A stretch of 64,000 nucleotides of DNA from Geodermatophilus ruber. Lineage in GTDB: Bacteria; Actinomycetota; Actinomycetes; Mycobacteriales; Geodermatophilaceae. Positions within the stretch are counted from its first letter, which is position 1; every line of letters starts with the position of its first letter. Positions 1 through 64,000 of this stretch are shown piece by piece. The position numbers were made by a program, and so were the translations under genes. The notes below the pieces were generated by a model, which saw only the letters and a list, made by a program, of their open reading frames with translations, searched no databases and was not told the DNA's origin. The stretch lies in contig NZ_FOSW01000011.1 of the NCBI RefSeq assembly GCF_900114385.1, positions 1 through 64,000 of the forward strand, read 5' to 3'.

Positions 1-509
1 CCGAAGTCGGCGGTCAGCGCGGTCTCCAGCACGTACTGGCGGCCGTCGAACTCGCGCAGCTCCTTGGGCTTGCTCACCTGGGCGACGGCCCCCTCGGGGG
101 TGTAGCGCACCGGGATGCCGCCGTCGGCGACCAGCGTGCCCACCCCGGTGGGGGTGTAGAAGGCCGGGATGCCCGCGCCGCCGGCGCGCAGCCGCTCGGC
201 CAGCGTGCCCTGGGGGGTCAGCTCCACCTCCAGCTGCCCGGACAGGTAGAGGCGGGCCAGCTCCTTGTTGCCGCCCACGAAGGAGGAGATCGTCCTGGTG
301 ATCCGCCCGGCGTAGAGCAGCACCCCCAGGGCCTGGTCGTCCACCCCGCAGTTGTTGCTGATCGTGGTCAGCCGGGAGGCGCCCTGCTCCAGCAGCGCCC
401 CGATCAGCGCGATCGGCACCCCGCACAACCCGAACCCGCCCACCGCCAGCACCGCCCCGTCCGGGACATCGGCCACCGCCGCGGCAGGGCTTTCCACCAC
501 CTTGTCCAT
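1..509 (-). CDS. 3-oxoacid CoA-transferase subunit A (3' end outside window)
   Basis: Alpha subunit of a two-subunit 3-oxoacid (3-oxoadipate or succinyl-CoA:acetoacetate) CoA-transferase, which moves CoA from succinyl-CoA to a beta-keto acid. About 169 residues are visible from the ATG at 509; the family is usually 230-250 residues, so the C-terminus lies beyond base 1. The N-terminal GGFGLCG loop, the SSFVGGNKE segment and the [11 protein letters not shown] stretch are typical of subunit A. A GAGGAGA ribosome site lies just upstream of the ATG. The catalytic Glu is in subunit B, expected further left. An IclR gene of PcaR type nearby suggests the beta-ketoadipate (PcaI) role, but the substrate is inferred. 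Confidence 0.85.
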
Positions 510-530
510 GCAGTTCTCCTCGTCGGTCTC

Positions 531-1775
531 TCAGGGGCGGGCGGCGGAGGCGCTCGGTGCCTCCGCGCGCTTCTCGGTGATCAGCCGGGGCCGGGCGGCG
601 TACAGCCCGGCGGCGAGCTGGCAGGCCTGGAGGACCAGGAGCAGCGCCAGGCCGGCGCGCCAGCCGCCCGACACGTCGTGGAGCAGGCCGACGGCCAGTG
701 GACCGGTCGCGGCCAGCAGGTAACCGGCGCTCTGCGCGGCGGCCGAGAGCCGGCCGGTCTGGGCGACGTCCCGGGTGCGCACCAGCACGAGCGTCATGGC
801 CAACGGGAAGAGCAGGCCGGTGCCCAGCCCGTAGAGCAGCGCCCACACGGCAGGTGCGGCCGCGGGCGCCACCAGCAGGCCGACGATCGCGACCACGATG
901 GGCAGGCCGCCGGCGAGCACCCAGGGGGTCTGGCCGGGACGGCGGGCGGCCAGCGGCGGCACCACCAGCGCGCACGGGGCGCCCAGCGCGGCGGCGACCG
1001 CGAGCAGCCCACCGGCGGCGGCGGGGGAGAGCCCGGCGTCGTCCTCCAGGATGTTCGCCAGCCAGGTGAGCATCGCGTAGAACGACAGCGACTGGAGCCC
1101 GAAGAAGGCGGTCACGGCGAGCGCCACCCGGTCCCGCAGCACGGCGGCCACCGGCAGGCGGGCCGCCGGGGGGCCGGGTTCGACCCGCCGGCGCCGGGCG
1201 AGGACCGCGACCCCCGCGGTGGCCGCCAGCACCGGCAGCAGCCACAGCGCCAGACCGGCCGTGGCGCTGCCGCCCGCGGCGGTCAGCGGCTGCGCCAGGC
1301 CGGCACCGAAGCTGGCCGAGAGCGCCATCGACGCGGTCGTCGCCCCCAGGACGGCGGCGCTGCGCGGCCCGTACTCCGCCCGGACGGCGGCCGGCAGCAG
1401 CACGTTGCAGACCGCGATCCCCCCGGAGAGCAGCACGGTCCCGGCGAACAGCCCCCAGGTGCCGGCCAGGCGCAGCGCCACGCCCGCCGCGAGGACCGCG
1501 GCGCCGACCAGCACGGCGCGGTGGACGCCGAGCCGCGCGGCGAGCGCCGGGGCGGTGGGGGAGAGCAGGCCGAAGCAGACCAGGGGCAGGGAGGTGAGCA
1601 CCGCGAGCACCGTCGTGGAGACGGCGAGCTCGTCGCTCAGCACCCCGAGGACCGGGCCCACGGCGGCGAACGGGGCGCGCAAGCACAGCGCGAGCAGGAC
1701 CAGGGCGGCGGCGGGCGCCAGCAGCACCAGCCACCGCATCCGGCCGCGAGGCGGCGTGGTCGGCGGGGGCGTCAC
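531..1775 (-). CDS. MFS transporter, CynX/NimT type
   Basis: Predicted 12-helix major facilitator of about 414 residues. The N-terminal pattern of charged-poor helices with LRAPFAAVGPVL after helix 1 resembles the CynX/NimT cyanate/nitroimidazole family, members of which import small organic anions or export drugs. I chose the GTG at 1775 because it overlaps the stop of the upstream IclR gene in a GTGA junction; an ATG at 1739 is the alternative. It is therefore probably co-transcribed with the regulator and read toward the CoA-transferase gene. The substrate cannot be told from sequence. A second member of the same family lies at 15.6-16.9 kb. Confidence 0.85.
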   Translation of the reverse strand: MTPPPTTPPRGRMRWLVLLAPAAALVLLALCLRAPFAAVGPVLGVLSDELAVSTTVLAVLTSLPLVCFGLLSPTAPALAARLGVHRAVLVGAAVLAAGVALRLAGTWGLFAGTVLLSGGIAVCNVLLPAAVRAEYGPRSAAVLGATTASMALSASFGAGLAQPLTAAGGSATAGLALWLLPVLAATAGVAVLARRRRVEPGPPAARLPVAAVLRDRVALAVTAFFGLQSLSFYAMLTWLANILEDDAGLSPAAAGGLLAVAAALGAPCALVVPPLAARRPGQTPWVLAGGLPIVVAIVGLLVAPAAAPAVWALLYGLGTGLLFPLAMTLVLVRTRDVAQTGRLSAAAQSAGYLLAATGPLAVGLLHDVSGGWRAGLALLLVLQACQLAAGLYAARPRLITEKRAEAPSASAARP

Positions 1776-2590
1776 GTCGCGCGACGCCGCGTGCGCAGCA
1801 GGTCGTGCTCGATGTCGGCGGCCGTCCGCAGCAGCGCCGGGACGAGCTCCTCCTCCAGCTGGGCCATCGAGGTCCGGCTGGCGTGCGCCGAGATGTTGAG
1901 CGCGGCCACGACCTCGCCGTCGTCGCCGCGGATGGGCGCCGCGGTCGAGCGCAGCCCCTGCTCGAGCTCCTGGTCGACCAGGGCGTAGCCCTGCCGGCGC
2001 ACCTGCTCCACCGCGGCCCGCAGCTCGACCGGGTCGGTCACGGTGCGCTCGGTGTACGGGGTGAGCACGGCCCGCTGCAGGTAGGCCACGAGGTCGGCGT
2101 GGGACAGGCCGGCCAGGAGCACCCGGCCCATCGAGGTGGCGTGGGCGGGTAGGCGGGTGCCGACCGCGATGAGCTCGGTCATGATCCGCTTGGTGGGCAC
2201 GCGGGCCACGTAGACGATGTCGTCGCCGTCGAGGACCGAGACCGAGGAGGACTCGCGGATCTCGCGGACCAGCGTCTCCAGGTGCGGTTCGGCGACCTCG
2301 GGCAGCGTGAGCCCGGACAGGTAGGACCAGCCGAGCTCCAGCACCCGGGGGCGCAGCGAGAACTCCCGGCCCTCCATCCGGACGTACCCGAGCTGCACCA
2401 GGGTGAGCAGGAAACGGCGGGTGGCCGCGCGCGTCAGCCCGGTCGCCCGGGCCACCTCCGACAGCCCCAGGCGCGGGTGCTCGGCGTCGAAGGCGCGGAT
2501 GACGGCCAGCCCGCGATCGAGGGACTGTACGAACGTGCTGTCCCTCGGCGGCAGGACGGCCGGCTCTCCCGGCACGTCGGCGATCTCCAC
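1772..2590 (-). CDS. IclR-family transcriptional regulator, PcaR-like
   Basis: Protein of about 272 residues with an N-terminal winged helix-turn-helix (LSEVARATGLTRAATRRF) and a C-terminal effector-binding domain. The opening FVQSLDRGLAVIRAF is characteristic of PcaR/PcaU/PobR regulators of aromatic-acid catabolism. The GTG at 2590 is preceded by a strong GGAGGAG site five bases away, better than the more distal ATG at 2644. It is divergent from the ABC importer at 2835 and translationally coupled to the MFS gene downstream. It probably responds to a protocatechuate/beta-ketoadipate type compound; that is inferred from family and neighbours. Confidence 0.88.
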   Translation of the reverse strand: MEIADVPGEPAVLPPRDSTFVQSLDRGLAVIRAFDAEHPRLGLSEVARATGLTRAATRRFLLTLVQLGYVRMEGREFSLRPRVLELGWSYLSGLTLPEVAEPHLETLVREIRESSSVSVLDGDDIVYVARVPTKRIMTELIAVGTRLPAHATSMGRVLLAGLSHADLVAYLQRAVLTPYTERTVTDPVELRAAVEQVRRQGYALVDQELEQGLRSTAAPIRGDDGEVVAALNISAHASRTSMAQLEEELVPALLRTAADIEHDLLRTRRRAT

Positions 2591-2834
2591 GCAACTCCTC
2601 CGGTAGCGGGACACGGATCGACGCGGCAGAGACGCACGTCGCACTCCGGGGCCATTGTGCGCAGAGTGAACGTGTGTTCGGCAAGCAGCATCGTCAGGGT
2701 GTCACGGCACGGTCACGGACAACGTACGGTGCTTGACGGTGACCGGCTTCACCTGTTTCCGTTCACAGGAAGAACATCGGTTCGCAAAGCGAACAGCTGC
2801 TCCGTACTCCTCCAACACGCACCGTGGAGCCTTC

Positions 2835-3803
2835 ATGCGCCGGACCATCGCGGCCTTCGTAGCCGCGCCCCTGCTGTTCACCGCCGCCTGCGGCGGCTCG
2901 GGCGACGACGGCGACACCGACGGCACCGCCGGCGGTGGCGGGACCGACGAGGTGACCGTCGGTGTCATCCCGATCGTCGACGTCGCCCCCATCTACCTCG
3001 GCGTCGAGCAGGGCTTCTTCGAGGAGCGCGGCATCGACGTCACGCTGGAGAGCGGCCAGGGCGGCGCGGCGATCGTGCCCGGCGTGGTCAGCGGCCAGTT
3101 CCAGTTCGGCTTCAGCAACGTGACCTCGCTGCTGCTGGCCTCCTCCGAGGGCCTGCCGCTGCAGGCGGTGGCCAACGGCGTCACCTCCACCGGCGAGCAG
3201 GGCAACGACTTCGGCGCCGTCGTCGCGCTGCCCGACAGCGGCATCGCCGACGCCGCCGGCCTCGCCGGCAAACGGATCGCCGTCAACACCCTCAACAACA
3301 TCGGCACGACGACGGTCAACGAGTCCATCCGCACGGCCGGCGGTGACCCCTCGTCGGTGCAGTACGTCGAGCTGCCCTTCCCGGACATGACCGCGGCCCT
3401 GAGCCAGGGCAACGTGGACGCCGCCTGGGTCGTGGAGCCGTTCGTCGCGCAGGCGAAGGCGGCCGGCGCGCAGGTCGTCGCCTCCAACTTCGTCGACACC
3501 GCCGACGACCTGACCGTCGCCACCTACTTCACCAGCCAGCAGGTGGCCGGCGAGGACGCCGACCTGGTCGCCCGGTTCACCGAGGCGATGAACGAGTCCC
3601 TCGCCTACGCCGACGCCAACCCCGACGCCGTCCGCGAGATCCTGGGCACCTACACCCAGATCAGCCCCGAGGTGGCGGCGGCGATGGTCATGCCCCGCTG
3701 GCCGACCGAGATCAACCGGGACTCCATGCAGGTTCTCGCCGACCTGGCCGTCGAGGACGGCCTGATCGAGGAGGCCCCCGACCTGGAGACTCTGCTGCCA
3801 TGA
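2835..3803 (+). CDS. ABC importer substrate-binding lipoprotein (SsuA/NMT1-like)
   Basis: Secreted lipoprotein of 322 residues. The signal peptide ends in a lipobox (LLFTAAC) with Cys at about residue 19, followed by a Gly/Asp/Thr linker. The mature part is an NMT1/SsuA-type binding fold (GFFEERGIDVTLE, GKRIAVNTLNN, YVELPFPDM). Family members bind alkanesulfonates, taurine, nitrate, thiamine precursors or aromatic acids, so the ligand is open. The ATG at 2835 has a GGAG site; the ORF can extend further upstream but without a signal sequence. First gene of a four-gene importer operon, overlapping the permease by four bases. A close paralogue is at 14614-15585. Confidence 0.9.
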   Translation: MRRTIAAFVAAPLLFTAACGGSGDDGDTDGTAGGGGTDEVTVGVIPIVDVAPIYLGVEQGFFEERGIDVTLESGQGGAAIVPGVVSGQFQFGFSNVTSLLLASSEGLPLQAVANGVTSTGEQGNDFGAVVALPDSGIADAAGLAGKRIAVNTLNNIGTTTVNESIRTAGGDPSSVQYVELPFPDMTAALSQGNVDAAWVVEPFVAQAKAAGAQVVASNFVDTADDLTVATYFTSQQVAGEDADLVARFTEAMNESLAYADANPDAVREILGTYTQISPEVAAAMVMPRWPTEINRDSMQVLADLAVEDGLIEEAPDLETLLP

Positions 3804-4657
3804 GCGACACCGCACCCGTCACCGTCGTCGAGCCGGCCGCGGCCGACGCCGGCGCGCCGGCCGCTGCCACGCGCGGCCGATCGCGCGGCGCCTCACCGGT
3901 GCTGCTCGGCGCGCTGGGCCTGATCGCCCTGGTCGCGCTGTTCGAGATCCTGCCGCGGATCGGCGTGCTGCCCGCGCAGTTCTTCCCGACCTCCACGGAG
4001 ATCGGCTCCGCCCTGGTCGACGAGCTGGGCCGGTCCGCGTTCTGGACGGCCCTGCTGGACACCCTGCAGGGCTGGGCGCTGGGCCTGGCCATCGCCGCGG
4101 TGGCCGGGATCGTGCTGGGCATCGTGATCGGCAGCTCGCCGCTGCTGCGCGAGCTGACCGCCTCCACGATCGAGTTCCTGCGGCCGATCCCGTCGGTGGC
4201 CCTGATCCCCCTCGCCGTCCTGCTGTTCGGCACCTCGATCGAGAGCAAGCTGCTGCTGGTCGTCTACGCGGCCTTCTGGCAGATGCTCATCCAGGTGCTC
4301 TACGGCGTGCAGGACGTCGACCCGGTCGCCCAGGACACCGCCCGGGCCTACCGGTTCGACTTCTGGGCGCGGGTCCGCTACGTCACCTGGCCCACGGCGC
4401 TGCCCTACGTCATGACCGGCCTGCGGCTGTCGGCCGCGGTGGCGCTGATCCTCGCGGTCACCGCCGAGCTGGTCATCGGCAACCCGGGGGTGGGCAACCG
4501 GCTCGCGGTCGCGCAGAGCAGCGGGGCGATCGCGACCACCTACGCGCTGGTCGTCGTCACCGGCCTGGTCGGCGTCGTGGTCAACCTGCTGTTCCGGTTC
4601 ATCGAACGACGGGCGCTGAGCTGGCACCCGTCCCAGCGTGGAGAGGTGGCCCTCTGA
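3800..4657 (+). CDS. ABC importer permease (SsuC/TauC-like)
   Basis: Integral membrane permease of 285 residues with about six helices and the cytoplasmic EAA loop (DTARAYRFDFWARVRYVTWP near residue 175-195) that docks the ATPase. It begins with an ATGA overlap to the binding-protein gene and ends in a TGATG overlap with the second permease, so the three are translated together. Belongs to the BPD_transp_1 family of nitrate/sulfonate/taurine importers. Having two distinct permease genes rather than one suggests a heterodimeric channel. Confidence 0.92.
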   Translation: MSDTAPVTVVEPAAADAGAPAAATRGRSRGASPVLLGALGLIALVALFEILPRIGVLPAQFFPTSTEIGSALVDELGRSAFWTALLDTLQGWALGLAIAAVAGIVLGIVIGSSPLLRELTASTIEFLRPIPSVALIPLAVLLFGTSIESKLLLVVYAAFWQMLIQVLYGVQDVDPVAQDTARAYRFDFWARVRYVTWPTALPYVMTGLRLSAAVALILAVTAELVIGNPGVGNRLAVAQSSGAIATTYALVVVTGLVGVVVNLLFRFIERRALSWHPSQRGEVAL

Positions 4658-5430
4658 TGCGGGTCCTGCGCCGGATCGGCTTCGCGGTCGGCCTGCCGGT
4701 CGTCCTGTTCGCCCTCTGGTGGGTGACGTCGGCGAGCAGCACCGACTTCTACTTCCCGCCGCTGTCGCGGATCGTCGACAGCCTGGTCGAGGAGTGGTTC
4801 GGCCCGCGGCTGGCCGACGACGTCCTCCCCAGCCTGCTGCGGCTGGCGGCCGGCTTCTTCATCGCGGCGGTGGTCGGGATCACCCTCGGCGTGCTCATCG
4901 GGACCTACAAGCGGCTGCGGGACCTGCTCGAGCCGGTGCTGGAGTTCTTCCGCGCCATCCCGCCGCCGGTCGTGGTGCCGATCCTCATGCTGATCTTCGG
5001 CATCGAGGACACGATGAAGATCGTCGTCATCGCGTTCGGCTGCATGTGGCCGATCCTGCTCAACACCGCCGAGGGTGTGCGCGCCGTCGACAGCGTGCTG
5101 TCCGACACCGCCCGCACCTACCGGATCGACGGCGTGGCCCGGCTGCGGAACCTGATCCTGCCCGCGGCCAGCCCGCAGATCTTCGCCGGACTCCGGCAGG
5201 GCCTGTCGGTCGCGATCATCCTCATGGTGATCAGCGAGCTGTTCGCCGCCAGCGACGGCCTGGGCTTCGCGATCGTGCAGGCGCAGCGCAGCTTCGCCAT
5301 CCCGGAGATGTGGGCGGGCATGCTCATGCTCGGGTTGCTGGGCTTCCTGCTGTCCCTGCTGTTCCGCATCGTCGAGAGCCGGTGGCTGGCCTGGTACCAC
5401 GGCCTGCGCCGCGCCCAGCGGGCGTCGTGA
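4657..5430 (+). CDS. ABC importer second permease (SsuC/TauC-like)
   Basis: Permease of 257 residues, homologous to the preceding one, with its own EAA loop (DTARTYRIDGVARL). Start codon overlaps the previous stop. About six predicted helices. Together the two permeases probably form the membrane channel for the SsuA-like protein at 2835 and possibly also for the orphan binding protein at 14614. A 51-bp gap separates it from the ATPase gene, whose ribosome site (GGAAGG) lies in that gap. Confidence 0.92.
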   Translation: MRVLRRIGFAVGLPVVLFALWWVTSASSTDFYFPPLSRIVDSLVEEWFGPRLADDVLPSLLRLAAGFFIAAVVGITLGVLIGTYKRLRDLLEPVLEFFRAIPPPVVVPILMLIFGIEDTMKIVVIAFGCMWPILLNTAEGVRAVDSVLSDTARTYRIDGVARLRNLILPAASPQIFAGLRQGLSVAIILMVISELFAASDGLGFAIVQAQRSFAIPEMWAGMLMLGLLGFLLSLLFRIVESRWLAWYHGLRRAQRAS

Positions 5431-5481
5431 CCAGCGACCGTCCCGCACACCCCTGACCCCCTGATCGGAAGGCGCAACACG

Positions 5482-6297
5482 ATGCTCGAGGTCACCGGCC
5501 TCAAGAAGGTGTACGAGGGCAAGTCCCGCACGGTCGAGGCCGTCCGCGACCTGACCTTCACCCTGGACACGGGCGAGCTGGTCTGCCTGGTCGGCCCCTC
5601 CGGCTGCGGCAAGACGACGCTGCTCAAGTGCATGTCCGGGCTGCTGGAGCCCACGTCGGGCTCGGTGCGGCTGCAGGGCAAGGAGGTCGACGGCCCGCCC
5701 CCGGGCATGGCCATCGTCTTCCAGGAGTACGGCCGCAGCCTCTTCCCCTGGATGAGTGTGCGGGAGAACGTCGAGCTGCCGCTCAAGCAGAAGAAGGTGC
5801 CGTCGGCCCGCCGCAAGCAGCTCGTCGACGAGTCGATCGCCGCCGTCGGCCTGGCCGACTCCCACAGCGCCTACCCGTGGCAGCTGTCCGGCGGCATGCA
5901 GCAGCGCGTGGCGATCGCCCGCGCGATCGCCTACGAGCCGCAGGTGCTGCTCATGGACGAGCCGTTCGCCGCGGTGGACGCGCAGACCCGCGCCGACCTC
6001 GAGGACCTCATCCGCTCCCTGTGGAAGCAGTTCCAGGTCACCACGCTGTTCGTCACCCACGACATCGACGAGGCGGTCTACCTCGGGCAGCGGGTGCTCA
6101 TCCTGTCCAAGTCGCCGACGGTGATCCGGCAGGACCTCGCCATCGACCTGCCCGACGAGCGCGACCAGCTGCACACCCGCTCCTCGGCGCGGTTCGCCGA
6201 GCTGCGGGCGCAGGTCTACTCGCAGATCCACCGACCGCGCGAGGAGCAGGACGCGCCGGTGGCCGCTGTGGCCCCGGCCGTCGCCGGCCAGCCGTGA
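5482..6297 (+). CDS. ABC importer ATP-binding protein (SsuB/TauB-like)
   Basis: Cytoplasmic ATPase of 271 residues that powers the importer. Walker A GPSGCGKT at residues 38-45, Q-loop in FQEYGRS, signature LSGGMQQR, Walker B VLLMDEPF and the switch His in VTHD are all present. It has the length and motifs of SsuB/TauB-type proteins. Last gene of the operon; a strong symmetric hairpin follows at 6325-6358 and separates it from a convergent IclR gene. Confidence 0.94.
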   Translation: MLEVTGLKKVYEGKSRTVEAVRDLTFTLDTGELVCLVGPSGCGKTTLLKCMSGLLEPTSGSVRLQGKEVDGPPPGMAIVFQEYGRSLFPWMSVRENVELPLKQKKVPSARRKQLVDESIAAVGLADSHSAYPWQLSGGMQQRVAIARAIAYEPQVLLMDEPFAAVDAQTRADLEDLIRSLWKQFQVTTLFVTHDIDEAVYLGQRVLILSKSPTVIRQDLAIDLPDERDQLHTRSSARFAELRAQVYSQIHRPREEQDAPVAAVAPAVAGQP

Positions 6298-6324
6298 GCT
6301 GACGGCACCGCGCGACCCAGGGAC

Positions 6325-6358
6325 GCCGGTCTCCCCCACGCGCGTGGGGGAGACCGGC
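6325..6358. terminator. Bidirectional hairpin terminator
   Basis: Perfect 34-base palindrome with 17-base arms (GCCGGTCTCCCCCACGC and its complement). It lies between the end of the ABC operon (6297) and the end of the convergent IclR gene (6397). No T-tract, as is common in high-GC actinomycetes. Confidence 0.8.
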
Positions 6359-6396
6359 GCCGCGCCCAGCGCCCTGTCGGAGAGCGAGAGCAGCGG

Positions 6397-7167
6397 TCAA
6401 CGCCGGGCGGCCACGACGGGGCTCGCGCTCAGCGAGCGGGACACCCCGCGGGCGGCGGCGAGCAGCGCGGGCACCTGCGCCGGGGCCCGGCCGTCGTTGG
6501 GCACGATCACCGACAGCGCCGCGACCACCTCCTGCAGCCCGTCGCGCACCGGGACCGCGACGCCCGCGGCGTCCGGGTGCACGTGACCGGGGGTGACCAC
6601 GAACCCCTGCCGGCGGATCTCCGCGAGCGTGGCGCGCAGCCGCTCGGCGGTGGTGATCGTCCGGTCGGTGTGCTGCTCGAGCGGCCGGGCGAGGACGCGC
6701 TCCTGCAGCTCCGGGGGGCCGTAGGCGAGCAGCACCAGGCCGGACGAGGAGATGTGCAGCGGGAGCCGGCCGGCGATGCGGGAGTAGTTGACGACGGCGT
6801 CGCGTGCGGTGAGGCGCTCGAGGAAGAGCACGTCGTCGCCGTCGCGCACGCCGAGCTGGGCGTGGTGGCCGACGACGGCGTGCAGGTCCTCCAGGTAGGG
6901 CATCGCGGCGTCCCGCAGCGAGAGCGTCAGCGACGCCCGGGAGGCCAGCTCCCACATCCGCATGCCGACCCGCACCTCGCGGTCCGGCCCCCGCTCCAGC
7001 AGCCCGTGGGAGACCAGCTCGGCGATCAGCCGCGACGCGGTGGCGATGTGCAGGCCCGTCCGGCGGGCGATCTCCGAGACCTGGAGGACCTTCTCGTCGG
7101 GGGAGAAGGCGTCGAAGATGCGGATGGCCCGGGACAGCACCGACTCCCCGGTCCGCACTCGCCCCAC
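6397..7167 (-). CDS. IclR-family transcriptional regulator
   Basis: 256-residue regulator: N-terminal winged helix-turn-helix (VSEIARRTGLHIATASRLIAE) and IclR effector domain. It sits between the ABC importer and the 5-oxoprolinase operon, with its start at 7167 only 28 bases downstream of the last gene of that operon and on the same strand. It may therefore be transcribed with pxpABC or regulate either neighbour. The closely related regulator at 19350 shares the LRDAA/LREAA..PFMEDL and VVFVERFAGRDAV-type segments, suggesting related effectors. Confidence 0.85.
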   Translation of the reverse strand: MGRVRTGESVLSRAIRIFDAFSPDEKVLQVSEIARRTGLHIATASRLIAELVSHGLLERGPDREVRVGMRMWELASRASLTLSLRDAAMPYLEDLHAVVGHHAQLGVRDGDDVLFLERLTARDAVVNYSRIAGRLPLHISSSGLVLLAYGPPELQERVLARPLEQHTDRTITTAERLRATLAEIRRQGFVVTPGHVHPDAAGVAVPVRDGLQEVVAALSVIVPNDGRAPAQVPALLAAARGVSRSLSASPVVAARR

Positions 7168-7195
7168 GGCCGCAGTGTGGCACGGGGAGCGCGGC

Positions 7196-8065
7196 TCACC
7201 GCCCGCGGACGGTCCCCCGGAACCGCAGGGTCTGGCCCGGGCGCAGCTGGCCGCAGCGGTCGACGTCGTCGTCGTCGACGTAGGCGATCACCGGGTAGCC
7301 GCCGGTCACCGGCGCGTCGGCGAGGAACAGCACCGGCTGGCCGGACGGCGGCACCTGAAGGGCGCCGCGCACCATCCCCTCGCTGGCCAGCTCGCCTTCC
7401 CGGGTGCGGGCCAGCGCCGGCCCGGCCAGGCGCAGGCCGATCCGGTTGCTCTCGCCGGTGACCGTCCAGGCGCTGCCGGTGAGCGCCGCCGCGGCGTCCT
7501 CGGCGAACCAGTCCGCCCGCGGGCCCGGCAGCACCCGCACGGCGACCTCGCCGCCGGGCGGGTCGGGGACGGGGGCCAGGTCCACCCCCGGCATCGGGGC
7601 CGCGGGGCCCCCGACCGGCAGCACGTCGCCGGCCGAGACGACCGGCGGGCCGAGCCCGGAGAGCAGGTCGGTGGCGCGGCTGCCGAGCACCGGCTCGACG
7701 GCGATGCCGCCGCGGACGGCGAGGTAGCTGCGCAGCCCGCTCGCGGGCAGGCCCAGCCGCAGCTCCGCGCCGGCCGGCAGCCACACCGGGGCGTTGTGCG
7801 CGCGGGAGTCGGGGCAGCGGGCGCCGGTGGTGGCGACCACGAGGTCGGCCCCGGCCCGCACCGCCAGACCGCCCAGGGTCACCTCCAGCACGGCGGCGTC
7901 CGGGTCGTTGCCGACCAGCCGGTTGGCCAGCCGGGCGGCGGCCCGGTCGCAGGCGCCCGAGCGGCCGATGCCGAGCGCGCCCTGCCCGGGCCGGCCGGCG
8001 TCCTGCACGGTGGTCAGGGGGCCGGTCGCCAGCACCGTCAGCGTGCGGCTCACCGGCGCGGTCAC
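7196..8065 (-). CDS. pxpC: 5-oxoprolinase subunit PxpC (biotin-dependent carboxyltransferase-type)
   Basis: About 289 residues. Member of the KipA/allophanate hydrolase subunit-2 family (AHS2), with VQDAGRPGQGALGIGRSG near the N-terminus and ESNRIGLRL and TGGYPVIAYV further on. With PxpA and PxpB it forms the prokaryotic ATP-dependent 5-oxoprolinase that hydrolyses 5-oxo-L-proline to L-glutamate. The GTG at 8065 overlaps the stop of pxpB (GTGA), which fixes the start. Gene order on the minus strand is transporter, pxpA, pxpB, pxpC. Confidence 0.9.
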   Translation of the reverse strand: MTAPVSRTLTVLATGPLTTVQDAGRPGQGALGIGRSGACDRAAARLANRLVGNDPDAAVLEVTLGGLAVRAGADLVVATTGARCPDSRAHNAPVWLPAGAELRLGLPASGLRSYLAVRGGIAVEPVLGSRATDLLSGLGPPVVSAGDVLPVGGPAAPMPGVDLAPVPDPPGGEVAVRVLPGPRADWFAEDAAAALTGSAWTVTGESNRIGLRLAGPALARTREGELASEGMVRGALQVPPSGQPVLFLADAPVTGGYPVIAYVDDDDVDRCGQLRPGQTLRFRGTVRGR

Positions 8066-8673
8066 GTCGCCGCCACGAACCGCACCCGGACGCCGGGGCG
8101 CAGCAGGGCCGCCGGCTCGCGGGCGAGGTCGAAGACGGCGACGTCGGTGCGCCCGATGAGCTGCCAGCCGCCGGGGGACTCCCGGGGGTAGACGCCGCTG
8201 AACTCCCCGGCCAGCCCCACCGCGCCGGCCGGGACCCTGGTGCGCGGCGTCTCCCGCCGGGGCACCTGCCACGGCTCCCCGTCGGGGACGCAGTAGCCGA
8301 AACCGGGGGCGAAGCCGCAGAAGGCCACCGTCCACTCCGTCCCGGTGTGCCGGCGCACCACCTCCTCGGGCGCCGTGCCCAGGTGGGCGGCGACGTCGGC
8401 CAGGTCGGCGCCGTCGTAGACCACCGGCAGCTCGACCCGCTCCGCCGACCCGGCGCGGCCCGGCCGCGGACGGGTGCGCCGGAGGGCCTGGCCCACGGCG
8501 GCCAGGGTGGTCCGCGCGGGGTCGATGACCAGCAGGACCGTGCGCGCGGCGGGGACGACGTCGACCACCCCCTGGAGCGGATCCTCGGTGAGCGCCGCGT
8601 ACAGGCCGAGCACCTGCTTCAGCCCGTCGAGCTCGACCAGCAGCGCCGTGGAGCCGCTGGGCAGGATGCGCAT
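8062..8673 (-). CDS. pxpB: 5-oxoprolinase subunit PxpB (KipI/AHS1 family)
   Basis: 203 residues; AHS1/KipI family, with the typical GFAPGFGY motif (around residue 113) and RVPAGAVGLAGEFSGVYP. Works with PxpA and PxpC in 5-oxoproline hydrolysis. The ATG at 8673 shares one base with the pxpA stop (TGATG), so translation is coupled. Confidence 0.9.
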   Translation of the reverse strand: MRILPSGSTALLVELDGLKQVLGLYAALTEDPLQGVVDVVPAARTVLLVIDPARTTLAAVGQALRRTRPRPGRAGSAERVELPVVYDGADLADVAAHLGTAPEEVVRRHTGTEWTVAFCGFAPGFGYCVPDGEPWQVPRRETPRTRVPAGAVGLAGEFSGVYPRESPGGWQLIGRTDVAVFDLAREPAALLRPGVRVRFVAAT

Positions 8674-9425
8674 CAGGGTGCGAAGGGGGCCAGCTCGAGG
8701 CCGGCCTCGGTGAGCGCGGCCTGCACCTTCCGCGCGATCGCCACCGCGCCGGGGGTGTCGCCGTGCACGCAGATCGAGTCGGGGGTCAGGCGCAGCGGGC
8801 TGCCCTCGACGTCGGTGACCGGCTGCCCGGTGGCCATGGCGAGGCAGCGGCGGGCGATCTCGTCGGCGTCGTGCAGCACCGCCCCGGCCTGCCGGCGGGG
8901 GACCAGGGTGCCCTCCGGGGTGTAGGCGCGGTCGGCGAAGGCCTCGCGGACGACGGTCAGCCCCGCCTCCTCGGCCCGCCGCAGCCACGCCGACCCGGGC
9001 AGGCCCAGCACCGGCAGGGCGCGGTCGTACTCGACGACGGCCCGTACCACCGCGGCGGCCTGCTCCTCGTGGGCCACGATCGCGTTGTACAGGGCGCCGT
9101 GCGGCTTGACGTAGCGGACCCGCGAGCCGGCGACGCGGGCGAAGGCGTCCAGCGCGCCCAGCTGGTAGAGGACGTCGTCGGTCAGCTCGGCGGGGTCCAT
9201 GTCGATGAACCGGCGGCCGAAGCCGGCCAGGTCGCGGTAGGACACCTGGGCGCCGATCGCCACCCCGGTCAGGACGGCACGCTCGCAGACCCGGCGCATG
9301 ATCGACCCGTCGCCGGCGTGGAACCCGCAGGCGACGTTCGCGCTGGTGACCACCTCCAGCAGCGCGTCGTCGTCCCCGAGCTGCCACTGGCCGAAGCCCT
9401 CGCCGAGGTCGGAGTTGAGATCCAT
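8673..9425 (-). CDS. pxpA: 5-oxoprolinase subunit PxpA (LamB/YcsF family)
   Basis: 250 residues; LamB/YcsF family, with [12 protein letters not shown] at the N-terminus, [19 protein letters not shown] and VHGDTPGAV, the conserved blocks of PxpA. Two in-frame ATGs exist; the downstream one at 9425 is preferred because the GAGGAGG site is nine bases away, whereas the upstream ATG directly touches that site. First enzyme gene after the transporter gene at 9440. Confidence 0.92.
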
Positions 9426-9439
9426 GCGCTGCATCCTCC

Positions 9440-10675
9440 TCAGGAGAACAGCGCGATGACCGGCCGCACCGAGTTGACCGCCAGGTAGACGGTCAGCAGC
9501 CACGCCGCCCAGCCGATGGCGAGCAGCCAGCGCGGGTAGCGGTAGCCGCCCAGGAGATCGGCGCGGCGGGTGGCCACCCACAGCAGCACCGCGATGCCGA
9601 TCGGCAGCAGCAGGCCGTTGAACGCCCCGGCGAACACCAGCAGCGTGGTCGGGGCCGCACCGACCAGCAGGAAGGCCAGCGTGGTGACCGCGATGAAGGT
9701 GACCACCAGCAGCGTGCGGGCGCGGTCGCTGGTGCGGGTCGAGGAGGTCACGAAGGTGATCGACGTGTACGAGGCACCGATGATGCTGGTGATCGACGCC
9801 GCCCAGAGCACCACGCCGAAGGCGCGCAGGCCGAATTCGCCCGCGGCCTGGCCGAAGGCCGTGGCGGCCTGGTTCTCCGTGCCGAGGTCGGCGCCGCCGG
9901 CCACGACACCGAGGATCGCGAGGAACAGGACCACCCGCATGATCCCGGTGATGACGATGCCGGTGACCGAGCCGCGGGTGATGTCCCGGACGTGCGCGGG
10001 CCCGGTGACGCCGGAGTCGAGCAGCCGGTGGGCGCCGGCGTACACGATGTAGCCGCCGATCGTGCCGCCGACCAGCGTGGTGATCGCCAGGAAGTCGACC
10101 TGCTCGGGGAGGACGACGTTGCGCAGCACCCGGCCGATCGGCGGGCCCGAGGTGACCGCGATCCAGGTGGTCAACCCGATCATCAGCAGCCCGAGGGCGA
10201 CGACGATCCGGTCGACGGCCACCCCGGCGCGCTTGGTGACGAACACCCCGATCGCCACGAGCGCCGACAACGCCCCGCCGATCTTCGGGTCCAGCCCGAA
10301 CATCGCGTCCGTGCCCAGCCCCGCGCCGCTGACGTTGCCGATGTTGAACACCAGACCGCCGAGCACCAGCAGCGCGGCCATCGCCCAGCCCAGCCCGGGG
10401 GCGACCAGGTTCCCCAGCTCCTGGGCCCGGCGCCCGCTGACCCCGATGACCCGCCACACGTTCAGCTGCAGGGCGATGTCGATGACGATCGAGACGGCGA
10501 TCGCGAAGGCGAACGCGGCGCCCAGCTGCACGGTGAACGCGGTGGTCTGGGTGATGAAGCCGGGGCCGATGGCGGAGGTGGCCATGAGGAACATCGCGCC
10601 CAGCAGCGTGGAGCGGGTGCTCGCCGCCATGCGGCCGGACGCGGGGGCGGGCGTGGGCTCGTGACTCGAGGTCAT
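9440..10675 (-). CDS. Nramp-fold transporter lacking metal motifs, linked to 5-oxoprolinase
   Basis: About 411 residues with roughly eleven hydrophobic segments and overall similarity to the Nramp/MntH family. The metal-binding DPGN of helix 1 reads IGPGFITQ here, and I see no MPH motif in the region of helix 6 ([15 protein letters not shown]). The canonical transition-metal site is therefore absent. Position at the head of the pxpABC operon, 15 bases before pxpA, suggests import of 5-oxoproline or a related acid; this is inference. The ATG at 10675 has a GGAGAG site. A TAGCGT -10 candidate is at 10708-10713. Confidence 0.82.
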
Positions 10676-10707
10676 GGGCGCTCTCCACGGCAACAGGTGG
10701 TCTGCGC

Positions 10708-10713
10708 ACGCTA
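10708..10713 (-). promoter_or_regulatory. -10 element of the transporter-pxpABC operon
   Basis: On the minus strand the hexamer reads TAGCGT, 33 bases upstream of the ATG at 10675 and followed by its ribosome site. The same hexamer precedes the genes starting at 13996, 36881 and 43128. Confidence 0.45.
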
Positions 10714-10764
10714 GGGCCGTTCGCGGAGCCCGGCAAACGCGGGACGGGCGGCCGCTGGGGGACC

Positions 10765-11562
10765 ATGGCGACCATGGCGCAGATGGTGTCCACAGCCCGC
10801 CCGGCCGAGGTCCGGGCCGCCTGCCGCAGCGGGTCGGCCGTCCACACCTCGGGGCAGGCGCCCGGGTATGCGCAGGCCAACCTGGTGGTCCTGCCCCGGG
10901 ACTGGGCCTTCGACATGCTGCTGTTCGCCCAGCGCAACCCGCAGCCGGTGCCGCTGCTCGACGTCACCGACCCCGGGTCCTACCGCACCGCGCTGGCGCC
11001 CGGCGCCGACCTGCGCACCGACCTGCCGCGCTACCGGGTCTGGCGGGACGGCGAGCTGGTCGACGAGCCGACCGACGTCGCCGGCCTGTGGACCGACGAC
11101 CTGGTCGCCTTCCTCATCGGCTGCAGCTTCAGCTTCGAGACGGCGCTGCTGGACGCCGGCGTGCCGGTGCGCAACATCGAGCAGGGCACCAACGTGTCGA
11201 TGTACCGCACCGCCCGGGACTGCCGCCCGGCCGGCCGGCTCTCCGGGCCGCTGGTGGTCTCGATGCGGCCGGTCCCCGGCGAGCTGGTCACCACCGCGGT
11301 GCAGGTGACCGCGCGGATGCCGCAGGTGCACGGGGCCCCGGTGCACGTGGGCGCGCCGGCGGCCCTCGGCATCGCCGACCTGGACCGGCCCGACTTCGGC
11401 GACCCGGTGCGGTTCGCCGAGGGCGACGTCCCGGTCTTCTGGGCCTGCGGGGTGACCCCGCAGGCCGCGCTGATGGCCTCCCGGCCACCGTTCGCGATCA
11501 CCCACGCGCCGGGCCACATGTTCGTCACCGACGTCCCCGACCGCACCTACCGGCAGCCCTGA
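10765..11562 (+). CDS. DUF1445 putative hydro-lyase / D-glutamate-cyclase-like protein
   Basis: 265 residues. Matches the DUF1445 (YcsI) family by length and by blocks such as [36 protein letters not shown] and [12 protein letters not shown]. Proteins of this family are related to a domain of the mammalian mitochondrial D-glutamate cyclase, which makes 5-oxo-D-proline from D-glutamate. It is divergent from, and 90 bases away from, the 5-oxoproline transporter/oxoprolinase operon, which agrees with a role in pyroglutamate metabolism. Three in-frame ATGs (10765, 10774, 10783) make the exact start uncertain. Confidence 0.85.
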
Positions 11563-11595
11563 GGGGCGTTCCGCGCGGACAGTCGATGGGACCGG

Positions 11596-13131
11596 CTACG
11601 GGACGGCGGCGAACCGGGCCCGCAGCTCGGGCTTGCGGATCTTGCCGGTCGCCGTCTTCGGCAGCTGGTCGACGAACTCCACGAGCTTGGGCACCTTGAA
11701 CCCGGCCAGTCGCTCGCGCAGCGCGGCGCGCAGCGCCTCGCCGTCCTCCGGCGCCCCCGGCCCGGGGACGACGATCGCCAGCCCCACCTCGCCCCACCTC
11801 GCGTCGGGCACCCCGATGACCGCGGCCTCGACCACGCCGGGCAGTTCCAGCAGCGCGGACTCCACCTCGGCCGGGTACACGTTCTCCCCGCCGGAGATGA
11901 TCATGTCCTTGTAGCGGTCGCGGATGGAGAGGAAACCCTCGCCGTCGATCGAGCCGGCGTCGCCGGTGTGGTACCAGCCGTCGCGCAGCACCGCGGCGGT
12001 CTGCTCGGGATCGTTCCAGTAGCCGGCCATCACGTTGGGGCCGGAGACGACGACCTCGCCGATCTCGTCCACCGCCGCCTCGGTCCCGTCGCGGCGGACC
12101 ACCTTGACGTCGGTGAAGAACACCGGCTTGCCGGCCGAGCCGACCTTGCGCTCGGCGTCGGCGGAGTCCAGCACCGTGCAGCCGGGCGCGGCCTCGGTCA
12201 TGCCGTAGGCCTGCTGCATGGTCACCCCGCGGTCCAGCCAGGTGCGCAGGGTGGGCAGCGGGACGGCGGCGCCCGCCGCGCCGATGCTGCGCAGCGAGGA
12301 CAGGTCGCGGCTGGCGAAGTCCGGCTCGCGGCTCATCGCGTCGAGCATCGTGGGGACGGCGAAGAAGGAGTTGACCCGCTGCTCCTCGATCACCTGCAGC
12401 GTGGCCGCGGGGTCGAACCGGCGGACGATGACCGCGCAGCCGCCGCGCAGCAGGGTGGGGTTGACCGTGCCGTTGAGCCCGCCGATGTGGAACAGCGGGG
12501 CCAGGGCGAGGGTGCGCTCGTCGGCGGCGAAGTCGAAGCCGAGCAGCTGGTTGGTCGCGTTCCACGTCATGTTCCCGTGGGTGAGCACCGCGCCCTTGGG
12601 CCGGCCGGTCGTACCCGAGGTGTACATGATCAGGCACGGGTCCTCGAGGCCCACCGGCTCGTCGCGGGCCTCCGGCGGGCTGTGCGCCAGCAGCTCCTCG
12701 TAGGGCAGCGAGTCCGCCCCGCCGGCGACCGGCGGCTCGGCCGCGAGCCACGCGCGGACGCCGGGCAGCCGGTCGCGCAGCGCGTCGGCGAGCTCCCCGT
12801 GGTCGCGGCCGTGCACCACGACGGTGGCGCCGGAGTGGGTGAGCACGTACTCGGCCTCCGGCGCGGTGAGCCGGGCGTTGACCGGCACCCAGATCGCGCC
12901 CAGCTGCCCGCAGGCGTAGAGCGTCTCCAGCGCCGAGGGGTGGTTGCCACCGGTCCAGGCCACCCGCTCGCCGGCGCGCACCCCGAGGGCGGCCAGCGTC
13001 CCGGCTGCGCGGCGCACCCGCTCGGCGAACCCGGCGTGCGAGGTGGTCGCCCCCTCGAACCAGATCGCGTCGCGCTCGGGGGAGATGCGCAGCCGGCGCT
13101 CGGGCCAGGAGCCCAGGCCGGAGTTACGCAT
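11596..13131 (-). CDS. Acyl-CoA synthetase (AMP-forming)
   Basis: 511-residue member of the ANL adenylating superfamily that activates a carboxylic acid to its CoA ester through an acyl-adenylate. The P-loop-like A3 motif YTSGTTGRPKGAV lies near residue 170, A5 at YGMTEAAP, A7 at YHTGD, A8 at DRYKDMIISGGENVYP and the catalytic A10 Lys in PKTATGKIRK near the C-terminus. Start overlaps the upstream amidohydrolase gene by eight bases, so the two form an operon, presumably producing and then activating the same acid. Resembles fatty-acid/aromatic acid ligases; the substrate is unknown. Confidence 0.92.
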   Translation of the reverse strand: MRNSGLGSWPERRLRISPERDAIWFEGATTSHAGFAERVRRAAGTLAALGVRAGERVAWTGGNHPSALETLYACGQLGAIWVPVNARLTAPEAEYVLTHSGATVVVHGRDHGELADALRDRLPGVRAWLAAEPPVAGGADSLPYEELLAHSPPEARDEPVGLEDPCLIMYTSGTTGRPKGAVLTHGNMTWNATNQLLGFDFAADERTLALAPLFHIGGLNGTVNPTLLRGGCAVIVRRFDPAATLQVIEEQRVNSFFAVPTMLDAMSREPDFASRDLSSLRSIGAAGAAVPLPTLRTWLDRGVTMQQAYGMTEAAPGCTVLDSADAERKVGSAGKPVFFTDVKVVRRDGTEAAVDEIGEVVVSGPNVMAGYWNDPEQTAAVLRDGWYHTGDAGSIDGEGFLSIRDRYKDMIISGGENVYPAEVESALLELPGVVEAAVIGVPDARWGEVGLAIVVPGPGAPEDGEALRAALRERLAGFKVPKLVEFVDQLPKTATGKIRKPELRARFAAVP

Positions 13132-13996
13132 CCTTGGCCAGACCCAGGGCCCGGACGGCGTTCTCCTTCATGACCAGCGGGCGCACCTCGTCGCGGATCT
13201 CGAGGTTCTCGAAGTCGCGGATCCACCGCTCGGGGCTGATCAGCGGGTAGTCCGAGCCGAACAGCACCTTCTTCTTCAGCAGCGTGTTGGCCGCGCGGAC
13301 CAGCTGCGGCGGGAAGTACTTCGGCGACCAGCCGGACAGGTCGATGTAGACGTTGGCCTTGTGCTGGGCGACGGAGATCGCGGCGTCCTGCCAGGGCACC
13401 GAGGGGTGGGCCATGATGATCGTCAGCCCGGGGAAGTCGGCGGCGACGTCGTCGAGCAGCATCGGGTCGGAGTAGCGCAGCTTGATCCCGCGGCCGCCGG
13501 GCAGCCCGGAGCCGATGCCGGTCTGGCCGGTGTGGAACAGCGCCGGCACGCCGAGGTCCTGCAGCTCCTCGTAGAGCGGGTAGACCCGCCGGTCGTTGGG
13601 CTCGAACGCCTGGATCGACGGGTGGAACTTGAACCCGCGCACGCCGTGCTCGGTGACCAGCTTCCGGGCCAGCCGGACGCCGGCCTTTCCGCGGGCCGGG
13701 TCGATCGAGCCGAACGGGATGAGCACGTCGGGGTGCGCCGCGGCGGCCTCGGCGATCTCCTCGTTGGACAGCGTCGGGTGCCCGGTGGCCAGCTCGCTGT
13801 CGACGGTGAAGACGACGGCGGCCATGCGCTGCGCCCGGTAGTGCTCGGCGATCTCCGGCACCGTCGGGTGGTGCGGCTCGCCCTTGAAGTAGGCGGCCGC
13901 GGCCTCCAGCAGCTCGTCGTCCATCGACAGGTGGCCGTGCAGATCCTGCTCGACGTGCACGTGCACGTCGATCGCGACCAGATTCTCGAGGTCCAT
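13124..13996 (-). CDS. Amidohydrolase-2 family protein (TIM-barrel metal hydrolase/decarboxylase)
   Basis: 290 residues of the Amidohydro_2 family, which includes gamma-resorcylate and ACMS decarboxylases and 4-oxalomesaconate hydratase-like hydrolases. Metal-ligand motif HVHV near residue 12, FKFHPSIQAF, LFHTGQT, MAHPSVPW and LFGSDYPL follow the family order. The ATG at 13996 was chosen because upstream in-frame extension runs into the divergent MarR promoter region. Paired with the acyl-CoA synthetase downstream; probably cleaves or decarboxylates a compound whose product the ligase activates. Confidence 0.85.
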   Translation of the reverse strand: MDLENLVAIDVHVHVEQDLHGHLSMDDELLEAAAAYFKGEPHHPTVPEIAEHYRAQRMAAVVFTVDSELATGHPTLSNEEIAEAAAAHPDVLIPFGSIDPARGKAGVRLARKLVTEHGVRGFKFHPSIQAFEPNDRRVYPLYEELQDLGVPALFHTGQTGIGSGLPGGRGIKLRYSDPMLLDDVAADFPGLTIIMAHPSVPWQDAAISVAQHKANVYIDLSGWSPKYFPPQLVRAANTLLKKKVLFGSDYPLISPERWIRDFENLEIRDEVRPLVMKENAVRALGLAKDA

Positions 13997-14028
13997 GACT
14001 GCTCCACGCGAGAGGGATGTGACGCACG

Positions 14029-14062
14029 ACGCTAGGCCGTTATCGTAGAGAACGTCAACGAT
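14029..14062. promoter_or_regulatory. Divergent promoter/operator between amidohydrolase and MarR genes
   Basis: On the minus strand a TAGCGT hexamer (14029-14034) lies 33 bases upstream of the amidohydrolase ATG. The adjacent, relatively AT-rich stretch carries an inverted repeat ATCGT-N11-ACGAT (14042-14062) just before the MarR start, the expected place for an autoregulatory MarR site. Confidence 0.4.
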
Positions 14063-14072
14063 GGAGGTCCTC

Positions 14073-14519
14073 ATGGACGGCACCACGCTCACCGACGACG
14101 TCGGCTTCCTGCTCTCGCGGGCCAGTGGCCTGCTCGTCCGGGCCACCAACGCGGCGCTCGCCGCGCACGGGCTCCGGGTCCGGTCCTACTCCGCGCTGCT
14201 GCTCGCCTGCGGGTCGGAGGCCGGCATGTCGCAGCGCGACCTGGCGGTGATCCTCGGGCTGGACCCGAGCCAGGTGGTGCTCCTCGTCGACGAGCTCACC
14301 GAGGCGGGGCTGGTGGAGCGGCGCCCGTCGGAGAGCGACCGGCGCACCAAGCTCGTCGCGGCCACGCAGGCCGGCCGGGCTGCGTGCCGGGCGGCCGAGC
14401 GGGCCGCCGGTGCGGTGCACGCGGAGCACCTGGCCGTGCTGACGGGCGAGGAGCAGGCGCAGTTGCGGGCGCTGCTGGGCCGCCTCGTCGTCGGCGAGCC
14501 GGCCCCGGCGCGCACCTGA
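14073..14519 (+). CDS. MarR-family transcriptional regulator
   Basis: 148-residue winged-helix MarR protein; recognition helix region MSQRDLAVILGLDPSQVVLLVDELTEAGLV and wing RRPSESDRRTK are clear. Two in-frame ATGs exist (14061, 14073); the second has an ideal GGAGG site five bases away, located between the two ATGs. Divergent from the amidohydrolase/acyl-CoA synthetase operon, its likely target; MarR proteins of this context often bind the aromatic acid or its CoA ester. Confidence 0.88.
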   Translation: MDGTTLTDDVGFLLSRASGLLVRATNAALAAHGLRVRSYSALLLACGSEAGMSQRDLAVILGLDPSQVVLLVDELTEAGLVERRPSESDRRTKLVAATQAGRAACRAAERAAGAVHAEHLAVLTGEEQAQLRALLGRLVVGEPAPART

Positions 14520-14571
14520 TCGGGCCGGGGGGCTTGCCCCCGGTCGCTGTGACGTGCATCATCCCGATCAT

Positions 14572-14586
14572 CAACCATTGAGGTTG
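14572..14586. promoter_or_regulatory. Short inverted repeat before second binding-protein gene
   Basis: CAACC-N5-GGTTG, 28 bases upstream of the ATG at 14614, in the MarR-to-binding-protein gap. A possible operator or mRNA hairpin; nothing else supports it. Confidence 0.25.
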
Positions 14587-14613
14587 TCACCGTTTCTGAG
14601 ATCGGGAGAGACA

Positions 14614-15585
14614 ATGCTCCGCAAGTGGGTCCCTGTGCTGGCCGCGACGACGCTCGCGCTCGCCGCCTGCGGGGGAGGCGACGACGAGGCGGCCGGTGGC
14701 TCCGGTGGTGACACGGGCGAGCTCCGTCAGGTGACCGCCGGTCTGCTGCCGGTGGCCGTGACCGGGGCGCTGCAGGCCGGTATCGACCAGGGCTTCTTCG
14801 AGGAGCGCGGGATCGAGCTCACCATCGAGACCGGGCAGGGCGGGGCCGCGCTGCTCCCGGCCGTGGCCTCCGGGGAGATGGAGTTCGCCACCAGCAACCC
14901 GGTCTCGCTGCTGCAGGCGCGTGGCGAGGGCCTGGACGTGCGGGTCGTCGGGCACTGGACGTCGACCCGCGCCGAGGGCGAGGACGTCAACGGCGTCGTG
15001 GCCCGCGGCGACTCCGGCATCACCTCCGCGGCCGGCCTCGCCGGCAAGCGGATCGCGGTCAACACCCTCAACGGCATGGGGCAGCTGACCATCGACGAGG
15101 CGGTCCGCAAGGACGGCGGCGACCCCAGCGGCATCCAGTACGTCGAGCTGCCCTTCCCGGACATGCCGGCCGCCCTGGAGGCCGGCAACGTCGACGCCGT
15201 CTGGGTGCCCGAGCCGTTCCTGACCCGCCTGGTCGACGCCGGCCACACGATCGCCAGCTACTCGAGCCAGGAGTCGGTGCCCGGTCACCCGACCCAGCTG
15301 TTCTTCACCTCCGGCCAGCTGGCCGAGTCCGACCCCGAGCTGGTCGCGGACTTCACCGAGGCGCTGGAGGAGACGCTGGTCTGGGCCGACGAGAACCCCG
15401 ACGCCGTCCGGACCGCGGCCGAGGAGTTCATGGAGGCCCCCGCCGGCTCCATGGCCAACATCAAGATCGAGAACTTCGGCACCGACCTCCGTCGGGAGCA
15501 GATCGAGCGGATGGGCGAGCTGATGGTCGAGGCCGGCCTGCTCGACGAGGAGGCCGACATCGACGGCCTGCTCCCGCAGGAGTAG
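14614..15585 (+). CDS. Orphan ABC substrate-binding lipoprotein (SsuA/NMT1-like)
   Basis: 323-residue lipoprotein with lipobox LALAAC and Cys at about residue 19. The binding fold is clearly paralogous to the protein at 2835: both share QGFFEERGI, GQGGAA, LAGKRIAVNTLN, YVELPFPDM and GNVDA segments. No permease or ATPase follows; the next gene is an MFS transporter. It may therefore use the permease/ATPase set of the 2.8-6.3 kb operon. GGGAGAG lies five bases before the ATG. Confidence 0.88.
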   Translation: MLRKWVPVLAATTLALAACGGGDDEAAGGSGGDTGELRQVTAGLLPVAVTGALQAGIDQGFFEERGIELTIETGQGGAALLPAVASGEMEFATSNPVSLLQARGEGLDVRVVGHWTSTRAEGEDVNGVVARGDSGITSAAGLAGKRIAVNTLNGMGQLTIDEAVRKDGGDPSGIQYVELPFPDMPAALEAGNVDAVWVPEPFLTRLVDAGHTIASYSSQESVPGHPTQLFFTSGQLAESDPELVADFTEALEETLVWADENPDAVRTAAEEFMEAPAGSMANIKIENFGTDLRREQIERMGELMVEAGLLDEEADIDGLLPQE

Positions 15586-15594
15586 ATCTCGGGA

Positions 15595-16905
15595 GTGCAT
15601 TCCGACTCCCTCCCGCAGGCCCGTCCGGACTCCCGGGCGGGCCTGCGGCCTGTTCCGGGCACCGGCCTGCTGCTGGCCGCCGTGCTGCTCACCGGGCTGA
15701 ACCTGCGCGGGGCGATCGCGGCGGTCTCGCCGGTGCTGCCCGAGATCCGCGCGGAGCTGGACCTGTCGCCGACGGTCGCCGGCCTGCTCACCACCCTGCC
15801 GGTGCTCTGCTTCGCCGCCCTCGCCCCGGCGGCGGCCTGGCTGGGGCGGCGGCTGGGGCCCGGCACCGCCGTGCTCGCCGGGCTGGTCGCCGTCGCCGCC
15901 GGCACCGCGCTGCGGGTGCTCGACGGCCCGGCGGTGCTGCTGGCCGGGACCTTTCTCGCCGGCGCCGGGATGACCGTGGGCAACGTGCTCCTGCCCGCGG
16001 TCACCAAGCGGGAGTTCGCCGAGCGGGCCGGCACGGTCACCGGGCTCTACACCGGGGCGCTGTGCGCGGGAGCGGCGCTGATGGCCGCGCTCACCGCCCC
16101 GCTGGCCGCGCTCACCGGCTGGCGGGTGGCCCTGGCCGCCGGGGCGGTGCTCGCCGTCGCCGCCGCCGTCGTCTGGGTCGCGGCCACCCGAGGGCGCCCC
16201 GGGGGCGGGCGGCCAGGGGGAGCCGAGCCCGGCGACGCCGGGTCGCCCGGCGCTCCCCAGGTGCAGGTCTGGCGGTCGGGCACCGCGTGGGCGGTCGGCC
16301 TCGTCCTGGCGCTGCAGTCGGTGCTCTACTACGCGCTCACCGCCTGGCTGCCGACCGTGCTGATCGACGGCGGCATCGACGTGGGCGCCGCCGCGTTGGC
16401 CGCCACCCTCTTCCAGGTCCTCGGCATCCCCGGGACGCTCGTCGTCCCCGCGGTCCTCGCTCGTCAGCACCGGGCGCGCCGGGGGCGGTCCGGCCGGGAC
16501 GGGCAGCGCGGGCTCGGGGTGGTCGTCGCGGCCGGATGGGGGGTGCCGCTGCTCGGGCTGCTCCTCGCGCCGGCCGTCTGGCCGCTGTGGACGGTGGTGG
16601 GCGGCCTCGCTCAGGGGGCCGGGATCTCGCTGGCGTTCACCCTCGTCGTGCTGCGCGCCGGGGACGACGCGGTGGTGCGCCGGCTGTCGGGCATGTCCCA
16701 GCTGATCGGCTACTCGCTGGGCGCCACCGGGCCGCTGCTGGCCGGGGCGCTGTATGCGGCCACCGGCGGCTGGACGGCGCCGCTGCTCCTGCTGCTGGTC
16801 CTGACCGGCGTGCTGGCCGCCGGGCTCGCCGTGGCCGGACGGCCGGGAAGCATCGGACCGAAAGGGCTTCCACATCGTGGAAGTCCGGTATCCGGGGGCC
16901 GGTGA
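15595..16905 (+). CDS. MFS transporter, CynX/NimT type
   Basis: 436-residue predicted 12-helix transporter with the CynX-like LTGLNLRGAIAAVSPVLPEI after helix 1, related to the protein at 531-1775. The only usable start is the GTG at 15595, ten bases after the binding-protein stop. A Gly/Pro/Arg-rich cytoplasmic loop sits mid-protein. A small inverted repeat (CAGGCCCG...CGGGCCTG, 15617-15647) in the first codons could attenuate read-through. The 3' end carries the palindrome described at 16867. Substrate unknown; context suggests an aromatic or organic acid. Confidence 0.8.
   Translation: MHSDSLPQARPDSRAGLRPVPGTGLLLAAVLLTGLNLRGAIAAVSPVLPEIRAELDLSPTVAGLLTTLPVLCFAALAPAAAWLGRRLGPGTAVLAGLVAVAAGTALRVLDGPAVLLAGTFLAGAGMTVGNVLLPAVTKREFAERAGTVTGLYTGALCAGAALMAALTAPLAALTGWRVALAAGAVLAVAAAVVWVAATRGRPGGGRPGGAEPGDAGSPGAPQVQVWRSGTAWAVGLVLALQSVLYYALTAWLPTVLIDGGIDVGAAALAATLFQVLGIPGTLVVPAVLARQHRARRGRSGRDGQRGLGVVVAAGWGVPLLGLLLAPAVWPLWTVVGGLAQGAGISLAFTLVVLRAGDDAVVRRLSGMSQLIGYSLGATGPLLAGALYAATGGWTAPLLLLLVLTGVLAAGLAVAGRPGSIGPKGLPHRGSPVSGGR
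16867..16883. promoter_or_regulatory. Palindromic operator candidate upstream of Rieske oxygenase
   Basis: CTTCCACATCGTGGAAG: perfect 7-bp arms around ATC, 70 bases upstream of the oxygenase start and inside the last codons of the MFS gene. TTCCAC-like arms fit IclR-type sites, and an IclR gene ends this operon; the pairing is inferred. Confidence 0.5.
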
Positions 16906-16952
16906 CGGCGGTCACCGTGGAGCCCGAGCTACGAGTCCGAGGAGAGGCAGGA

Positions 16953-18026
16953 ATGACGTCGATCGTCCAGAACCAGTGGTACGTGGCCGCCTATGGCCGG
17001 GAGATCGGTCGCGAGCTGTTCAGCCGCACCATCTGCGGCGAGTCGATCCTCTTCTGGCGCACCGAGGCCGGCGAGGTCACCGCGATGAGCGACCGCTGCG
17101 TGCACCGCCGGTTCCCGCTGTCGCAGGCGCCGAGCCACCTCGACGGCGACACCGTCGTCTGCGGCTACCACGGCTTCACCTACGGCGCCGACGGCAAGTG
17201 CGTCGCCGTCCCGGGCCAGACCCGGGTCCCGCGGACCGCCCGGCTCAAGTCCTACCCGGTGGTGGAGCAGGACACCCTCGTGTGGATCTTCATCGGCGAT
17301 GCGGACAAGGCCGACGCCACCCGCATCCCGCGGGCCCCCTGGCTCGACCAGGAGGGCTGGACCACCGTCTCGGGCATGGAACCGCTCGCCGCGCGGGCCA
17401 GCCTGCTGGTGGACAACCTGATGGACCTCTCGCACGAGACGTACCTGCACGGCGGCTACATCGGCACGCCCGAGGTCGCGGAGACCCCGATCACCACCGA
17501 GGTCGACGAGGAGGCCGGCATCGTCTACGTGTCCCGGCACATGGCCGACGCCGAGTGCCCGCCCTTCTACGCGAAGAGCACCGGGATCGAGGGCCGGATC
17601 ACCCGCTGGCAGGACATCGAGTTCGCCCCGCCCTGCCTGTACAAGCTGCACAGCCGGGTCGCGCCGGTCGGCGTCCTGCCCAACGAGGACGGCACCGACC
17701 CGCACGCCTTCCATGTCGAGGTGAACTACGCGATCACCCCGGAGACCGAGAACTCGACCCACGATTTCTGGATGGTCTCCCGTGACTTCGCCCTCGACGA
17801 CGAGGCCGTCACCGACTTCCTCCGCGAGAGCAACCGCACCGTCGTCCTGCAGGACGTCACCGCCCTGGACGTGCTCGAGCAGGTCATCGCCGGCGAGCCG
17901 GACGGCTACCAGGAGCTGTCGATCAACATCGACACCGGTGCCCTGGCCGCCCGGCGGATCATCGCCCGGCTGGCCGCCGAGGCGTCGGGTGCTGCGGCCG
18001 AGCAGGCGGCGGCGACCGCCCGGTGA
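16953..18026 (+). CDS. Rieske non-heme iron oxygenase, VanA-like
   Basis: 357-residue alpha subunit of a two-component Rieske oxygenase of the vanillate O-demethylase/phthalate dioxygenase type. The 2Fe-2S ligands are Cys49, His51, Cys70 and His73 (CVH...CGYH), and the mononuclear iron ligands are His161 and His166 with bridging Asp158 (MDLSHETYLH). Electrons would come from the reductase encoded at 18415. VanA-type enzymes demethylate methoxy-aromatics or hydroxylate aromatic acids; which occurs here is not decidable. An AGGAGAGG site precedes the ATG. Confidence 0.9.
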   Translation: MTSIVQNQWYVAAYGREIGRELFSRTICGESILFWRTEAGEVTAMSDRCVHRRFPLSQAPSHLDGDTVVCGYHGFTYGADGKCVAVPGQTRVPRTARLKSYPVVEQDTLVWIFIGDADKADATRIPRAPWLDQEGWTTVSGMEPLAARASLLVDNLMDLSHETYLHGGYIGTPEVAETPITTEVDEEAGIVYVSRHMADAECPPFYAKSTGIEGRITRWQDIEFAPPCLYKLHSRVAPVGVLPNEDGTDPHAFHVEVNYAITPETENSTHDFWMVSRDFALDDEAVTDFLRESNRTVVLQDVTALDVLEQVIAGEPDGYQELSINIDTGALAARRIIARLAAEASGAAAEQAAATAR

Positions 18027-18061
18027 GCTCTCCGGGAGGCGTCCCCACGGAAGGTGACGGC

Positions 18062-18337
18062 ATGACCCTGCCCCCACCGCGCGAGGTGCTCGCCGGCGAC
18101 AAGGTGCTGCGGATCAACTGGCTGCCCGGTTCCGACCGGCTCCGCGGCCGGTGCCACTGCGGCGCCGAGGCCGAGGGGGAGGACCCGATCGAGATGTGGG
18201 AGTGGCTGCTCGCCCACCCGAACCACCCGGAGGGCGGGCCGGACGTCCCGCCCGTGCCCGACGTCCTGCCGCCCCCGCCCGCGCACCGGGTGACCGACCC
18301 GTCCATCATCAGGAGCCGCATCCCGGTCCTGGTCTGA
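18062..18337 (+). CDS. Small hypothetical protein between oxygenase and reductase
   Basis: 91 residues from the ATG at 18062 (GGAAGG site upstream), or 104 from a GTG at 18023 that overlaps the oxygenase stop. It contains a CHCG motif in a short basic segment (RLRGRCHCGAEAEG) and a Trp-rich DPIEMWEWLLAHP followed by a Pro-rich tail. No known family recognised. Position between the oxygenase and its reductase suggests an accessory role. The Cys/His pair could bind a metal; this is speculation. Confidence 0.6.
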   Translation: MTLPPPREVLAGDKVLRINWLPGSDRLRGRCHCGAEAEGEDPIEMWEWLLAHPNHPEGGPDVPPVPDVLPPPPAHRVTDPSIIRSRIPVLV

Positions 18338-18345
18338 GCACGCTC

Positions 18346-18383
18346 CGTCCCCGGCCCGCCGTCCGCACGGCGGGCCGGGGACG
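18346..18383. terminator. Strong intercistronic hairpin
   Basis: Perfect 17-bp stem (CGTCCCCGGCCCGCCGT and complement) with a four-base loop, between the small gene and the reductase gene. It may terminate or attenuate, giving more oxygenase than reductase transcript. Confidence 0.7.
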
Positions 18384-18414
18384 TCGCGTGCGCACGTCGA
18401 AACGGAGTACTCCC

Positions 18415-19377
18415 GTGCACACCACGCACGACGAGGTCGACCTGCGCCTGCGGGTGGCCTCCCGCATCGAGGGCGCCGAGGGCGTCGTCGTCCTCCAGCT
18501 GCGCGACCCCTCCGGTGCCGAGCTGCCGGCCTGGGCCCCCGGGGCGCACATCGACCTGCAGCTGCCGGAGGGCCGCACCCGCCAGTACTCGCTGTGCGGC
18601 GACCCGGCCGACCGCTCGGTCTGGCGGATCGGGGTGCTGCGCGAACCCGACGGCCGCGGCGGCTCGGCGTACGTGCACGACGAGCTGGCCGAGGGCGCCG
18701 AGATCGACGTCCGCGGCCCGCGCAACAACTTCCCGCTGGTGCCCGCGCGGCGCTACGTCTTCATCGCCGGCGGCATCGGGATCACCCCGATCCTGCCGAT
18801 GATGGCCGCCGCCGAGGCCGCCGGCGCGCAGTGGGAGCTGCACTACGGCGGTCGCAGCCGCCGGTCGATGTGCTTCCTGGAGTCCATGGAGGAGGCGACC
18901 GGCACCACGGTCACCCTCCACCCGCAGGACGAGGTCGGCCTGATCGACCTCGACGCGATCCTGGGCACGCCGCGGCCGGACACGCTGGTCTACTGCTGCG
19001 GCCCCGAGCCGCTGCTGCAGGCGGTCGAGAAGCACTGCGCCGCGTGGCCCGAGGGTGCGCTGCACGTCGAGCGCTTCTCGCCCAAGGAGCAGGGCGAGCC
19101 GCTGCGGGCGGACTCCTTCGAGGTCGAGCTGACGCAGAGCGGTGTGACCCTCACCGTGCCGCCGGACAGGACCATCCTCGAGGTCGTGGAGGAGGCCGGG
19201 ATCCCGGTGCTGTCCTCGTGCCAGGAGGGAACGTGCGGAACGTGCGAGACGCCGGTGCTCTCGGGGGAGGTCGACCACCGCGACTCCCTGCTGACGGCGG
19301 CAGAGCAGGCGGCCAACGACACGATGTTCATCTGCGTGTCCCGGGCCGCGTGCCCGAAGCTGGTGCTCGAGCTCTGA
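18415..19377 (+). CDS. Phthalate-dioxygenase-reductase-type oxidoreductase, VanB-like
   Basis: 320-residue NAD(P)H-dependent reductase supplying electrons to the Rieske oxygenase. Order of domains: FMN-binding barrel (RQYSLCG near residue 60), NAD domain (GGIGITPI near 120; CCGPEPLL), then a plant-type 2Fe-2S domain with SSCQEGTCGTCET and a last Cys in MFICVS. The GTG at 18415 has a CGGAG site. No upstream partner ferredoxin is needed because the iron-sulfur domain is fused. Confidence 0.92.
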   Translation: MHTTHDEVDLRLRVASRIEGAEGVVVLQLRDPSGAELPAWAPGAHIDLQLPEGRTRQYSLCGDPADRSVWRIGVLREPDGRGGSAYVHDELAEGAEIDVRGPRNNFPLVPARRYVFIAGGIGITPILPMMAAAEAAGAQWELHYGGRSRRSMCFLESMEEATGTTVTLHPQDEVGLIDLDAILGTPRPDTLVYCCGPEPLLQAVEKHCAAWPEGALHVERFSPKEQGEPLRADSFEVELTQSGVTLTVPPDRTILEVVEEAGIPVLSSCQEGTCGTCETPVLSGEVDHRDSLLTAAEQAANDTMFICVSRAACPKLVLEL

Positions 19378-20186
19378 CCCCGGCGCCCCCCGCTCCGTCC
19401 CGGACGTCGGGGGGCAAGCTCCTGGCCGTCCTCGACGCGTTCAGCCGGGAGCGCCCCGCGCTCACGCTGTCGGAGATCGCCCGCGCGATCGACGTCCCGC
19501 TGTCGACCGCCCACCGGCTGGTCGCCGAGCTGCGCCGGTGGGGCGGGCTGGAGCGGGACGCCGACGGGCGCTTCCGCATCGGGCTGCGGCTGTGGGAGCT
19601 CGGCGCGCTCGCCCCGCGCGGCCTGGGCCTGCGCGAGGCGGCCCTGCCGTTCATGGAGGACCTCTACGAGGTCACCCACCAGAACGTGCAGCTGGCCGTG
19701 CGCGACGACACCGAGGTGGTCTTCGTCGAGCGGTTCGCCGGCCGCGACGCGGTCATGGTGCTCACCCAGGTCGGCGGCCGGTTCGCCATGCCACCGACCG
19801 GGGTCGGGCTGGTGCTCCTGGCGCACGCGCCGCTCGAGGTCCAGGAGCGGGTGCTCGCCGCACCGCTGAAGCGGTACACGCCGCACACCCTCACCGACCC
19901 CCGCCAGCTGCGCCGTGTGCTGGCCGAGGTGCGCCGCACCGGCCTGGCCGTCAGCGACCGGCAGGTGACCGTCGACGCGGTGTCGGTGGCCGCGCCGATC
20001 CTGCTCCGCGACAGCGTCGTCGCGGCGCTGTCCATCGTGGTGCGCGGCGACTCGCCGGCCGCGGTCCGCGCCACCGCCCCCGGGGTCCGCGCGGCCGCGC
20101 GCGGCATCTCCCGGGTGCTCACCCAGTCGGCGCGGGCCGGCTGGCCGGTCGAGTCGCCGGCCGGCCCCGCCGACGAGCCCCGTTGA
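19350..20186 (+). CDS. IclR-family transcriptional regulator
   Basis: About 278 residues: winged helix-turn-helix (LSEIARAIDVPLSTAHRLVAEL) and IclR effector domain. No ATG lies near the N-terminus; the GTG at 19350 overlaps the reductase gene by 28 bases and is my tentative start, with CTG 19374 possible. It is closely similar in pattern to the regulator at 6397. Probably controls the oxygenase operon, perhaps through the palindrome at 16867. Confidence 0.82.
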   Translation: MPEAGARALTPAPPAPSRTSGGKLLAVLDAFSRERPALTLSEIARAIDVPLSTAHRLVAELRRWGGLERDADGRFRIGLRLWELGALAPRGLGLREAALPFMEDLYEVTHQNVQLAVRDDTEVVFVERFAGRDAVMVLTQVGGRFAMPPTGVGLVLLAHAPLEVQERVLAAPLKRYTPHTLTDPRQLRRVLAEVRRTGLAVSDRQVTVDAVSVAAPILLRDSVVAALSIVVRGDSPAAVRATAPGVRAAARGISRVLTQSARAGWPVESPAGPADEPR

Positions 20187-20229
20187 CCCACCCCGTGAGG
20201 AACCCGCGTGAGGCCGGCTGGTCGAGTAG

Positions 20230-20313
20230 TTCCGGCTGGAGAAGATCGAGGACGCCGTCGAGGCCTCCTACAGCGGGGCCGTGGTCAAGCCGCTCCTGCG
20301 CATGCCGCGCTGA
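20230..20313 (+). pseudogene. Remnant of a zinc alcohol dehydrogenase C-terminus
   Basis: 27 codons, read FRLEKIEDAVEASYSG... and ending in TGA, look like the conserved tail of zinc-dependent alcohol dehydrogenases. The frame is closed just upstream by TAG (20227) and TGA (20209), and no start exists. I see a decayed gene fragment in the 238-bp gap between the IclR and aldehyde dehydrogenase genes. Confidence 0.5.
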
Positions 20314-20424
20314 GCGGTCGCGGCGGGCGGCGGCGTCCCTGTTTCTGTCTCGAGCTGACGCGGCGTCGGCTCCGGCGGAGGATGGGGGCGCTGACCGCGA
20401 ACGTCCCATCGACGGGAGGGCCCC

Positions 20425-21849
20425 ATGGCCATCGCCACGATCAACCCGGCCACCGGGGAGACGCTGAAGACCTTCGAACCGCTGTCGGAGGAGGCGATCG
20501 AGGAGAGGATCGCCCGTGCCGCGAGGGCGTTCGCCGGCTACCGGCTCACCACGGCCGAGCAGCGCGCGGGCTGGCTGAGCTCGGCCGCCGACGTCCTCGA
20601 GGCCGACACCCCCCAGGTCGCCGAGCTCATGACCACCGAGATGGGCAAGACGCTGGCCGCGGCCAGGGCCGAGGTCGGCAAGTGCGTCAAGGGGCTGCGC
20701 TACTACGCCGAGCACGGCCCCGGCATGCTGCAGCCCCAGCCGCGCGACGCCGCGGCGGTCGGCGCGCAGGAGGCCTACGTCGTCCACCAGCCGCTGGGCC
20801 CGGTGCTGGCGGTCATGCCGTGGAACTTCCCGCTCTGGCAGACGATGCGCTTCGCCGCCCCGGCGCTCATGGCCGGCAACGTCGGCCTGCTCAAGCACGC
20901 CAGCAACGTCCCGCAGACCGCCCTCTACGTGGAGGAGCTGTTCAGCAAGGCCGGCTTCCCGGCCGACGTCTTCCAGACCCTGCTCATCGGCGCGTCGACC
21001 GTCGAGCGGGTGCTGCGGGACCGCCGGGTGGTCGCGGCGACCCTGACCGGCAGCGCGGCTGCCGGCCGGTCGGTGGCCGCCGTCGCCGGCGACGAGATCA
21101 AGAAGACCGTCCTGGAGCTGGGCGGCAGCGACCCGTTCATCGTCATGCCCTCTGCGGACCTGGCGCGGGCCGCGGAGGTCGGGGTGACCTCCCGCTGCCA
21201 GAACAACGGCCAGAGCTGCATCGCGGCCAAGAGGTTCCTGGTGCACGCCGACATCGCCGAGGAGTTCACCCGGCTCTTCGCTGACAAGCTGGCCGCCCTC
21301 ACGATCGGCGACCCCACGGCCGAGGACACCCAGATCGGCCCGCTGGCCACCGAGTCCGGTCTGCACGACGTCGAGCGCTACGTGCAGGACGCCGTCGAGA
21401 AGGGCGCCACCGTCGTCGTCGGCGGCAAGCGGGTGGACCGCCCCGGGTGGTTCTACGAGCCCACCCTCGTCACCGGCGTCACCCCGGAGATGGCGATGTA
21501 CTCCGAGGAGGTGTTCGGCCCCGTCGCGGCGCTGTTCACCGTTCCGGACCTCGACGAGGCGCTGCGGATCGCCAACGACCACGACTACGGGCTCGGGTCG
21601 AACCTGTGGAGCGAGGACCAGGGGGAGCGGCTGCGGTTCATCCGCGACATCCAGTCCGGCATGTCGTTCATCAACGGCATGACCACCAGCTACCCGGAGC
21701 TGCCCTTCGGCGGGATCAAGCAGAGCGGCTACGGCCGGGAGCTGACCGAGCTAGGCATGTACGAGTTCACCAACGCCAAGACGGTGTGGATCGGCCCACC
21801 GAGCAGCGAGCAGAGGGAGGGGAAGACCGTCTCGGCCGCTTCCGAGTGA
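20425..21849 (+). CDS. NAD(P)-dependent aldehyde dehydrogenase, succinate-semialdehyde type
   Basis: 474-residue aldehyde dehydrogenase. Conserved blocks: PWNFPLWQTMR, the catalytic Glu in LELGGSDPF, the catalytic Cys in NNGQSCIAAKRF, and EEVFGPVA. Length and motifs fit GabD/succinate-semialdehyde dehydrogenases, but family members also oxidise aromatic or short aldehydes. Starts 239 bases after the IclR gene with a GGGAGGG site. The alcohol-dehydrogenase remnant upstream suggests an alcohol-to-aldehyde-to-acid module once stood here. Confidence 0.9.
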   Translation: MAIATINPATGETLKTFEPLSEEAIEERIARAARAFAGYRLTTAEQRAGWLSSAADVLEADTPQVAELMTTEMGKTLAAARAEVGKCVKGLRYYAEHGPGMLQPQPRDAAAVGAQEAYVVHQPLGPVLAVMPWNFPLWQTMRFAAPALMAGNVGLLKHASNVPQTALYVEELFSKAGFPADVFQTLLIGASTVERVLRDRRVVAATLTGSAAAGRSVAAVAGDEIKKTVLELGGSDPFIVMPSADLARAAEVGVTSRCQNNGQSCIAAKRFLVHADIAEEFTRLFADKLAALTIGDPTAEDTQIGPLATESGLHDVERYVQDAVEKGATVVVGGKRVDRPGWFYEPTLVTGVTPEMAMYSEEVFGPVAALFTVPDLDEALRIANDHDYGLGSNLWSEDQGERLRFIRDIQSGMSFINGMTTSYPELPFGGIKQSGYGRELTELGMYEFTNAKTVWIGPPSSEQREGKTVSAASE

Positions 21850-21851
21850 GG

Positions 21852-21869
21852 CCGGGCCCGACCGCCCGG
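21852..21869. terminator. Weak hairpin after aldehyde dehydrogenase gene
   Basis: CCGGGC-N6-GCCCGG directly after the stop at 21849, in the 55-bp gap to the convergent SDR-like gene. Short stem; tentative. Confidence 0.35.
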
Positions 21870-21904
21870 GGAGGCCGGTGCCGAGACCGGGGCGTCCTTC
21901 CCGA

Positions 21905-22774
21905 TCAGCAGCCGGCGTAGGAGCCGGACTCGAGGTCGGTCAACAGCGAGGCCTCGGACGGTGCCCAGCCGAGGTCGGCGCGCGCCTTCGCGCCGGTGGC
22001 CTGCTGGTCGAGCAGGAGCGGACCGGCCAGCGGGCCGAACAGCTCCCGGGTCTCCTCCTCCGAGGAGCCGACGACCGCGCCGCTGCCGCCGGCGCCGCGG
22101 GCGGCGGCGACACCGATCTCGCGGACGGTCGGGTTCTCGCCGCCGGCGGCGATGTAGTACGAACCGGCCGGGGCCGCCGTGAGGGCGAGGGTGTAGAGCC
22201 GGCCGAGGTCGGCGGTGTGCACCGTCGTCCAGCGCTGCTCACCGTTCCCCGGCAGGCGCAGCGCGCCGTCGGGCGTGCGGGGGGCCGAGCGCAGCACCGC
22301 GGGCAGCCCGCCGCTGCGGCCGTGGACGATCCCGGGGGCGAGGACGACGGTGCGCACCCCGTCGGCTGCCGCGGCACGCACCCGGGCGTCGAGCGGCAGC
22401 CGCCAGGCCGACGGGGCGGCGGGGTCGAACGGGGTGGACTCGTCGAGCGTGCCGCTGCCGAAGGTCCACACGCCGCTGGTGTGCACGTAGGGCTTGCCGG
22501 TGCCGGCGAGTGCCCCGAGGACGGCGTCGAGCACCCCTGAGTCGGCCTGCGCGGTCGAGGCGGTGTGCACCACCCCGTCGGCCTCGCGTGCGGCCGCGGA
22601 CAGGGCCGCGCGGTCGGTCACGTCGCCGGGGACGGCGGTCGCACCTCGCGCGGTGACGGCCGCGGCGGACTCGGCGCTGCGCGCCAGGGCGGACACCGTG
22701 TGGCCGGCGGCGAGCAGGGCCGCCAGCACGCCGGAGCCGATCAGGCCGGTGCCGCCGGTGAGGAAGACGTTCAT
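21905..22774 (-). CDS. NAD(P)-binding epimerase/atypical SDR protein
   Basis: 289 residues with an N-terminal Rossmann motif TGGTGLIGSG and the SDR-type HTASTAQ and TSGVWTFG segments. Similar to NAD-dependent epimerase/dehydratase or NmrA-like oxidoreductases that often sit next to MarR genes. Lies downstream of the drug/metabolite transporter gene on the same strand with a 68-bp gap, so the two may be one unit under the MarR regulator at 23828. Substrate unknown. Confidence 0.8.
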   Translation of the reverse strand: MNVFLTGGTGLIGSGVLAALLAAGHTVSALARSAESAAAVTARGATAVPGDVTDRAALSAAAREADGVVHTASTAQADSGVLDAVLGALAGTGKPYVHTSGVWTFGSGTLDESTPFDPAAPSAWRLPLDARVRAAAADGVRTVVLAPGIVHGRSGGLPAVLRSAPRTPDGALRLPGNGEQRWTTVHTADLGRLYTLALTAAPAGSYYIAAGGENPTVREIGVAAARGAGGSGAVVGSSEEETRELFGPLAGPLLLDQQATGAKARADLGWAPSEASLLTDLESGSYAGC

Positions 22775-22842
22775 GGGGAAGCTCTTCTCCTGGAAACGGG
22801 GGGGCGAGGTCGGAGTGGTTGTACCCCTGGGGGGTATGTTCG

Positions 22843-23736
22843 TCAAGCCGGGGCGTGCCGCTGAGCCAGCACCAGGGCACCCAGGGCGAGGGCGGCGCCC
22901 AGCAGCTGCGCCGGGCCCAGTGCCTGGCCGAGCACCAGCCAGCCCACGGCCGCGGCGACGACGGGGGAGAGCAGGCCGAGGAAGCCGACCCGTGAAGCGG
23001 GCAGGGAGCCGACCCCGCGCAGCCACAGGGCGTAGGCCAGGGCGGTGTTGACCGTCGCCAGGTAGAGGAAGCCACCGACCTCGCCGGTGCTCACGCCGGC
23101 CGGGAGCCCCTCGATCGCGACCGCCACGGGGGCGAGCAGGGCGCCGCCGGCGGCCAGTTGCCAGCCGGTGAACGGCAGCACCGGCACCGGGCGGCCCCAG
23201 CGCCGGGTGAGTACGACGCCGGCCGCCATGGACGCGGTCCCGGCGAGGCCGGCAGTCAGCCCGACGGCATCCAGTCGGGCGGCGTCGGTCAGCACGACCA
23301 GCCCGACCCCGGCCATGCCGAGCAGGCCGAGCCGCACCGTCCGGGCGTGCAGCCGCTCGCCGAGCAGGGGGACGGCGAGCAGCGCGACCAGCAGTGGCTG
23401 GGCCGCGCCGAGCAAGGCGGCGACGCCGCCGGGCAGTCGGTAGGCGGCGACGAACAGCAGTGCGAAGAACGCCCCGATGTTGAGCGTGCCGAGCACCGCG
23501 GCCTTCCACCACCACGCGCCCCGGGGCAGCCGGCGGCCCAGGGCGACCAGCAGCAGGCCGGCCGGCAGTGCCCGGACGGCGGCGGCCAGCAGCGGGCGGT
23601 CCGGGGGTAGCCACTCGGTGGTGACGACGTACGTCGTGCCCCAGGTCGCCGGTGCCGCGGCGGTCGCCAGGGTCAGTGCCCGGACCCGTGGGGATCGGGA
23701 GGGGCTGGAGACGGGTGGGGGCGCGGTGGTGGTCAC
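22843..23736 (-). CDS. EamA/DMT-family transporter
   Basis: 297-residue membrane protein with about ten helices arranged as two EamA repeats. GTTYVVTTEWLPPDRPL and GERLHARTVRLG are typical of RhaT/EamA exporters. Divergent from a MarR regulator with a clear operator between them, which suggests export of a toxic metabolite that the regulator senses. The natural substrate is unknown. Confidence 0.88.
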   Translation of the reverse strand: MTTTAPPPVSSPSRSPRVRALTLATAAAPATWGTTYVVTTEWLPPDRPLLAAAVRALPAGLLLVALGRRLPRGAWWWKAAVLGTLNIGAFFALLFVAAYRLPGGVAALLGAAQPLLVALLAVPLLGERLHARTVRLGLLGMAGVGLVVLTDAARLDAVGLTAGLAGTASMAAGVVLTRRWGRPVPVLPFTGWQLAAGGALLAPVAVAIEGLPAGVSTGEVGGFLYLATVNTALAYALWLRGVGSLPASRVGFLGLLSPVVAAAVGWLVLGQALGPAQLLGAALALGALVLAQRHAPA

Positions 23737-23764
23737 GGCGGGCTCACTCTCACGAAGGAAAGTT

Positions 23765-23778
23765 TCTTGCTAGCAAGA
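23765..23778. promoter_or_regulatory. MarR operator, perfect palindrome
   Basis: TCTTGCTAGCAAGA is a perfect 14-base palindrome in the 91-bp gap between the DMT transporter and the MarR gene, with a second partial copy (CTGGCAAGC) just downstream. Position and AT-richness relative to surroundings fit a MarR-bound divergent promoter. Confidence 0.65.
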
Positions 23779-23827
23779 TACTTTCTGGCAAGCATCTGTC
23801 AACCGTGAGACGTGGGAGGATGCGGGC

Positions 23828-24334
23828 ATGACCCGGCAGGACGGCGTGGACCTCGTCGTGGGGCAGTGGGCGCGGGAACGCCCCGACCTCGACACCGAGG
23901 CGATGGCGGTGTTCGGACGCATCTACCGGGCCGCCCGGCTGGCCGGTGACGCCCAGGAGCGGTGCTACGCCCGGTTCGGCATCACCCGTGCCGACTTCGA
24001 CGTCCTCGCCACGTTGCGCCGGGCGGGCGACCCCGACGGCCTCTCACCGGGACGGCTGACCAGCGCGCTCATGCTCACCAGCGGAGGGATGACCAGCAGG
24101 CTGGACCGGCTCGAGCGCGCCGGCCACCTGCTGCGCACGCCTGATCCCGGCGACCGGCGGGCGCTGCTGGTGAGGCTCACCGACTCCGGCCGCGCGCTCA
24201 TCGACGAGGCGGTCGCCGCCGGTCTCGAGGTCCAGCAGCAACTGCTCGGCGGGCTCACCGCGGTCCAGCGGCGGCAGGTCAGCGACCTGCTGCGCGACCT
24301 GCTCACCTCGGTGGAGGAGAACGCGCCGGCCTAG
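23828..24334 (+). CDS. MarR-family transcriptional regulator
   Basis: 168-residue MarR protein; winged helix at LSPGRLTSALMLTSGGMTSRLDRLERAGHL and wing TPDPGDRRALLVRLT. Slightly longer N-terminus than the average MarR protein. Likely represses itself and the divergent DMT transporter (and perhaps the SDR-like gene) through the palindrome at 23765. Confidence 0.88.
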   Translation: MTRQDGVDLVVGQWARERPDLDTEAMAVFGRIYRAARLAGDAQERCYARFGITRADFDVLATLRRAGDPDGLSPGRLTSALMLTSGGMTSRLDRLERAGHLLRTPDPGDRRALLVRLTDSGRALIDEAVAAGLEVQQQLLGGLTAVQRRQVSDLLRDLLTSVEENAPA

Positions 24335-24390
24335 GCAGCAGCGGCGAGGCCGGCACGCGGACGGGCTGGTGCGGGTCCCGCCGGGTGCGC

Positions 24391-25242
24391 TCAGACCTCC
24401 TCGACGTCGAACGTGCGCGACGGCGAGACGAACTCGTCCTGCGCCGCCACCAGCAGGATCTCCCGCGACCCGGCGTCCTCCGTGGCCTTGAGCAGCCCGT
24501 ACACCGAGGCGGCGGCGCGGCCCAGGGCCTCGCCGGCCGAGCCGGTGTCCAGCCAGTGCGCGAGGAACAGCGCCGCGATCGCGTCACCGGCCCCGTTGAC
24601 GTGCACGCCGAGCCGGGGAGTGCGCACCCGGTAGTGCCGGCCGCCCTCGGAGGCCAGCAGGTCGACGGCGTCGTCCGGGGTGTCCTCGGCGTCCAGCGAG
24701 GTGGTGAGCACCACCCGCGGGCCGAGCTCCTGGACGGCGGCGACCGCCTCGGTCACCGACTCCAGGGACCTGGTGGTCAGGCCGGAGAGGTAGTCCAGCT
24801 CGTAGTGGTTGGGCGTGACGATGTCGGCGGCGGGGACGGCGACCTCCCGCATGAACTCGGGGATGCCCGGGCGGACGAACACCCCGCGGCCGACGTCGCC
24901 GATGACCGGGTCGCAGCAGTAGACCGCCGCCGGGTTGGCCGCCCGCACCCGCTGGACGGTCTGCACCACCGCGTGCCCGATGTCGGCCGAGCCCAGGTAG
25001 CCGGAGAGCACCGCGTCGCAGTCGCCGAGGACGCCGCGCTCGGTGATGCCCTGCACGACCTCCTCGATCGCCGGTCCGTCGAAGACCCGCCCGCGCCACT
25101 CGCCGTAACCGGTGTGGTTGGAGAACTGCACCGTGTGCACCGGCCACACCGCGATGCCGAGCCGCTGCAGCGGGAACACGGCCGAGGAGTTGCCGACGTG
25201 ACCGTAGGCGACGTGGGACTGGATGGAGAGGACGGCGACCAT
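24391..25242 (-). CDS. pdxY: Pyridoxal kinase PdxY
   Basis: 283 residues. Phosphorylates pyridoxal in the vitamin B6 salvage pathway. The N-terminal [13 protein letters not shown] is the hallmark of PdxY, followed by [21 protein letters not shown] and the anion-hole [10 protein letters not shown] near the C-terminus. Divergent from the ligase gene at 25334, 91 bases away. Confidence 0.93.
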
Positions 25243-25333
25243 GGCAGAAACGGTCGCACAGCGCCGACAACGCACCGCACGACCCGGCCGCCCCCTGCAC
25301 GCCCACCACCTGCGCGGCGGGCAGGATGGCGGC

Positions 25334-26509
25334 ATGGCAGTGCCTCCTCTGACCTCCTCCGGCGTCGTCGGCGCCGCGGGCCGGATCGCCGAACCGGTCG
25401 AGATCCGCACCGGGGACCTGTGGCTGGCCGGCCGGCCGCTGCCGGTGACCAGCCCGGCCCGCGTCTACGTCTGCGGCATCACCCCCTACGACGTGACCCA
25501 CCTCGGACACGCGGCCACCTTCGTGTGGGCCGACGTCCTCGCCGCGGTGCTGCGCATGGCCGGGGCCGAGGTGATCAGCAGCCGCAACGTCACCGACGTC
25601 GACGACGTGCTCACCCGGGCGGCCGACGCCCGCGGCCGGCACTACGACGAGTTCGCGCTCAGCCAGGAGTTCGCCTTCGAGCAGGACATGCGGGCCCTCG
25701 GCGTGCGGCCGCCGACGCACGCGCCGCGGGCGCGGCACCACATCGCGCACGTCCAGCAGCTGGCCGCGGCGCTGCTGCGCAACGACCGCGCGTACGTGCG
25801 CGAGGGCCACGTCTACTTCCGGGCCGGCGACGTCCTCGCCCGGGCCGGCCTCGACGCCGACCGGGCCCGGCAGCTCGCGGCAGAGTTCGGCGACACCCCC
25901 GACGACCCGCTGCGCGAGGACCCCTTCGACGTCCCGGTGTGGCGGCCCTCGGAGGAGCGCGACCCCGCCTGGCCCAGCCCCTGGGGCTGGGGTCGGCCGG
26001 GCTGGCACGCCGAGTGCGCGGCGATGGCGACGGCCACCCTGGGCCACGGTGTGGACGTCGTCGTCGGCGGCGCGGACCTGGCGTTCCCGCACCACGCCCA
26101 CCAGGCCGCGATGGCCGAGGCGGCGTCCGGCGTCGGCCCGTTCGCCCGGGCGCAGGTGCACGTCGGCGCGGTGCACCAGGGCGGCGCCAAGATGGCCAAG
26201 TCCACCGGCAACCTGACGCTGGTCGCGGACCTGCTGCGGATCACGACCGGCCCGGTGCTGCGGCTGCTGGTCCTGGACCGCCCGTGGTCGCAGCCGTGGG
26301 AGTACCGGCCGGAGCTGCTCGAGCAGGCGCAGGCGCGGCTGGACGCGCTGTACTCCGCCGCCGGCCGCCCGTCCTCCCCGGGGTCGGCCTCCCGCGCGGT
26401 CACCGACCGCCTGCTCGACGACCTCGATGTCCCCGGCGCGCTGGACGTCGCCGTCACCGAGGGCGGGGACGCCGCCCGGCTGCTGGTCCGGGTGCTGGCA
26501 CTCGGGTAG
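25334..26509 (+). CDS. Class I cysteinyl-tRNA-synthetase-like ligase, MshC-like
   Basis: 391 residues. Catalytic core of the cysteinyl-tRNA synthetase fold: CGITPYDVTHLGHAATF holds the zinc Cys47 and the HIGH-type motif (56-59), HAECAAM supplies another zinc ligand and KMAKSTGN is the KMSKS-type loop. It ends soon after the core and lacks the long C-terminal anticodon domain of CysS, as MshC does. MshC joins cysteine to glucosaminyl-inositol in mycothiol synthesis, and GITPYD..HLGHAAT is typical of it. The Ala in KMAKS and a divergent C-terminus leave open a paralogue with another acceptor. Start at 25334 has only a weak ribosome site. Confidence 0.7.
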   Translation: MAVPPLTSSGVVGAAGRIAEPVEIRTGDLWLAGRPLPVTSPARVYVCGITPYDVTHLGHAATFVWADVLAAVLRMAGAEVISSRNVTDVDDVLTRAADARGRHYDEFALSQEFAFEQDMRALGVRPPTHAPRARHHIAHVQQLAAALLRNDRAYVREGHVYFRAGDVLARAGLDADRARQLAAEFGDTPDDPLREDPFDVPVWRPSEERDPAWPSPWGWGRPGWHAECAAMATATLGHGVDVVVGGADLAFPHHAHQAAMAEAASGVGPFARAQVHVGAVHQGGAKMAKSTGNLTLVADLLRITTGPVLRLLVLDRPWSQPWEYRPELLEQAQARLDALYSAAGRPSSPGSASRAVTDRLLDDLDVPGALDVAVTEGGDAARLLVRVLALG

Positions 26510-26561
26510 CCACCGGGCTCAGGCCCGGACCCGGCGGGTGACGACGTCGACGACCGCGGCC

Positions 26562-26918
26562 TCAGCGCACCCGGCCCTGGACCAGGCACGTCGCGCCCGC
26601 CACGCGGATGCGGGCGTCGGGCACGTGCCGGCGCACCTCATCGAGCACCTCGCTGCTGCCGTGCGGGAGGGCGGCCAGCAGCGGCCGCTCGGACCGCAGC
26701 GCGGCGTGCCGGAACACGTCGCGCGCCAGGTCGGTGCCCAGCCGCACCGGCTCCGGGACGGCGGAGACCTCGAACTCCACGCACACCCGATCGCCCTCCT
26801 CGCGGATCTGCGCCCAGGCCAGGGGGCCGCGCTCGCCGAGCGCCGTCACCCCGCAATCGTCGTGGACCAGGTACCAGCGGGGCCGCGGCGGCTCGGGCGT
26901 GGAGTCGGGGCGCCTCAT
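26562..26918 (-). CDS. Hypothetical protein, 118 residues
   Basis: No family recognised. Starts at an ATG at 26918 (upstream extension looks non-coding). The sequence is a mixed alpha/beta-looking small soluble protein with [18 protein letters not shown] near the start and one Cys near the C-terminus. It faces the ligase gene convergently with 52 bases between. Codon bias (high GC at third positions) agrees with a real gene. Confidence 0.55.
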
Positions 26919-27092
26919 GCCCGCCGCCGGGAGAGCGAGCAGGCCACGATGCTGCGGCCACCGAGGAGGGTCATCCCCCCACGCTGCCCGCGGCCGGCGC
27001 CCCCGGCGAGAGGCGGAAGGCCCCGGTCGCGGCAGGGCGGCCAGCACCTCACGGTGCGGGCACGGTGACCTCCGGTCAGGGAACGTGGTCCC

Positions 27093-27106
27093 GGGACCTT
27101 CGACTC
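27093..27106. promoter_or_regulatory. Candidate DevR box upstream of devR
   Basis: GGGACCTTCGACTC resembles the mycobacterial DosR box core GGGACTWWAGTCCC at 10 of 14 positions and lies 97 bases before the devR start. It overlaps the perfect palindrome GGTCCCGGGACC (27087-27098). The gap 26919-27202 otherwise shows nothing I can name. Confidence 0.35.
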
Positions 27107-27202
27107 TGCAAGGAAGGGTCCTCCGTCTGCCTAGCCTGTGCAGACCTGCCACCCGGCCGGCGGGTGGCACCCGTGGCCGCGCGCGCGGCGGAACGGAACG
27201 AG

Positions 27203-27883
27203 ATGGCTGTAAGCGACGGCGGCCGGTCCCCGATCCGGGTGTTCCTGCTCGACGACCACGAGGTCGTCCGGCGCGGGGTCGCCGACGTGCTGGAGAGCGA
27301 TCCCGGCATCAAGGTCGTCGGCGAGGCGAAGAACGCCGCCGAGGCGCTGGCCCGGATCCCCGCGCTGCGGCCGGACGTCGCGGTCCTCGACGTCCGGCTG
27401 CCGGACGGCGACGGCGTCTCGGTGTGCCGCGAGGTGCGGTCGAAGATGCCCGAGCTCAAGGTGATCATGCTGACCAGCTACAGCGACGACGAGGCCCTGT
27501 TCGAGGCGATCATGGCCGGCGCGTCGGGGTACCTGCTCAAGCAGATCCTCGGCCACGATCTGGTCAACGGCGTCCGGGCCGTCGCCGCCGGCGGCTCCCT
27601 GCTGGACCCCGCCGCCACCACCGCCGTGCTCGAGCGACTCCGCCGCGCCGCCGAGCCCGCCGGCCCGCTGGCCAAGCTCAGCGAGCAGGAGCGCACGGTG
27701 CTCGAGCTCATCGGCGAGGGGCTGACCAACCGGCAGATCGGCGAGCGGATGTTCCTGGCCGAGAAGACCGTGAAGAACTACGTCTCGCACCTGTTGGCCA
27801 AGCTCGGTCTCGAGCGGCGCACCCAGGCAGCGGTGCTCGCCACCGAGCTGCGCGGCGTCCCGCCGGCGCCCCGGCAGGGCTGA
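27203..27883 (+). CDS. devR: NarL/LuxR-type response regulator, DevR (DosR)-like
   Basis: 226 residues. Receiver domain with acidic pocket Asp17/Asp18 and phospho-acceptor Asp63 ([11 protein letters not shown]), then a LuxR helix-turn-helix. The output domain ([18 protein letters not shown], then [19 protein letters not shown]) is almost the wording of M. tuberculosis DevR. In mycobacteria DevR is phosphorylated by DevS/DosT under hypoxia, NO or CO and switches on the dormancy regulon. Here the sensor gene is convergent and the typical regulon members are next to it. ATG 27203 chosen over an upstream start because the receiver begins immediately after. Confidence 0.92.
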
Positions 27884-27890
27884 CCCGAGG

Positions 27891-27939
27891 CCCTCTGCAG
27901 GGTCCCGCCGCGGGCCGGCGAGTGGCGGGGGGCAGAGGG
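27891..27939. terminator. Hairpin between convergent devR and devS genes
   Basis: CCCTCTGC (27891-27898) pairs with GCAGAGGG (27932-27939), with an inner CCCGCC/GGCGGG stem. It lies between the devR stop (27883) and devS stop (27948). Confidence 0.6.
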
Positions 27940-27947
27940 GTCCTCTC

Positions 27948-29675
<1,728 letters not shown>

Positions 29676-29781
29676 CTACCTCCTCCGTGCCGTCGAGGCT
29701 GCCACTCGGCATCGGGCAGGGGAAGGCATCGAGCGGTCCGGGTCCCCGTGCTCCTGCTTACCGGAACCGGACTGTCTGGTG

Positions 29782-30618
29782 CTACCGGAGGGCGGCCTCG
29801 AGCGCCGGGGCCTCGTGCGCCACCGGTCCGGTCGCCACGGGGACCAGCAGGACCGGGCAGCCGGCCACCGCGGTGACTGCGGTGGCCAGCACGGCGGCGC
29901 GCAGCGGCACCCGCCCGAGGACCAGGAGCTCCGCGGTCCGGGAGGCGGCCACGAGGGCGTCGTAGGGGAGCCCGTGGCGAACGTCCACCACGACCGGCAC
30001 GTCCGGGAGCTCGGCGCGCAGCGGGTCCAGGTACTGCTCCACGAGGTCCCGTTCGGCCGCGTCCACCGCCGGGTCGAAGCGGTCGTGCTCCGGCCCGCGG
30101 GCGGCTTCGGACCGCCGCACCCACGTGTGCAGGGCCCGCAGCGTCGTGTTCCGCAGGGCGGCCGCGGTGCCCGCCCCGGCGAGGACCGTGCCGCTCCCGG
30201 GCCCGCCGTCGACGCCGACGACGACCCCCGAGCCGGCGGCCGGCCGGTGGGCCAGCACCGGGCAGGCCGCCCACCGGATCAGCGCGGCCGGGACGCGGCC
30301 CACCCGGCCGGGCACGGCGACGACGACGAGCGTCGCCGAGCGCGACTCGTCGGTCATGACCAGGGAGGCCGGGCCGTAGCGCAGCGCGGCCTGCACCGCC
30401 CCGTCGGGCCGCTCCGGCGCGAGCGCGCGGAGCAACTGCTCCAGCTCCGCCGCGGCCCGATCGCCGTGGGCGGCCTCCGGTGCGGGCACGGCCCGCACGA
30501 GGCGGAGCGGCAGCCCGCGGGCGGCGGCCTCCGCGGCGGCCGCGTGCGCGGCGGCGGCCGCCTCGGACGTCCCGTCCACCCCCACGACGACGGGGTGGGA
30601 CCGGCTGATCACAACCAC
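29782..30618 (-). CDS. Double-domain universal stress protein (UspA family)
   Basis: 278 residues made of two Usp domains. Each begins with a VVVGVDG strand (about residues 8 and 140) and ends with an xxCPVLxxP strand. The ATP-binding GxxxxS/T glycine loop is degenerate in both halves (PGRVGRVPAALIRWAACP and GRVPLRAAVLATAVTAVAGCP), so nucleotide binding is uncertain. Tandem Usp proteins are a signature of the mycobacterial DosR regulon. The GTG at 30618 overlaps the nitroreductase gene by ten bases. Confidence 0.85.
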   Translation of the reverse strand: MVVISRSHPVVVGVDGTSEAAAAAHAAAAEAAARGLPLRLVRAVPAPEAAHGDRAAAELEQLLRALAPERPDGAVQAALRYGPASLVMTDESRSATLVVVAVPGRVGRVPAALIRWAACPVLAHRPAAGSGVVVGVDGGPGSGTVLAGAGTAAALRNTTLRALHTWVRRSEAARGPEHDRFDPAVDAAERDLVEQYLDPLRAELPDVPVVVDVRHGLPYDALVAASRTAELLVLGRVPLRAAVLATAVTAVAGCPVLLVPVATGPVAHEAPALEAALR

Positions 30619-31754
30619 GTCGTCCCCCCGCGGCCGTCGGAGACGGGGTGGGAGTGCACCGGCTCGAGGAGCCGGTGCCGGGGCGGTGGCGGGGACGGCG
30701 GGCACGGCGGGGGGCCGGTGGGCGGTGCGGCCGGCCGGTTGCTGTTGCGCACCACGTCCTCCCGTCGCCGGCGCGACGCCGGCGCGGTGGGCTCCGCGTG
30801 CCCGATGAGCAGCAGCAGCTGCGGGTGCGCGGCCCAGGCCAGCGCCGAACGCAGCTGCATGCGGGTCAGCGGGATCTCCAGCGCCTGCGGAACCGGGCTG
30901 GCGACCCAGCCGCGCGCGGTCAGCTCCAGCAGGACGTGCTCGAGCGCCTCGCCGACCCGCAGCCACGCCTGCGGGTCGTCGCTGGTGGTGGTGAGCAGCA
31001 CGATCGTCTGCCCCGGACCGGTCACCGGATCGCAGGGCAGCGGCCGGCCGCTGTCGTGCGCCACCGCTGCGGTGAGCACCCCGTCGTCGGCCGGGCGCGA
31101 CCGCGTCGTCCAGTGCCGCACCTCGGCGCGGACGACGGGGTCGTCGTGCAGGATCCTCCCGGCCTCGTCGGCCAGGCGGGCGACCAGCCGGCGGTGGTGG
31201 GCACGGCGCACCGGCACCAGCTCGACGTCGGCGCGCGCGGAGACCTCGGTCAGGCGCGCGAGCACGTCCCCCGGCAGCGGACCGCAGGTGCGGCCGCGGC
31301 GGCTGGCGCGGCGCCGGTCGATCAGCGGTTCGAGGTCGCCCAGGGCGGTGTCCGCGGGGCCGGGCACCGGGCGGACGACGGCGAGCAGGTCCGGGTCGGC
31401 GCGCCGCGGCGAGCGGTCCACCTCCACGGCGAAGTCGCGCGCCGCGAGCGCGATCCGCAGGTCGAACACTGCCGCACCGAGGCTCATCACGAGTTCGCGG
31501 CCGAGCGGGTCGAGGGCGGTGAGCTGCCGGGTGCGGTCGGCGCGGACCTCGATGCCCTCGGGGTGCAGCACCAGCAGCCACGGTTGCGTGTTGTGCACCG
31601 ACGGCGCGAGCAGCGCCCGGTCCACGGCGTCCTCCATCGCCTCCCAGCGGGCGGCGACGGCCACCGCGTCCGGTCCGGCCGCGGGCGGTGCCCCCGGCTC
31701 GGCCCCGGTGGGATCGCCGGGCGGTGAGGACGGGGACCCGGGCGGCTGGGACAT
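30609..31754 (-). CDS. Acg-family nitroreductase-like protein
   Basis: 381 residues. The pattern LLAPSVHNTQPWLLVLHPEGIEV, a mid-protein RRRASRRGR and LTRMQLRSALAW..HPQLLLLIGHAEP near the C-terminus match the Acg (Rv2032/Rv3131) flavin-binding proteins of the DosR regulon. Members may bind FMN with a lid, and enzymatic nitroreduction is not established for many. A Pro/Ser/Gly-rich N-terminus and a His/Pro-rich C-terminal tail flank the core. GAGGGAG lies five bases before the ATG. First gene of the run leading to usp and devS. Confidence 0.85.
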   Translation of the reverse strand: MSQPPGSPSSPPGDPTGAEPGAPPAAGPDAVAVAARWEAMEDAVDRALLAPSVHNTQPWLLVLHPEGIEVRADRTRQLTALDPLGRELVMSLGAAVFDLRIALAARDFAVEVDRSPRRADPDLLAVVRPVPGPADTALGDLEPLIDRRRASRRGRTCGPLPGDVLARLTEVSARADVELVPVRRAHHRRLVARLADEAGRILHDDPVVRAEVRHWTTRSRPADDGVLTAAVAHDSGRPLPCDPVTGPGQTIVLLTTTSDDPQAWLRVGEALEHVLLELTARGWVASPVPQALEIPLTRMQLRSALAWAAHPQLLLLIGHAEPTAPASRRRREDVVRNSNRPAAPPTGPPPCPPSPPPPRHRLLEPVHSHPVSDGRGGTTWL

Positions 31755-31838
31755 GGGTGCTCCCTCGGGAATGCCGGTGCCCTGCCAGCATCGGTCGCAG
31801 GTCCGGGCAACGGTGGGAGCCGGGAGTCCCGCCGGCCA

Positions 31839-31852
31839 GCGACCAACGTCCC
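31839..31852. promoter_or_regulatory. Candidate DevR box in divergent nitroreductase/dehydrogenase promoter
   Basis: GCGACCAACGTCCC matches the DosR core GGGACTWWAGTCCC at 11 of 14 positions. It is 84 bases upstream of the nitroreductase ATG and 132 bases upstream of the dehydrogenase start, so it could serve both. Confidence 0.4.
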
Positions 31853-31984
31853 GCCCCGGCGGGACGCCGAGCCGGTGCCGGGGGACGGCGGGGCCGCCAT
31901 CATGGAGACCGTGCCCGGTCGGCCGCACCGGGAGAGGGCGGGAGCAGTCATGGGGACCGCACCGACCGGCGCACGGGGCTGAGC

Positions 31985-32983
31985 GTGCACGCCTGGGTCG
32001 TGGAGCGGCCGGGGCCGGTCGACACCGGGCCGCTGCGCCGGGTGGTGCGGCCGCTGCCCGAGCCGGGGCCGGGCCAGGTGCGCGTCGACGTCGTCTGCTG
32101 CGGCGTCTGCCGCACCGATCTGCACCTGGCCGAGGGGGACCTGCCGCCGCATCACCCGTCCGTCGTCCCCGGGCACGAGGTGGTCGGCCGGGTGGCGGCC
32201 TGCGGGCCGGGCGTGACCCGGTTCGCGGTGGGGGAGCGCGTGGGGGTGGCCTGGCTGGGCCGCACCGACGGCACCTGCCGGTTCTGCCGCCGGGGGGCGG
32301 AGAACCTCTGCACCGCACCGGTGTTCACCGGCTGGGACGTCGACGGCGGCTACGCCGAGGCCTGCCTGGCCGACGAGCGGTTCGCCTACCGGCTGCCCGA
32401 CGGCGTCGACGACGAGCGGGCGGCGCCGCTGCTGTGCGCCGGGATCATCGGCTACCGCGCGCTGCGGCTGGCCGCGGTGCCCCCGGGCGGGCGGCTGGGA
32501 ATCTACGGCTTCGGGGCCAGCGCGCACCTGACCGCCCAGGTGGCCCTGGCCCAGGGGATGCGCGTGCACGTCTTCACCCGCGGCGAGCGCAATCGCGAGC
32601 TGGCCCGCGGGCTCGGTGTCGACTCCGTCGGGCTGGCGGCCGATCACGCACCCGAGCCGCTGGACGGCGCGGTGCTGTTCGCCCCCGCCGGCGAGCTCGT
32701 GCCGGTGGCGCTGTGGGCGCTGGACCGCGGCGGCACGCTGGCCGTCGCCGGCATCTGGCTCTCGCCGATCCCCGGCCTGGACTACGCCACCCAGCTGTTC
32801 GAGGAGCGGCGGCTGCGCAGCGTCACCGCCAACACCCGCCGCGACGGGGAGGAGTTCCTCCGCCTGGCCGAGCGGCTCGGCGTGCGCGCCACGACCGTCG
32901 GCTACCCGATGGACGAAGCCCCGCGCGCGTTGGCCGACCTCGCGCACGGCCGCTTCGCCGGCGCCGCGGTCCTGCGCACCTGA
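31985..32983 (+). CDS. Zinc-dependent alcohol dehydrogenase family protein
   Basis: 332 residues. Zinc-site Cys in CCGVCRTDLHL, GHEVVGRV motif, structural-zinc cysteines in GTCRFCRRGAENLC, and a Rossmann stretch GIYGFGASAHLTAQVAL. The GTG at 31985 gives the usual VHAWVVERPGP start, but the ribosome site is weak. Divergent from the nitroreductase gene inside the dormancy island, so it may recycle NAD(H) or act on aldehydes under low oxygen; role inferred. Confidence 0.85.
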   Translation: MHAWVVERPGPVDTGPLRRVVRPLPEPGPGQVRVDVVCCGVCRTDLHLAEGDLPPHHPSVVPGHEVVGRVAACGPGVTRFAVGERVGVAWLGRTDGTCRFCRRGAENLCTAPVFTGWDVDGGYAEACLADERFAYRLPDGVDDERAAPLLCAGIIGYRALRLAAVPPGGRLGIYGFGASAHLTAQVALAQGMRVHVFTRGERNRELARGLGVDSVGLAADHAPEPLDGAVLFAPAGELVPVALWALDRGGTLAVAGIWLSPIPGLDYATQLFEERRLRSVTANTRRDGEEFLRLAERLGVRATTVGYPMDEAPRALADLAHGRFAGAAVLRT

Positions 32984-33021
32984 GCCACCCACCCGCCCCC
33001 GGCCGTCGGGGCCGGCGGTGC

Positions 33022-33615
33022 TCAGCGCACGCGGCGGGCCCACACCGGTTCGACGGCGGCCCACTCCCGCGCCCACCGGCGGCGCCGCTGACGGTCGAGC
33101 AGCCAGCACAGCGCCAGGTGCGCGGCGGAGCCGGCGATCAGCATCCCCACCCACGCGAGGCCGCCCAGCACGACGGCGTTCTGGGTCGCCTGCTCAGCGG
33201 TCAGCGGCGGTGTGGTGACCTTCCCGTCGGGGGTCAGCCAGACCGGCACGGTCCCCCCGGCCCGGGAGCCGACCTGCGCGGGGACGGTGCCCTCGCCGGG
33301 GGTCCCGTCGGGAGCCGTCCACCGGGCGGGCGTGGGCGGCCGGTAGTCGGGCTCGCTGCCGACCAGCACGGGCGCGTCGGCGGTGAGGACCGCCGTCGTC
33401 CGGACCCGCTCGGGCTGCTGGTCCACGGAGGCCAGCAGGTCGCTGCGGACGACGGTGCCGACGGTGAGGGCGAGGGGCAGCGAGAGCAGGACGAGGGCGA
33501 GCAGCAGCAGGCGGGCGGCGAACTGGACCCGGTCGGAGCCGCGCTTGAGGGGGCCGTTGCCCAGGGTGAACCGGCGGAGGGCACAGCGGACGGTGCTCGT
33601 GGCGGAGGCGGCCAC
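33022..33615 (-). CDS. Rv1733c-like membrane protein
   Basis: 197 residues with two membrane segments (about residues 32-54 and 148-172) flanking a Thr/Pro-rich, probably extracytoplasmic domain. The start LGNGPLKRGSDRVQFAARLL parallels the RNPLVRGTDR..MLL start of M. tuberculosis Rv1733c, a DosR-regulon antigen. The GTG at 33615 has an AGGAGA site five bases away. Function of the family is unknown. Confidence 0.8.
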   Translation of the reverse strand: MAASATSTVRCALRRFTLGNGPLKRGSDRVQFAARLLLLALVLLSLPLALTVGTVVRSDLLASVDQQPERVRTTAVLTADAPVLVGSEPDYRPPTPARWTAPDGTPGEGTVPAQVGSRAGGTVPVWLTPDGKVTTPPLTAEQATQNAVVLGGLAWVGMLIAGSAAHLALCWLLDRQRRRRWAREWAAVEPVWARRVR

Positions 33616-33679
33616 GATGATCTCCTCTCCCCGTCTCCTCTCCCGTCCTCTCGCCGGAGGAACCGGGCACCCCGGGCTC

Positions 33680-33693
33680 AGGACCTCCGGCCC
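33680..33693. promoter_or_regulatory. Candidate DevR box between Rv1733c-like and SHOCT genes
   Basis: AGGACCTCCGGCCC, a weak copy of the GGGACCwwcGgCCC pattern also seen at 31839 and 34459, in the 169-bp divergent gap. A further GGGAC-GTCCC pair occurs near 33747-33757 with shortened spacing. Confidence 0.25.
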
Positions 33694-33784
33694 GGCGGGG
33701 CCGGCCGGAGGTCGGTGTCTGAACCCGCGGGTCGTGCCGAGGCTGGGACCGTCCCGTGCCCGGCCGGGGAGGGGAGGTCCGGCG

Positions 33785-34087
33785 ATGCACGACGAGTGGG
33801 AGATGGACTGGGACTCGGACTGGGGGTGGGGCTGGGCGTTCTGGCTGCTCCTGCTCGTCGGGGCGGTGCTGCTGCTGGTCGTCGTGACCGCCCGCTTTCT
33901 CAGCGGCCCGGCCCGGGGGCGGCAGCGCACCGGGACTCCGATGGGCAGCGTCGGGCCGCCAGCACCCGCCGCGGCGGCGCCGGCGCACGGCCGGGCCCGC
34001 GAGATCCTCGACGAGCGCTACGCCCGGGGTGAGATCAGCACCGAGGAGTACCGCGAGCGCCGGCGGGGCCTGATGGAACCGGGCTAG
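33785..34087 (+). CDS. Small SHOCT-domain membrane protein
   Basis: 100 residues: acidic/Trp-rich N-terminus, one transmembrane helix (about 18-40), a Pro/Ala linker and a C-terminal SHOCT motif (AREILDERYARGEISTEEYRERR). SHOCT is a short oligomerisation domain common in actinobacterial membrane proteins. GGAGG lies before the ATG. In this island it is probably part of the stress response; no activity is known. Confidence 0.85.
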   Translation: MHDEWEMDWDSDWGWGWAFWLLLLVGAVLLLVVVTARFLSGPARGRQRTGTPMGSVGPPAPAAAAPAHGRAREILDERYARGEISTEEYRERRRGLMEPG

Positions 34088-34102
34088 GCGGGCGGCCGGG
34101 GG

Positions 34103-34372
34103 TCACATCACCAGGTGCGCGGGGGCGCCGCTGTTCTGCTCGATGTCGTCCGTCGCGGTCCCGAGCAGCCGCCGGCTGAGGTCCGACAGCGCCCGGGCGG
34201 CGGCGATCTCGTCGCCGATGTCCGGGACGTCCTTGTCCACGGGGTTCAGCCGCGCGAAGCCGAGACCGGCGATCTCGTCGTTCTTCCCGGTGTGCAGCTT
34301 GGCCACCGCACGGGTGTGCCCGTCGTGCTCGCTGATCTCGATCGTGACGGTCCAGTTCTTCGTCGCGTCCAC
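34103..34372 (-). CDS. DUF1876 protein, Rv1738/Rv2632c-like
   Basis: 89 residues beginning at a GTG (34372) with a GGGGGA site. The wording TVTIEISEHDGHTRAVAKL, GLGFARLNPVDKDVPDIGDEIAAARALSDL is that of the DUF1876 family, whose mycobacterial members Rv1738 and Rv2632c are small proteins induced in dormancy (Rv1738 resembles ribosome hibernation factors in fold). A candidate DevR box is 87 bases upstream. Convergent with the SHOCT gene, 15 bases apart. Confidence 0.88.
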   Translation of the reverse strand: MDATKNWTVTIEISEHDGHTRAVAKLHTGKNDEIAGLGFARLNPVDKDVPDIGDEIAAARALSDLSRRLLGTATDDIEQNSGAPAHLVM

Positions 34373-34458
34373 GGAATCCCCCTGCCGGTCGACGCTCGAT
34401 GTCGCCGGCTCTCTCCGGCCACCACACCAGGAAACGCGGTCCGAGGGCGGTACCGGGA

Positions 34459-34472
34459 GGGACTTCGGGCCC
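34459..34472. promoter_or_regulatory. Candidate DevR box upstream of the DUF1876 gene
   Basis: GGGACTTCGGGCCC matches the DosR core at 11 of 14 positions in the 222-bp gap upstream of the GTG at 34372. Confidence 0.4.
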
Positions 34473-34594
34473 CGGTGCCCGCGGCGTCCGGCGGCCGGGC
34501 CGCTCCGGGGACCCGATCGCCGTCCCCCGGAGCGGCACACCCCGGTCGCGCGCTGCCGGGCCTCGCGGGGCCGCGCCGCGCGACGCCTTCGGCC

Positions 34595-35191
34595 CTACGC
34601 CCAGCCGAGCACGGCGGCGCCGACGCCGACGTGCAGCACCGAGCCCGGCACCACCCCGACCGCCGTCCCCAGCGCGTAGGGCGCCAGCCGCACCCCGGTC
34701 AGGCCGGCCGCGTAGGTCACCGCCACGAACGGCAGCGGGGTGATCCGGGCGGTGAGGACGGCGAGGAAGCCGCGGTCGCGCAGCAGCCGGTCGGCCCGGG
34801 CCAGCAGGGGCCGCCGGCTGATGACCGGTCCGGCCAGGCGGGCCACCGCCTCGCGGCCGAGGGCCCGGCTGAGCCCGAACCCGACCAGCCCGCCCAGCAG
34901 GCCGCCGGCCACGGCGACGGTCAGCCCGGCGGTGAACCCGACGGCCGCACCCAGCAGCAGCGCGACCGCCGTCCGCGGCACCGGCGTGAGCGAGGCCAGC
35001 GCCACCCCGAGGACGAGGGCCAGCCAGCCGCCGGGCCCGGCCGCGTCGAGCCGGTCGCGCAGCAGCGAGACGGTCGGCCGGTCGACGGTGAGCGCCAGGA
35101 CGACGGCCAGCACGAGCACGCCGCCGAGGGCGGCCAGGCGCCACCGCGCCCGCCCGGCGGGCGCGGCCGGCCCCGCCGCCTCCTCGCGCAC
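34595..35191 (-). CDS. TVP38/TMEM64 (VTT domain) membrane protein
   Basis: 198-residue inner membrane protein with about five hydrophobic segments. TPVPRTAVALLLGAAVGF, SRALGREAVARL and RITPLPFVAVTYAAGLTGV are the VTT/DedA-like blocks. Members are linked to lipid or small-molecule transport, with no settled substrate. The GTG start is four bases downstream of the RNase J stop, so it is in an operon with it. Confidence 0.88.
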   Translation of the reverse strand: MREEAAGPAAPAGRARWRLAALGGVLVLAVVLALTVDRPTVSLLRDRLDAAGPGGWLALVLGVALASLTPVPRTAVALLLGAAVGFTAGLTVAVAGGLLGGLVGFGLSRALGREAVARLAGPVISRRPLLARADRLLRDRGFLAVLTARITPLPFVAVTYAAGLTGVRLAPYALGTAVGVVPGSVLHVGVGAAVLGWA

Positions 35192-35195
35192 CGGG

Positions 35196-36881
35196 TCAGG
35201 CGTCCACGACGATCGGGATGATCATCGGGCTGCGCCGGTAGGTCTTGTTCGCCCACGTGCCGACGGCGCGGGCGATGAGCTGCTCGAGCTGCACCGCGCC
35301 GCCGACGCCCTCCTCGGCCGCCTTGGCCAGCGCCTTCTCGATCAGCGGGACGACGTCTTCGAAGGTGGCTTCGTCGTGCACGAAGCCGCGGGCGAGGAAG
35401 TCCGGCTCCTCGGCCAGCAGGCCGGTGTCGGCGTCGACGATCGCCACCACGGAGATGACGCCCTCGTTGGCCAGCGTCCGCCGGTCCCGCAGGTGCGCCT
35501 CGGTGGCTCCGCCGACGGTCATGCCGTCGACGTAGACGTTGCCCGCGGGCACCTTGCCGGTGATCCGCACCCGGCCGTCGACCAGGTCGACCACGACGCC
35601 GTCCTCGGCGATGACCACGCCGCGCGGGTGCACGCCGGTGCGCACGGCGATGTCGGCATTGGCCTTCAGGTGCCGCCACTCGCCGTGCACCGGCAGCACG
35701 TTGCGGGGCCGCACGACGTTGTAGCAGTAGGCCAGCTCCCCGGCGCTGGCGTGGCCGGAGACGTGCACCTTGGCGTTGCCCTTGTGGACGACGTTCGCGC
35801 CCCACCGGGTCAGCTCGTTGATCACCCGGTAGACCGCGTTCTCGTTGCCCGGGATGAGCGAGCTGGCCAGCAGCACCGTGTCGCCCTCGGTGATCCGGAT
35901 GACGTGGTCGCGGTTGGCCATCCGCGACAGCGCCGCCATCGGCTCGCCCTGGGAGCCGGTGCAGACCAGGCAGACCCGGTCCGCCGGCAGCTTCTCCAGC
36001 GCCTTCATGTCGACCAGGAGCCCCGGGGGCACGGTCAGGTAGCCGAGCTCCTGGGCGATGCCCATGTTGCGGACCATCGACCGGCCGACGAAGGCCACCT
36101 TGCGGCCGTGCGCGTGCGCGACGTCGAGGATCTGCTGGATCCGGTGCACGTGGCTGGCGAAGCTGGAGACGATCACCCGCCGCGGCGCGGTGCGGAACAC
36201 CGTCTCGATCGCCGGCACCAGCTCGCCCTCGGAGGTGGTGAACCCGGGCACCTCGGCGTTGGTCGAGTCGGTGAGGAACAGATCCACGCCCTCCTCGCCG
36301 AGCCGGGCGAACGCGCGCAGGTCGGTGATCCGCCCGTCGAGGGGGAACTGGTCCATCTTGAAGTCGCCGGTGTGCAGCACCAGCCCCGCGGCGGTGCGGA
36401 TCGCCACGGCCAGGCTGTCGGGGATGGAGTGGTTGACCGCGACGAACTCGCAGTCGAAGGGCCCGAACGCCAGCTCGTCGCCCTCGCTCACCTCGACCTT
36501 CACCGGCCGGATCCGGTGCTCCTTGAGCTTGGCGTCGATGAACGCCAGGGTCAGCTTCGAGCCGACCAGCGGGATGTCGGGGCGCTCGCGCAGCAGGTAG
36601 GGGACGCCGCCGATGTGGTCCTCGTGGCCGTGGGTGAGCACGATCGCCTCGACGTCGTCGAGCCGGTCCCGGATCGAGGTGAAGTCCGGGAGGATCACGT
36701 CGACCCCGGGCTGGTGCTCCTCGGGGAACAGCACGCCGCAGTCGACGATCAGCAGCCGGCCCGCGTGCTCGAAGACGGTCATGTTGCGGCCGATCTCCCC
36801 GAGGCCGCCGAGGGCGACCACTCGCAGGCCGCCGGCGGGGAGCGGCGGGGGCGTGCGGAGTTCGGGGTGTGCGTGGCTCAT
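35196..36881 (-). CDS. rnj: Ribonuclease J
   Basis: 561 residues. Metallo-beta-lactamase/beta-CASP ribonuclease with 5'-3' exo- and endonuclease activity in RNA decay and rRNA maturation. N-terminal LGGLGEIGRNM, metal motif HGHEDHIGG near residue 85, LHTGDFKMD, TDSTNAEVPGFT, and the beta-CASP blocks SSFASHVHRIQQ and HVSGHAS are all present, with a C-terminal dimerisation domain. A TAGCGT element lies exactly seven bases before the ATG, suggesting a leaderless transcript. Confidence 0.95.
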   Translation of the reverse strand: MSHAHPELRTPPPLPAGGLRVVALGGLGEIGRNMTVFEHAGRLLIVDCGVLFPEEHQPGVDVILPDFTSIRDRLDDVEAIVLTHGHEDHIGGVPYLLRERPDIPLVGSKLTLAFIDAKLKEHRIRPVKVEVSEGDELAFGPFDCEFVAVNHSIPDSLAVAIRTAAGLVLHTGDFKMDQFPLDGRITDLRAFARLGEEGVDLFLTDSTNAEVPGFTTSEGELVPAIETVFRTAPRRVIVSSFASHVHRIQQILDVAHAHGRKVAFVGRSMVRNMGIAQELGYLTVPPGLLVDMKALEKLPADRVCLVCTGSQGEPMAALSRMANRDHVIRITEGDTVLLASSLIPGNENAVYRVINELTRWGANVVHKGNAKVHVSGHASAGELAYCYNVVRPRNVLPVHGEWRHLKANADIAVRTGVHPRGVVIAEDGVVVDLVDGRVRITGKVPAGNVYVDGMTVGGATEAHLRDRRTLANEGVISVVAIVDADTGLLAEEPDFLARGFVHDEATFEDVVPLIEKALAKAAEEGVGGAVQLEQLIARAVGTWANKTYRRSPMIIPIVVDA

Positions 36882-36888
36882 GCGGAGT

Positions 36889-36894
36889 ACGCTA
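36889..36894 (-). promoter_or_regulatory. -10 element, probable leaderless promoter of rnj
   Basis: Minus-strand TAGCGT separated by seven bases from the rnj ATG, the spacing expected when transcription begins at or next to the start codon. No ribosome site is visible. The rest of the 36882-37146 gap shows no gene. Confidence 0.5.
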
Positions 36895-37146
36895 CGGCGC
36901 ACCCGCGAGGGCCCTGGTAGGCCCGCCGTCAGCGGGCGGCCAGCTCCCGGTCCGGAGCGGCCGGCTGCCCGGCGTCCCGGCGACCGTCGCGCCGGTGGGG
37001 GCGATCCGCTCCCGCGGGTAGGGGGATCTGCCCGCGGGCGTGCCGCACCGACTCGACGAAGCGTCCGAGCCGCCCCGACGGGCCCGCGTCCGGTGAACCG
37101 GAACCCCATCGGTCGAGCCCGGGGGCGGCCTGAGCAGGATGAACCC

Positions 37147-37683
37147 ATGGCATCCGACTGGCCCGTCCGGGACGCGACCGGCGACGACGCGCAGCGCTGC
37201 CAGGAGATCTACACCCCGTACGTCCGGGACACGGCGATCTCCTTCGAGACCGAGCCGCCGACCACGGCGCAGATGGCCGACCGCATCGAGGCCGCGCTGC
37301 GCGACCACGCCTGGGTGGTGCTGGAGGACGGCGGCCGGGTCGCCGGCTACGCCTACGGCGCGCCGTTCATGGTGCGCGCCGCCTACCGGTGGTCGGTCTC
37401 CGTCAGCGTCTACACCGAACCCGGACGGCGTCGGCCCGGCGCGGGTCGGGCGCTCTACACGGCGCTGTTCGACCGGCTGGCCGCCCGCGGCTTCCGCATG
37501 GCCTTCGCCGGCATCGTGCTGCCCAACGAGGCCAGTGCCGCCCTGCACCGCGCGCTCGGCTTCGAACCGGCCGGTACCTACCGGCGGGTGGGCTGGAAGC
37601 TGGGCCGCTGGCACGACGTCGCCTGGAGCCAGCGCCCCCTCGGGGACCACGCTGACACGGCCCCACCCGATCCGCCGCACTGA
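37147..37683 (+). CDS. GNAT acetyltransferase, phosphinothricin acetyltransferase-like
   Basis: 178 residues of the Pat/Bar/MddA type, which acetylate phosphinothricin, methionine sulfoximine or related amino acids. VRDATGDDAQRCQEIYTPYV, TAISFETEPPT and the acetyl-CoA loop RRRPGAGRALYTAL followed by GIVLPNEASAALHRALGFEPAGTYRRVGWKLGRW fit the family. The natural substrate is not known. Confidence 0.88.
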   Translation: MASDWPVRDATGDDAQRCQEIYTPYVRDTAISFETEPPTTAQMADRIEAALRDHAWVVLEDGGRVAGYAYGAPFMVRAAYRWSVSVSVYTEPGRRRPGAGRALYTALFDRLAARGFRMAFAGIVLPNEASAALHRALGFEPAGTYRRVGWKLGRWHDVAWSQRPLGDHADTAPPDPPH

Positions 37684-37695
37684 GGGAGCCGAGGC

Positions 37696-38014
37696 ATGAG
37701 CACGCTGGCCGAGCACGAGCGCGAGATGGTCCCGCTCACCGCGTAGTTCGGCGGCGAGCGGGTGCGCCCGCGGGTGGCGGAGTTCGCGGCGGAGGACCGC
37801 TATCCGGAGGACCTCGTCGAGGAGAAGAAGAAAGCTCGGCTTCTTCGTCGGCGTGCGTGCGCATCGCCTGCAGGTCGCTGGCGCCGCCGGGTTCGGTGAG
37901 TTCGACGTCGAGCGCTACTTCCGCGACGCGCCGCTGATGATCCTCGGCGAGGGCACCAGCGAGATCCAGCGCACCGTCATCGCCGCGCAGTGGATCGCCC
38001 GCCACCGGATCTGA
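37696..38014 (+). pseudogene. Decayed acyl-CoA dehydrogenase
   Basis: Starts MSTLAEHEREMVPLTA then hits TAG (37744). The same frame continues as an acyl-CoA dehydrogenase N-terminal segment (RPRVAEFAAEDRYPEDLVEE), then an indel and large internal deletion. It resumes as the family's C-terminus, LMILGEGTSEIQRTVIAAQWIARH, ending at 38014. Only about 105 codons remain of roughly 380. It lies directly upstream of icmF and was probably once part of the same branched acyl-CoA pathway. Confidence 0.8.
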
Positions 38015-38063
38015 CCCGCCGTCGGACCGGACGTGGACACCTCGACCCTCGAGCGAGATACTA

Positions 38064-38071
38064 GGACGTCC
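38064..38071. promoter_or_regulatory. Palindrome in AT-rich promoter of icmF
   Basis: GGACGTCC within the context TACTAGGACGTCCAACTA, an unusually AT-rich stretch 47 bases before the icmF ATG. Looks like an operator overlapping the promoter (TACTAG could be a -10). The bound regulator is not in the neighbourhood. Confidence 0.45.
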
Positions 38072-38117
38072 AACTAATTCGGTCCGGGGTCCACCGGGCC
38101 GGAGACCAGGGAGTGTC

Positions 38118-41100
38118 ATGCCCGACTCGTCGCCCGCCCTGCACGTCCCCGTCCACCCGGTGCGGTTCGTGACCGCGGCGAGCCTGTTCGACGGGCACGA
38201 CGCGGCGATCAACGTGATGCGCCGGCTGCTGCAGGCGCAGGGTGCGGAGGTGGTGCACCTGGGGCACGACCGGAGCGTGGATGCGGTGGTGCGGGCGGCG
38301 CTGGAGGAGGACGTGCAGGGGGTGGCGATCTCCTCCTACCAGGGCGGGCACCTGGAGTACTTCAGCTATCTGGTGGAGCGGCTGGCGGCGGCCGGTGCCG
38401 GGCACGTCCGGGTGTTCGGTGGCGGGGGCGGGGTGATCGTGCCGGAGGAGATCGCGCTGCTGCGCGAGCGCGGGGTGACGATCTTCTCCCCGGCGGACGG
38501 CGCGCGGCTGGGCCTGCCGGGGATGATCAACGAGCTGGTCCGGGCCTGCGACGAGGACCTGACGGAGCAGGGGCCGGACGTCGAGGCGCTGTGCACCGGT
38601 GATCCGGCGGCGCTGGCCCGGGCGATCACGGTGCTGGAGGCCGGCCGCGATCCGGGGCTGGCGGCCCGGCTGCGGGCGGCGGCGGCCGGGCGGACGGTGC
38701 CGGTGCTGGGGATCACCGGCACCGGTGGGTCGGGCAAGTCCTCGCTGACCGACGAGTTGCTGCGCCGGCTGCGGACCGATCAGGAGGACAAGCTGCGGAT
38801 CGCGGTGCTGGCCGTCGACCCCACCCGCCGGCGCGGCGGGGGGGCGCTGCTGGGCGACCGGATCCGGATGAACGCGCTGGAGTCGGGGGACGGGCAGCAG
38901 ACCTTCTTCCGGTCGCTGGCCACCCGCTCGGCCGGCGCGGAGATCCCCGAGCACTTCGACGATGTGCTGGCCGCGGTGAAGGCGGCCGGGTTCGACCTGG
39001 TGATCGTGGAGACGCCGGGCATCGGGCAGGGCGACGCGGGGATCGTGCCGTTCTCCGACGTCTCGCTGTACGTGATGACGCCGGAGTTCGGCGCCGCGTC
39101 GCAGCTGGAGAAGATCGACATGCTCGACTTCGCCGACGTGGTGGCGGTCAACAAGTTCGAACGCCGGGGGGCGGAGGACGCCCGGCGCGACGTGGCCCGG
39201 CAGATGGTGCGCAACCGGGAGGCGTTCGGGCAGTCGTGGGAGGCGATGCCGGTGTTCGGCACGTCGGCGGCCCGGTTCAACGACGACGGGGTCACCGCGC
39301 TCTACCAGCACCTGCTGGCCCTGCTGACCGAGCGGGGGCTGCCGGCCGGCGCCGGCGTGCTGCCGCGGGTGGACGTGAGGGCCTCCACCGGGTTGTCGTC
39401 GGTGGTGCCGTCGTCCCGGTCGCGGTATCTGGCCGAGATCGCCGAGGCGGTGCGCGGCTACCACGCGACCACCGCGGCGCAGGCCGAGGTGGTCCGCCGC
39501 CGGTCGGCGCTGCGCACCACCGCCGACCTGCTGGGGGCGGACGCCGCCGCCGGCCGGGTGCGGGAACTGGCCGAGGACGCCGAGGGCGAGCTGCTGCCGG
39601 AGGTGCGCTCGCTGCTGGCGGAGTGGCCGGCGCGGGTCGAGGAGTACGCCGGCGACGAGCTGGTCTACCGGGTGCGGGACAAGGAGATCCACACCCCGCT
39701 GACCCGGGAGACGCTGTCGGGCTCGAAGGTGCGCCGGGTGGCGCTGCCGCGCACCACCGACGAGGCGGAGCTGCTGGGTTTCCTCCGCCGGGAGAACCTG
39801 CCGGGCTTCTTCCCGTTCACCGCCGGGGTGTTCCCGTTCAAGCGGGCCGGGGAGGCCCCGGCCCGGATGTTCGCCGGCGAGGGGGACGCGTTCCGCACCA
39901 ACCGCCGCTTCACGCTGCTGTCGGCCGGGGGGGAGGCGACCCGGCTGTCCACCGCGTTCGACTCGGTCACCCTCTACGGCCGCGACCCCGACCCGCGCCC
40001 GGACATCTACGGCAAGGTCGGCACCTCGGGCGTCTCGATCGCCACCCTGGACGACATGAAGGTGCTCTACTCCGGGTTCGATCTGTGCGCGCCGACCACC
40101 TCGGTGTCGATGACGATCAACGGCCCGGCGCCGGCGATCCTGGCGATGTTCCTCAACACCGCGATCGACCAGCGCCTCGACGCGTTCCGCGCGGAGGAGG
40201 GGCGCGAGCCGGACGCGGGCGAGGCGGAGGAGATCCGGGCCTGGGTGCTGGCCACCGTCCGGGGCACGGTGCAGGCCGACATCCTCAAGGAGGACCAGGG
40301 CCAGAACACGTGCATCTTCTCCACCGAGTTCGCGCTGCGGGCCATGGCCGACATCCAGCAGTGGTTCATCGACCACCAGGTGCGCAACTTCTACTCGGTC
40401 TCGATCTCCGGCTACCACATCGCCGAGGCCGGGGCGAACCCGATCAGCCAGCTGGCCTTCACCCTGGCCAACGGCTTCACCTACGTCGAGTCCTACCTGG
40501 CCCGCGGGATGGACATCGACGACTTCGCGCCCAACCTGTCCTTCTTCTTCTCCAACGGCATGGACGCCGAGTACTCCGTCATCGGCCGGGTCGCCCGCCG
40601 CATCTGGGCGGTCGCCATGCGGGAGAAGTACGGCGCCGGTGAGCGGTCGCAGAAGCTGAAGTACCACGTGCAGACCTCCGGCCGCTCGCTGCACGCGCAG
40701 GAGATGGACTTCAACGACATCCGCACCACGCTGCAGGCGCTGTGCGCGATCTACGACAACGCCAACAGCCTGCACACCAACGCCTACGACGAGGCGGTCA
40801 CCACCCCGTCCGAGCACTCGGTGCGCCGGGCCCTGGCCATCCAGATGATCATCGACCGGGAGTGGGGGCTGGCCGGCAACGAGAACCCGCTGCAGGGCTC
40901 CTTCGTCATCGACGAGCTCACCGACCTGGTGGAGGAGGCGGTGCTGGCCGAGTTCGACCGGATCGCCGAGCGCGGCGGCGTGCTCGGCGCGATGGAGACC
41001 GGCTACCAGCGCGGCCGGATCCAGGACGAGTCGATGCTGTACGAGCACCGCAAGCACGACGGCAGCCTGCCCATCGTCGGGGTCAACACCTTCCTCGCCC

Positions 41101-41363
41101 CCGACCGCGACCAGGAGCCCCCGAAGCCGGTCGAGCTGGCCCGGGCCACCGAGGCGGAGAAGCAGTCCCAGCTGCAGCGCCTGGCCGACTTCCACGCCCG
41201 CCATGCCGACACCGCCCCCGCCGCCCTCACCCGCCTGCAGCAGGCGGCGACCGACGGCGGCAACATCTTCGCCGCGCTCATGGACGCCGTCCGGGTCTGC
41301 TCCCTCGGCCAGATCTCCGAGGCGTTCTTCGAGGTCGGCGGCCAGTACCGGCGCAACGTGTGA
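38118..41363 (+). CDS. icmF: Fused isobutyryl-CoA mutase IcmF
   Basis: 1081 residues, the size of IcmF. Domain order: B12-binding domain with DGHDAAINVMRR (axial His27) and SSYQGGH; a MeaB-like GTPase chaperone with P-loop GTGGSGKSS near residue 197, ETPGIGQGDAGI and NKFERR; then the acyl-CoA mutase barrel (from about residue 560, with TLDDMKVLYSGFDL, ISGYHIAEAGANP and VQTSGRSLHAQEMD). It interconverts isobutyryl-CoA and n-butyryl-CoA with adenosylcobalamin, and related forms use isovaleryl-CoA. GGGAG precedes the ATG. The following BtuF-like gene and the acyl-CoA genes at 42-45 kb fit branched-chain acyl-CoA metabolism. Confidence 0.95.
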   Translation: MPDSSPALHVPVHPVRFVTAASLFDGHDAAINVMRRLLQAQGAEVVHLGHDRSVDAVVRAALEEDVQGVAISSYQGGHLEYFSYLVERLAAAGAGHVRVFGGGGGVIVPEEIALLRERGVTIFSPADGARLGLPGMINELVRACDEDLTEQGPDVEALCTGDPAALARAITVLEAGRDPGLAARLRAAAAGRTVPVLGITGTGGSGKSSLTDELLRRLRTDQEDKLRIAVLAVDPTRRRGGGALLGDRIRMNALESGDGQQTFFRSLATRSAGAEIPEHFDDVLAAVKAAGFDLVIVETPGIGQGDAGIVPFSDVSLYVMTPEFGAASQLEKIDMLDFADVVAVNKFERRGAEDARRDVARQMVRNREAFGQSWEAMPVFGTSAARFNDDGVTALYQHLLALLTERGLPAGAGVLPRVDVRASTGLSSVVPSSRSRYLAEIAEAVRGYHATTAAQAEVVRRRSALRTTADLLGADAAAGRVRELAEDAEGELLPEVRSLLAEWPARVEEYAGDELVYRVRDKEIHTPLTRETLSGSKVRRVALPRTTDEAELLGFLRRENLPGFFPFTAGVFPFKRAGEAPARMFAGEGDAFRTNRRFTLLSAGGEATRLSTAFDSVTLYGRDPDPRPDIYGKVGTSGVSIATLDDMKVLYSGFDLCAPTTSVSMTINGPAPAILAMFLNTAIDQRLDAFRAEEGREPDAGEAEEIRAWVLATVRGTVQADILKEDQGQNTCIFSTEFALRAMADIQQWFIDHQVRNFYSVSISGYHIAEAGANPISQLAFTLANGFTYVESYLARGMDIDDFAPNLSFFFSNGMDAEYSVIGRVARRIWAVAMREKYGAGERSQKLKYHVQTSGRSLHAQEMDFNDIRTTLQALCAIYDNANSLHTNAYDEAVTTPSEHSVRRALAIQMIIDREWGLAGNENPLQGSFVIDELTDLVEEAVLAEFDRIAERGGVLGAMETGYQRGRIQDESMLYEHRKHDGSLPIVGVNTFLAPDRDQEPPKPVELARATEAEKQSQLQRLADFHARHADTAPAALTRLQQAATDGGNIFAALMDAVRVCSLGQISEAFFEVGGQYRRNV

Positions 41364-42178
41364 GAAAGGACCCCCGTGCCCCGACCGTTCGCAGGCTCAC
41401 GGCGGGCCCCTGCACGAGGGCCGATGACCTCGGCTACCCGGTCGACCTGCCGCGCCCGCCGCGGCGGGTCGTCTCCCTGGTCCCCTCGCTGACCGAGGCG
41501 CTGGCGGTCACGGTGCCCGACCGCCTGGTCGGCGCCACGGACTGGTGCACCCACCCCGCCGACCTCGACGTGACCCGGGTGCGGGGGACGAAGAACCCCG
41601 ACCGCGCGGCGATCGAGGGCCTGGCCCCCGACCTCGTGGTGGCCAACCGGGAGGAGAACCGGCGGCTGGACGTCGACCGGCTGCGCGCCGCCGGGGTGCC
41701 GGTGTGGGTGACCGTCATCGAGTCGGTCGACCAGGCGCTGGCGTCGATGCGCCGGCTCCTCGGCGAGGCGCTGGAGGCAGGCGAGCCGGGGTGGCTGGCG
41801 GAGGCGGCTGCGGTGTGGGCCGAACCGGCGCCGCAGATCGGACTGCGGGTCGCCGTCCCGATCTGGCGCGACCCGTGGATGGTCGTCGGTGCGCGCACCT
41901 TCACCGGTGACGTGCTGGCCCGGCTCGGCCTGGTCAACGTGTTCGGGGGCGCCGCCGACCGCTACCCGAAGGTCGACGTCGCCGACATCGCCGGGGCGCG
42001 GCCGGACGTCGTCGTCCTGCCCGACGAGCCCTACGTGTTCACCGCCGACGACGGGCCCGAGGCGTTCCCCGGCACCCGCTCCGCGCTGGTCTCCGGCCGC
42101 GACCTCACCTGGTACGGCCCCTCGCTCGGCCCGGCGCGCGCGCGGCTGCTGGCCGCGATCACCATCGAGCCGCGTTGA
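41360..42178 (+). CDS. BtuF-like helical-backbone metal/cobalamin-binding protein
   Basis: About 272 residues of the periplasmic-binding-protein class III fold (RVVSLVPSLTEALAV at the N-terminus, RGTKNPD, LGLVNVFGGAADRYPKVDV). BtuF-type proteins bind cobalamin or iron complexes, but this one has no signal peptide, so it would be cytoplasmic. The only in-frame start is GTG 41360, overlapping the icmF stop. A good GAAAGGA ribosome site is followed by GTG 41376, which is out of frame with the protein. Either the overlapping GTG is used or a small indel has occurred. Coupling to a B12-dependent mutase suggests cofactor handling; inferred. Confidence 0.72.
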   Translation: MRKDPRAPTVRRLTAGPCTRADDLGYPVDLPRPPRRVVSLVPSLTEALAVTVPDRLVGATDWCTHPADLDVTRVRGTKNPDRAAIEGLAPDLVVANREENRRLDVDRLRAAGVPVWVTVIESVDQALASMRRLLGEALEAGEPGWLAEAAAVWAEPAPQIGLRVAVPIWRDPWMVVGARTFTGDVLARLGLVNVFGGAADRYPKVDVADIAGARPDVVVLPDEPYVFTADDGPEAFPGTRSALVSGRDLTWYGPSLGPARARLLAAITIEPR

Positions 42179-42209
42179 CGCCGCGCGGGCGCGCCGCCAA
42201 CCTGGGGCG

Positions 42210-42587
42210 ATGACCGTCCTGCCCCTCCCGGTCCGCGGACGGTGGGTGTGGGACGCCCACGACAAGGCCCGCGCGGTCCGGGTGTCCACGCACGCTGCGG
42301 CCGGCCTGCTCAACCTGAGCCTCTGGCGGGACGAGACCTGCGTGGGCACGGTCAAGCTGCGGCCCGACGAGGTCGCCCGCCTGGTCGCCGCGCTGACCGA
42401 CGGGCTCGCCGAGCTGGCCGACGCGGCGGGGGCACCGGCCGAGGCCCCCGCGCCCGAGGCGGCGCGGCTCGCGGCGGTCGAGCAGCGGGTGGCCGGGCTG
42501 GAGTCGCGGACGGGGACGCCCGGCCTGCGGCGGGCGGGACCGGCCGTCGCCGCGGCGGTCGGCCGGCTGCGCCGCCGCCTCCGCTGA
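42210..42587 (+). CDS. Hypothetical protein, 125 residues
   Basis: Starts at an ATG with a GGGGC upstream. N-terminal half (GRWVWDAHDKARAVRVSTHA, LLNLSLWRDETCVGTVKL) looks like a small beta domain; the C-terminal half is Ala-rich helix with a heptad-like AAVEQRVAGLES and a basic tail. No family recognised. Sits between the BtuF-like gene and a convergent MaoC gene. Confidence 0.65.
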   Translation: MTVLPLPVRGRWVWDAHDKARAVRVSTHAAAGLLNLSLWRDETCVGTVKLRPDEVARLVAALTDGLAELADAAGAPAEAPAPEAARLAAVEQRVAGLESRTGTPGLRRAGPAVAAAVGRLRRRLR

Positions 42588-42603
42588 CCCGGGGGTCAGG
42601 CGG
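42581..42603. terminator. Hairpin spanning two convergent stop codons
   Basis: CCGCTGACCC pairs with GGGTCAGGCGG (one bulge) across the TGA of the small gene (42587) and the TGA of the MaoC gene (42596). Compact bidirectional terminator candidate. Confidence 0.45.
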
Positions 42604-43051
42604 CCGCGCGGGCGCGGATCAGGTTCATCGCGGTCATGGTCAGGACGACGGTGCCGCCCTGGTTCAGCAGCTCGACCCGGGTGCGCACCAGCCCCCGGTC
42701 GGGCTTGGACCGCGACCGCCGGGCCTCCTCGACGGTGGTGCGCAGGATGAGCGCGTCGCCCGGCCGGACCGGCGCGATCCAGCGCAGCTCGTCCACGCCG
42801 GGCGAGCCGAGGCTGGAGACGGGGGAGAGGTACTCGTCGGCCAGCAGCCGCATCATCAGCGCGCAGGTGTGCCAGCCGCTGGCGATCAGCCCGCCGAACG
42901 GACCGGCGGCCGCGGCCTCGGCGTCGACGTGGAAGGGCTGGGGGTCGAAGCGCCGGCCGAAGTCGACCACGTCGTCCTCCGCCACCCGCAACGGGCCGAA
43001 CTCGGCGGTCGTGCCGGGGGTGTAGTCCTCGAACCAGCGCTCGTCGCTCAC
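42596..43051 (-). CDS. MaoC-family dehydratase
   Basis: 151 residues with a single hot-dog domain. DPQPFHVDAEAAAAGPFGGLIASGWHTCALMMR contains the hydratase-2 Asp/His pair and the typical GLIASGWH. Family members hydrate enoyl-CoA esters with R stereochemistry or are related to mesaconyl-CoA hydratase. GTG start at 43051. Divergent from the racemase gene, 76 bases apart. Confidence 0.88.
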   Translation of the reverse strand: MSDERWFEDYTPGTTAEFGPLRVAEDDVVDFGRRFDPQPFHVDAEAAAAGPFGGLIASGWHTCALMMRLLADEYLSPVSSLGSPGVDELRWIAPVRPGDALILRTTVEEARRSRSKPDRGLVRTRVELLNQGGTVVLTMTAMNLIRARAAA

Positions 43052-43114
43052 CTGCCCGAACGTAGGGGACCGCGGGGCGCCGCGCGTACCGGGGTCGGTG
43101 TCCCCGGGCGTTGC

Positions 43115-43120
43115 TAGCGT
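43115..43120 (+). promoter_or_regulatory. -10 element, probable leaderless promoter
   Basis: TAGCGT followed by seven bases and GTG 43128; same spacing as before rnj. It decides the start of the racemase gene against GTGs at 43098 and 43119. Confidence 0.45.
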
Positions 43121-43127
43121 GACCGCC

Positions 43128-44282
43128 GTGCAGCCTCCCACCGGCCCGCTGGCGGGCATCCGCGTCGTCGAGCTGGCCGGGCTGGGGCCGGCGCCCTACG
43201 CCTGCATGCTGCTGGCCGAGCTGGGCGCCGACGTGATCCGGGTGGACCGGCCCGGCGGCGGCACGCAGCTGGTGCCCCCGGAGCGGGAGGCGCTGCACCG
43301 CAGCCGCCCGTCGGTCGCCGTCGACCTCAAGCTGCCGGCCGGCCGCGACGTCGTCCTCCGGCTGGTCGACTCGGCCGACGTGCTCGTGGAGGGGCTCCGC
43401 CCGGGCGTCACCGACCGGCTCGGCCTCGGGCCCGACACGTGCCTGGCCCGCAACCCGCGGCTGGTCTACGCGCGGATGACCGGCTGGGGGCAGGACGGCC
43501 CGCTGGCCGCCCGCGCCGGCCACGACATCAACTACCTCGGCCTCACCGGTGCGCTGCACGCCATCGGGACTGCGGACAAGCCCGTCGTCCCGCTCAACAT
43601 CGGGGCGGACTTCGGCGGGGGGTCGATGTTCCTGCTCGTCGGGATCCTCGCGGCCCTGCTCGAGCGGGGCACCAGCGGGCAGGGCCAGGTCGTCGACGCC
43701 GCGATGGTCGACGGCGCCAGCTCGCTGGTCACGATGATCTACGGCCTGCTCGGCGCGGGCCTGTGGCAGGACCGGCGGGCGGCCAACCTGCTCGACGGCG
43801 GCGCGCCCTTCTACGACACCTACGCCTGCGCCGACGGCCGGCACGTGGCGGTCGGCGCGATCGAGCCGCAGTTCCACGCCCAGCTGCTGGCCGGCCTGGG
43901 CATCGACCCCGAGGAGCACGGCCGCCAGGACGACGTCGCGCGGTGGCCCGAGCAGCGGAAGACGATCGCCGGGGTGTTCGCCACCCGCACCCGCGACGAG
44001 TGGGCCGCCGCCTTCGAGGGCACCGACGCCTGCGTCACCCCCGTCCTCGGGCTCACCGAGGCGCCGGCGCACCCGCACCTGGCCGCCCGCGGCACCTTCA
44101 CCGACCGCGGCGGGCACCCGGAGCCGGCGCCGGCCCCGCGGTTCTCCCGCACCCCGGGCGCGGTCCGCGGCGGCCCGCGGACCCCGGGGCAGGACACCCG
44201 GGCGGGGCTGCAGGCGTGGGGCCTCCCCGCCGAGGAGATCCAGGAGCTGCTGGACGCCGGTGCCGTCGTCCAGGCCGGCTGA
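43128..44282 (+). CDS. CaiB/BaiF family, 2-methylacyl-CoA racemase-like
   Basis: 384 residues of the class III CoA-transferase fold. The start PLAGIRVVELAGLGPAPYACMLLAELGADVIRVDRP, the GHDINYLGLTGAL block and ADFGGGSMFLLVGI point to alpha-methylacyl-CoA racemase (Mcr/AMACR) rather than a true transferase. It would epimerise 2-methyl-branched acyl-CoA before beta-oxidation. Next to enoyl-CoA hydratase and MaoC genes. Start set at GTG 43128 because of the leaderless -10; GTG 43098 and 43119 are alternatives. Confidence 0.85.
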   Translation: MQPPTGPLAGIRVVELAGLGPAPYACMLLAELGADVIRVDRPGGGTQLVPPEREALHRSRPSVAVDLKLPAGRDVVLRLVDSADVLVEGLRPGVTDRLGLGPDTCLARNPRLVYARMTGWGQDGPLAARAGHDINYLGLTGALHAIGTADKPVVPLNIGADFGGGSMFLLVGILAALLERGTSGQGQVVDAAMVDGASSLVTMIYGLLGAGLWQDRRAANLLDGGAPFYDTYACADGRHVAVGAIEPQFHAQLLAGLGIDPEEHGRQDDVARWPEQRKTIAGVFATRTRDEWAAAFEGTDACVTPVLGLTEAPAHPHLAARGTFTDRGGHPEPAPAPRFSRTPGAVRGGPRTPGQDTRAGLQAWGLPAEEIQELLDAGAVVQAG

Positions 44283-44334
44283 CCCGGCACACCCACGACC
44301 CCGGCAGACGCAGAATGACACGGGAGGAGCCCCG

Positions 44335-45099
44335 GTGGCGGACGAGGTACTGGTCGAGCGGCGCGACGGCGTCCAGGTCATCACGATCAACCGGCCCGAG
44401 GCGAGGAACGCGCTGACCCGTGCCGTCGCCGAGGGGGTGGCCGCGGCCGTCGATGAGCTCGATGCGTCCGAGGAGCTGCGGGTCGGCGTGCTCACCGGGG
44501 CGGGAGGCACCTTCTCGGCGGGGATGGACCTCAAGGCGTTCCTCCGCGGGGAGACCCCGGCCATCGAGGGGCGCGGGCTGTGCGGGATCACCCAGACCCC
44601 GCCGCGCAAGCCGTTCCTCGCCGCCGTCGAGGGGTGGGCGCTGGCCGGCGGGTTCGAGCTGGTGCTGGCCTGCGACCTCGTCGTCGCCGCGGAGGACGCC
44701 CGGTTCGGCGTCCCGGAGGTCAAGCGCGCCCTGGTCGCCGCCGGCGGCGGTGCCCTGCTGCTGCCGCGGCGGGTGCCGCCCAACGTGGCGATGGAGATGC
44801 TGCTGACCGGCGACCCGCTGGGCGCCCTACGCGCGGCCGAGGTGGGGCTGGTCAACCGGCTGACCCCGCCCGGAGGCGCGCTGGACGGCGCCCTGGAGCT
44901 GGCCGCGAGCATCGCCGCCAACGGCCCGCTGGCGCTGGCCGCCACCAAGCAGGTCGCCCGCGGGAGCACCGACTGGACGACGGAGGAGGGCTGGGCCCGC
45001 CAGGCGGAGCTGATCGCCCCGGTGTTCACCAGTGCCGACGCCCGCGAGGGCGCCACGGCCTTCGCCGAGAAGCGTCCCCCGGTCTGGCGGGGGCGCTGA
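44335..45099 (+). CDS. Enoyl-CoA hydratase/crotonase family protein
   Basis: 254 residues. Crotonase fold with NRPEARNAL, oxyanion hole AGMDLKAF and EGWALAGGFELVLACDLVVA. The catalytic Glu positions include FGVPEVKRALV. GTG start at 44335 has a perfect GGAGGAG site. Same direction and close behind the racemase, so likely the hydration step for the branched acyl-CoA. Confidence 0.9.
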   Translation: MADEVLVERRDGVQVITINRPEARNALTRAVAEGVAAAVDELDASEELRVGVLTGAGGTFSAGMDLKAFLRGETPAIEGRGLCGITQTPPRKPFLAAVEGWALAGGFELVLACDLVVAAEDARFGVPEVKRALVAAGGGALLLPRRVPPNVAMEMLLTGDPLGALRAAEVGLVNRLTPPGGALDGALELAASIAANGPLALAATKQVARGSTDWTTEEGWARQAELIAPVFTSADAREGATAFAEKRPPVWRGR

Positions 45100-45124
45100 G
45101 GCCGCCGGGGGAGCGGGGCGAGCC

Positions 45125-46411
45125 GTGAGCGCGGAGATCACGCCCGACACACGGACCGGCGCCGCACCCGCACCGCAGCAGCTGGGCGCACTGGGGCTGC
45201 TGGGCATCGGCGGCTTCCTGGTGCTCTACCTCAACGCCGCCGCGGTGTTCCTCGGCGTGATGGGGCAGGCCATCGCCCGCAGCTGGCTGGCCTTCGAGCT
45301 CACCGGCTCCAACGCCGCCCTCGGCGGGGTGCTGCTCTCCTTCGGTATCGCGCTGCTGATCGCCACCCCCTGGGGCGGGGTGGCCGCCGACCGGCTGCCC
45401 AAGCGGCTGGTGCTGCAGCTGTCGGTGCTGATCCTCGCCACCTCGAGCGCGTGGATCGGCCTGGCCGTCGTCTTCGACGTCATCCAGTACTGGATGCTGC
45501 TCGGTGCCGGCGTCCTCCAGGCGGTCGGCTTCGCGCTGTTCAACCCGGCCCGGATGGCGTTCCTGTCCGAGCTCGTGCCGCGCGGGTCGGTGCCGCAGGC
45601 GGTGTCGCTACTGCTGGTCAACGCCGAGGTGAACCGGGTGGTCGGTCCCGCGCTGGCCGGCGTCGTGGTCGGCGCCGTGTCCTGGGGCACCGAGGCGGTG
45701 TTCCTCACCAGCGCCGGGCTGGCCACGGTCGGGGTGTTGCTCACCGGCGCCCTCCCGCCCGGTCGCCGGAGGGGGGAGCCGTCGGATCGCTCCCCGTTCG
45801 GGGAGCTGGCCGACGGTGTCCGCTACGTCCGCCGGCATCCCGAGCTGTCCGCGCTGACCTGGTGTGGCATCGGCGTCACGATGTGCGGGATGCCGTATCT
45901 GGCCTTCATGCCGACCATCTCCAGCGACCTGTTCGGGCTCGGGTCGGTGGGCTACGGGGTGCTCTCGGCGATGTCGGCCGTCGGCGGCGTCACCGCCGGC
46001 CTGCTGCTCGGACGGCGCTCGTCCCGGGCAAGGGAGAGCCGGGTGTTCGCCGGGTCGGGGGCGCTGTTCGGCCTGGCCATCTGCGCCCTGGCGGTGACCC
46101 CGAACGCGCGCGTCGCGGTCGCCGTCCTGCTGGTCATCGGCGGGTCGATGCTCGCCTTCCAGACGACCAACCAGTCGCAGCTGATCGCGCTGTCGGACAT
46201 GGAGTACCACGGCCGCGTGCAGTCGCTGATCATGCTCAGCTTCGGCGCCTTCGGCATCGCGGCGCTCCCGCTGGGCCTGCTCGCTGACGTGATCGGCCTG
46301 CGCTGGACGCTCACCGGCATGGGCGTGGCCGTCATCGTCTTCGTGGCGCTGTTCGCCCTGGGCAGCCGGCGGCGGGTGGCCGCGGCGCAGCAGCTGCGCG
46401 ACCTGGGCTGA
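45125..46411 (+). CDS. MFS transporter (MFS_3/EntS type)
   Basis: 428-residue predicted 12-helix transporter. [41 protein letters not shown] and NPARMAFLSELVPRG are typical of the MFS_3 group that exports siderophores or drugs. GTG start 26 bases after the enoyl-CoA hydratase gene. Substrate unknown. Confidence 0.87.
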   Translation: MSAEITPDTRTGAAPAPQQLGALGLLGIGGFLVLYLNAAAVFLGVMGQAIARSWLAFELTGSNAALGGVLLSFGIALLIATPWGGVAADRLPKRLVLQLSVLILATSSAWIGLAVVFDVIQYWMLLGAGVLQAVGFALFNPARMAFLSELVPRGSVPQAVSLLLVNAEVNRVVGPALAGVVVGAVSWGTEAVFLTSAGLATVGVLLTGALPPGRRRGEPSDRSPFGELADGVRYVRRHPELSALTWCGIGVTMCGMPYLAFMPTISSDLFGLGSVGYGVLSAMSAVGGVTAGLLLGRRSSRARESRVFAGSGALFGLAICALAVTPNARVAVAVLLVIGGSMLAFQTTNQSQLIALSDMEYHGRVQSLIMLSFGAFGIAALPLGLLADVIGLRWTLTGMGVAVIVFVALFALGSRRRVAAAQQLRDLG

Positions 46412-46436
46412 GCGCCGGGGCCGGCCGGCGGCTCAG
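46408..46436. terminator. Bidirectional hairpin at convergent gene ends
   Basis: CTGAGC...GCTCAG outer stem with an inner GCCGG/CCGGC, spanning the stops of the MFS gene (46411) and the SnoaL-like gene (46433). Confidence 0.45.
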
Positions 46437-46807
46437 CGCCAGTCGACCCCGGGCAGGGTCGCGCTCCAGGACTCCACGATCCGGCCGCCGGCCACCCGGT
46501 GCACCACCAGCCAGGTCACCACCGACGTCTCCCCGGTATCGAGGTTGACCCCCGTCGTCGTGGCGCGAGTCCACACCCGGTCGTCGGCGGAGACCTGGTC
46601 GTCGACCGTCGTCGTCGGGTCGTGCAGCAGCTGCCAGGAGTTGCTGACCTCCCGCTTGAGGTCGGCGCGGGACAGCCGCCGGGTGCCGGCCGAGGAGTGG
46701 CGGACGTAGGGCTCGGCGATGAGCTCGTCGATGACGTCCAGGTCGCGCCGGTTCCACAGCCCGTCCCAGTAGCGCCGGACGATCGCGGTCACCGCCTGCT
46801 GCTCCAC
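46433..46807 (-). CDS. SnoaL/NTF2-like protein
   Basis: 124 residues, a small alpha+beta cone fold: VRRYWDGLWNRRDLDVIDELIAEPYVRHSS at the start and a C-terminal ...GGRIVESWSATLPG, typical of SnoaL/ester-cyclase-like NTF2 proteins. Could be an enzyme on a small organic compound or a binding protein; no specific role visible. Confidence 0.82.
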   Translation of the reverse strand: MEQQAVTAIVRRYWDGLWNRRDLDVIDELIAEPYVRHSSAGTRRLSRADLKREVSNSWQLLHDPTTTVDDQVSADDRVWTRATTTGVNLDTGETSVVTWLVVHRVAGGRIVESWSATLPGVDWR

Positions 46808-46933
46808 GACACCGGATCCTAGGAACCCGCTGCTCGGCCGCCACCTGGGCGGGCCGCCATCAGGCGGTGGCCACGGGCCCGACTCCGCGTCCCGGTCCGC
46901 TCCTCGCTCGCTGCGATGCCCCCGGGGCCGTCG

Positions 46934-47764
46934 TCAGGCGGTGGCGGTGCCGTCCTCGGCCGGCCGGGGGACGTCGACGTGCGGCCGGGACTGCCACAGC
47001 GCCCACTCGGCGCTCACGTCCCCGGCCGTGCGCAGCAGCTTCGGCAGGTGCGCGGTGAGCAGGTGCTCGGTGGAGGTCTCCGCCGCGTGCACGGTGACGT
47101 TCATGGCCGCCCGCACCGCACCGGAGCCGTCGCGCACCGGGACGGCGACCGAGCGCACCCCCGGCGCGAGCTCCTCGTCGGCCAGCGCCCAGCCGCGGGC
47201 CCGCACCTCCGTGAGCTCCTCGCGCAGCTGCTCGGTGCTGCGGCCGATGAACGGCGGGAGCCCGGCGCGGCTGGGCTGGGCCAGGGCCGCGTCCAGCTCC
47301 GCGGAGGAGAGCGCGGCCAGCAGCACCTTTCCCTGGGAGGTCTGCGACGCGGGGAAGCGGGTGCCGATCTCGACCCGCAGCGCGATCAGCTTGGGCACCG
47401 ACACCCGCGCCACGTAGACGACGTCGGAGCCGTCGAGCTGGGTCATCGAGGAGGACTCCCCGGTGCTGGCGACCAGCGCCTCCAGGTGCGGCCGGGCGAT
47501 GTCCCACAGCCCGAGCGCGCCGACGTAGGCCATGCCGAGCGTCAGCACCCGCGGCGTCAGCTGGAAGGCGTTGCCGACCGACCGGACGAACCCGAGCTCC
47601 TCGAGGGTGAGCAGCAGCCGCCGGGCGGTCGGGCGGGCCAGGCAGGCGGCCGTCGCGACCTCGGACAGGGTCATGCTGCGGTGGTCCGCGTCGAAGCAGG
47701 CCAGCACGTCCAGTCCGCGTGCCAGCGCCTCGACGAAGTCCGGCCCGGTCCCACGTCCGGCCAT
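46934..47764 (-). CDS. IclR-family regulator of the right-hand catabolic cluster
   Basis: 276 residues: winged helix-turn-helix (LSEVATAACLARPTARRLLLTL) and IclR effector domain. ATG 47764 has an AAGGAG site. Lies downstream of the amidohydrolase gene on the same strand, separated by a strong hairpin. It is the only regulator between 46.9 and 64 kb, so I infer that it recognises the CGGAC-type palindromes found at several promoters there (49.4, 49.5, 54.1, 57.9, 58.1, 62.2 kb). Confidence 0.87.
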   Translation of the reverse strand: MAGRGTGPDFVEALARGLDVLACFDADHRSMTLSEVATAACLARPTARRLLLTLEELGFVRSVGNAFQLTPRVLTLGMAYVGALGLWDIARPHLEALVASTGESSSMTQLDGSDVVYVARVSVPKLIALRVEIGTRFPASQTSQGKVLLAALSSAELDAALAQPSRAGLPPFIGRSTEQLREELTEVRARGWALADEELAPGVRSVAVPVRDGSGAVRAAMNVTVHAAETSTEHLLTAHLPKLLRTAGDVSAEWALWQSRPHVDVPRPAEDGTATA

Positions 47765-47814
47765 GAGGTGCTCCTTCTCTCTCCGGCGAGACCGCTGATC
47801 CCGCACACATCCGG

Positions 47815-47857
47815 CCGCGGATCCGTGCGAGATCGGCGATCTCGCACGGATCCGCGG
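47815..47857. terminator. Perfect 20-bp-stem terminator
   Basis: 20-base arms starting CCGCGGATCCGTGCGAGATC with a three-base loop, eight bases after the amidohydrolase stop (47865, read leftward) and 51 bases before the IclR ATG. Confidence 0.8.
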
Positions 47858-47864
47858 TACGGGG

Positions 47865-49349
47865 TCAGCGCCCGAGGACCCGGTCCTCGGAGCCGGAGCG
47901 CTTCGACTCGTCCTTGAAGTCGGTGTACTGGTACGGGTTGTCCAGCACCTCGGTCGAGGGCAGGTCGGGGAACATCCCCTTCTCCCACTCCTCCTCGCCC
48001 ATCTCGGCGCGCAGGTGCGCCACGGTCGCCTCGACCTCGCGGCGGGCCGCGGCCAGGTCGATGCCGACCAGTCGGTGTTCGTGCTTCACGACCCTGCCGT
48101 CGACGAGCACGGTGTGCACGTCGCCGCGCGAGGCCTGGAAGGCCACGTGGCCCAGCGGGTTGAGCAGCGGGAAGGACACCGGCGAGGCGTCGTTCTTGAT
48201 GAGGACGACGTCGGCCTTCTTGCCCGGCTCCAGGCTGCCGAGGTCGGCGTCGCGGCCGATCGAGTGCGCGCCGCCGCGGGTGGCCCACTCGACCACCTGC
48301 TTGGCCCGCAGCCGCAGGTGGGTGATCGTCTCGCCCTTGAGGTGGGCGTCCATGTGCTCGGCCATGCGGTCGGCGTTGAGCGTCGCGCGGATCGCGGAGA
48401 ACATGTCGCCGCTCCACCACACGCTGGTGTCCATCGACAGCGACACCGGGATGCCGTACTGCAGGACCTGCGCCGTGGGCGCGTGCCCCTGGCCGGCGCT
48501 GCACTCGGACTCGGTCGACACGGAGATGGAGCCGCCGGTCGCCGCGATCCGCTGGTAGCTGTCCGCGGTGAGGGTGGCCGCGTGCACGTACGTCGTCTCC
48601 GGGGTCATGAACCCGTGCTCGTGCATGAGCCGGATGCCGTCGTCGTTCGTCGCGGCCCAGACACCGGCGTGCGTGGTCACCGGGATGCCCAGCTCGCGGG
48701 CGGCCTCGAAGGCGGCCTTCTCCGGGAAGGCCGGGTCGCCGGTCACGTCGAAGGCGATCTGCACGCCCATCCGGTCGTCGCCGGCGTCGCGCAGCCGCTC
48801 GAGGAACGTGCGGACGGCCGGGTCGGTCATCCACTCCCACGGCCCGGCGTGGATGTTGCCGTAGGCCAGGACGAAGCGGCCGGGCACCGACCGCAGCGCG
48901 TCCACCGCCGCCTCGGCGTGGTCCACGCTCTGCAGGCCGTGCGACCAGTCGACGGAGGTGGTGACGCCGGCGTCGAGGGCCTCGATGGCCGAGAGCCGGT
49001 TCCCGGCGGCGATGTCCTCCGGCCGGAACTTCCTGCCGTGCTCGAGGTAGTACCAGACGAAGTACTGGGTGAGGGTCCAGTCGGCGCCGTAGCCGCGCAT
49101 CGCCGTCTGCCACATGTGCCGGTGGGTGTCGATCATCCCCGGCATGACGATGCCGCCGCGGGCGTCGATCTCCTGGGTCCCCTCGGGCACGTCCAGGGCG
49201 GTGCCGACGGCGGCGATCCGGTCGTCCACCACGAGGACGTCCGCGCCCTGCAGCACCGTGCAGGCGTCGTCCATGGTGAGCACCGTGCCGCCGCGCAGCA
49301 CCACGGGGCGCCCGGCCCGGGGAACCGCCCCGTCGTGGGAACTGGTCAT
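47865..49349 (-). CDS. Amidohydrolase, TRZ/ATZ (cytosine deaminase-like) family
   Basis: 494 residues. Metal-dependent hydrolase of the guanine deaminase/atrazine chlorohydrolase group: metal motif IDTHRHMWQT near residue 75, VTTHAGVWA, the later metal Asp in SLSMDTSVWWSGD, and the C-terminal beta-domain GSLEPGKKADVVLI. Such enzymes remove amino, chloro or amide groups from heterocycles or linear substrates. GGAGGAGACG precedes ATG 49349. Divergent from the CoA-transferase/LigAB-like operon; shares its operator motif. Confidence 0.87.
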   Translation of the reverse strand: MTSSHDGAVPRAGRPVVLRGGTVLTMDDACTVLQGADVLVVDDRIAAVGTALDVPEGTQEIDARGGIVMPGMIDTHRHMWQTAMRGYGADWTLTQYFVWYYLEHGRKFRPEDIAAGNRLSAIEALDAGVTTSVDWSHGLQSVDHAEAAVDALRSVPGRFVLAYGNIHAGPWEWMTDPAVRTFLERLRDAGDDRMGVQIAFDVTGDPAFPEKAAFEAARELGIPVTTHAGVWAATNDDGIRLMHEHGFMTPETTYVHAATLTADSYQRIAATGGSISVSTESECSAGQGHAPTAQVLQYGIPVSLSMDTSVWWSGDMFSAIRATLNADRMAEHMDAHLKGETITHLRLRAKQVVEWATRGGAHSIGRDADLGSLEPGKKADVVLIKNDASPVSFPLLNPLGHVAFQASRGDVHTVLVDGRVVKHEHRLVGIDLAAARREVEATVAHLRAEMGEEEWEKGMFPDLPSTEVLDNPYQYTDFKDESKRSGSEDRVLGR

Positions 49350-49388
49350 CGTCTCCTCCTCGAGACAGGGGACCGTCAGCGGACCCGC

Positions 49389-49450
49389 GTCCGTATACCG
49401 GTCAGCACATCGGACGTCGCCACCATGCTGGGGCCGCCGGGAGGTGTCAA
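49389..49450 (-). promoter_or_regulatory. Promoter and operator of the amidohydrolase gene
   Basis: On the minus strand TTGACA (49445-49450), 17 bases, then CATGGT (49422-49427). Downstream of it lies the 15-base motif GTCCGTATACCGGTC (49389-49403, plus-strand reading), also found at 49551-49565 and, with changes, at 57930-57944. Confidence 0.55.
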
Positions 49451-49497
49451 GACAGCACCCCGCGGCAGCGGCGGTGCTCAGCGAAAAGGGGTGTCGC

Positions 49498-49565
49498 TTG
49501 ACAGTGACCGGCATCCCACCAAGACTCCGGGGGACGGAATTCGGACTATCGTCCGCATGCCGGTC
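49498..49565 (+). promoter_or_regulatory. Promoter and operators of the CoA-transferase/LigAB-like operon
   Basis: TTGACA (49498-49503), 17 bases, then AAGACT (49521-49526). Just downstream is the palindrome CGGACTATCGTCCG (49542-49555), overlapping GTCCGCATGCCGGTC (49551-49565). This places a repressor site at or after the start point. Confidence 0.6.
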
Positions 49566-49591
49566 GAACAGCGACGAGAGGTGCACGACCG

Positions 49592-50806
49592 ATGACCGCG
49601 AATCCGCTCCTCCCGGGCTCCGCGCCGGGTCGGGGGCCCCTGGCGGGGCTGCTGGTCGCCGATTTCTCCCGCGTCCTCGCGGGCCCCTACGCGACGATGC
49701 TGCTGGCCGACCTCGGCGCCGAGGTGGTCAAGGTGGAGAGCCCGGCCGGTGACGACACCCGCAGCTGGGCGCCCCCCGTGCGCGAGGGCGTCGCCACCTA
49801 CTACCTCGGCATCAACCGCAACAAGCGGTCGGTCGCCCTGGACCTCAAGGACCCCGACGACGCGGCCGCGGCCCGGGAGCTCGCCCGCCGCGCGGACGTC
49901 GTCGTCGAGAACTTCAAGCCCGGGGGCCTGGCCCGCTTCGGCCTGGACTACGACACCGTCGCCGCGGGCAACCCGGGCGTCGTCTACGCCTCGATCAGCG
50001 GATTCGGCAGCGGCCCCGAGGGTGCCCGGCTGCCCGGCTACGACCTCATCGTCCAGGCCATCTCCGGCCTGATGAGCCTGACCGGCGACCCCGACGGTGA
50101 GCCGTTCCGCGCCGGGATCTCCGTCTTCGACGTCATGGCCGGGCTGCACGCCACCATCGGCGTCCTCAGCGCGCTCAACCTCCGGCACGAGACCGGCGCC
50201 GGCCAGCACGTCGAGGTCAACCTGCTCTCCTCGGCGCTGTCCGGGCTGGTCAACCACTCGAGCGCCTACGTCGCCGGGGGCGTCGTCCCGTTCCGGATGG
50301 GCAACAGCCACCCCAGCCTCTTCCCGTACGAGCCGCTGCCGTGCGCCGACGGCGACCTGATCATCACCGCCGGCAACAACGGGCAGTTCCGCAAGCTCGT
50401 CGAGGTGCTCGGCGTGCCCGAGCTCGCCGACGACCCGCGCTTCCTCCGCAACGAGGACCGCAACGCCAACCGCGACCAGCTGCGGCCGCTGCTGGTCGAG
50501 CGGCTGCGCACCCGCACCAAGATGGAGTGGTTCCGCGACATCATCGCCGCGGGTGTGCCGTGCGGCCCGATCAACACCGTCGACCAGGGTGTGGCCTTCG
50601 CCGAGGAGGTGGGCCTCGACCCGGTCGTGACCGTGGGGGAGGGCGCGGCCGCGGTGCCCTCGGTCCGCAACCCGATCCGCTTCTCGGCCACCCCCGCCGA
50701 CTACCGGCTGCCCCCGCCGGGTCTCGACGAGCACGGCGCGGAGATCCGCGAGTGGCTGGGCGCGCCGGCCGCCCGCCCCACCGGCAGCGAGGAGGGGGCC
50801 GCGTGA
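49592..50806 (+). CDS. CaiB/BaiF family CoA-transferase (class III)
   Basis: 404 residues. Class III CoA-transferase with ADFSRVLAGPYATMLLADLGAEVVKVE at the N-terminus, INRNKRSVALDLK and LPGYDLIVQAISGLMSLTG (catalytic Asp in GYD). It would move CoA onto an organic acid. First gene of a tight operon; its TGA overlaps the GTG of the citryl-CoA lyase-like gene. Expected substrate is the di- or tricarboxylate cleaved by that lyase; this is inference. Confidence 0.9.
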   Translation: MTANPLLPGSAPGRGPLAGLLVADFSRVLAGPYATMLLADLGAEVVKVESPAGDDTRSWAPPVREGVATYYLGINRNKRSVALDLKDPDDAAAARELARRADVVVENFKPGGLARFGLDYDTVAAGNPGVVYASISGFGSGPEGARLPGYDLIVQAISGLMSLTGDPDGEPFRAGISVFDVMAGLHATIGVLSALNLRHETGAGQHVEVNLLSSALSGLVNHSSAYVAGGVVPFRMGNSHPSLFPYEPLPCADGDLIITAGNNGQFRKLVEVLGVPELADDPRFLRNEDRNANRDQLRPLLVERLRTRTKMEWFRDIIAAGVPCGPINTVDQGVAFAEEVGLDPVVTVGEGAAAVPSVRNPIRFSATPADYRLPPPGLDEHGAEIREWLGAPAARPTGSEEGAA

Positions 50807-51663
50807 CCGACGACCGCCCGGTCTACCCGACAGCCCTGGGGGCGTCGAGCCTGGAGAGCATCACCCTGCTCGGCACCGACCTCGCCCGCGACGTCATGGG
50901 GGAGGTCGGCTTCGGGGAGCTCGCCTTCTGGCTGGCGACCCAGCGCCGCCCCTCGACGGGGGAGACGCGGGTGTTCGAGGCGGTGCTGGCCGCGCTCGCC
51001 GACCACGGGTTCACCCCGACCGCGATCGTCACCCGGCTGACCTACCTGTCGGCGCCGGACTCCGTGCAGGGCGCGCTCGCCGCCGGCCTGCTGGGGGGCG
51101 GCTCGCGCTTCCTCGGGGTCACCGAGGACTGCGGCCGGTTCCTGCACGACGTCCTCACCTCGGTCGAGGGCGGGCTGCCCACCGACGACGCCGGCTGGGA
51201 CGCCCTGGCGCTGGAGGTCGTGACCGCGCAGCGGGCCGCTCGGCGGTTCGTCCCGGGGCTGGGCCACCACGTGCACAAGCAGGGGGACCCGCGCACCCCG
51301 CGGCTGTTCCAGATCGCCGCCGAGGAGGGGCTCTACGGCCCGCACCTGCAGCTGTTCGCGGCGATCGGGCGGGTGCACCCCCAGGTGCTGGGCAAGACCC
51401 TGCCGCTCAACGGCGCCGGCGTGTGCGGCGCCGCCCTGGCCGACCTCGGCCTCCCGCTGGAGCTGCTGCGCGGCTTCGCGCTGCTGGCCCGCGCCGCCGG
51501 GCTGATCGGGCAGCTGGCCGAGGAGCTGCGGAACCCGGTGGCCAACGACGTCTTCCTGTCGGTCGACCTGAACAACCGCTCCGTCGCTCCCGACCCCTTC
51601 GTCCCGGACCCGCTGCCGGGCGCCCCCTCGGACACCGACACCATTGGAGGTCGTCGTGGCTGA
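50803..51663 (+). CDS. Citryl-CoA lyase-like protein (citrate synthase fold)
   Basis: 286 residues, shorter than citrate synthase and with the reduced citryl-CoA-lyase layout: FGELAFWLATQRRPSTGE, LTYLSAPDSVQGALAAGLLGGGSRFLG, and the catalytic His region VPGLGHHVHKQGDPRTPRLF. The reaction expected for the family is Claisen-type cleavage of a citryl-CoA-like thioester to acetyl-CoA and a keto acid. GTG overlaps the CoA-transferase stop, and the gene ends eight bases into the LigB-like gene. Combination with a CoA-transferase suggests that the acid is first activated, then cleaved. Confidence 0.85.
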   Translation: MTDDRPVYPTALGASSLESITLLGTDLARDVMGEVGFGELAFWLATQRRPSTGETRVFEAVLAALADHGFTPTAIVTRLTYLSAPDSVQGALAAGLLGGGSRFLGVTEDCGRFLHDVLTSVEGGLPTDDAGWDALALEVVTAQRAARRFVPGLGHHVHKQGDPRTPRLFQIAAEEGLYGPHLQLFAAIGRVHPQVLGKTLPLNGAGVCGAALADLGLPLELLRGFALLARAAGLIGQLAEELRNPVANDVFLSVDLNNRSVAPDPFVPDPLPGAPSDTDTIGGRRG

Positions 51664-52519
51664 AGTAGCCGCGGTCATCGCGTCCACGCACCACCCGTTC
51701 TACTACCGGGCCAGCACGGCGACCGGTGCCGACCGGCCGCCGTTCGCCGACGAGTGGGTGGCCAAGATCGAGCGGTTCCGCGAGACGCTGACCAAGGCCC
51801 GCCCGGACGTGCTGGTGATGGTCGGCAGCGACCACTTCCACCAGCTGTGGCTGGATAACATGCCCCAGTTCCTGGTGGGCAAGGCGCCGTTCTTCGACGC
51901 GAACTTCTACAACGAGGAGCGGGAGTTCGGCCTGCCGAAGATGACCCTGCGCGGGGAGGAGGAGCTCGCCGCGCACATCCTCCGCGACGGCCTGGACCGG
52001 GACTTCGACCTGGCGTTCTCCAACGAGCTGCGGATCGACCACAGCATCACGTGCCCGATCATCACCCTGCGGCCGCAGGCGGACCTGCCGATCGTGCCGA
52101 TCTACACCAACATCTTCGCCCCGCCGCTGCCGCAGCCGAAGCGGTTCGTCCAGCTGGGCAAGGCGATCCGCGAGATGGTCGAGTCCTGGGAGAGCGACAA
52201 GCGGGTGGCCATCATCGGCACCGGCCACCTGTCGCTGGAGCTCGGCGGCCCGCGCCAGTTCGGCGAGCACGGCCCCGACCCGGAGTTCGACCGCAAGGCC
52301 GTGGAGTGGATCGCCAGCGGCGACATCGAGGGCTGCCTGGCCGAGGTGAGCCTGGAGAGCCTGCACCACCCCGGCAACGCCACCCACGGGTTCATGGACT
52401 TCATGCTCATGATGGGCGTCGCCGGGGAGGGCCGGAAGGCCGACCACGTCGACACCCTCGACCTCTTCCACACGATGGAGGCCTACTTCACCTGGTACCC
52501 CAACGGGGCGCCGGCCTGA
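51656..52519 (+). CDS. LigB-like extradiol dioxygenase-family protein with altered active-site motif
   Basis: 287 residues of the class III extradiol dioxygenase (LigB/DODA) family. His12 and His60 (THHPFYY; GSDHFH) match the two iron histidines of LigB. The usual catalytic-acid motif of the type GTGGLSHQL reads GTGHLSLEL here (His191, Leu194), and I could not find the usual Glu ligand in the C-terminal GNATHGFMDF region. Ring cleavage is thus uncertain, though a shifted His could substitute. TTGGAGG lies five bases before GTG 51656. The following LigA-like gene supports a two-subunit enzyme. Confidence 0.82.
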   Translation: MAEVAAVIASTHHPFYYRASTATGADRPPFADEWVAKIERFRETLTKARPDVLVMVGSDHFHQLWLDNMPQFLVGKAPFFDANFYNEEREFGLPKMTLRGEEELAAHILRDGLDRDFDLAFSNELRIDHSITCPIITLRPQADLPIVPIYTNIFAPPLPQPKRFVQLGKAIREMVESWESDKRVAIIGTGHLSLELGGPRQFGEHGPDPEFDRKAVEWIASGDIEGCLAEVSLESLHHPGNATHGFMDFMLMMGVAGEGRKADHVDTLDLFHTMEAYFTWYPNGAPA

Positions 52520-52550
52520 GGCCGCGGACGACCGGAACGGAGACATCGGC

Positions 52551-52910
52551 ATGAGCAAGTACCTGCTCGACAAGTTCCTCTACACCGTCGACCGCGACCC
52601 CGAGCTGGTCGAGCGCTACCGGGAGGACCCGGTCGGCACGGTGGAGTGGTGGGAGGCCGAGATGGCCAACAAGCTGCTCAACTGCATCGACGACGAGAAG
52701 ACCACCTGGCTGGCCTTCACCGAGGAGGAGCGGAAGGCGCTGCGCGAGCACGACCACGTCACCCTCTTCCAGATGGGCGCGCACCCCTTCCTCACCCTCA
52801 CGCTCTTCATCGCCATGTTCGAGCGCGACCACGGCCCGCTGGAGTACCAGAAGGCCTACGGCAAGGCGATGGAGCACATCACCATGCCGTACCCGGACAT
52901 CACGACCTGA
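52551..52910 (+). CDS. LigA-like small subunit of extradiol dioxygenase
   Basis: 119 residues, the size and helical character of the alpha subunit LigA of protocatechuate 4,5-dioxygenase, with a LigA-like FTEEERKALREHDHVTLFQMGAHPFL segment. LigA-type subunits cap the active site of the LigB-type subunit. Last gene of the four-gene operon; terminator-like hairpin follows. Confidence 0.85.
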   Translation: MSKYLLDKFLYTVDRDPELVERYREDPVGTVEWWEAEMANKLLNCIDDEKTTWLAFTEEERKALREHDHVTLFQMGAHPFLTLTLFIAMFERDHGPLEYQKAYGKAMEHITMPYPDITT

Positions 52911-52931
52911 CGTCCGCCCGATCCTGACCCG

Positions 52932-52966
52932 CCGCCCCCGTCCCGGTGCCCCCGGGGCGGGGGCGG
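52932..52966. terminator. Hairpin terminator after the LigA-like gene
   Basis: CCGCCCCCGTCCCGG pairs with CCGGGGCGGGGGCGG (one G-U pair), between the LigA-like gene and the next gene on the same strand. Confidence 0.65.
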
Positions 52967-52995
52967 TCTGGCCTGTCCCGCGAGGAGGAACCGCG

Positions 52996-53970
52996 ATGCG
53001 CGCCGCCGTCCTGCACACTCCCGGAGCCCCGCCGTCGTACGGCACGCACCCCGAGCCGGCCGCGGGGGAGGGGCGGACGCTTGTGCGGGTCACCGCCGCG
53101 CCCGTCGTCCCGCTCGACCTGCTCTGCGCGTCGGGCACCTCCTACTTCGGCCGCCCGGCGGTGCCGTACGTGCCGGGCGTGCAGGGGGTGGGGGTCGTCG
53201 AGCGGTCCGCCGTCCACCCGGTCGGCACCCGCGTCTGGTTCGCCACCTCCGCCGGGATGGCGCCCGGGGACGGCAGCCTGGCCGAGCTGTGCGCGGTGCC
53301 CGACGGCGATGTCGTCCCGGTGACCGCGGCGGTGCCCGACGCGCTCGTGGCGGCGCTGGGTCTCTCGGCCGTCGCGGCCTGGATGGCGCTGACCTGGCGC
53401 GGCCGGCTGCGGGCCGGCGAGCGGGTGCTCGTCCTCGGCGCCGGGGGCGCGGTCGGCCAGGTCGCGGTGGGGGCGGCGCGGCTGCTGGGCGCCGGCCGGG
53501 TGGTCGCGGTCTGCCGGTCGGAGGAGGCGCAGGAGCGGGCCCGCCGGGCGGGGGCCGACGAGGTGGTCGCGCTGGTGGCGGACGTCGACGAGCTGACCGC
53601 GCGCCTGGCGCAGGCCTGCGACGGTGGCGTCGACCTGGTCGTCGACCCGGTGTTCGGCACCGCGGCCACCGCCGCCTCGCAGGTGCTCGCGCCGTTCGGT
53701 CGGCTGGTGAACCTCGGCGGGGCCTCCGGGGACGAGGCGGCCTTCTCCTCCTCGGTCCTGCGCAGCCGCAGCGCGGAGGTGCTGGGCTACACCAACAACG
53801 CGCTGCGCGCCGAGCAGCGGGAGCAGGCGCTGACCGCGGTCCTGGAGCACGCCGAGCGCGGCGCCCTCGGCCTGGAGCACCTCGTCCTCCCGCTGGCCGA
53901 GGTCGAGCACGGCTGGGCCGGCACCGCGCAGGGAGCCGGCCGGCGGGTCGTGCTCCAGCCCGGCGCCTGA
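52996..53970 (+). CDS. Zinc-free quinone-oxidoreductase-type dehydrogenase
   Basis: 324 residues of the MDR superfamily, quinone oxidoreductase branch: VPYVPGVQGVGVVE, nucleotide loop VLGAGGAVGQVAVGAARLLGAGRVVA, and DLVVDPVFG. No structural-zinc cysteine cluster. Likely reduces an enone, quinone or acyl-CoA double bond with NADPH. GAGGAGG precedes the ATG. Same direction as the LigAB-like operon but behind a terminator, so it may have its own promoter. Confidence 0.87.
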   Translation: MRAAVLHTPGAPPSYGTHPEPAAGEGRTLVRVTAAPVVPLDLLCASGTSYFGRPAVPYVPGVQGVGVVERSAVHPVGTRVWFATSAGMAPGDGSLAELCAVPDGDVVPVTAAVPDALVAALGLSAVAAWMALTWRGRLRAGERVLVLGAGGAVGQVAVGAARLLGAGRVVAVCRSEEAQERARRAGADEVVALVADVDELTARLAQACDGGVDLVVDPVFGTAATAASQVLAPFGRLVNLGGASGDEAAFSSSVLRSRSAEVLGYTNNALRAEQREQALTAVLEHAERGALGLEHLVLPLAEVEHGWAGTAQGAGRRVVLQPGA

Positions 53971-54003
53971 CCGGGTGCCGCTGTCCGCTGTGCGCGCATC
54001 TGT

Positions 54004-54029
54004 CCGTCCCAGGCGGGCCTGCCGGACGG
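54004..54029. terminator. Hairpin before the P450 promoter
   Basis: CCGTCC/GGACGG outer stem with an inner CAGG/CCTG stem, after the dehydrogenase stop at 53970. Confidence 0.4.
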
Positions 54030-54054
54030 GCACGCAAGGGCGTGGATGTGCTCC

Positions 54055-54105
54055 TTGACACAGCGCCATGAGGAAGGCATCGTCCTCATGTCCGCGACGC
54101 GGACA
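54055..54105 (+). promoter_or_regulatory. Promoter and operator of the P450 gene
   Basis: TTGACA (54055-54060), 17 bases, CATCGT (54078-54083), then the perfect palindrome TGTCCGCGACGCGGACA (54089-54105) at the expected start point. The same 7-3-7 palindrome layout recurs at 58073. Confidence 0.65.
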
Positions 54106-54159
54106 ACTGTCCATTTCCGCAGCCCTGCGGTCCCGCGCGTTGGAAGGACCCCCTCGGAC

Positions 54160-55365
54160 ATGCCCATGACCGCCCCGACGTCGGCCCCCACGTACGACGG
54201 CGACATCTACTGCGACGCGGCGCTGCTGGAGCCGTACGAGGACTACCGCAACCTGCGCGAGCTGGGCCCGGCCGTGTGGCTGTCGCAGCACGGCGCCTAC
54301 GCCGTCGCCCGCTACGACGAGGCCCGCGCGGTGCTCATGGACGGCGACACCTTCCGGTCGGCCAACGGCATCGCGCTCAACGAGCCGGCCAACCAGGCGA
54401 TCCTCGGCTGCACGCTGGCCAGCGACGGCGAGCTGCACGCCCACCTGCGGCAGGTGGTGGCCCACCGGCTCACCCCCCGCGCCCTGCGCCCGATGAAGGA
54501 CATGGTCGCCGAGAAGGCCGACGAGCTGGTCGCCGGGCTGGTGGAGAAGGGCTCCTTCGACGCCGTCGCCGACCTGGCCCGCGCACTGCCCCTGTCGATC
54601 GTCCCGGACTTCATCGGCTGGCCGCAGGAGGGCCGCGAGCACCTGCTGCGGTGGGCCGGCGCCAACTTCGACTCCTTCGGTCCGATGAACGCGCGGGTGG
54701 AGCAGGCGCTGCCGCAGTGCGGCGAGATGGCCGCCTTCGGCGCGGAGATCGTCCGCACCCGCAACGTCTCGCCGGGCAGCCTGGGCGCCGGCGTGCTCGA
54801 GGCCGTCGACCAGGGCACCATCACCACCGAGCAGGCGATGATGCTCATGCTCGACTACCTGGCGCCCTCGCTGGACACCACGATCAGCGCCGTCGGCAGC
54901 GCGATCTGGCTGTTCTCCCAGCACCCCGACCAGTGGGACCTGATCCGCAACGACCCGAAGCTCATCCCCAACGCGGTCAACGAGGTCGTCCGGATCGAGT
55001 CCCCGATCCGCGCCTTCGGCCGGCTCGCCAGCCGGGACACCCGGATCGGCGACGTGGAGATCCCCGAGGGCTCGCGCGTGGTGGTCATCTACGCCTCGGC
55101 CAACCGCGACGAGCGCAAGTTCGAGCGCCCCGACGAGTTCGACGTCACCCGGGCCAACGCCGTCCACCAGCTCGGCTTCGGGATGGGCGAGCACGGCTGC
55201 GCCGGCGCCGGCCTGGCCCGGATGGAGACCGAGTCGCTCCTGCAGGCGCTGGCGCCGCGGGTGACCCGGTTCCACCTCGACGGCACCGAGCGGGCGCTGA
55301 ACAACCTCATCCGCGCCTTCGGGCGGGTCGACGTCACCATCGACCGGGCCCCCGCGCAGGGCTGA
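54160..55365 (+). CDS. Cytochrome P450
   Basis: 401 residues, soluble bacterial P450. I-helix LDYLAPSLDTTISAV with the Thr of oxygen activation, ExxR in NEVVRIESP, and the heme Cys in FGMGEHGCAGAGLAR near residue 345. Length and N-terminal PYEDYRNLRELGPAVWL suggest similarity to CYP199-type aromatic O-demethylases/hydroxylases, from memory. No ferredoxin or reductase gene is adjacent, so electron partners are elsewhere. ATG 54160 preferred; GGAAGGA is eleven bases upstream. ATG 54166 is an alternative. Confidence 0.92.
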   Translation: MPMTAPTSAPTYDGDIYCDAALLEPYEDYRNLRELGPAVWLSQHGAYAVARYDEARAVLMDGDTFRSANGIALNEPANQAILGCTLASDGELHAHLRQVVAHRLTPRALRPMKDMVAEKADELVAGLVEKGSFDAVADLARALPLSIVPDFIGWPQEGREHLLRWAGANFDSFGPMNARVEQALPQCGEMAAFGAEIVRTRNVSPGSLGAGVLEAVDQGTITTEQAMMLMLDYLAPSLDTTISAVGSAIWLFSQHPDQWDLIRNDPKLIPNAVNEVVRIESPIRAFGRLASRDTRIGDVEIPEGSRVVVIYASANRDERKFERPDEFDVTRANAVHQLGFGMGEHGCAGAGLARMETESLLQALAPRVTRFHLDGTERALNNLIRAFGRVDVTIDRAPAQG

Positions 55366-55380
55366 GGCCGCCGGCAGTCC

Positions 55381-55424
55381 CGGTGCCCCCGGCACGATCC
55401 CAGCGGGATCGTCCGGGGGCACCG
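55381..55424. terminator. Bidirectional hairpin terminator
   Basis: Arms of 21 and 20 bases (CGGTGCCCCCGGCACGATCC... with one bulged C) around AGC, in the 62-bp gap between the convergent P450 and glycerate kinase genes. Confidence 0.8.
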
Positions 55425-55427
55425 ACG

Positions 55428-56579
55428 TCAGCGCCCTGCCCGGAGGCCCTCGCCGATCCGCCGCCCCACGACCTCCAGCAGCGCGGCGGCCTCGCGCATG
55501 CACCGCGCCTCGTCCGGTTCGATGCCGGTCAGCGTGTGGACGGCGTCCAGGCCGGCCGCCCGGGCCTCGTCCGCGCTGATCAGGCTGCGCCCGGCGACCG
55601 CGACCACCGGCGTGCCGGCCTCCCGCGCCAGCGCGGCCAGCCCGACCGGGCCCTTGCCGCGCAGGCTCTGCGCGTCCAGGGAGCCTTCCCCGACGACGAC
55701 CAGGGCGGCCCCCCGCACGGCGTCGGCGAAGCCGGTCAGGCCCGTCAGCAGCCGCACGCCGGGGGTGAGCCGGGCCCCGAGCACGCCGGCCAGGCCGAAG
55801 GCGATCCCGCCGGCGGCGCCGGCGCCCGGCGCGTCCCGCCGGTCGGCCCCGGTGGCCGCGGCCACCACGTCGGCCCAGCGGGCGAGCGCGGCGTCCAGCC
55901 TCGCCACGGCGGCCGGGGTGGCGCCCTTCTGCGGGCCGTAGACGGCGGCGGCGCCGTCGGGGCCGGTGAGCGGATTGTCGACGTCGCAGGCCACCACCAG
56001 CTCCGCCCCGGCCAGCCGGGGGTCCAGGCCGGCCAGGTCGAGGCGGACCGCGTCGGCCAGGGCGGCGCCGCCCGGGCCGACGTCGCGGCCGTCGGCGGCC
56101 AGCACCCGGGCGCCCAGGCCCACCAGCGCCCCGGCGCCGCCGTCGGTGGTGGCGCTGCCGCCGACGCCGAGGACGATCCGCCGCGCGCCGGCGCCGAGTG
56201 CGTCGGCCACCAGGCGGCCGACGCCGAGGGTGGTGGCCCGCAGCGCGGTCTCCTCGGTGGGGCCCGGCGGCGGCAGCAGCGCGAGGCCGGCGGCGGCGGC
56301 CATCTCCGCCACGGCGGTGTCGCCGCGCAGCGCGTAGCGGGCGGGCACGGGCTCGCCCAGCGGGCCGGGAACCGTGCACGTGCGGGCGGTGAAGCCGGCG
56401 GCCAGCACCATCTCCACGGTGCCCTCGCCGCCGTCGGCGATCGGCTGCGCGACGACGTCCGCCGCGGGCAGGGCGCGTCGCAGGCCCCGGGTGAGCGCCG
56501 CGGCGACCTCGGGCGCGGTCAGCGAGCCCTTGAACTTGTCGGGGGCGAGCACGATCCGCGGCGCTGCCGGGCCTGGCAT
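55428..56579 (-). CDS. Glycerate kinase, GlxK type (type II)
   Basis: 383 residues. Phosphorylates D-glycerate to phosphoglycerate. APDKFKGSLTAPEVA at the N-terminus, PIADGGEGTVE, GVGGSATTDGGAG, and the C-terminal VVVGEGSLDAQSLRGKGP are the family signatures. GAGGAG precedes ATG 56579. Follows the LarA-like gene on the same strand by 35 bases, so the two form a hydroxy-acid module. Confidence 0.93.
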   Translation of the reverse strand: MPGPAAPRIVLAPDKFKGSLTAPEVAAALTRGLRRALPAADVVAQPIADGGEGTVEMVLAAGFTARTCTVPGPLGEPVPARYALRGDTAVAEMAAAAGLALLPPPGPTEETALRATTLGVGRLVADALGAGARRIVLGVGGSATTDGGAGALVGLGARVLAADGRDVGPGGAALADAVRLDLAGLDPRLAGAELVVACDVDNPLTGPDGAAAVYGPQKGATPAAVARLDAALARWADVVAAATGADRRDAPGAGAAGGIAFGLAGVLGARLTPGVRLLTGLTGFADAVRGAALVVVGEGSLDAQSLRGKGPVGLAALAREAGTPVVAVAGRSLISADEARAAGLDAVHTLTGIEPDEARCMREAAALLEVVGRRIGEGLRAGR

Positions 56580-56614
56580 CGGGGCGTCTCCTCGGTCGGT
56601 GCGGGAGGCCGGGG

Positions 56615-57904
56615 TCAGCCGGCGAGGTAGGGGATCGTCTGCGGCCCCTCGGGCAGGTAGCAGACCCGGGCGCCCGGCCCGTGCCGCTCGACGGCCTCGG
56701 CGATCGCCCCGGCGAGATCGGTCACCGGCTCGAGGTGGGCGGCGCGCACCTCCTCCGGCGCCAGCCCGGAGCAGAACAGCCGGACGTCGGCCTTGGCCAG
56801 GATCCGGGCCAGCACCTGCACCTGCCACTGGTCGGGGACGCTGAACCCGGGGGAGCCGATGAGCTCGAGCAGGCCGGCCGGGCCGGCGGCGGCCCCCAGG
56901 ACGTCGGCGAACGACCCGTGCGCGGGCAGGCCGTCGGCGCACTCGGCGGCGACGACGACCGTCCCGCCGGGGCGGACCACCCGCTCGGCGGCCGCCATGC
57001 CCTTCACCGCCTGGTAGAGGTTCTGGTCGAGGGGGAAGCCGGAGTTGGTCGTCACCACGACGTCCACGGGCTCGGGGACGGCGCGCATCGCGGCGGCGCG
57101 GGCCAGCTCGCAGGCGGCCGCGTGCATCCGGAAGAGCTCGCCGCAGACGACGTGGGTGATCCGCTTGTCGCGATCGAGCAGCACGTCCAGGGCCAGGTCC
57201 GGGGGCGAGGCCGCGGCGCAGGCGCGGATGTCGCGGTGCACCGGGTTCTCCTGCACGACGCCCCACGTCGCCAGCGGGCTGCCGATCCGCACGGCGTCGT
57301 GCAGCACCATCACGGTGTCGAGGCCGGCCAGCCCGGGCGCCACCATCTTCGGGCCGCCGCTGAAGCCGGCGAAGAAGTGCGGCTCGACGAAGCCGGTGGT
57401 GATCCGCAGGTCTGCCTCGAGCCAGCGGGAGTTCAGCCACAGGGGCACCCCCTCGCCGACCGTGCCGACGAAGGTGAGGGAGTCCCGGTCGCGGGCGTCG
57501 TGGTTGACGACCTCGCAGCGCGCCACGACCTCGTCGCCGAGCATCTCCCGCAGCTCCTCGGGCGTGTTGCCGCGGTGGGTCCCGGTGGCCACGAGGACGG
57601 TCACCCGGCAGCCGCGCGCGGCGCCGTCGATCTCCTCCAGCAGCGCCCGGAGCACCGGCTCCCGCGGCTGGGCCCGCGTCCCGTCGCAGACGGAGACGGC
57701 GATGGACATGCCGTCGCGCACCAGGGCGGCCAGCGGGGGAGCGCCCAGCGGGGACCTGAGGGCCGCCCGCAGCGCCGTCGCCGGGTCGGCGAGGGCGGGG
57801 TCGTCCCGGGGCGTGATGACCAGCGCGCCGTCCTGGAGGGGGACCTCGACGACGCCCCGGCCGTAGGCCAGGGACACGGTGCGGGGCGTGGAGGTGACCG
57901 TCAT
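56615..57904 (-). CDS. Nickel-pincer lactate racemase-like protein (LarA family)
   Basis: 429 residues of the LarA family. Seen: ATGTHRGNTPEELREMLG (first catalytic His), EPHFFAGFSGGPKMVAPG (second His and the Lys that would anchor the nickel-pincer cofactor), and NPVHRDI (His ligand). LarA epimerises lactate, and homologues act on other 2-hydroxy acids. The maturation genes larB/C/E are not in the window. Co-directional with glycerate kinase; the substrate may be a hydroxy acid from the pathway. Confidence 0.87.
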   Translation of the reverse strand: MTVTSTPRTVSLAYGRGVVEVPLQDGALVITPRDDPALADPATALRAALRSPLGAPPLAALVRDGMSIAVSVCDGTRAQPREPVLRALLEEIDGAARGCRVTVLVATGTHRGNTPEELREMLGDEVVARCEVVNHDARDRDSLTFVGTVGEGVPLWLNSRWLEADLRITTGFVEPHFFAGFSGGPKMVAPGLAGLDTVMVLHDAVRIGSPLATWGVVQENPVHRDIRACAAASPPDLALDVLLDRDKRITHVVCGELFRMHAAACELARAAAMRAVPEPVDVVVTTNSGFPLDQNLYQAVKGMAAAERVVRPGGTVVVAAECADGLPAHGSFADVLGAAAGPAGLLELIGSPGFSVPDQWQVQVLARILAKADVRLFCSGLAPEEVRAAHLEPVTDLAGAIAEAVERHGPGARVCYLPEGPQTIPYLAG

Positions 57905-57929
57905 CCGCTGGGTGCTTCCCGTCCGTTGG

Positions 57930-57976
57930 TCCGTATGCCGACCGGACGTACGGTCACGGTCGCGCGCGCGCGTGTC
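57930..57976 (-). promoter_or_regulatory. Promoter region of the LarA/glycerate kinase genes
   Basis: TTGACA on the minus strand (57971-57976) and the motif GTCCGTATGCCGACC (57930-57944), extending to GTCCG-N9-CGGAC, between it and the start codon at 57904. The -10 is not clear. Confidence 0.4.
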
Positions 57977-58028
57977 AAGCCGCCGGCGGCCGCGGGCGGA
58001 AGGCGATCTCCCCGCACACGTGTGGCTC

Positions 58029-58089
58029 TTGACATAGACCTGGGTCACATTCAAGCTGTCTTCCCGGATGGTTGTCCGTTCTACGGACA
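58029..58089 (+). promoter_or_regulatory. Promoter and operator of the flavin monooxygenase gene
   Basis: TTGACA (58029-58034), 17 bases, CAAGCT (58052-58057), then the perfect palindrome TGTCCGTTCTACGGACA (58073-58089). Confidence 0.65.
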
Positions 58090-58177
58090 CGCGGTGGACC
58101 GCCGTTCGGCGGACCGCCCACCTACCGCTCCCTCTCGATCCGACCGAGCCACGCTCAGCAGAACAGGAGCCGCCACC

Positions 58178-59371
58178 ATGACGACGACCGCACCCGACGC
58201 GGCGCTCGGCCACCAGAACGGCCGGGAGCCGGCCGACCTCGTGGCTGCCGCCCGCGCGCTGCAGCCGCTGGTCCGGGAGAACGCCGCCGCCAACGAGGCG
58301 CAGGGCAAGCTGGTCGACGCCGTCGACGACGCGCTGCACGAGGCGGGTCTCTACGGGATGTGGACGCCCCGTGAGCTCGGCGGGGCCGAGTGCGACCCGC
58401 TCTCCTCGCTGGAGATCGTCCAGGCCCTCGCCGCGGCCGACCCGTCGACCGCCTGGGTGCACATGGCCGCCTCCCTGGCCATCGGCACCGGCGGCGCCTA
58501 CCTGCAGGACGACGCGGTCAAGAAGATGTTCTCCGGTGAGCGCCTGCCGGTCGTGGCCGGCCAGGGCACCCGTCCCGGCACCGCCGTGACCGACGGCGAC
58601 GGCTACCGGCTCAGCGGCGACTGGAGCTTCGCCTCCGGGATCAAGCACTCCCAGTGGATCCACACGCTCGGGATCATCCAGGAGACCGGCGAGCCGCGGA
58701 TCTTCGTCCTGCCGGTGGACGAGGCCGAGCTCATCGAGACCTGGGACGTCATGGGTCTCAAGGCGACCGGCAGCATCGACTACAAGATCCGCGACGCCTT
58801 CGTGCCGGAGACCTTCACCCACCTGGGCCCGGTCGAGACCCCGCTGCGCGGCGGCTGGATCTTCAAGCTCGGCATCATGCACTTCGCGCTCATCGGGCAC
58901 TCCGGCTGGGCGCTGGGTGTCGCCCGGCGGATGCTCGACGACCTCGCCGAGCAGGTCCGCGGCAAGGCCGGCCGCGCCGGGTCGATGGCCGAGAACACCC
59001 GGTTCCACGCCATCTACGGCGAGCTCGAGGCGAAGTACCACGCCGCCCGCGCCTTCGTGTACGAGGTGTGGCGGGACGCCACCGAGACGCTGGAGAACGG
59101 CGGCGTGCTGGACAACGACCAGCGCACCAAGGTCCGGCTGGCGCTCTACAACGCCACCTGGACCGCCGAGGCGATCGCCGTGGAGGTCTACAAGGCGGCC
59201 GGCACCGCGGCGCTGCGCACCGGCCCGATGCAGCAGTACTTCCGGGACATGCACGCCGGCACCCAGCACGTCACGTCGGCTCCGCACGTCCTCGAGGGGT
59301 GCGGCAAGTACCTGGCCGGGCTGGCGCCGAACCACACCTGGCTCTACATGAACCTCGTGCCGCAGGGCTGA
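58178..59371 (+). CDS. Flavin-dependent monooxygenase/acyl-CoA dehydrogenase-like protein (HsaA/HpaB-type)
   Basis: 397 residues with the acyl-CoA dehydrogenase fold (N-terminal helical domain, middle beta domain, C-terminal four-helix bundle). The segments DPSTAWVHMA, SGDWSFASGIKHSQWIHTLG and VMGLKATGSIDYKI are typical of two-component FMN/FAD monooxygenases such as HsaA rather than true dehydrogenases. It would hydroxylate an aromatic substrate with reduced flavin from a separate reductase, not found nearby. AGGAG precedes ATG 58178. Confidence 0.85.
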   Translation: MTTTAPDAALGHQNGREPADLVAAARALQPLVRENAAANEAQGKLVDAVDDALHEAGLYGMWTPRELGGAECDPLSSLEIVQALAAADPSTAWVHMAASLAIGTGGAYLQDDAVKKMFSGERLPVVAGQGTRPGTAVTDGDGYRLSGDWSFASGIKHSQWIHTLGIIQETGEPRIFVLPVDEAELIETWDVMGLKATGSIDYKIRDAFVPETFTHLGPVETPLRGGWIFKLGIMHFALIGHSGWALGVARRMLDDLAEQVRGKAGRAGSMAENTRFHAIYGELEAKYHAARAFVYEVWRDATETLENGGVLDNDQRTKVRLALYNATWTAEAIAVEVYKAAGTAALRTGPMQQYFRDMHAGTQHVTSAPHVLEGCGKYLAGLAPNHTWLYMNLVPQG

Positions 59372-59385
59372 GCGGCTCGCACCAC

Positions 59386-59423
59386 CGAACGGCCGGCCCG
59401 GGGCTCCCCGGGCCGGCCGTTCG
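59386..59423. terminator. Terminator after the flavin monooxygenase gene
   Basis: Perfect 18-base arms starting CGAACGGCCGGCCCGGGG with a two-base centre, right after the stop at 59371. Confidence 0.75.
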
Positions 59424-59457
59424 GCGTGTGCGGCGTTGCGCCGCGCACGCGGAAGGA

Positions 59458-59501
59458 GCGCGGGCGGGGGCGGAAATGGCCATTTCCGCCCCCGCCCGCG
59501 C
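59458..59501. terminator. Terminator for the convergent SDR-ADH-hydrolase operon
   Basis: Perfect 44-base palindrome (GCGCGGGCGGGGGCGGAAAT... arms of 22) between the two convergent units, close to the SDR stop (59529). Confidence 0.75.
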
Positions 59502-59528
59502 CCCTGCCGTGGTTGCGGGTGGTGGAGC

Positions 59529-60344
59529 TCAGAAGACGCCGGTGAGCGCGCCGCCGTCGACCGGGTAGACGCCGCCGGTCATGAACGAGGCGGCGTCGGA
59601 GGCCAGGAGCAGGGCCATGCCCTGGATCTCCTGGGTGTGCCCCATCCGCGCGAGCAGCACCGTGTCCGCCCACGCCTGGTCGACGGCCGGGTCCTTGGGG
59701 CCGCGGCCGCCGATGTTGGTGTGGAACGGGCCGGGGGCGATGCCGTTGACCCGGATGCCGTCCGGGGCCAGGTCGACCGCGGCCTGGCGCACCAGGTTGG
59801 CCAGGGCGCCCTTGGAGGCGCTGTAGCCGTAACCGACCATGGCGTCCGCGCGCAGCCCCGCCGTCGACACGGTGACGACGATCGAGCCGCCGCCCGCGGG
59901 GCGCATGGCCCGGGCGGCCGCGCGGACGGTGGCCAGCGTGCCGATCAGGTTGACCGCCAGCGCGCCGTCGAAGGTCTTCCAGTCCATGTCGTAGACCCGG
60001 CCCTCCTCCGACCGGATCGACGGCCCCCCGGCTATGCCGGCGTTGGCGAAGACCGCGTGCAGCCCGCCGTGCTCCTGCGCCGCGGCGGCCACGGCGGCCT
60101 CCACCGCGGCCGGCTCGGAGACGTCGCAGCACCGCGTGCTGATCGGCCCGCCGGCCGCGGCCAGCGCGGCCGCGCTGCGCTCCAGCTCCTCGGCGTCGCG
60201 GTCGAGCAGGGTCACCGCGGCCCCGCACTGCAGCAGGCCCTCGGCGATGGCCAGGCCCAGCCCGCTGGCGGCGCCGGTCACCAGCGCGTGCCGGCCGTCC
60301 ATGCGCAGCCGGTCGGGCAGCGGGCGCGGATCGGGCGTGGTCAT
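59529..60344 (-). CDS. Short-chain dehydrogenase/reductase
   Basis: 271 residues, classical SDR: TGAASGLGLAIAE cofactor loop near residue 23, NAGIAGG, catalytic Ser in VTVSTAG, YGYSASK (Tyr/Lys) and GGVYPVDGGALTG at the C-terminus. Oxidises or reduces a hydroxyl with NAD(P). ATG 60344 overlaps the stop of the dehydrogenase gene upstream (ATGA). Confidence 0.92.
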   Translation of the reverse strand: MTTPDPRPLPDRLRMDGRHALVTGAASGLGLAIAEGLLQCGAAVTLLDRDAEELERSAAALAAAGGPISTRCCDVSEPAAVEAAVAAAAQEHGGLHAVFANAGIAGGPSIRSEEGRVYDMDWKTFDGALAVNLIGTLATVRAAARAMRPAGGGSIVVTVSTAGLRADAMVGYGYSASKGALANLVRQAAVDLAPDGIRVNGIAPGPFHTNIGGRGPKDPAVDQAWADTVLLARMGHTQEIQGMALLLASDAASFMTGGVYPVDGGALTGVF

Positions 60345-61399
60345 GCGGGGTCCTCTCGGTCGGGGGAAGGGGCGGGGGCGCGCAGGTCGACGAGGACCTT
60401 GACGGCCTCGGCGGCCCTGCCCTCGAGCAGGTGCAGCGCGTCGGTCGTGCCGGTCAAGGGGACGACGTGGCTGACCAGGGCGTCGATCGCGGCGGTGTTG
60501 CGGCGCACCAGCTCGACGGCCGCGGCGAACTCGGCATAGGTGCAGCAGCTGACCCCGAGCACGTCCAGCTCCTTGATCGGCAGCGGCCCGGGGCTGGTCG
60601 GGGCGGAGGCCGCGGTCATGCCGACGACGACCACCCGGCCGCCGTGGCCGGCGAGGTCCATCGCGGTCCCGAGGACGGCGGGGGCGCCCGTGGTGTCGAT
60701 GACGACGTGCGGCCCCTCGGGGCCGGCGTGGGCGTCCACCGCGGCGGCGAGGCCCGGCGCGTCGGGCGCGACGGCGGGGAAGCCCAGGGAAGCGAGGAGC
60801 TCCCGGCGGGAGGCCACCGGGTCGACGACGAGCACGTCGCCGCCCGCGTCGCGGGCGGCCAGCGCGCAGGCGGCGCCGATGGGCCCGGCACCGAGGACGA
60901 CGACGGATTCCTGCGGCGCCACCCGGCCCCGGGCGACGGCGTGGACGGCGATCGACACCGGCTCGACGAGGGAGGTCTGCTCCGCGGTCAGCCCGGTCGT
61001 GACGACCAGCGCCGCGGTGTCGACGAGGAGGTGCTCCTGCAGCGCGCCGTCCCGGTGGACGCCGAGCAGCCGCAGGCGGCTGCACACGTTGACCCGGCCC
61101 TCGCGGCACGGGCGGCAGGCGCCGCACGGGAGGACCGGCCACACCGCGACCCGCTCGCCGGCGGCCGGGCCGCCGGCGGGGTCGGCGGTGGCGACCACTG
61201 CGGAGAACTCGTGGCCCTGCACCCGGGGGAGCAGGCCGTCGTGGGAGGGGCCGAGATCGGCCCGGTAGAGGTGCAGGTCGGAGCCGCAGATGCCCACGGT
61301 CTCGACCCGCAGCAGCGTCTGGCCCGGTCCCGGAGGGCCCGGCTCCGGCCGGTCGGCCAACCGGATGCAGCCCGGGCCCTCCGTGACCGCGGCTCTCAT
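60341..61399 (-). CDS. Zinc-dependent alcohol dehydrogenase
   Basis: 352 residues. Catalytic-zinc motif GICGSDLHLY, GHEFSAVV, structural-zinc cysteines in CGACRPCREGRVNVC, and Rossmann VVVLGAGPIGAACALAA. Threonine/sorbitol dehydrogenase-like subgroup. Both ends overlap neighbours (ATGA), so it is coupled with the SDR and the hydrolase in a three-gene operon. Confidence 0.92.
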   Translation of the reverse strand: MRAAVTEGPGCIRLADRPEPGPPGPGQTLLRVETVGICGSDLHLYRADLGPSHDGLLPRVQGHEFSAVVATADPAGGPAAGERVAVWPVLPCGACRPCREGRVNVCSRLRLLGVHRDGALQEHLLVDTAALVVTTGLTAEQTSLVEPVSIAVHAVARGRVAPQESVVVLGAGPIGAACALAARDAGGDVLVVDPVASRRELLASLGFPAVAPDAPGLAAAVDAHAGPEGPHVVIDTTGAPAVLGTAMDLAGHGGRVVVVGMTAASAPTSPGPLPIKELDVLGVSCCTYAEFAAAVELVRRNTAAIDALVSHVVPLTGTTDALHLLEGRAAEAVKVLVDLRAPAPSPDREDPA

Positions 61400-62202
61400 C
61401 GGGCGGCGGCCTCCGACCCGGTGATGAAGCCCAGGACCTCGGCGGCGACCTCGTCGGGCCGCTCGTGGTGCAGGCCGTGGCGGGTGCGCGGCAGGTCGCG
61501 CAGCTCGGCGCCGGGGATGGCCTTCGCGTAGGCCTCGCTGTGCTCCCGCGGGACGATCACGTCGATCTCCGCGGCGATGACCAACGTGGGGCAGGTGATG
61601 CGCGGCAGCCGGGCCGGCAGCTCGGGGTTGTGCAGGTACGGGTCGCGGGCGAACCGGGCGAAGGCCGCCATGTCCTTCTCGGTCTGGGCGATCGCCTCCG
61701 GGGTGGGCGGCGCCGAGAGCGCGGCCTCGACGAGCGCGTCGTCGTAGAACAGGGCGCGCACCAGGTCCGGCGGGGCCATGGAGAACAGGTCGGCGGGGGG
61801 CGCCTCGGGCACCTCCAGCCCGGCCGGGGCCATGAGCACCAGGTGCTCGACGCGGTCGGGGATGGTGCTGGTCAGCTCCGCGGCGGTCCAGCCACCGAAG
61901 GACGCGCCGACCACGTCGAGCCGGTCGATGCCGAGCTCGTCCAGCAGCGCGATGTAGTGCTGCACCAGGTCGGCCATGGTGGCGACCTCGGGCAGCTCGT
62001 CGCTGTGCCCGAAACCGGGGTGGTCGGGGGCGATCAGGTCGACCGACTGCGACATCCGCTCGTGGAACGGCTCCCAGTTGCCCGCCCCGCCGGCCGCGTG
62101 CAGGAACAGGACCGGGCGCCCCGAGCCCCGGCGGAAGAGGCTGATCTCCCCGGAGCCCATGGGCACCCGGGTGCGGGTCGGTCCAGCAGCCGAATCGGTC
62201 AC
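61396..62202 (-). CDS. Alpha/beta hydrolase
   Basis: 268 residues. LFLHAAGGAGNWEPF oxyanion region, PDHPGFGHSD, the nucleophile elbow GASFGGW (Ser), Asp in the AAEIDVIVP region and His in RTRHGLHHERP. Such hydrolases act on C-C bonds of meta-cleavage products or on esters. GTG start with an AGGAG site. First gene of the operon, behind the palindrome at 62228-62245. Confidence 0.9.
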   Translation of the reverse strand: MTDSAAGPTRTRVPMGSGEISLFRRGSGRPVLFLHAAGGAGNWEPFHERMSQSVDLIAPDHPGFGHSDELPEVATMADLVQHYIALLDELGIDRLDVVGASFGGWTAAELTSTIPDRVEHLVLMAPAGLEVPEAPPADLFSMAPPDLVRALFYDDALVEAALSAPPTPEAIAQTEKDMAAFARFARDPYLHNPELPARLPRITCPTLVIAAEIDVIVPREHSEAYAKAIPGAELRDLPRTRHGLHHERPDEVAAEVLGFITGSEAAAR

Positions 62203-62227
62203 GCTCGTCTCCTGCCTCGAAAGCTCT

Positions 62228-62283
62228 AGCGGACAGTCGTCCGCTCACCGTGCACCGTGACGCATGACACGTCCGCGTGTCAA
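62228..62283 (-). promoter_or_regulatory. Promoter and operator of the hydrolase-ADH-SDR operon
   Basis: Minus-strand TTGACA (62278-62283), 18 bases, CACGGT (62254-62259), then the perfect palindrome AGCGGACAGTCGTCCGCT (62228-62245). Confidence 0.6.
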
Positions 62284-62354
62284 CGCCGCCCCCGTCCGGC
62301 GGGCGGTGGATCGGCGCCCCTTCGGGCCGCGCGCGGCCCGGTGAGCGGCGGACA

Positions 62355-62415
62355 TGTCACGAAACGGACAGCTGTACGCCTGACGGTTGACAGGTGGTGT
62401 GGTCGCTGTCACTGT
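62355..62415 (+). promoter_or_regulatory. Promoter of the sugar-type binding-protein gene
   Basis: TTGACA (62387-62392), 17 bases, CACTGT (62410-62415). An imperfect TGTCACGAAACGGACA (62355-62370) lies upstream, related to the 54089/58073 palindromes. The gap 62203-62516 otherwise holds only the divergent hydrolase promoter and a 100-base leader. Confidence 0.5.
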
Positions 62416-62516
62416 TCCGCCACCACCACGACGCCCGGCCGATCCGCGGCCCCGGCACCCGTGTGCGGCGATCCATCTCGTAGCTGTGCGCCCCCCCGAC
62501 GAAGAGGACGACTTCC

Positions 62517-63719
62517 ATGGCTCATCGCGTGATCCGTTCGCCGCGAACCCGGCGGCGGTTCGCCCTCCCGGCCGCGGCGGCGGCCCTGGCTCTGGTGACG
62601 GTGGGCTGCGCCCCCGCGGCCGATGACGGCTCCGCCTCCGCCTCCGGCAACGGCGGCGGCGAGGCGGTCGTCTCCGAGGAGAAGCTCGCCGAGCTGCGCG
62701 CCGAGATCGAGGAGGCCATGGCGCAGCCGCAGTTCGAGCCGCAGGGTGAGGCCTTCTCCGTGGCGGGCCTGGCCGGCAAGAAGATCCTCTCCATGCCGGT
62801 GACCAGCCAGCTGGAGGGCTGCGACCGGATGGCCCGCACCGTGGTCGACCTGGCCAAGAGCGTCGGCATGACCGAGAGCACCTACTTCCAGAACGACGGT
62901 GGACCCGACGCCTGGGTCCAGGGCATGAACCTGGCGATCAACCAGGGGTACGACGGCGTCGCGCTGGTCTGCGGCATCGACCCGGCGGCGCTCGCCCCGC
63001 AGATGGAGGCCGCCCGCGAGGCCGGCATCGCGGTGGTCGACATGCACCTGGCCGACGTCTCCGAGGAGCCGTCGGACCTGATCGCCGCCCAGACGAACGG
63101 GCAGTTCAACCGGGCCATGGAGCTCGGCGTGGCGCAGGCGCTCATCGAGTCCGAGGGCCGACCGATCGACGCGCTGATCATCACGTCGAACGAGAACCCG
63201 CCGTCGATCGGCATGGAGCAGACGGTCAAGGACACCTTCGCCGAGCTCTGCGGCGACGCCTGCAACGTCGAGTCGATCAACATCCCGATCCCCGGCTACG
63301 CCACCGAACTGACCAGCGCGCTCTCCTCGGCGCTGGTGGCCAACCCGGACATCCGGGCGGTCTTCCCGGTGTTCGACGGCCAGACGCCGTTCGTGCTGCC
63401 GGCGCTCAAGGCGTCCAACGTGGACGCGAAGACCTACGCGTTCGGTGCCGACCGGACCTTCGTCGCGCTCATGAGCGACCCGGAGAACCCGATGGGCACC
63501 GACATGGGGCCCAACTTCGACTGGATGTCCTACACCGGCGCCGACCAGCTGTTCCGCGTGCTGGCCGGGCAGGACCCGATCCCGTCGGACCAGGCCTTCT
63601 CGCCCTACCGGCTCTGGACGCCGGACAACGCCGATGAGGTGAAGGGGCCCAACGACGGCTTCGGCGACTCCTACATCGAGGGCTACCGCAGCCTGTGGCT
63701 GGACGCGCCCGCGTCCTGA
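62517..63719 (+). CDS. Sugar-type ABC substrate-binding lipoprotein (Peripla_BP_4)
   Basis: 400 residues. Long signal with a twin-arginine-like RRR before the hydrophobic core ([20 protein letters not shown]), lipobox VTVGC with Cys near residue 31, then a Peripla_BP_4/RbsB-like fold ([34 protein letters not shown]). Family ligands are sugars, autoinducers or polyols, but in catabolic clusters they may be aromatic or heterocyclic compounds. Followed by the ATPase gene. Confidence 0.88.
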
Positions 63720-63725
63720 CCCGAG

Positions 63726-63759
63726 GGGGAGGCCCCGGGCACCCGCCCGGGGCCTCCCC
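63726..63759. terminator. Hairpin between binding-protein and ATPase genes
   Basis: Perfect 15-bp stem (GGGGAGGCCCCGGGC and complement) with a four-base loop, seven bases after the stop at 63719. Such attenuators allow more binding protein than transporter. Confidence 0.6.
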
Positions 63760-63831
63760 GCGCTCGACCCCGTCCCGATCCCCGCGGTGCGCCGACGGCG
63801 CGCCGTGCCCCGGCCCCAGGGAAGCACCCGG

Positions 63832-64000
63832 ATGACCACCACCGCTCTCGAGCTCCACCACGTCTCGAAGACCTTCGGCGCCACCCGCGCGCTGCAGGAC
63901 GTGAGCATGACCGTCGAGCGCGGCGAGGTGCTCGCGCTGCTCGGGGAGAACGGCTGCGGCAAGTCCACGCTCGTCAAGGTCATGGCCGGCGTCTACGACC
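63832..64000 (+). CDS. Sugar-type ABC transporter ATP-binding protein (cut by window end)
   Basis: First 56 codons of an ATPase: [21 protein letters not shown] and Walker [10 protein letters not shown] at about residues 38-46. RbsA/XylG-type proteins have this start and usually carry two ATPase cassettes over about 500 residues. It would power the importer with the binding protein upstream. Permease genes must lie beyond the window. Confidence 0.88.

Follow-up and report, generated by a model that had tools for sequence, protein, structure and literature searches.

The operon at 49,592 to 52,910 of the window (the whole stretch of Geodermatophilus ruber DNA analysed here, 64,000 nucleotides in length) raises the question of what a CoA-transferase and a relative of citryl-CoA lyase do beside an apparent ring-cleavage dioxygenase. 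Four genes make up the operon, and a preliminary description had identified each of them rightly at the family level: a family III (CaiB/FRC type) CoA-transferase (49592..50806, plus strand; PF02515, 2e-115), a member of the citrate synthase superfamily that resembles citryl-CoA lyase, hereafter CCL (50803..51663, plus strand), an atypical LigB-fold subunit (51644..52519, plus strand) and a divergent LigA-like small subunit (52551..52910, plus strand). LigB is numbered here from the TTG at 51644, the likelier start being the GTG at 51656. The functional unit exceeds these four genes: it also takes in a divergent amidohydrolase, AmdH (47865..49586, minus strand; an Amidohydro_1 metal-dependent hydrolase, PF01979 3.1e-30), and an IclR-family regulator resembling the PcaR/PcaU/PobR subfamily (46934..47806, minus strand; TIGR02431 255.5 bits, below the cut-off of 284.75). 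AmdH likely starts at the ATG at 49349, just before which stands GGAGGAG; given that start, the divergent intergenic space between AmdH and the CoA-transferase spans 49350..49591 and, from the gene geometry, is probably the promoter/operator region. An MDR-family NAD(P)H oxidoreductase of the quinone reductase/enoyl reductase type (52996..53970, plus strand; PF00107 7.1e-19) follows as an accessory gene. Two further candidates for core membership, a P450 at 54046-55365 and an HsaA-like gene near 58-59 kb, were rejected, neither being recognised among the clusters that recur in 80 loci among the matches listed. No published account of this operon was found among open-access papers, judged by their listings and the openings of their abstracts.

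Using CCL as query, 80 actinobacterial loci were collected among the matches listed, and in these the CoA-transferase is present 78 times, AmdH 75 times, IclR 72 times and the MDR enzyme 50 times. Where at least 4.5 kb is available on either side of CCL (65 of these listed loci) the corresponding numbers are 64, 64, 62 and 43. Recurring unlabelled clusters, which by eye are mostly shadow-ORF-like, were left out. The proposal of a ring-cleavage operon in which a CoA-transferase works together with a lyase of citrate synthase fold is thus supported. The co-occurrence of all four families, which the preliminary description had suggested as a check, holds for this pair but not for LigB, found as sole ring opener in 45 of the 80 listed loci and together with a second type in two more. 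Nor is "LigAB-like operon" an apt name, because LigAB is exchangeable: 28 of the same 80 loci carry an intradiol dioxygenase resembling hydroxyquinol 1,2-dioxygenase in its stead. The remaining five have neither, and four of them are short of flank.

Analysis of this interchange shows that the two ring openers exclude one another almost entirely. Among the 65 listed loci with full flanks, 40 have LigB only, 23 the intradiol enzyme only, one has both and one neither (Fisher 2.5e-15, with rows that are not phylogenetically independent). Genome-wide, CCL occurs in 42 of 51 genomes of the window's family, and 41 of these 42 have one ring opener and none has both intact: 19 carry the LigB variant, 22 a close intradiol enzyme (71-100% identity) and one (G099) neither, while none of the nine genomes without CCL has either. 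The cut defining "close" was set after the scores were known and falls in a gap from 454.7 to 257 bits, broken by one partial match in G221. On the best CCL tree, in which the inner branches are mostly weak (14 of 85 starred), the ring-opener label changes 11 times, with at least two changes forced by starred branches; shuffled labels give a mean of 23-25 changes, none of 500 shuffles being as low as observed, and the label is therefore more clustered than in the shuffled sets. The CCL nearest to that of the window among the matches listed (Geodermatophilus africanus, L062) belongs to a locus with the intradiol enzyme: the two loci are 84% identical in the CoA-transferase, 95% in CCL and 80% in AmdH. 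Nearest in the PDB to the sister-locus enzyme are PnpC (3n9t, 9e-76) and hydroxyquinol 1,2-dioxygenase (1tmx, 5.8e-75), and the Tyr, Tyr, His, His that we take to be its iron ligands are kept in 31 of 31 sequences.

The LigB fold is present, and the best family models are all class III extradiol dioxygenases, every one of them scoring below its cut-off. Nearest to it is DesB, a gallate (triol) dioxygenase, to which the LigA fold is also nearest (a LigA profile run against PDB sequences gave nothing useful). The AlphaFold model of LigB has a moderate pLDDT of 63.7, with low segments at likely active-site loops, and in a comparison with viral structures nothing was found at E <= 0.001. The 2-His-1-carboxylate iron site (DesB His12, His59, Glu239) keeps both histidines and has lost the carboxylate: the equivalent of Glu239 is Gly249 in 48 of 48 sequences, a column placed via genomic paralogs, the direct DesB alignments stopping short of it. 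At the position of the catalytic base (His192 in DesB, His195 in LigB) stands Leu198, again in 48 of 48, with a histidine three residues before; the equivalent of Asn57 is Ser62. His17, His66, His195 and His248 are further invariant histidines. The roles of DesB Glu239, Asn57 and His192 are those given in PMC3962378, which also describes the His192Phe mutant as inactive and activity on pyrogallol as no more than trace, the latter counting against the reading that we prefer (below). With these changes the claim of a canonical protocatechuate/gallate 4,5-cleavage is not supported, and LigB might, judging from its residues, not be a dioxygenase. The variant would then be a metal-dependent hydrolase or lyase, with LigAB-type and intradiol-type clusters serving different substrates. 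While the loss of ligand and base throughout, with the additional invariant histidines, and the inactive DesB mutant all point this way, the two enzymes occupy the same slot, their neighbours are the same and, in two members of a single genus (the window and L062), highly identical, and they exclude one another almost perfectly within one family; we consider this reading quite unlikely. Loss of the second-sphere histidine of homoprotocatechuate 2,3-dioxygenase (H200F) reportedly switches that enzyme from extradiol to intradiol cleavage.

CCL has the superfamily and small-domain architecture expected of a citryl-CoA lyase (NF004868 267.6 bits, cut-off 193). Its catalytic Asp motif NVDG has become NGAG, with Asp replaced by Ala, in 81 of 81 CCLs; in an order-level set NGAG is found in 49 of 51, the exceptions being L024 (NVDG) and L051 (NVTG). 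The His of SAHGG is altered too (SRFLG). ATP-citrate lyases likewise miss this His and retain the Asp, so it is the Asp that is the telling loss. This Asp corresponds to D375 of citrate synthase, the residue that handles the acetyl-CoA enolate; the equivalents of the residues that hold the 2-oxo-acid half are kept. The named-genome scan used the patterns GLGH[PH]VHK and HG[FL]TP[TS]AI[AV], so that the conservation of CCL His155 and His68 in the 80 loci is partly by construction; the NGAG stretch is in neither pattern. A normal citryl-CoA lyase was rejected on the loss of the Asp, and the preliminary description's canonical citryl-CoA-lyase chemistry is likewise not supported. From its sequence CCL may cleave no C-C bond at all, which would count against our preferred reading. 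Some NGAG-type CCLs elsewhere adjoin an acyl-CoA ligase instead of a CoA-transferase, which fits a CoA-thioester substrate.

The scheme originally proposed ran from 4,5-cleavage of gallate or protocatechuate through 4-oxalomesaconate to a citrate-like tricarboxylate, loaded with CoA and cleaved by a true citryl-CoA lyase to acetyl-CoA and a keto acid; AmdH would now supply the missing hydratase. The proximity of LigB to DesB, the presence of both CoA-transferase and CCL, and the hydratase LigJ, which we take to be an amidohydrolase-superfamily member like AmdH, speak for it. Against it stand the altered residues of LigB and CCL, and a hydroxyquinol-type intradiol enzyme is an odd opener for gallate. 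Moreover, the genome already holds a conventional LigAB (contig C24, 107-112 kb) with PIG-L (GalB-like) and RraA (LigK-like) genes upstream, so that a conventional route probably exists besides the window operon; the dedicated hydratase and aldolase whose induction together with the operon had been named as a refutation have candidates at that site. We regard this scheme as very unlikely. A CoA-dependent lower pathway remains plausible in outline; its citryl-CoA-lyase version is conjectural and the lyase non-canonical.

PF02515 covers positions 1-365 of 366 in the CoA-transferase, a family III enzyme, in which Asp151, presumably catalytic as in the family, is invariant (79/79). AmdH is a distant relative of chlorohydrolases and deaminases (nearest to it in the PDB is atrazine chlorohydrolase, 4v1x, at 6.7e-29) with His155, His157, His306, His335 and Asp386, presumably metal-binding, invariant in 76 of 76. 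Val309, likewise in 76 of 76, stands where the family usually has Glu, and a purine/triazine-type deaminase role was set aside for this reason as less likely.

The gene set, its conservation, the interchange and the residue changes are direct observations; to the interpretation that this is an undescribed, IclR-controlled catabolic operon for opening a vicinal triol ring, CoA activation and C-C cleavage we give, on sequence evidence, an even chance. In the first step O2 would open the ring, by means of the LigAB-fold enzyme here and a hydroxyquinol-type intradiol dioxygenase in sister genomes. The two openers would arrive at one and the same dicarboxylate, either because cleavage of a 1,2,3-triol severs a bond that has a C-OH carbon at each end or because the window LigAB works in an intradiol-like manner. 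AmdH would then act once, in a metal-dependent manner, on the cleavage product or on the compound before it, by hydrating it, decarboxylating it or hydrolysing a lactone or an ester; the CoA-transferase, going by its family, would convert the acid to a CoA thioester, and the NGAG-type CCL would break a C-C bond, setting free an acyl-CoA together with a short acid. In this scheme the MDR enzyme is optional, and acetyl-CoA as a product is a guess. The fuller version – a LigAB-fold enzyme without carboxylate ligand and base as an intradiol-type or triol-specific cleaver, matching in function an intradiol dioxygenase to which it is unrelated, and supplying a so far undescribed lower pathway that depends on CoA and uses an Asp-less citrate-synthase-fold enzyme to cleave a ring-derived acyl-CoA – is less likely than not, and we advance it tentatively. 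In favour of the preferred reading there is also a remote LigB (36%) with the same atypical features, which is accompanied by a CoA-transferase of family III and a different amidohydrolase (PF04909). Several observations run counter to the preferred reading. Hydroxyquinol (1,2,4-triol) enzymes, which the intradiol enzyme of the cluster resembles, would give maleylacetate, which ordinary extradiol cleavage would not. PobA-like monooxygenase genes adjoin six loci among the matches listed, a hint of hydroxybenzoate rather than a free triol. LigAB lacks an adjoining CCL in L174 as far as the contig extends, and no CCL is shown for the distant LigB of L178.

AmdH and CCL could also act before ring opening. 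Extending this to the CoA-transferase, all three might shorten or unmask a side chain to give a triol or diol, a common ring that the two dioxygenases open differently, with products handled elsewhere. Interchange of an extradiol fold with an intradiol enzyme then requires no common product, and no other lower-pathway gene was recognised as constant in the 80 listed loci (judged by eye, amid many shadow ORFs). Yet semialdehydes from extradiol cleavage would need more enzymes, of which none was seen, PcaR-type IclR proteins usually answer to ring-acid intermediates, and we know of no citrate-synthase-fold enzyme that cuts an aromatic side chain: such upstream action is unlikely.

A variant of the hydroxyquinol pathway is the last alternative, hydroxyquinol being a candidate substrate of the sister-locus enzyme. 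Here the opener would give maleylacetate, reduced by the MDR enzyme where present; the CoA-transferase would form a 3-oxoacyl-CoA and CCL, by retro-Claisen cleavage, acetyl-CoA and a C4 acid, replacing PcaIJ/PcaF. The final steps overlap those of our preferred reading. The affinity of the intradiol enzyme to hydroxyquinol dioxygenases, the PcaR-type regulator and maleylpyruvate-isomerase-like genes near two NGAG-type CCLs favor this variant. But a standard extradiol cut would yield no maleylacetate, AmdH is left unexplained and 30 of the 80 listed loci have no MDR gene. In addition, a separate hydroxyquinol-dioxygenase-like paralog (43-48% identity) is present in 15 of 19 LigAB-type and 5 of 22 intradiol-type genomes of the family, and the substrate of the cluster enzyme may therefore be another one. 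This variant too strikes us as distinctly unlikely.

If the two openers are equal, then extradiol-fold and intradiol enzymes have been swapped within a single operon, probably on several occasions, and this would be relevant to the factors that determine extradiol versus intradiol cleavage. Clear predictions about the metal site and the chemistry follow from the residue changes in LigB and CCL, and the database labels "citryl-CoA lyase" (CCL) and class III extradiol dioxygenase (LigB) are probably misleading. Because most genomes of the window's family carry CCL, although the LigB variant is less frequent in the phylum as a whole (7 of 296 genomes sampled, the window's included; E < 1e-170), these soil bacteria may make wide use of a carbon source that is as yet unassigned.

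Among known systems, the 4,5-cleavage pathway of protocatechuate and gallate shares with the window a ring opener of the LigAB fold. In contrast to DesB/LigAB, the window's LigB is without equivalents of Glu239, Asn57 and His192, LigB precedes LigA, and LigA falls below its Pfam cut-off. No RraA aldolase (LigK/GalC) gene lies in the window (four RraA-like places exist genome-wide, the nearest at C24:107927) and no PIG-L hydratase gene among the scanned operon neighbours, whereas both kinds stand near the conventional LigAB. Like citryl-CoA lyase (6hxp, 2.8e-24) and the ATP-citrate lyase CCL domain, the window's CCL is a single-domain citrate synthase relative that keeps the DHG, GxGH and DPR motifs, and as in ATP-citrate lyase there is no His at the SAHGG position; both of those enzymes have NVDG rather than NGAG, and the partner here is a CoA-transferase, not citryl-CoA synthetase. 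From the hydroxyquinol system (PnpC, 3n9t; 1tmx) the sister-locus opener takes its family and four iron ligands, while it and the paralog in the same genome are different enzymes (about 45% identity); maleylacetate reductase was not recognised as constant in the 80 listed loci. The 3-oxoadipate end (PcaIJ/PcaF) and the itaconate-type CoA-transferase/lyase routes follow the same logic of CoA loading and then C-C cleavage, the PcaR-type regulator being a further likeness, but the window replaces PcaIJ by a CoA-transferase of family III and the thiolase by a protein of citrate synthase fold.

A family III CoA-transferase (49592..50806), the citryl-CoA-lyase-like protein (CCL; 50803..51663), LigB (51644..52519) and LigA (52551..52910) form the operon reported in the preliminary description, and that observation holds. 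In the order to which the genome belongs, 88 of 298 genomes match NF004868 at E ≤ 1e-30, and 76 exceed its cut-off. A scan of named genomes with the CCL alignment gave at least 597 stretches, at least 568 of them encoding a relative; the best 80 of these relatives define the loci analysed here (hosts: Geodermatophilus, Modestobacter, Blastococcus, Pseudonocardia, Actinomadura, Microbispora, Nonomuraea, Streptomyces, Amycolatopsis and others). Among these 80 loci the CoA-transferase is present at 78, the divergent amidohydrolase (AmdH; 47865..49586 in the window) at 75, the IclR regulator (46934..47806) at 72, the oxidoreductase MDR (52996..53970) at 50, LigB and LigA at 47 each, and an intradiol dioxygenase at 30; no additional constant gene family was recognised across them.

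The intradiol enzyme (domains Dioxygenase_N and Dioxygenase_C), whose nearest relatives are PnpC and hydroxyquinol 1,2-dioxygenase, takes the place of LigAB at many loci. Sorted by ring opener, the best 80 of at least 568 loci comprise 45 with LigB only, 28 with the intradiol gene only, two with both and five with neither: three of the five end at most 60 bases past CCL, a fourth continues for 3.1 kb downstream, and the fifth (L106) retains its full flank. For the 65 loci with at least 4.5 kb on each side the corresponding numbers are 40, 23, one and one. LigB lies directly downstream of CCL at 47 of 47 loci; the intradiol gene (n = 30) is directly downstream at 12, within 2.5 kb downstream at 14 and upstream at four.

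The same exchange is evident in the window's family, of which all 51 sampled genomes were examined, 42 with CCL and nine without. The atypical LigB (E ≤ 1e-100) occurs in 19 and a close intradiol gene (71–100% identity) in 22, each time together with CCL, while neither occurs in the nine genomes without CCL (Fisher 3.3e-9, the rows not being independent). A single genome (G221) has a partial intradiol match besides LigB, and one (G099) has CCL and neither opener. On the CCL tree the ring-opener label clusters more than shuffled labels and requires 11 changes, at least two of them forced by starred branches; the inner branches of this quick tree are weak (14 of 85 starred), which leaves uncertain how many exchanges took place. 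Both types of locus are found within each of Geodermatophilus, Blastococcus, Pseudonocardia, Actinomycetospora, Amycolatopsis and Streptomyces, and the CCL nearest to that of the window comes from an intradiol-type locus of Geodermatophilus africanus (L062), with 95% identity.

Of 296 genomes from across the phylum, seven, among them that of the window, have a strong match to the LigB variant (E below 1e-170), and 12 match at E ≤ 1e-25. Five of the seven belong to other classes, and four of these five (L173, L175, L176, L177) hold CoA-transferase, CCL, LigB, LigA, AmdH and IclR jointly. The fifth (L174:9530-10755) has the LigB variant and LigA only; upstream its contig runs on for just 2.3 kb, and this stretch shows neither CCL nor CoA-transferase.

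Since unrelated ring openers are exchanged while CoA-transferase, CCL and AmdH stay, there are two options: the openers converge on one product, or the constant genes work ahead of them. The former would fit a vicinal triol, since a cut between two hydroxylated carbons yields a dicarboxylate with either type of enzyme: DesB opens gallate in this way, and we infer the like for LigAB of the window. That the LigB variant sequence lacks the second-sphere His and the Glu ligand would likewise suit a departure from extradiol chemistry. Taken together, the exchange of openers beside constant genes, the fit of a vicinal triol and the lost residues lead us to favor an order in which ring opening would come first, the AmdH step would follow, CoA would then be loaded, and C–C cleavage would be last. 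We give this order roughly an even chance; its rivals partly overlap with it, so that the probabilities do not sum to one. Acetyl-CoA is one possibility among the products. A thioester substrate is supported by the NGAG-type CCLs of three further loci (L145, L146, L147), which adjoin an AMP-binding acyl-CoA ligase. The citryl-CoA-lyase lower pathway first proposed behind 4,5-cleavage survives in spirit, in that the ring-cleavage operon would include a lower route dependent on CoA, its details being wrong or unproven. That proposal did not contain the most notable points, namely that ring openers are exchanged and that two enzymes have broken catalytic signatures.

Genes near the cluster vary. 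A PobA-like flavoprotein at six loci (L058, L100, L117, L121, L134, L137; five of the best 80, plus L058), from Actinomycetospora and one further genome, hints at a hydroxybenzoate-type precursor; that of L134 scores 261.4 bits against PRK08243, under the cut-off of 351. A MetE-like protein is found at thirteen loci (twelve of the best 80, plus L058), and is single-domain (PF01717) at L100:12100-13125 and likewise in 12 others. At the loci with the acyl-CoA ligase, a one-domain VOC protein occurs at L145 and L147, and mycothiol-maleylpyruvate-isomerase-like genes at L145 and L146, so that these loci perhaps serve a related pathway using a third ring opener; at L148 a CCL (38%) adjoins hydantoinase A/B-type proteins and a family III CoA-transferase. 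Elsewhere, a distant atypical LigB (36%; L178:6408-10714) is accompanied by another family III CoA-transferase, an amidohydrolase of the PF04909 family, an MDR gene and what may be a LigA (32% over 81 residues), with no CCL match within 20 kb: possibly an ancestral or parallel module. In the window, at 43098-46411 just upstream of the operon region, are a second family III CoA-transferase, an enoyl-CoA hydratase (PRK08252, above cut-off) and an ORF that by eye resembles an MFS transporter.

The genome of the window has twelve LigB-family places. It also holds a tandem of three RraA-like genes (C8:196728-198518) and a second hydroxyquinol-dioxygenase-like gene (L180, C11:86956-87804; 45% to the cluster-type intradiol enzyme), which adjoins a gene that by eye resembles an AraC-type regulator; no maleylacetate reductase was recognised by eye near it. 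A Rieske VanA_C oxygenase and a reductase lie upstream of a conventional LigA/LigB pair (L143, C24:107-112 kb). This pair (110.8-112.1 kb; PCA_ligA 120.5 bits, PRK13366 378 bits), one of the twelve places and on the same contig as the window, is preceded at a distance of 2.5-3.7 kb by a PIG-L gene and an RraA-like gene, the kinds to which GalB and LigK, respectively, belong. The region is likely to encode the ordinary protocatechuate/gallate route, and the conventional route need not, therefore, use the operon of the window.
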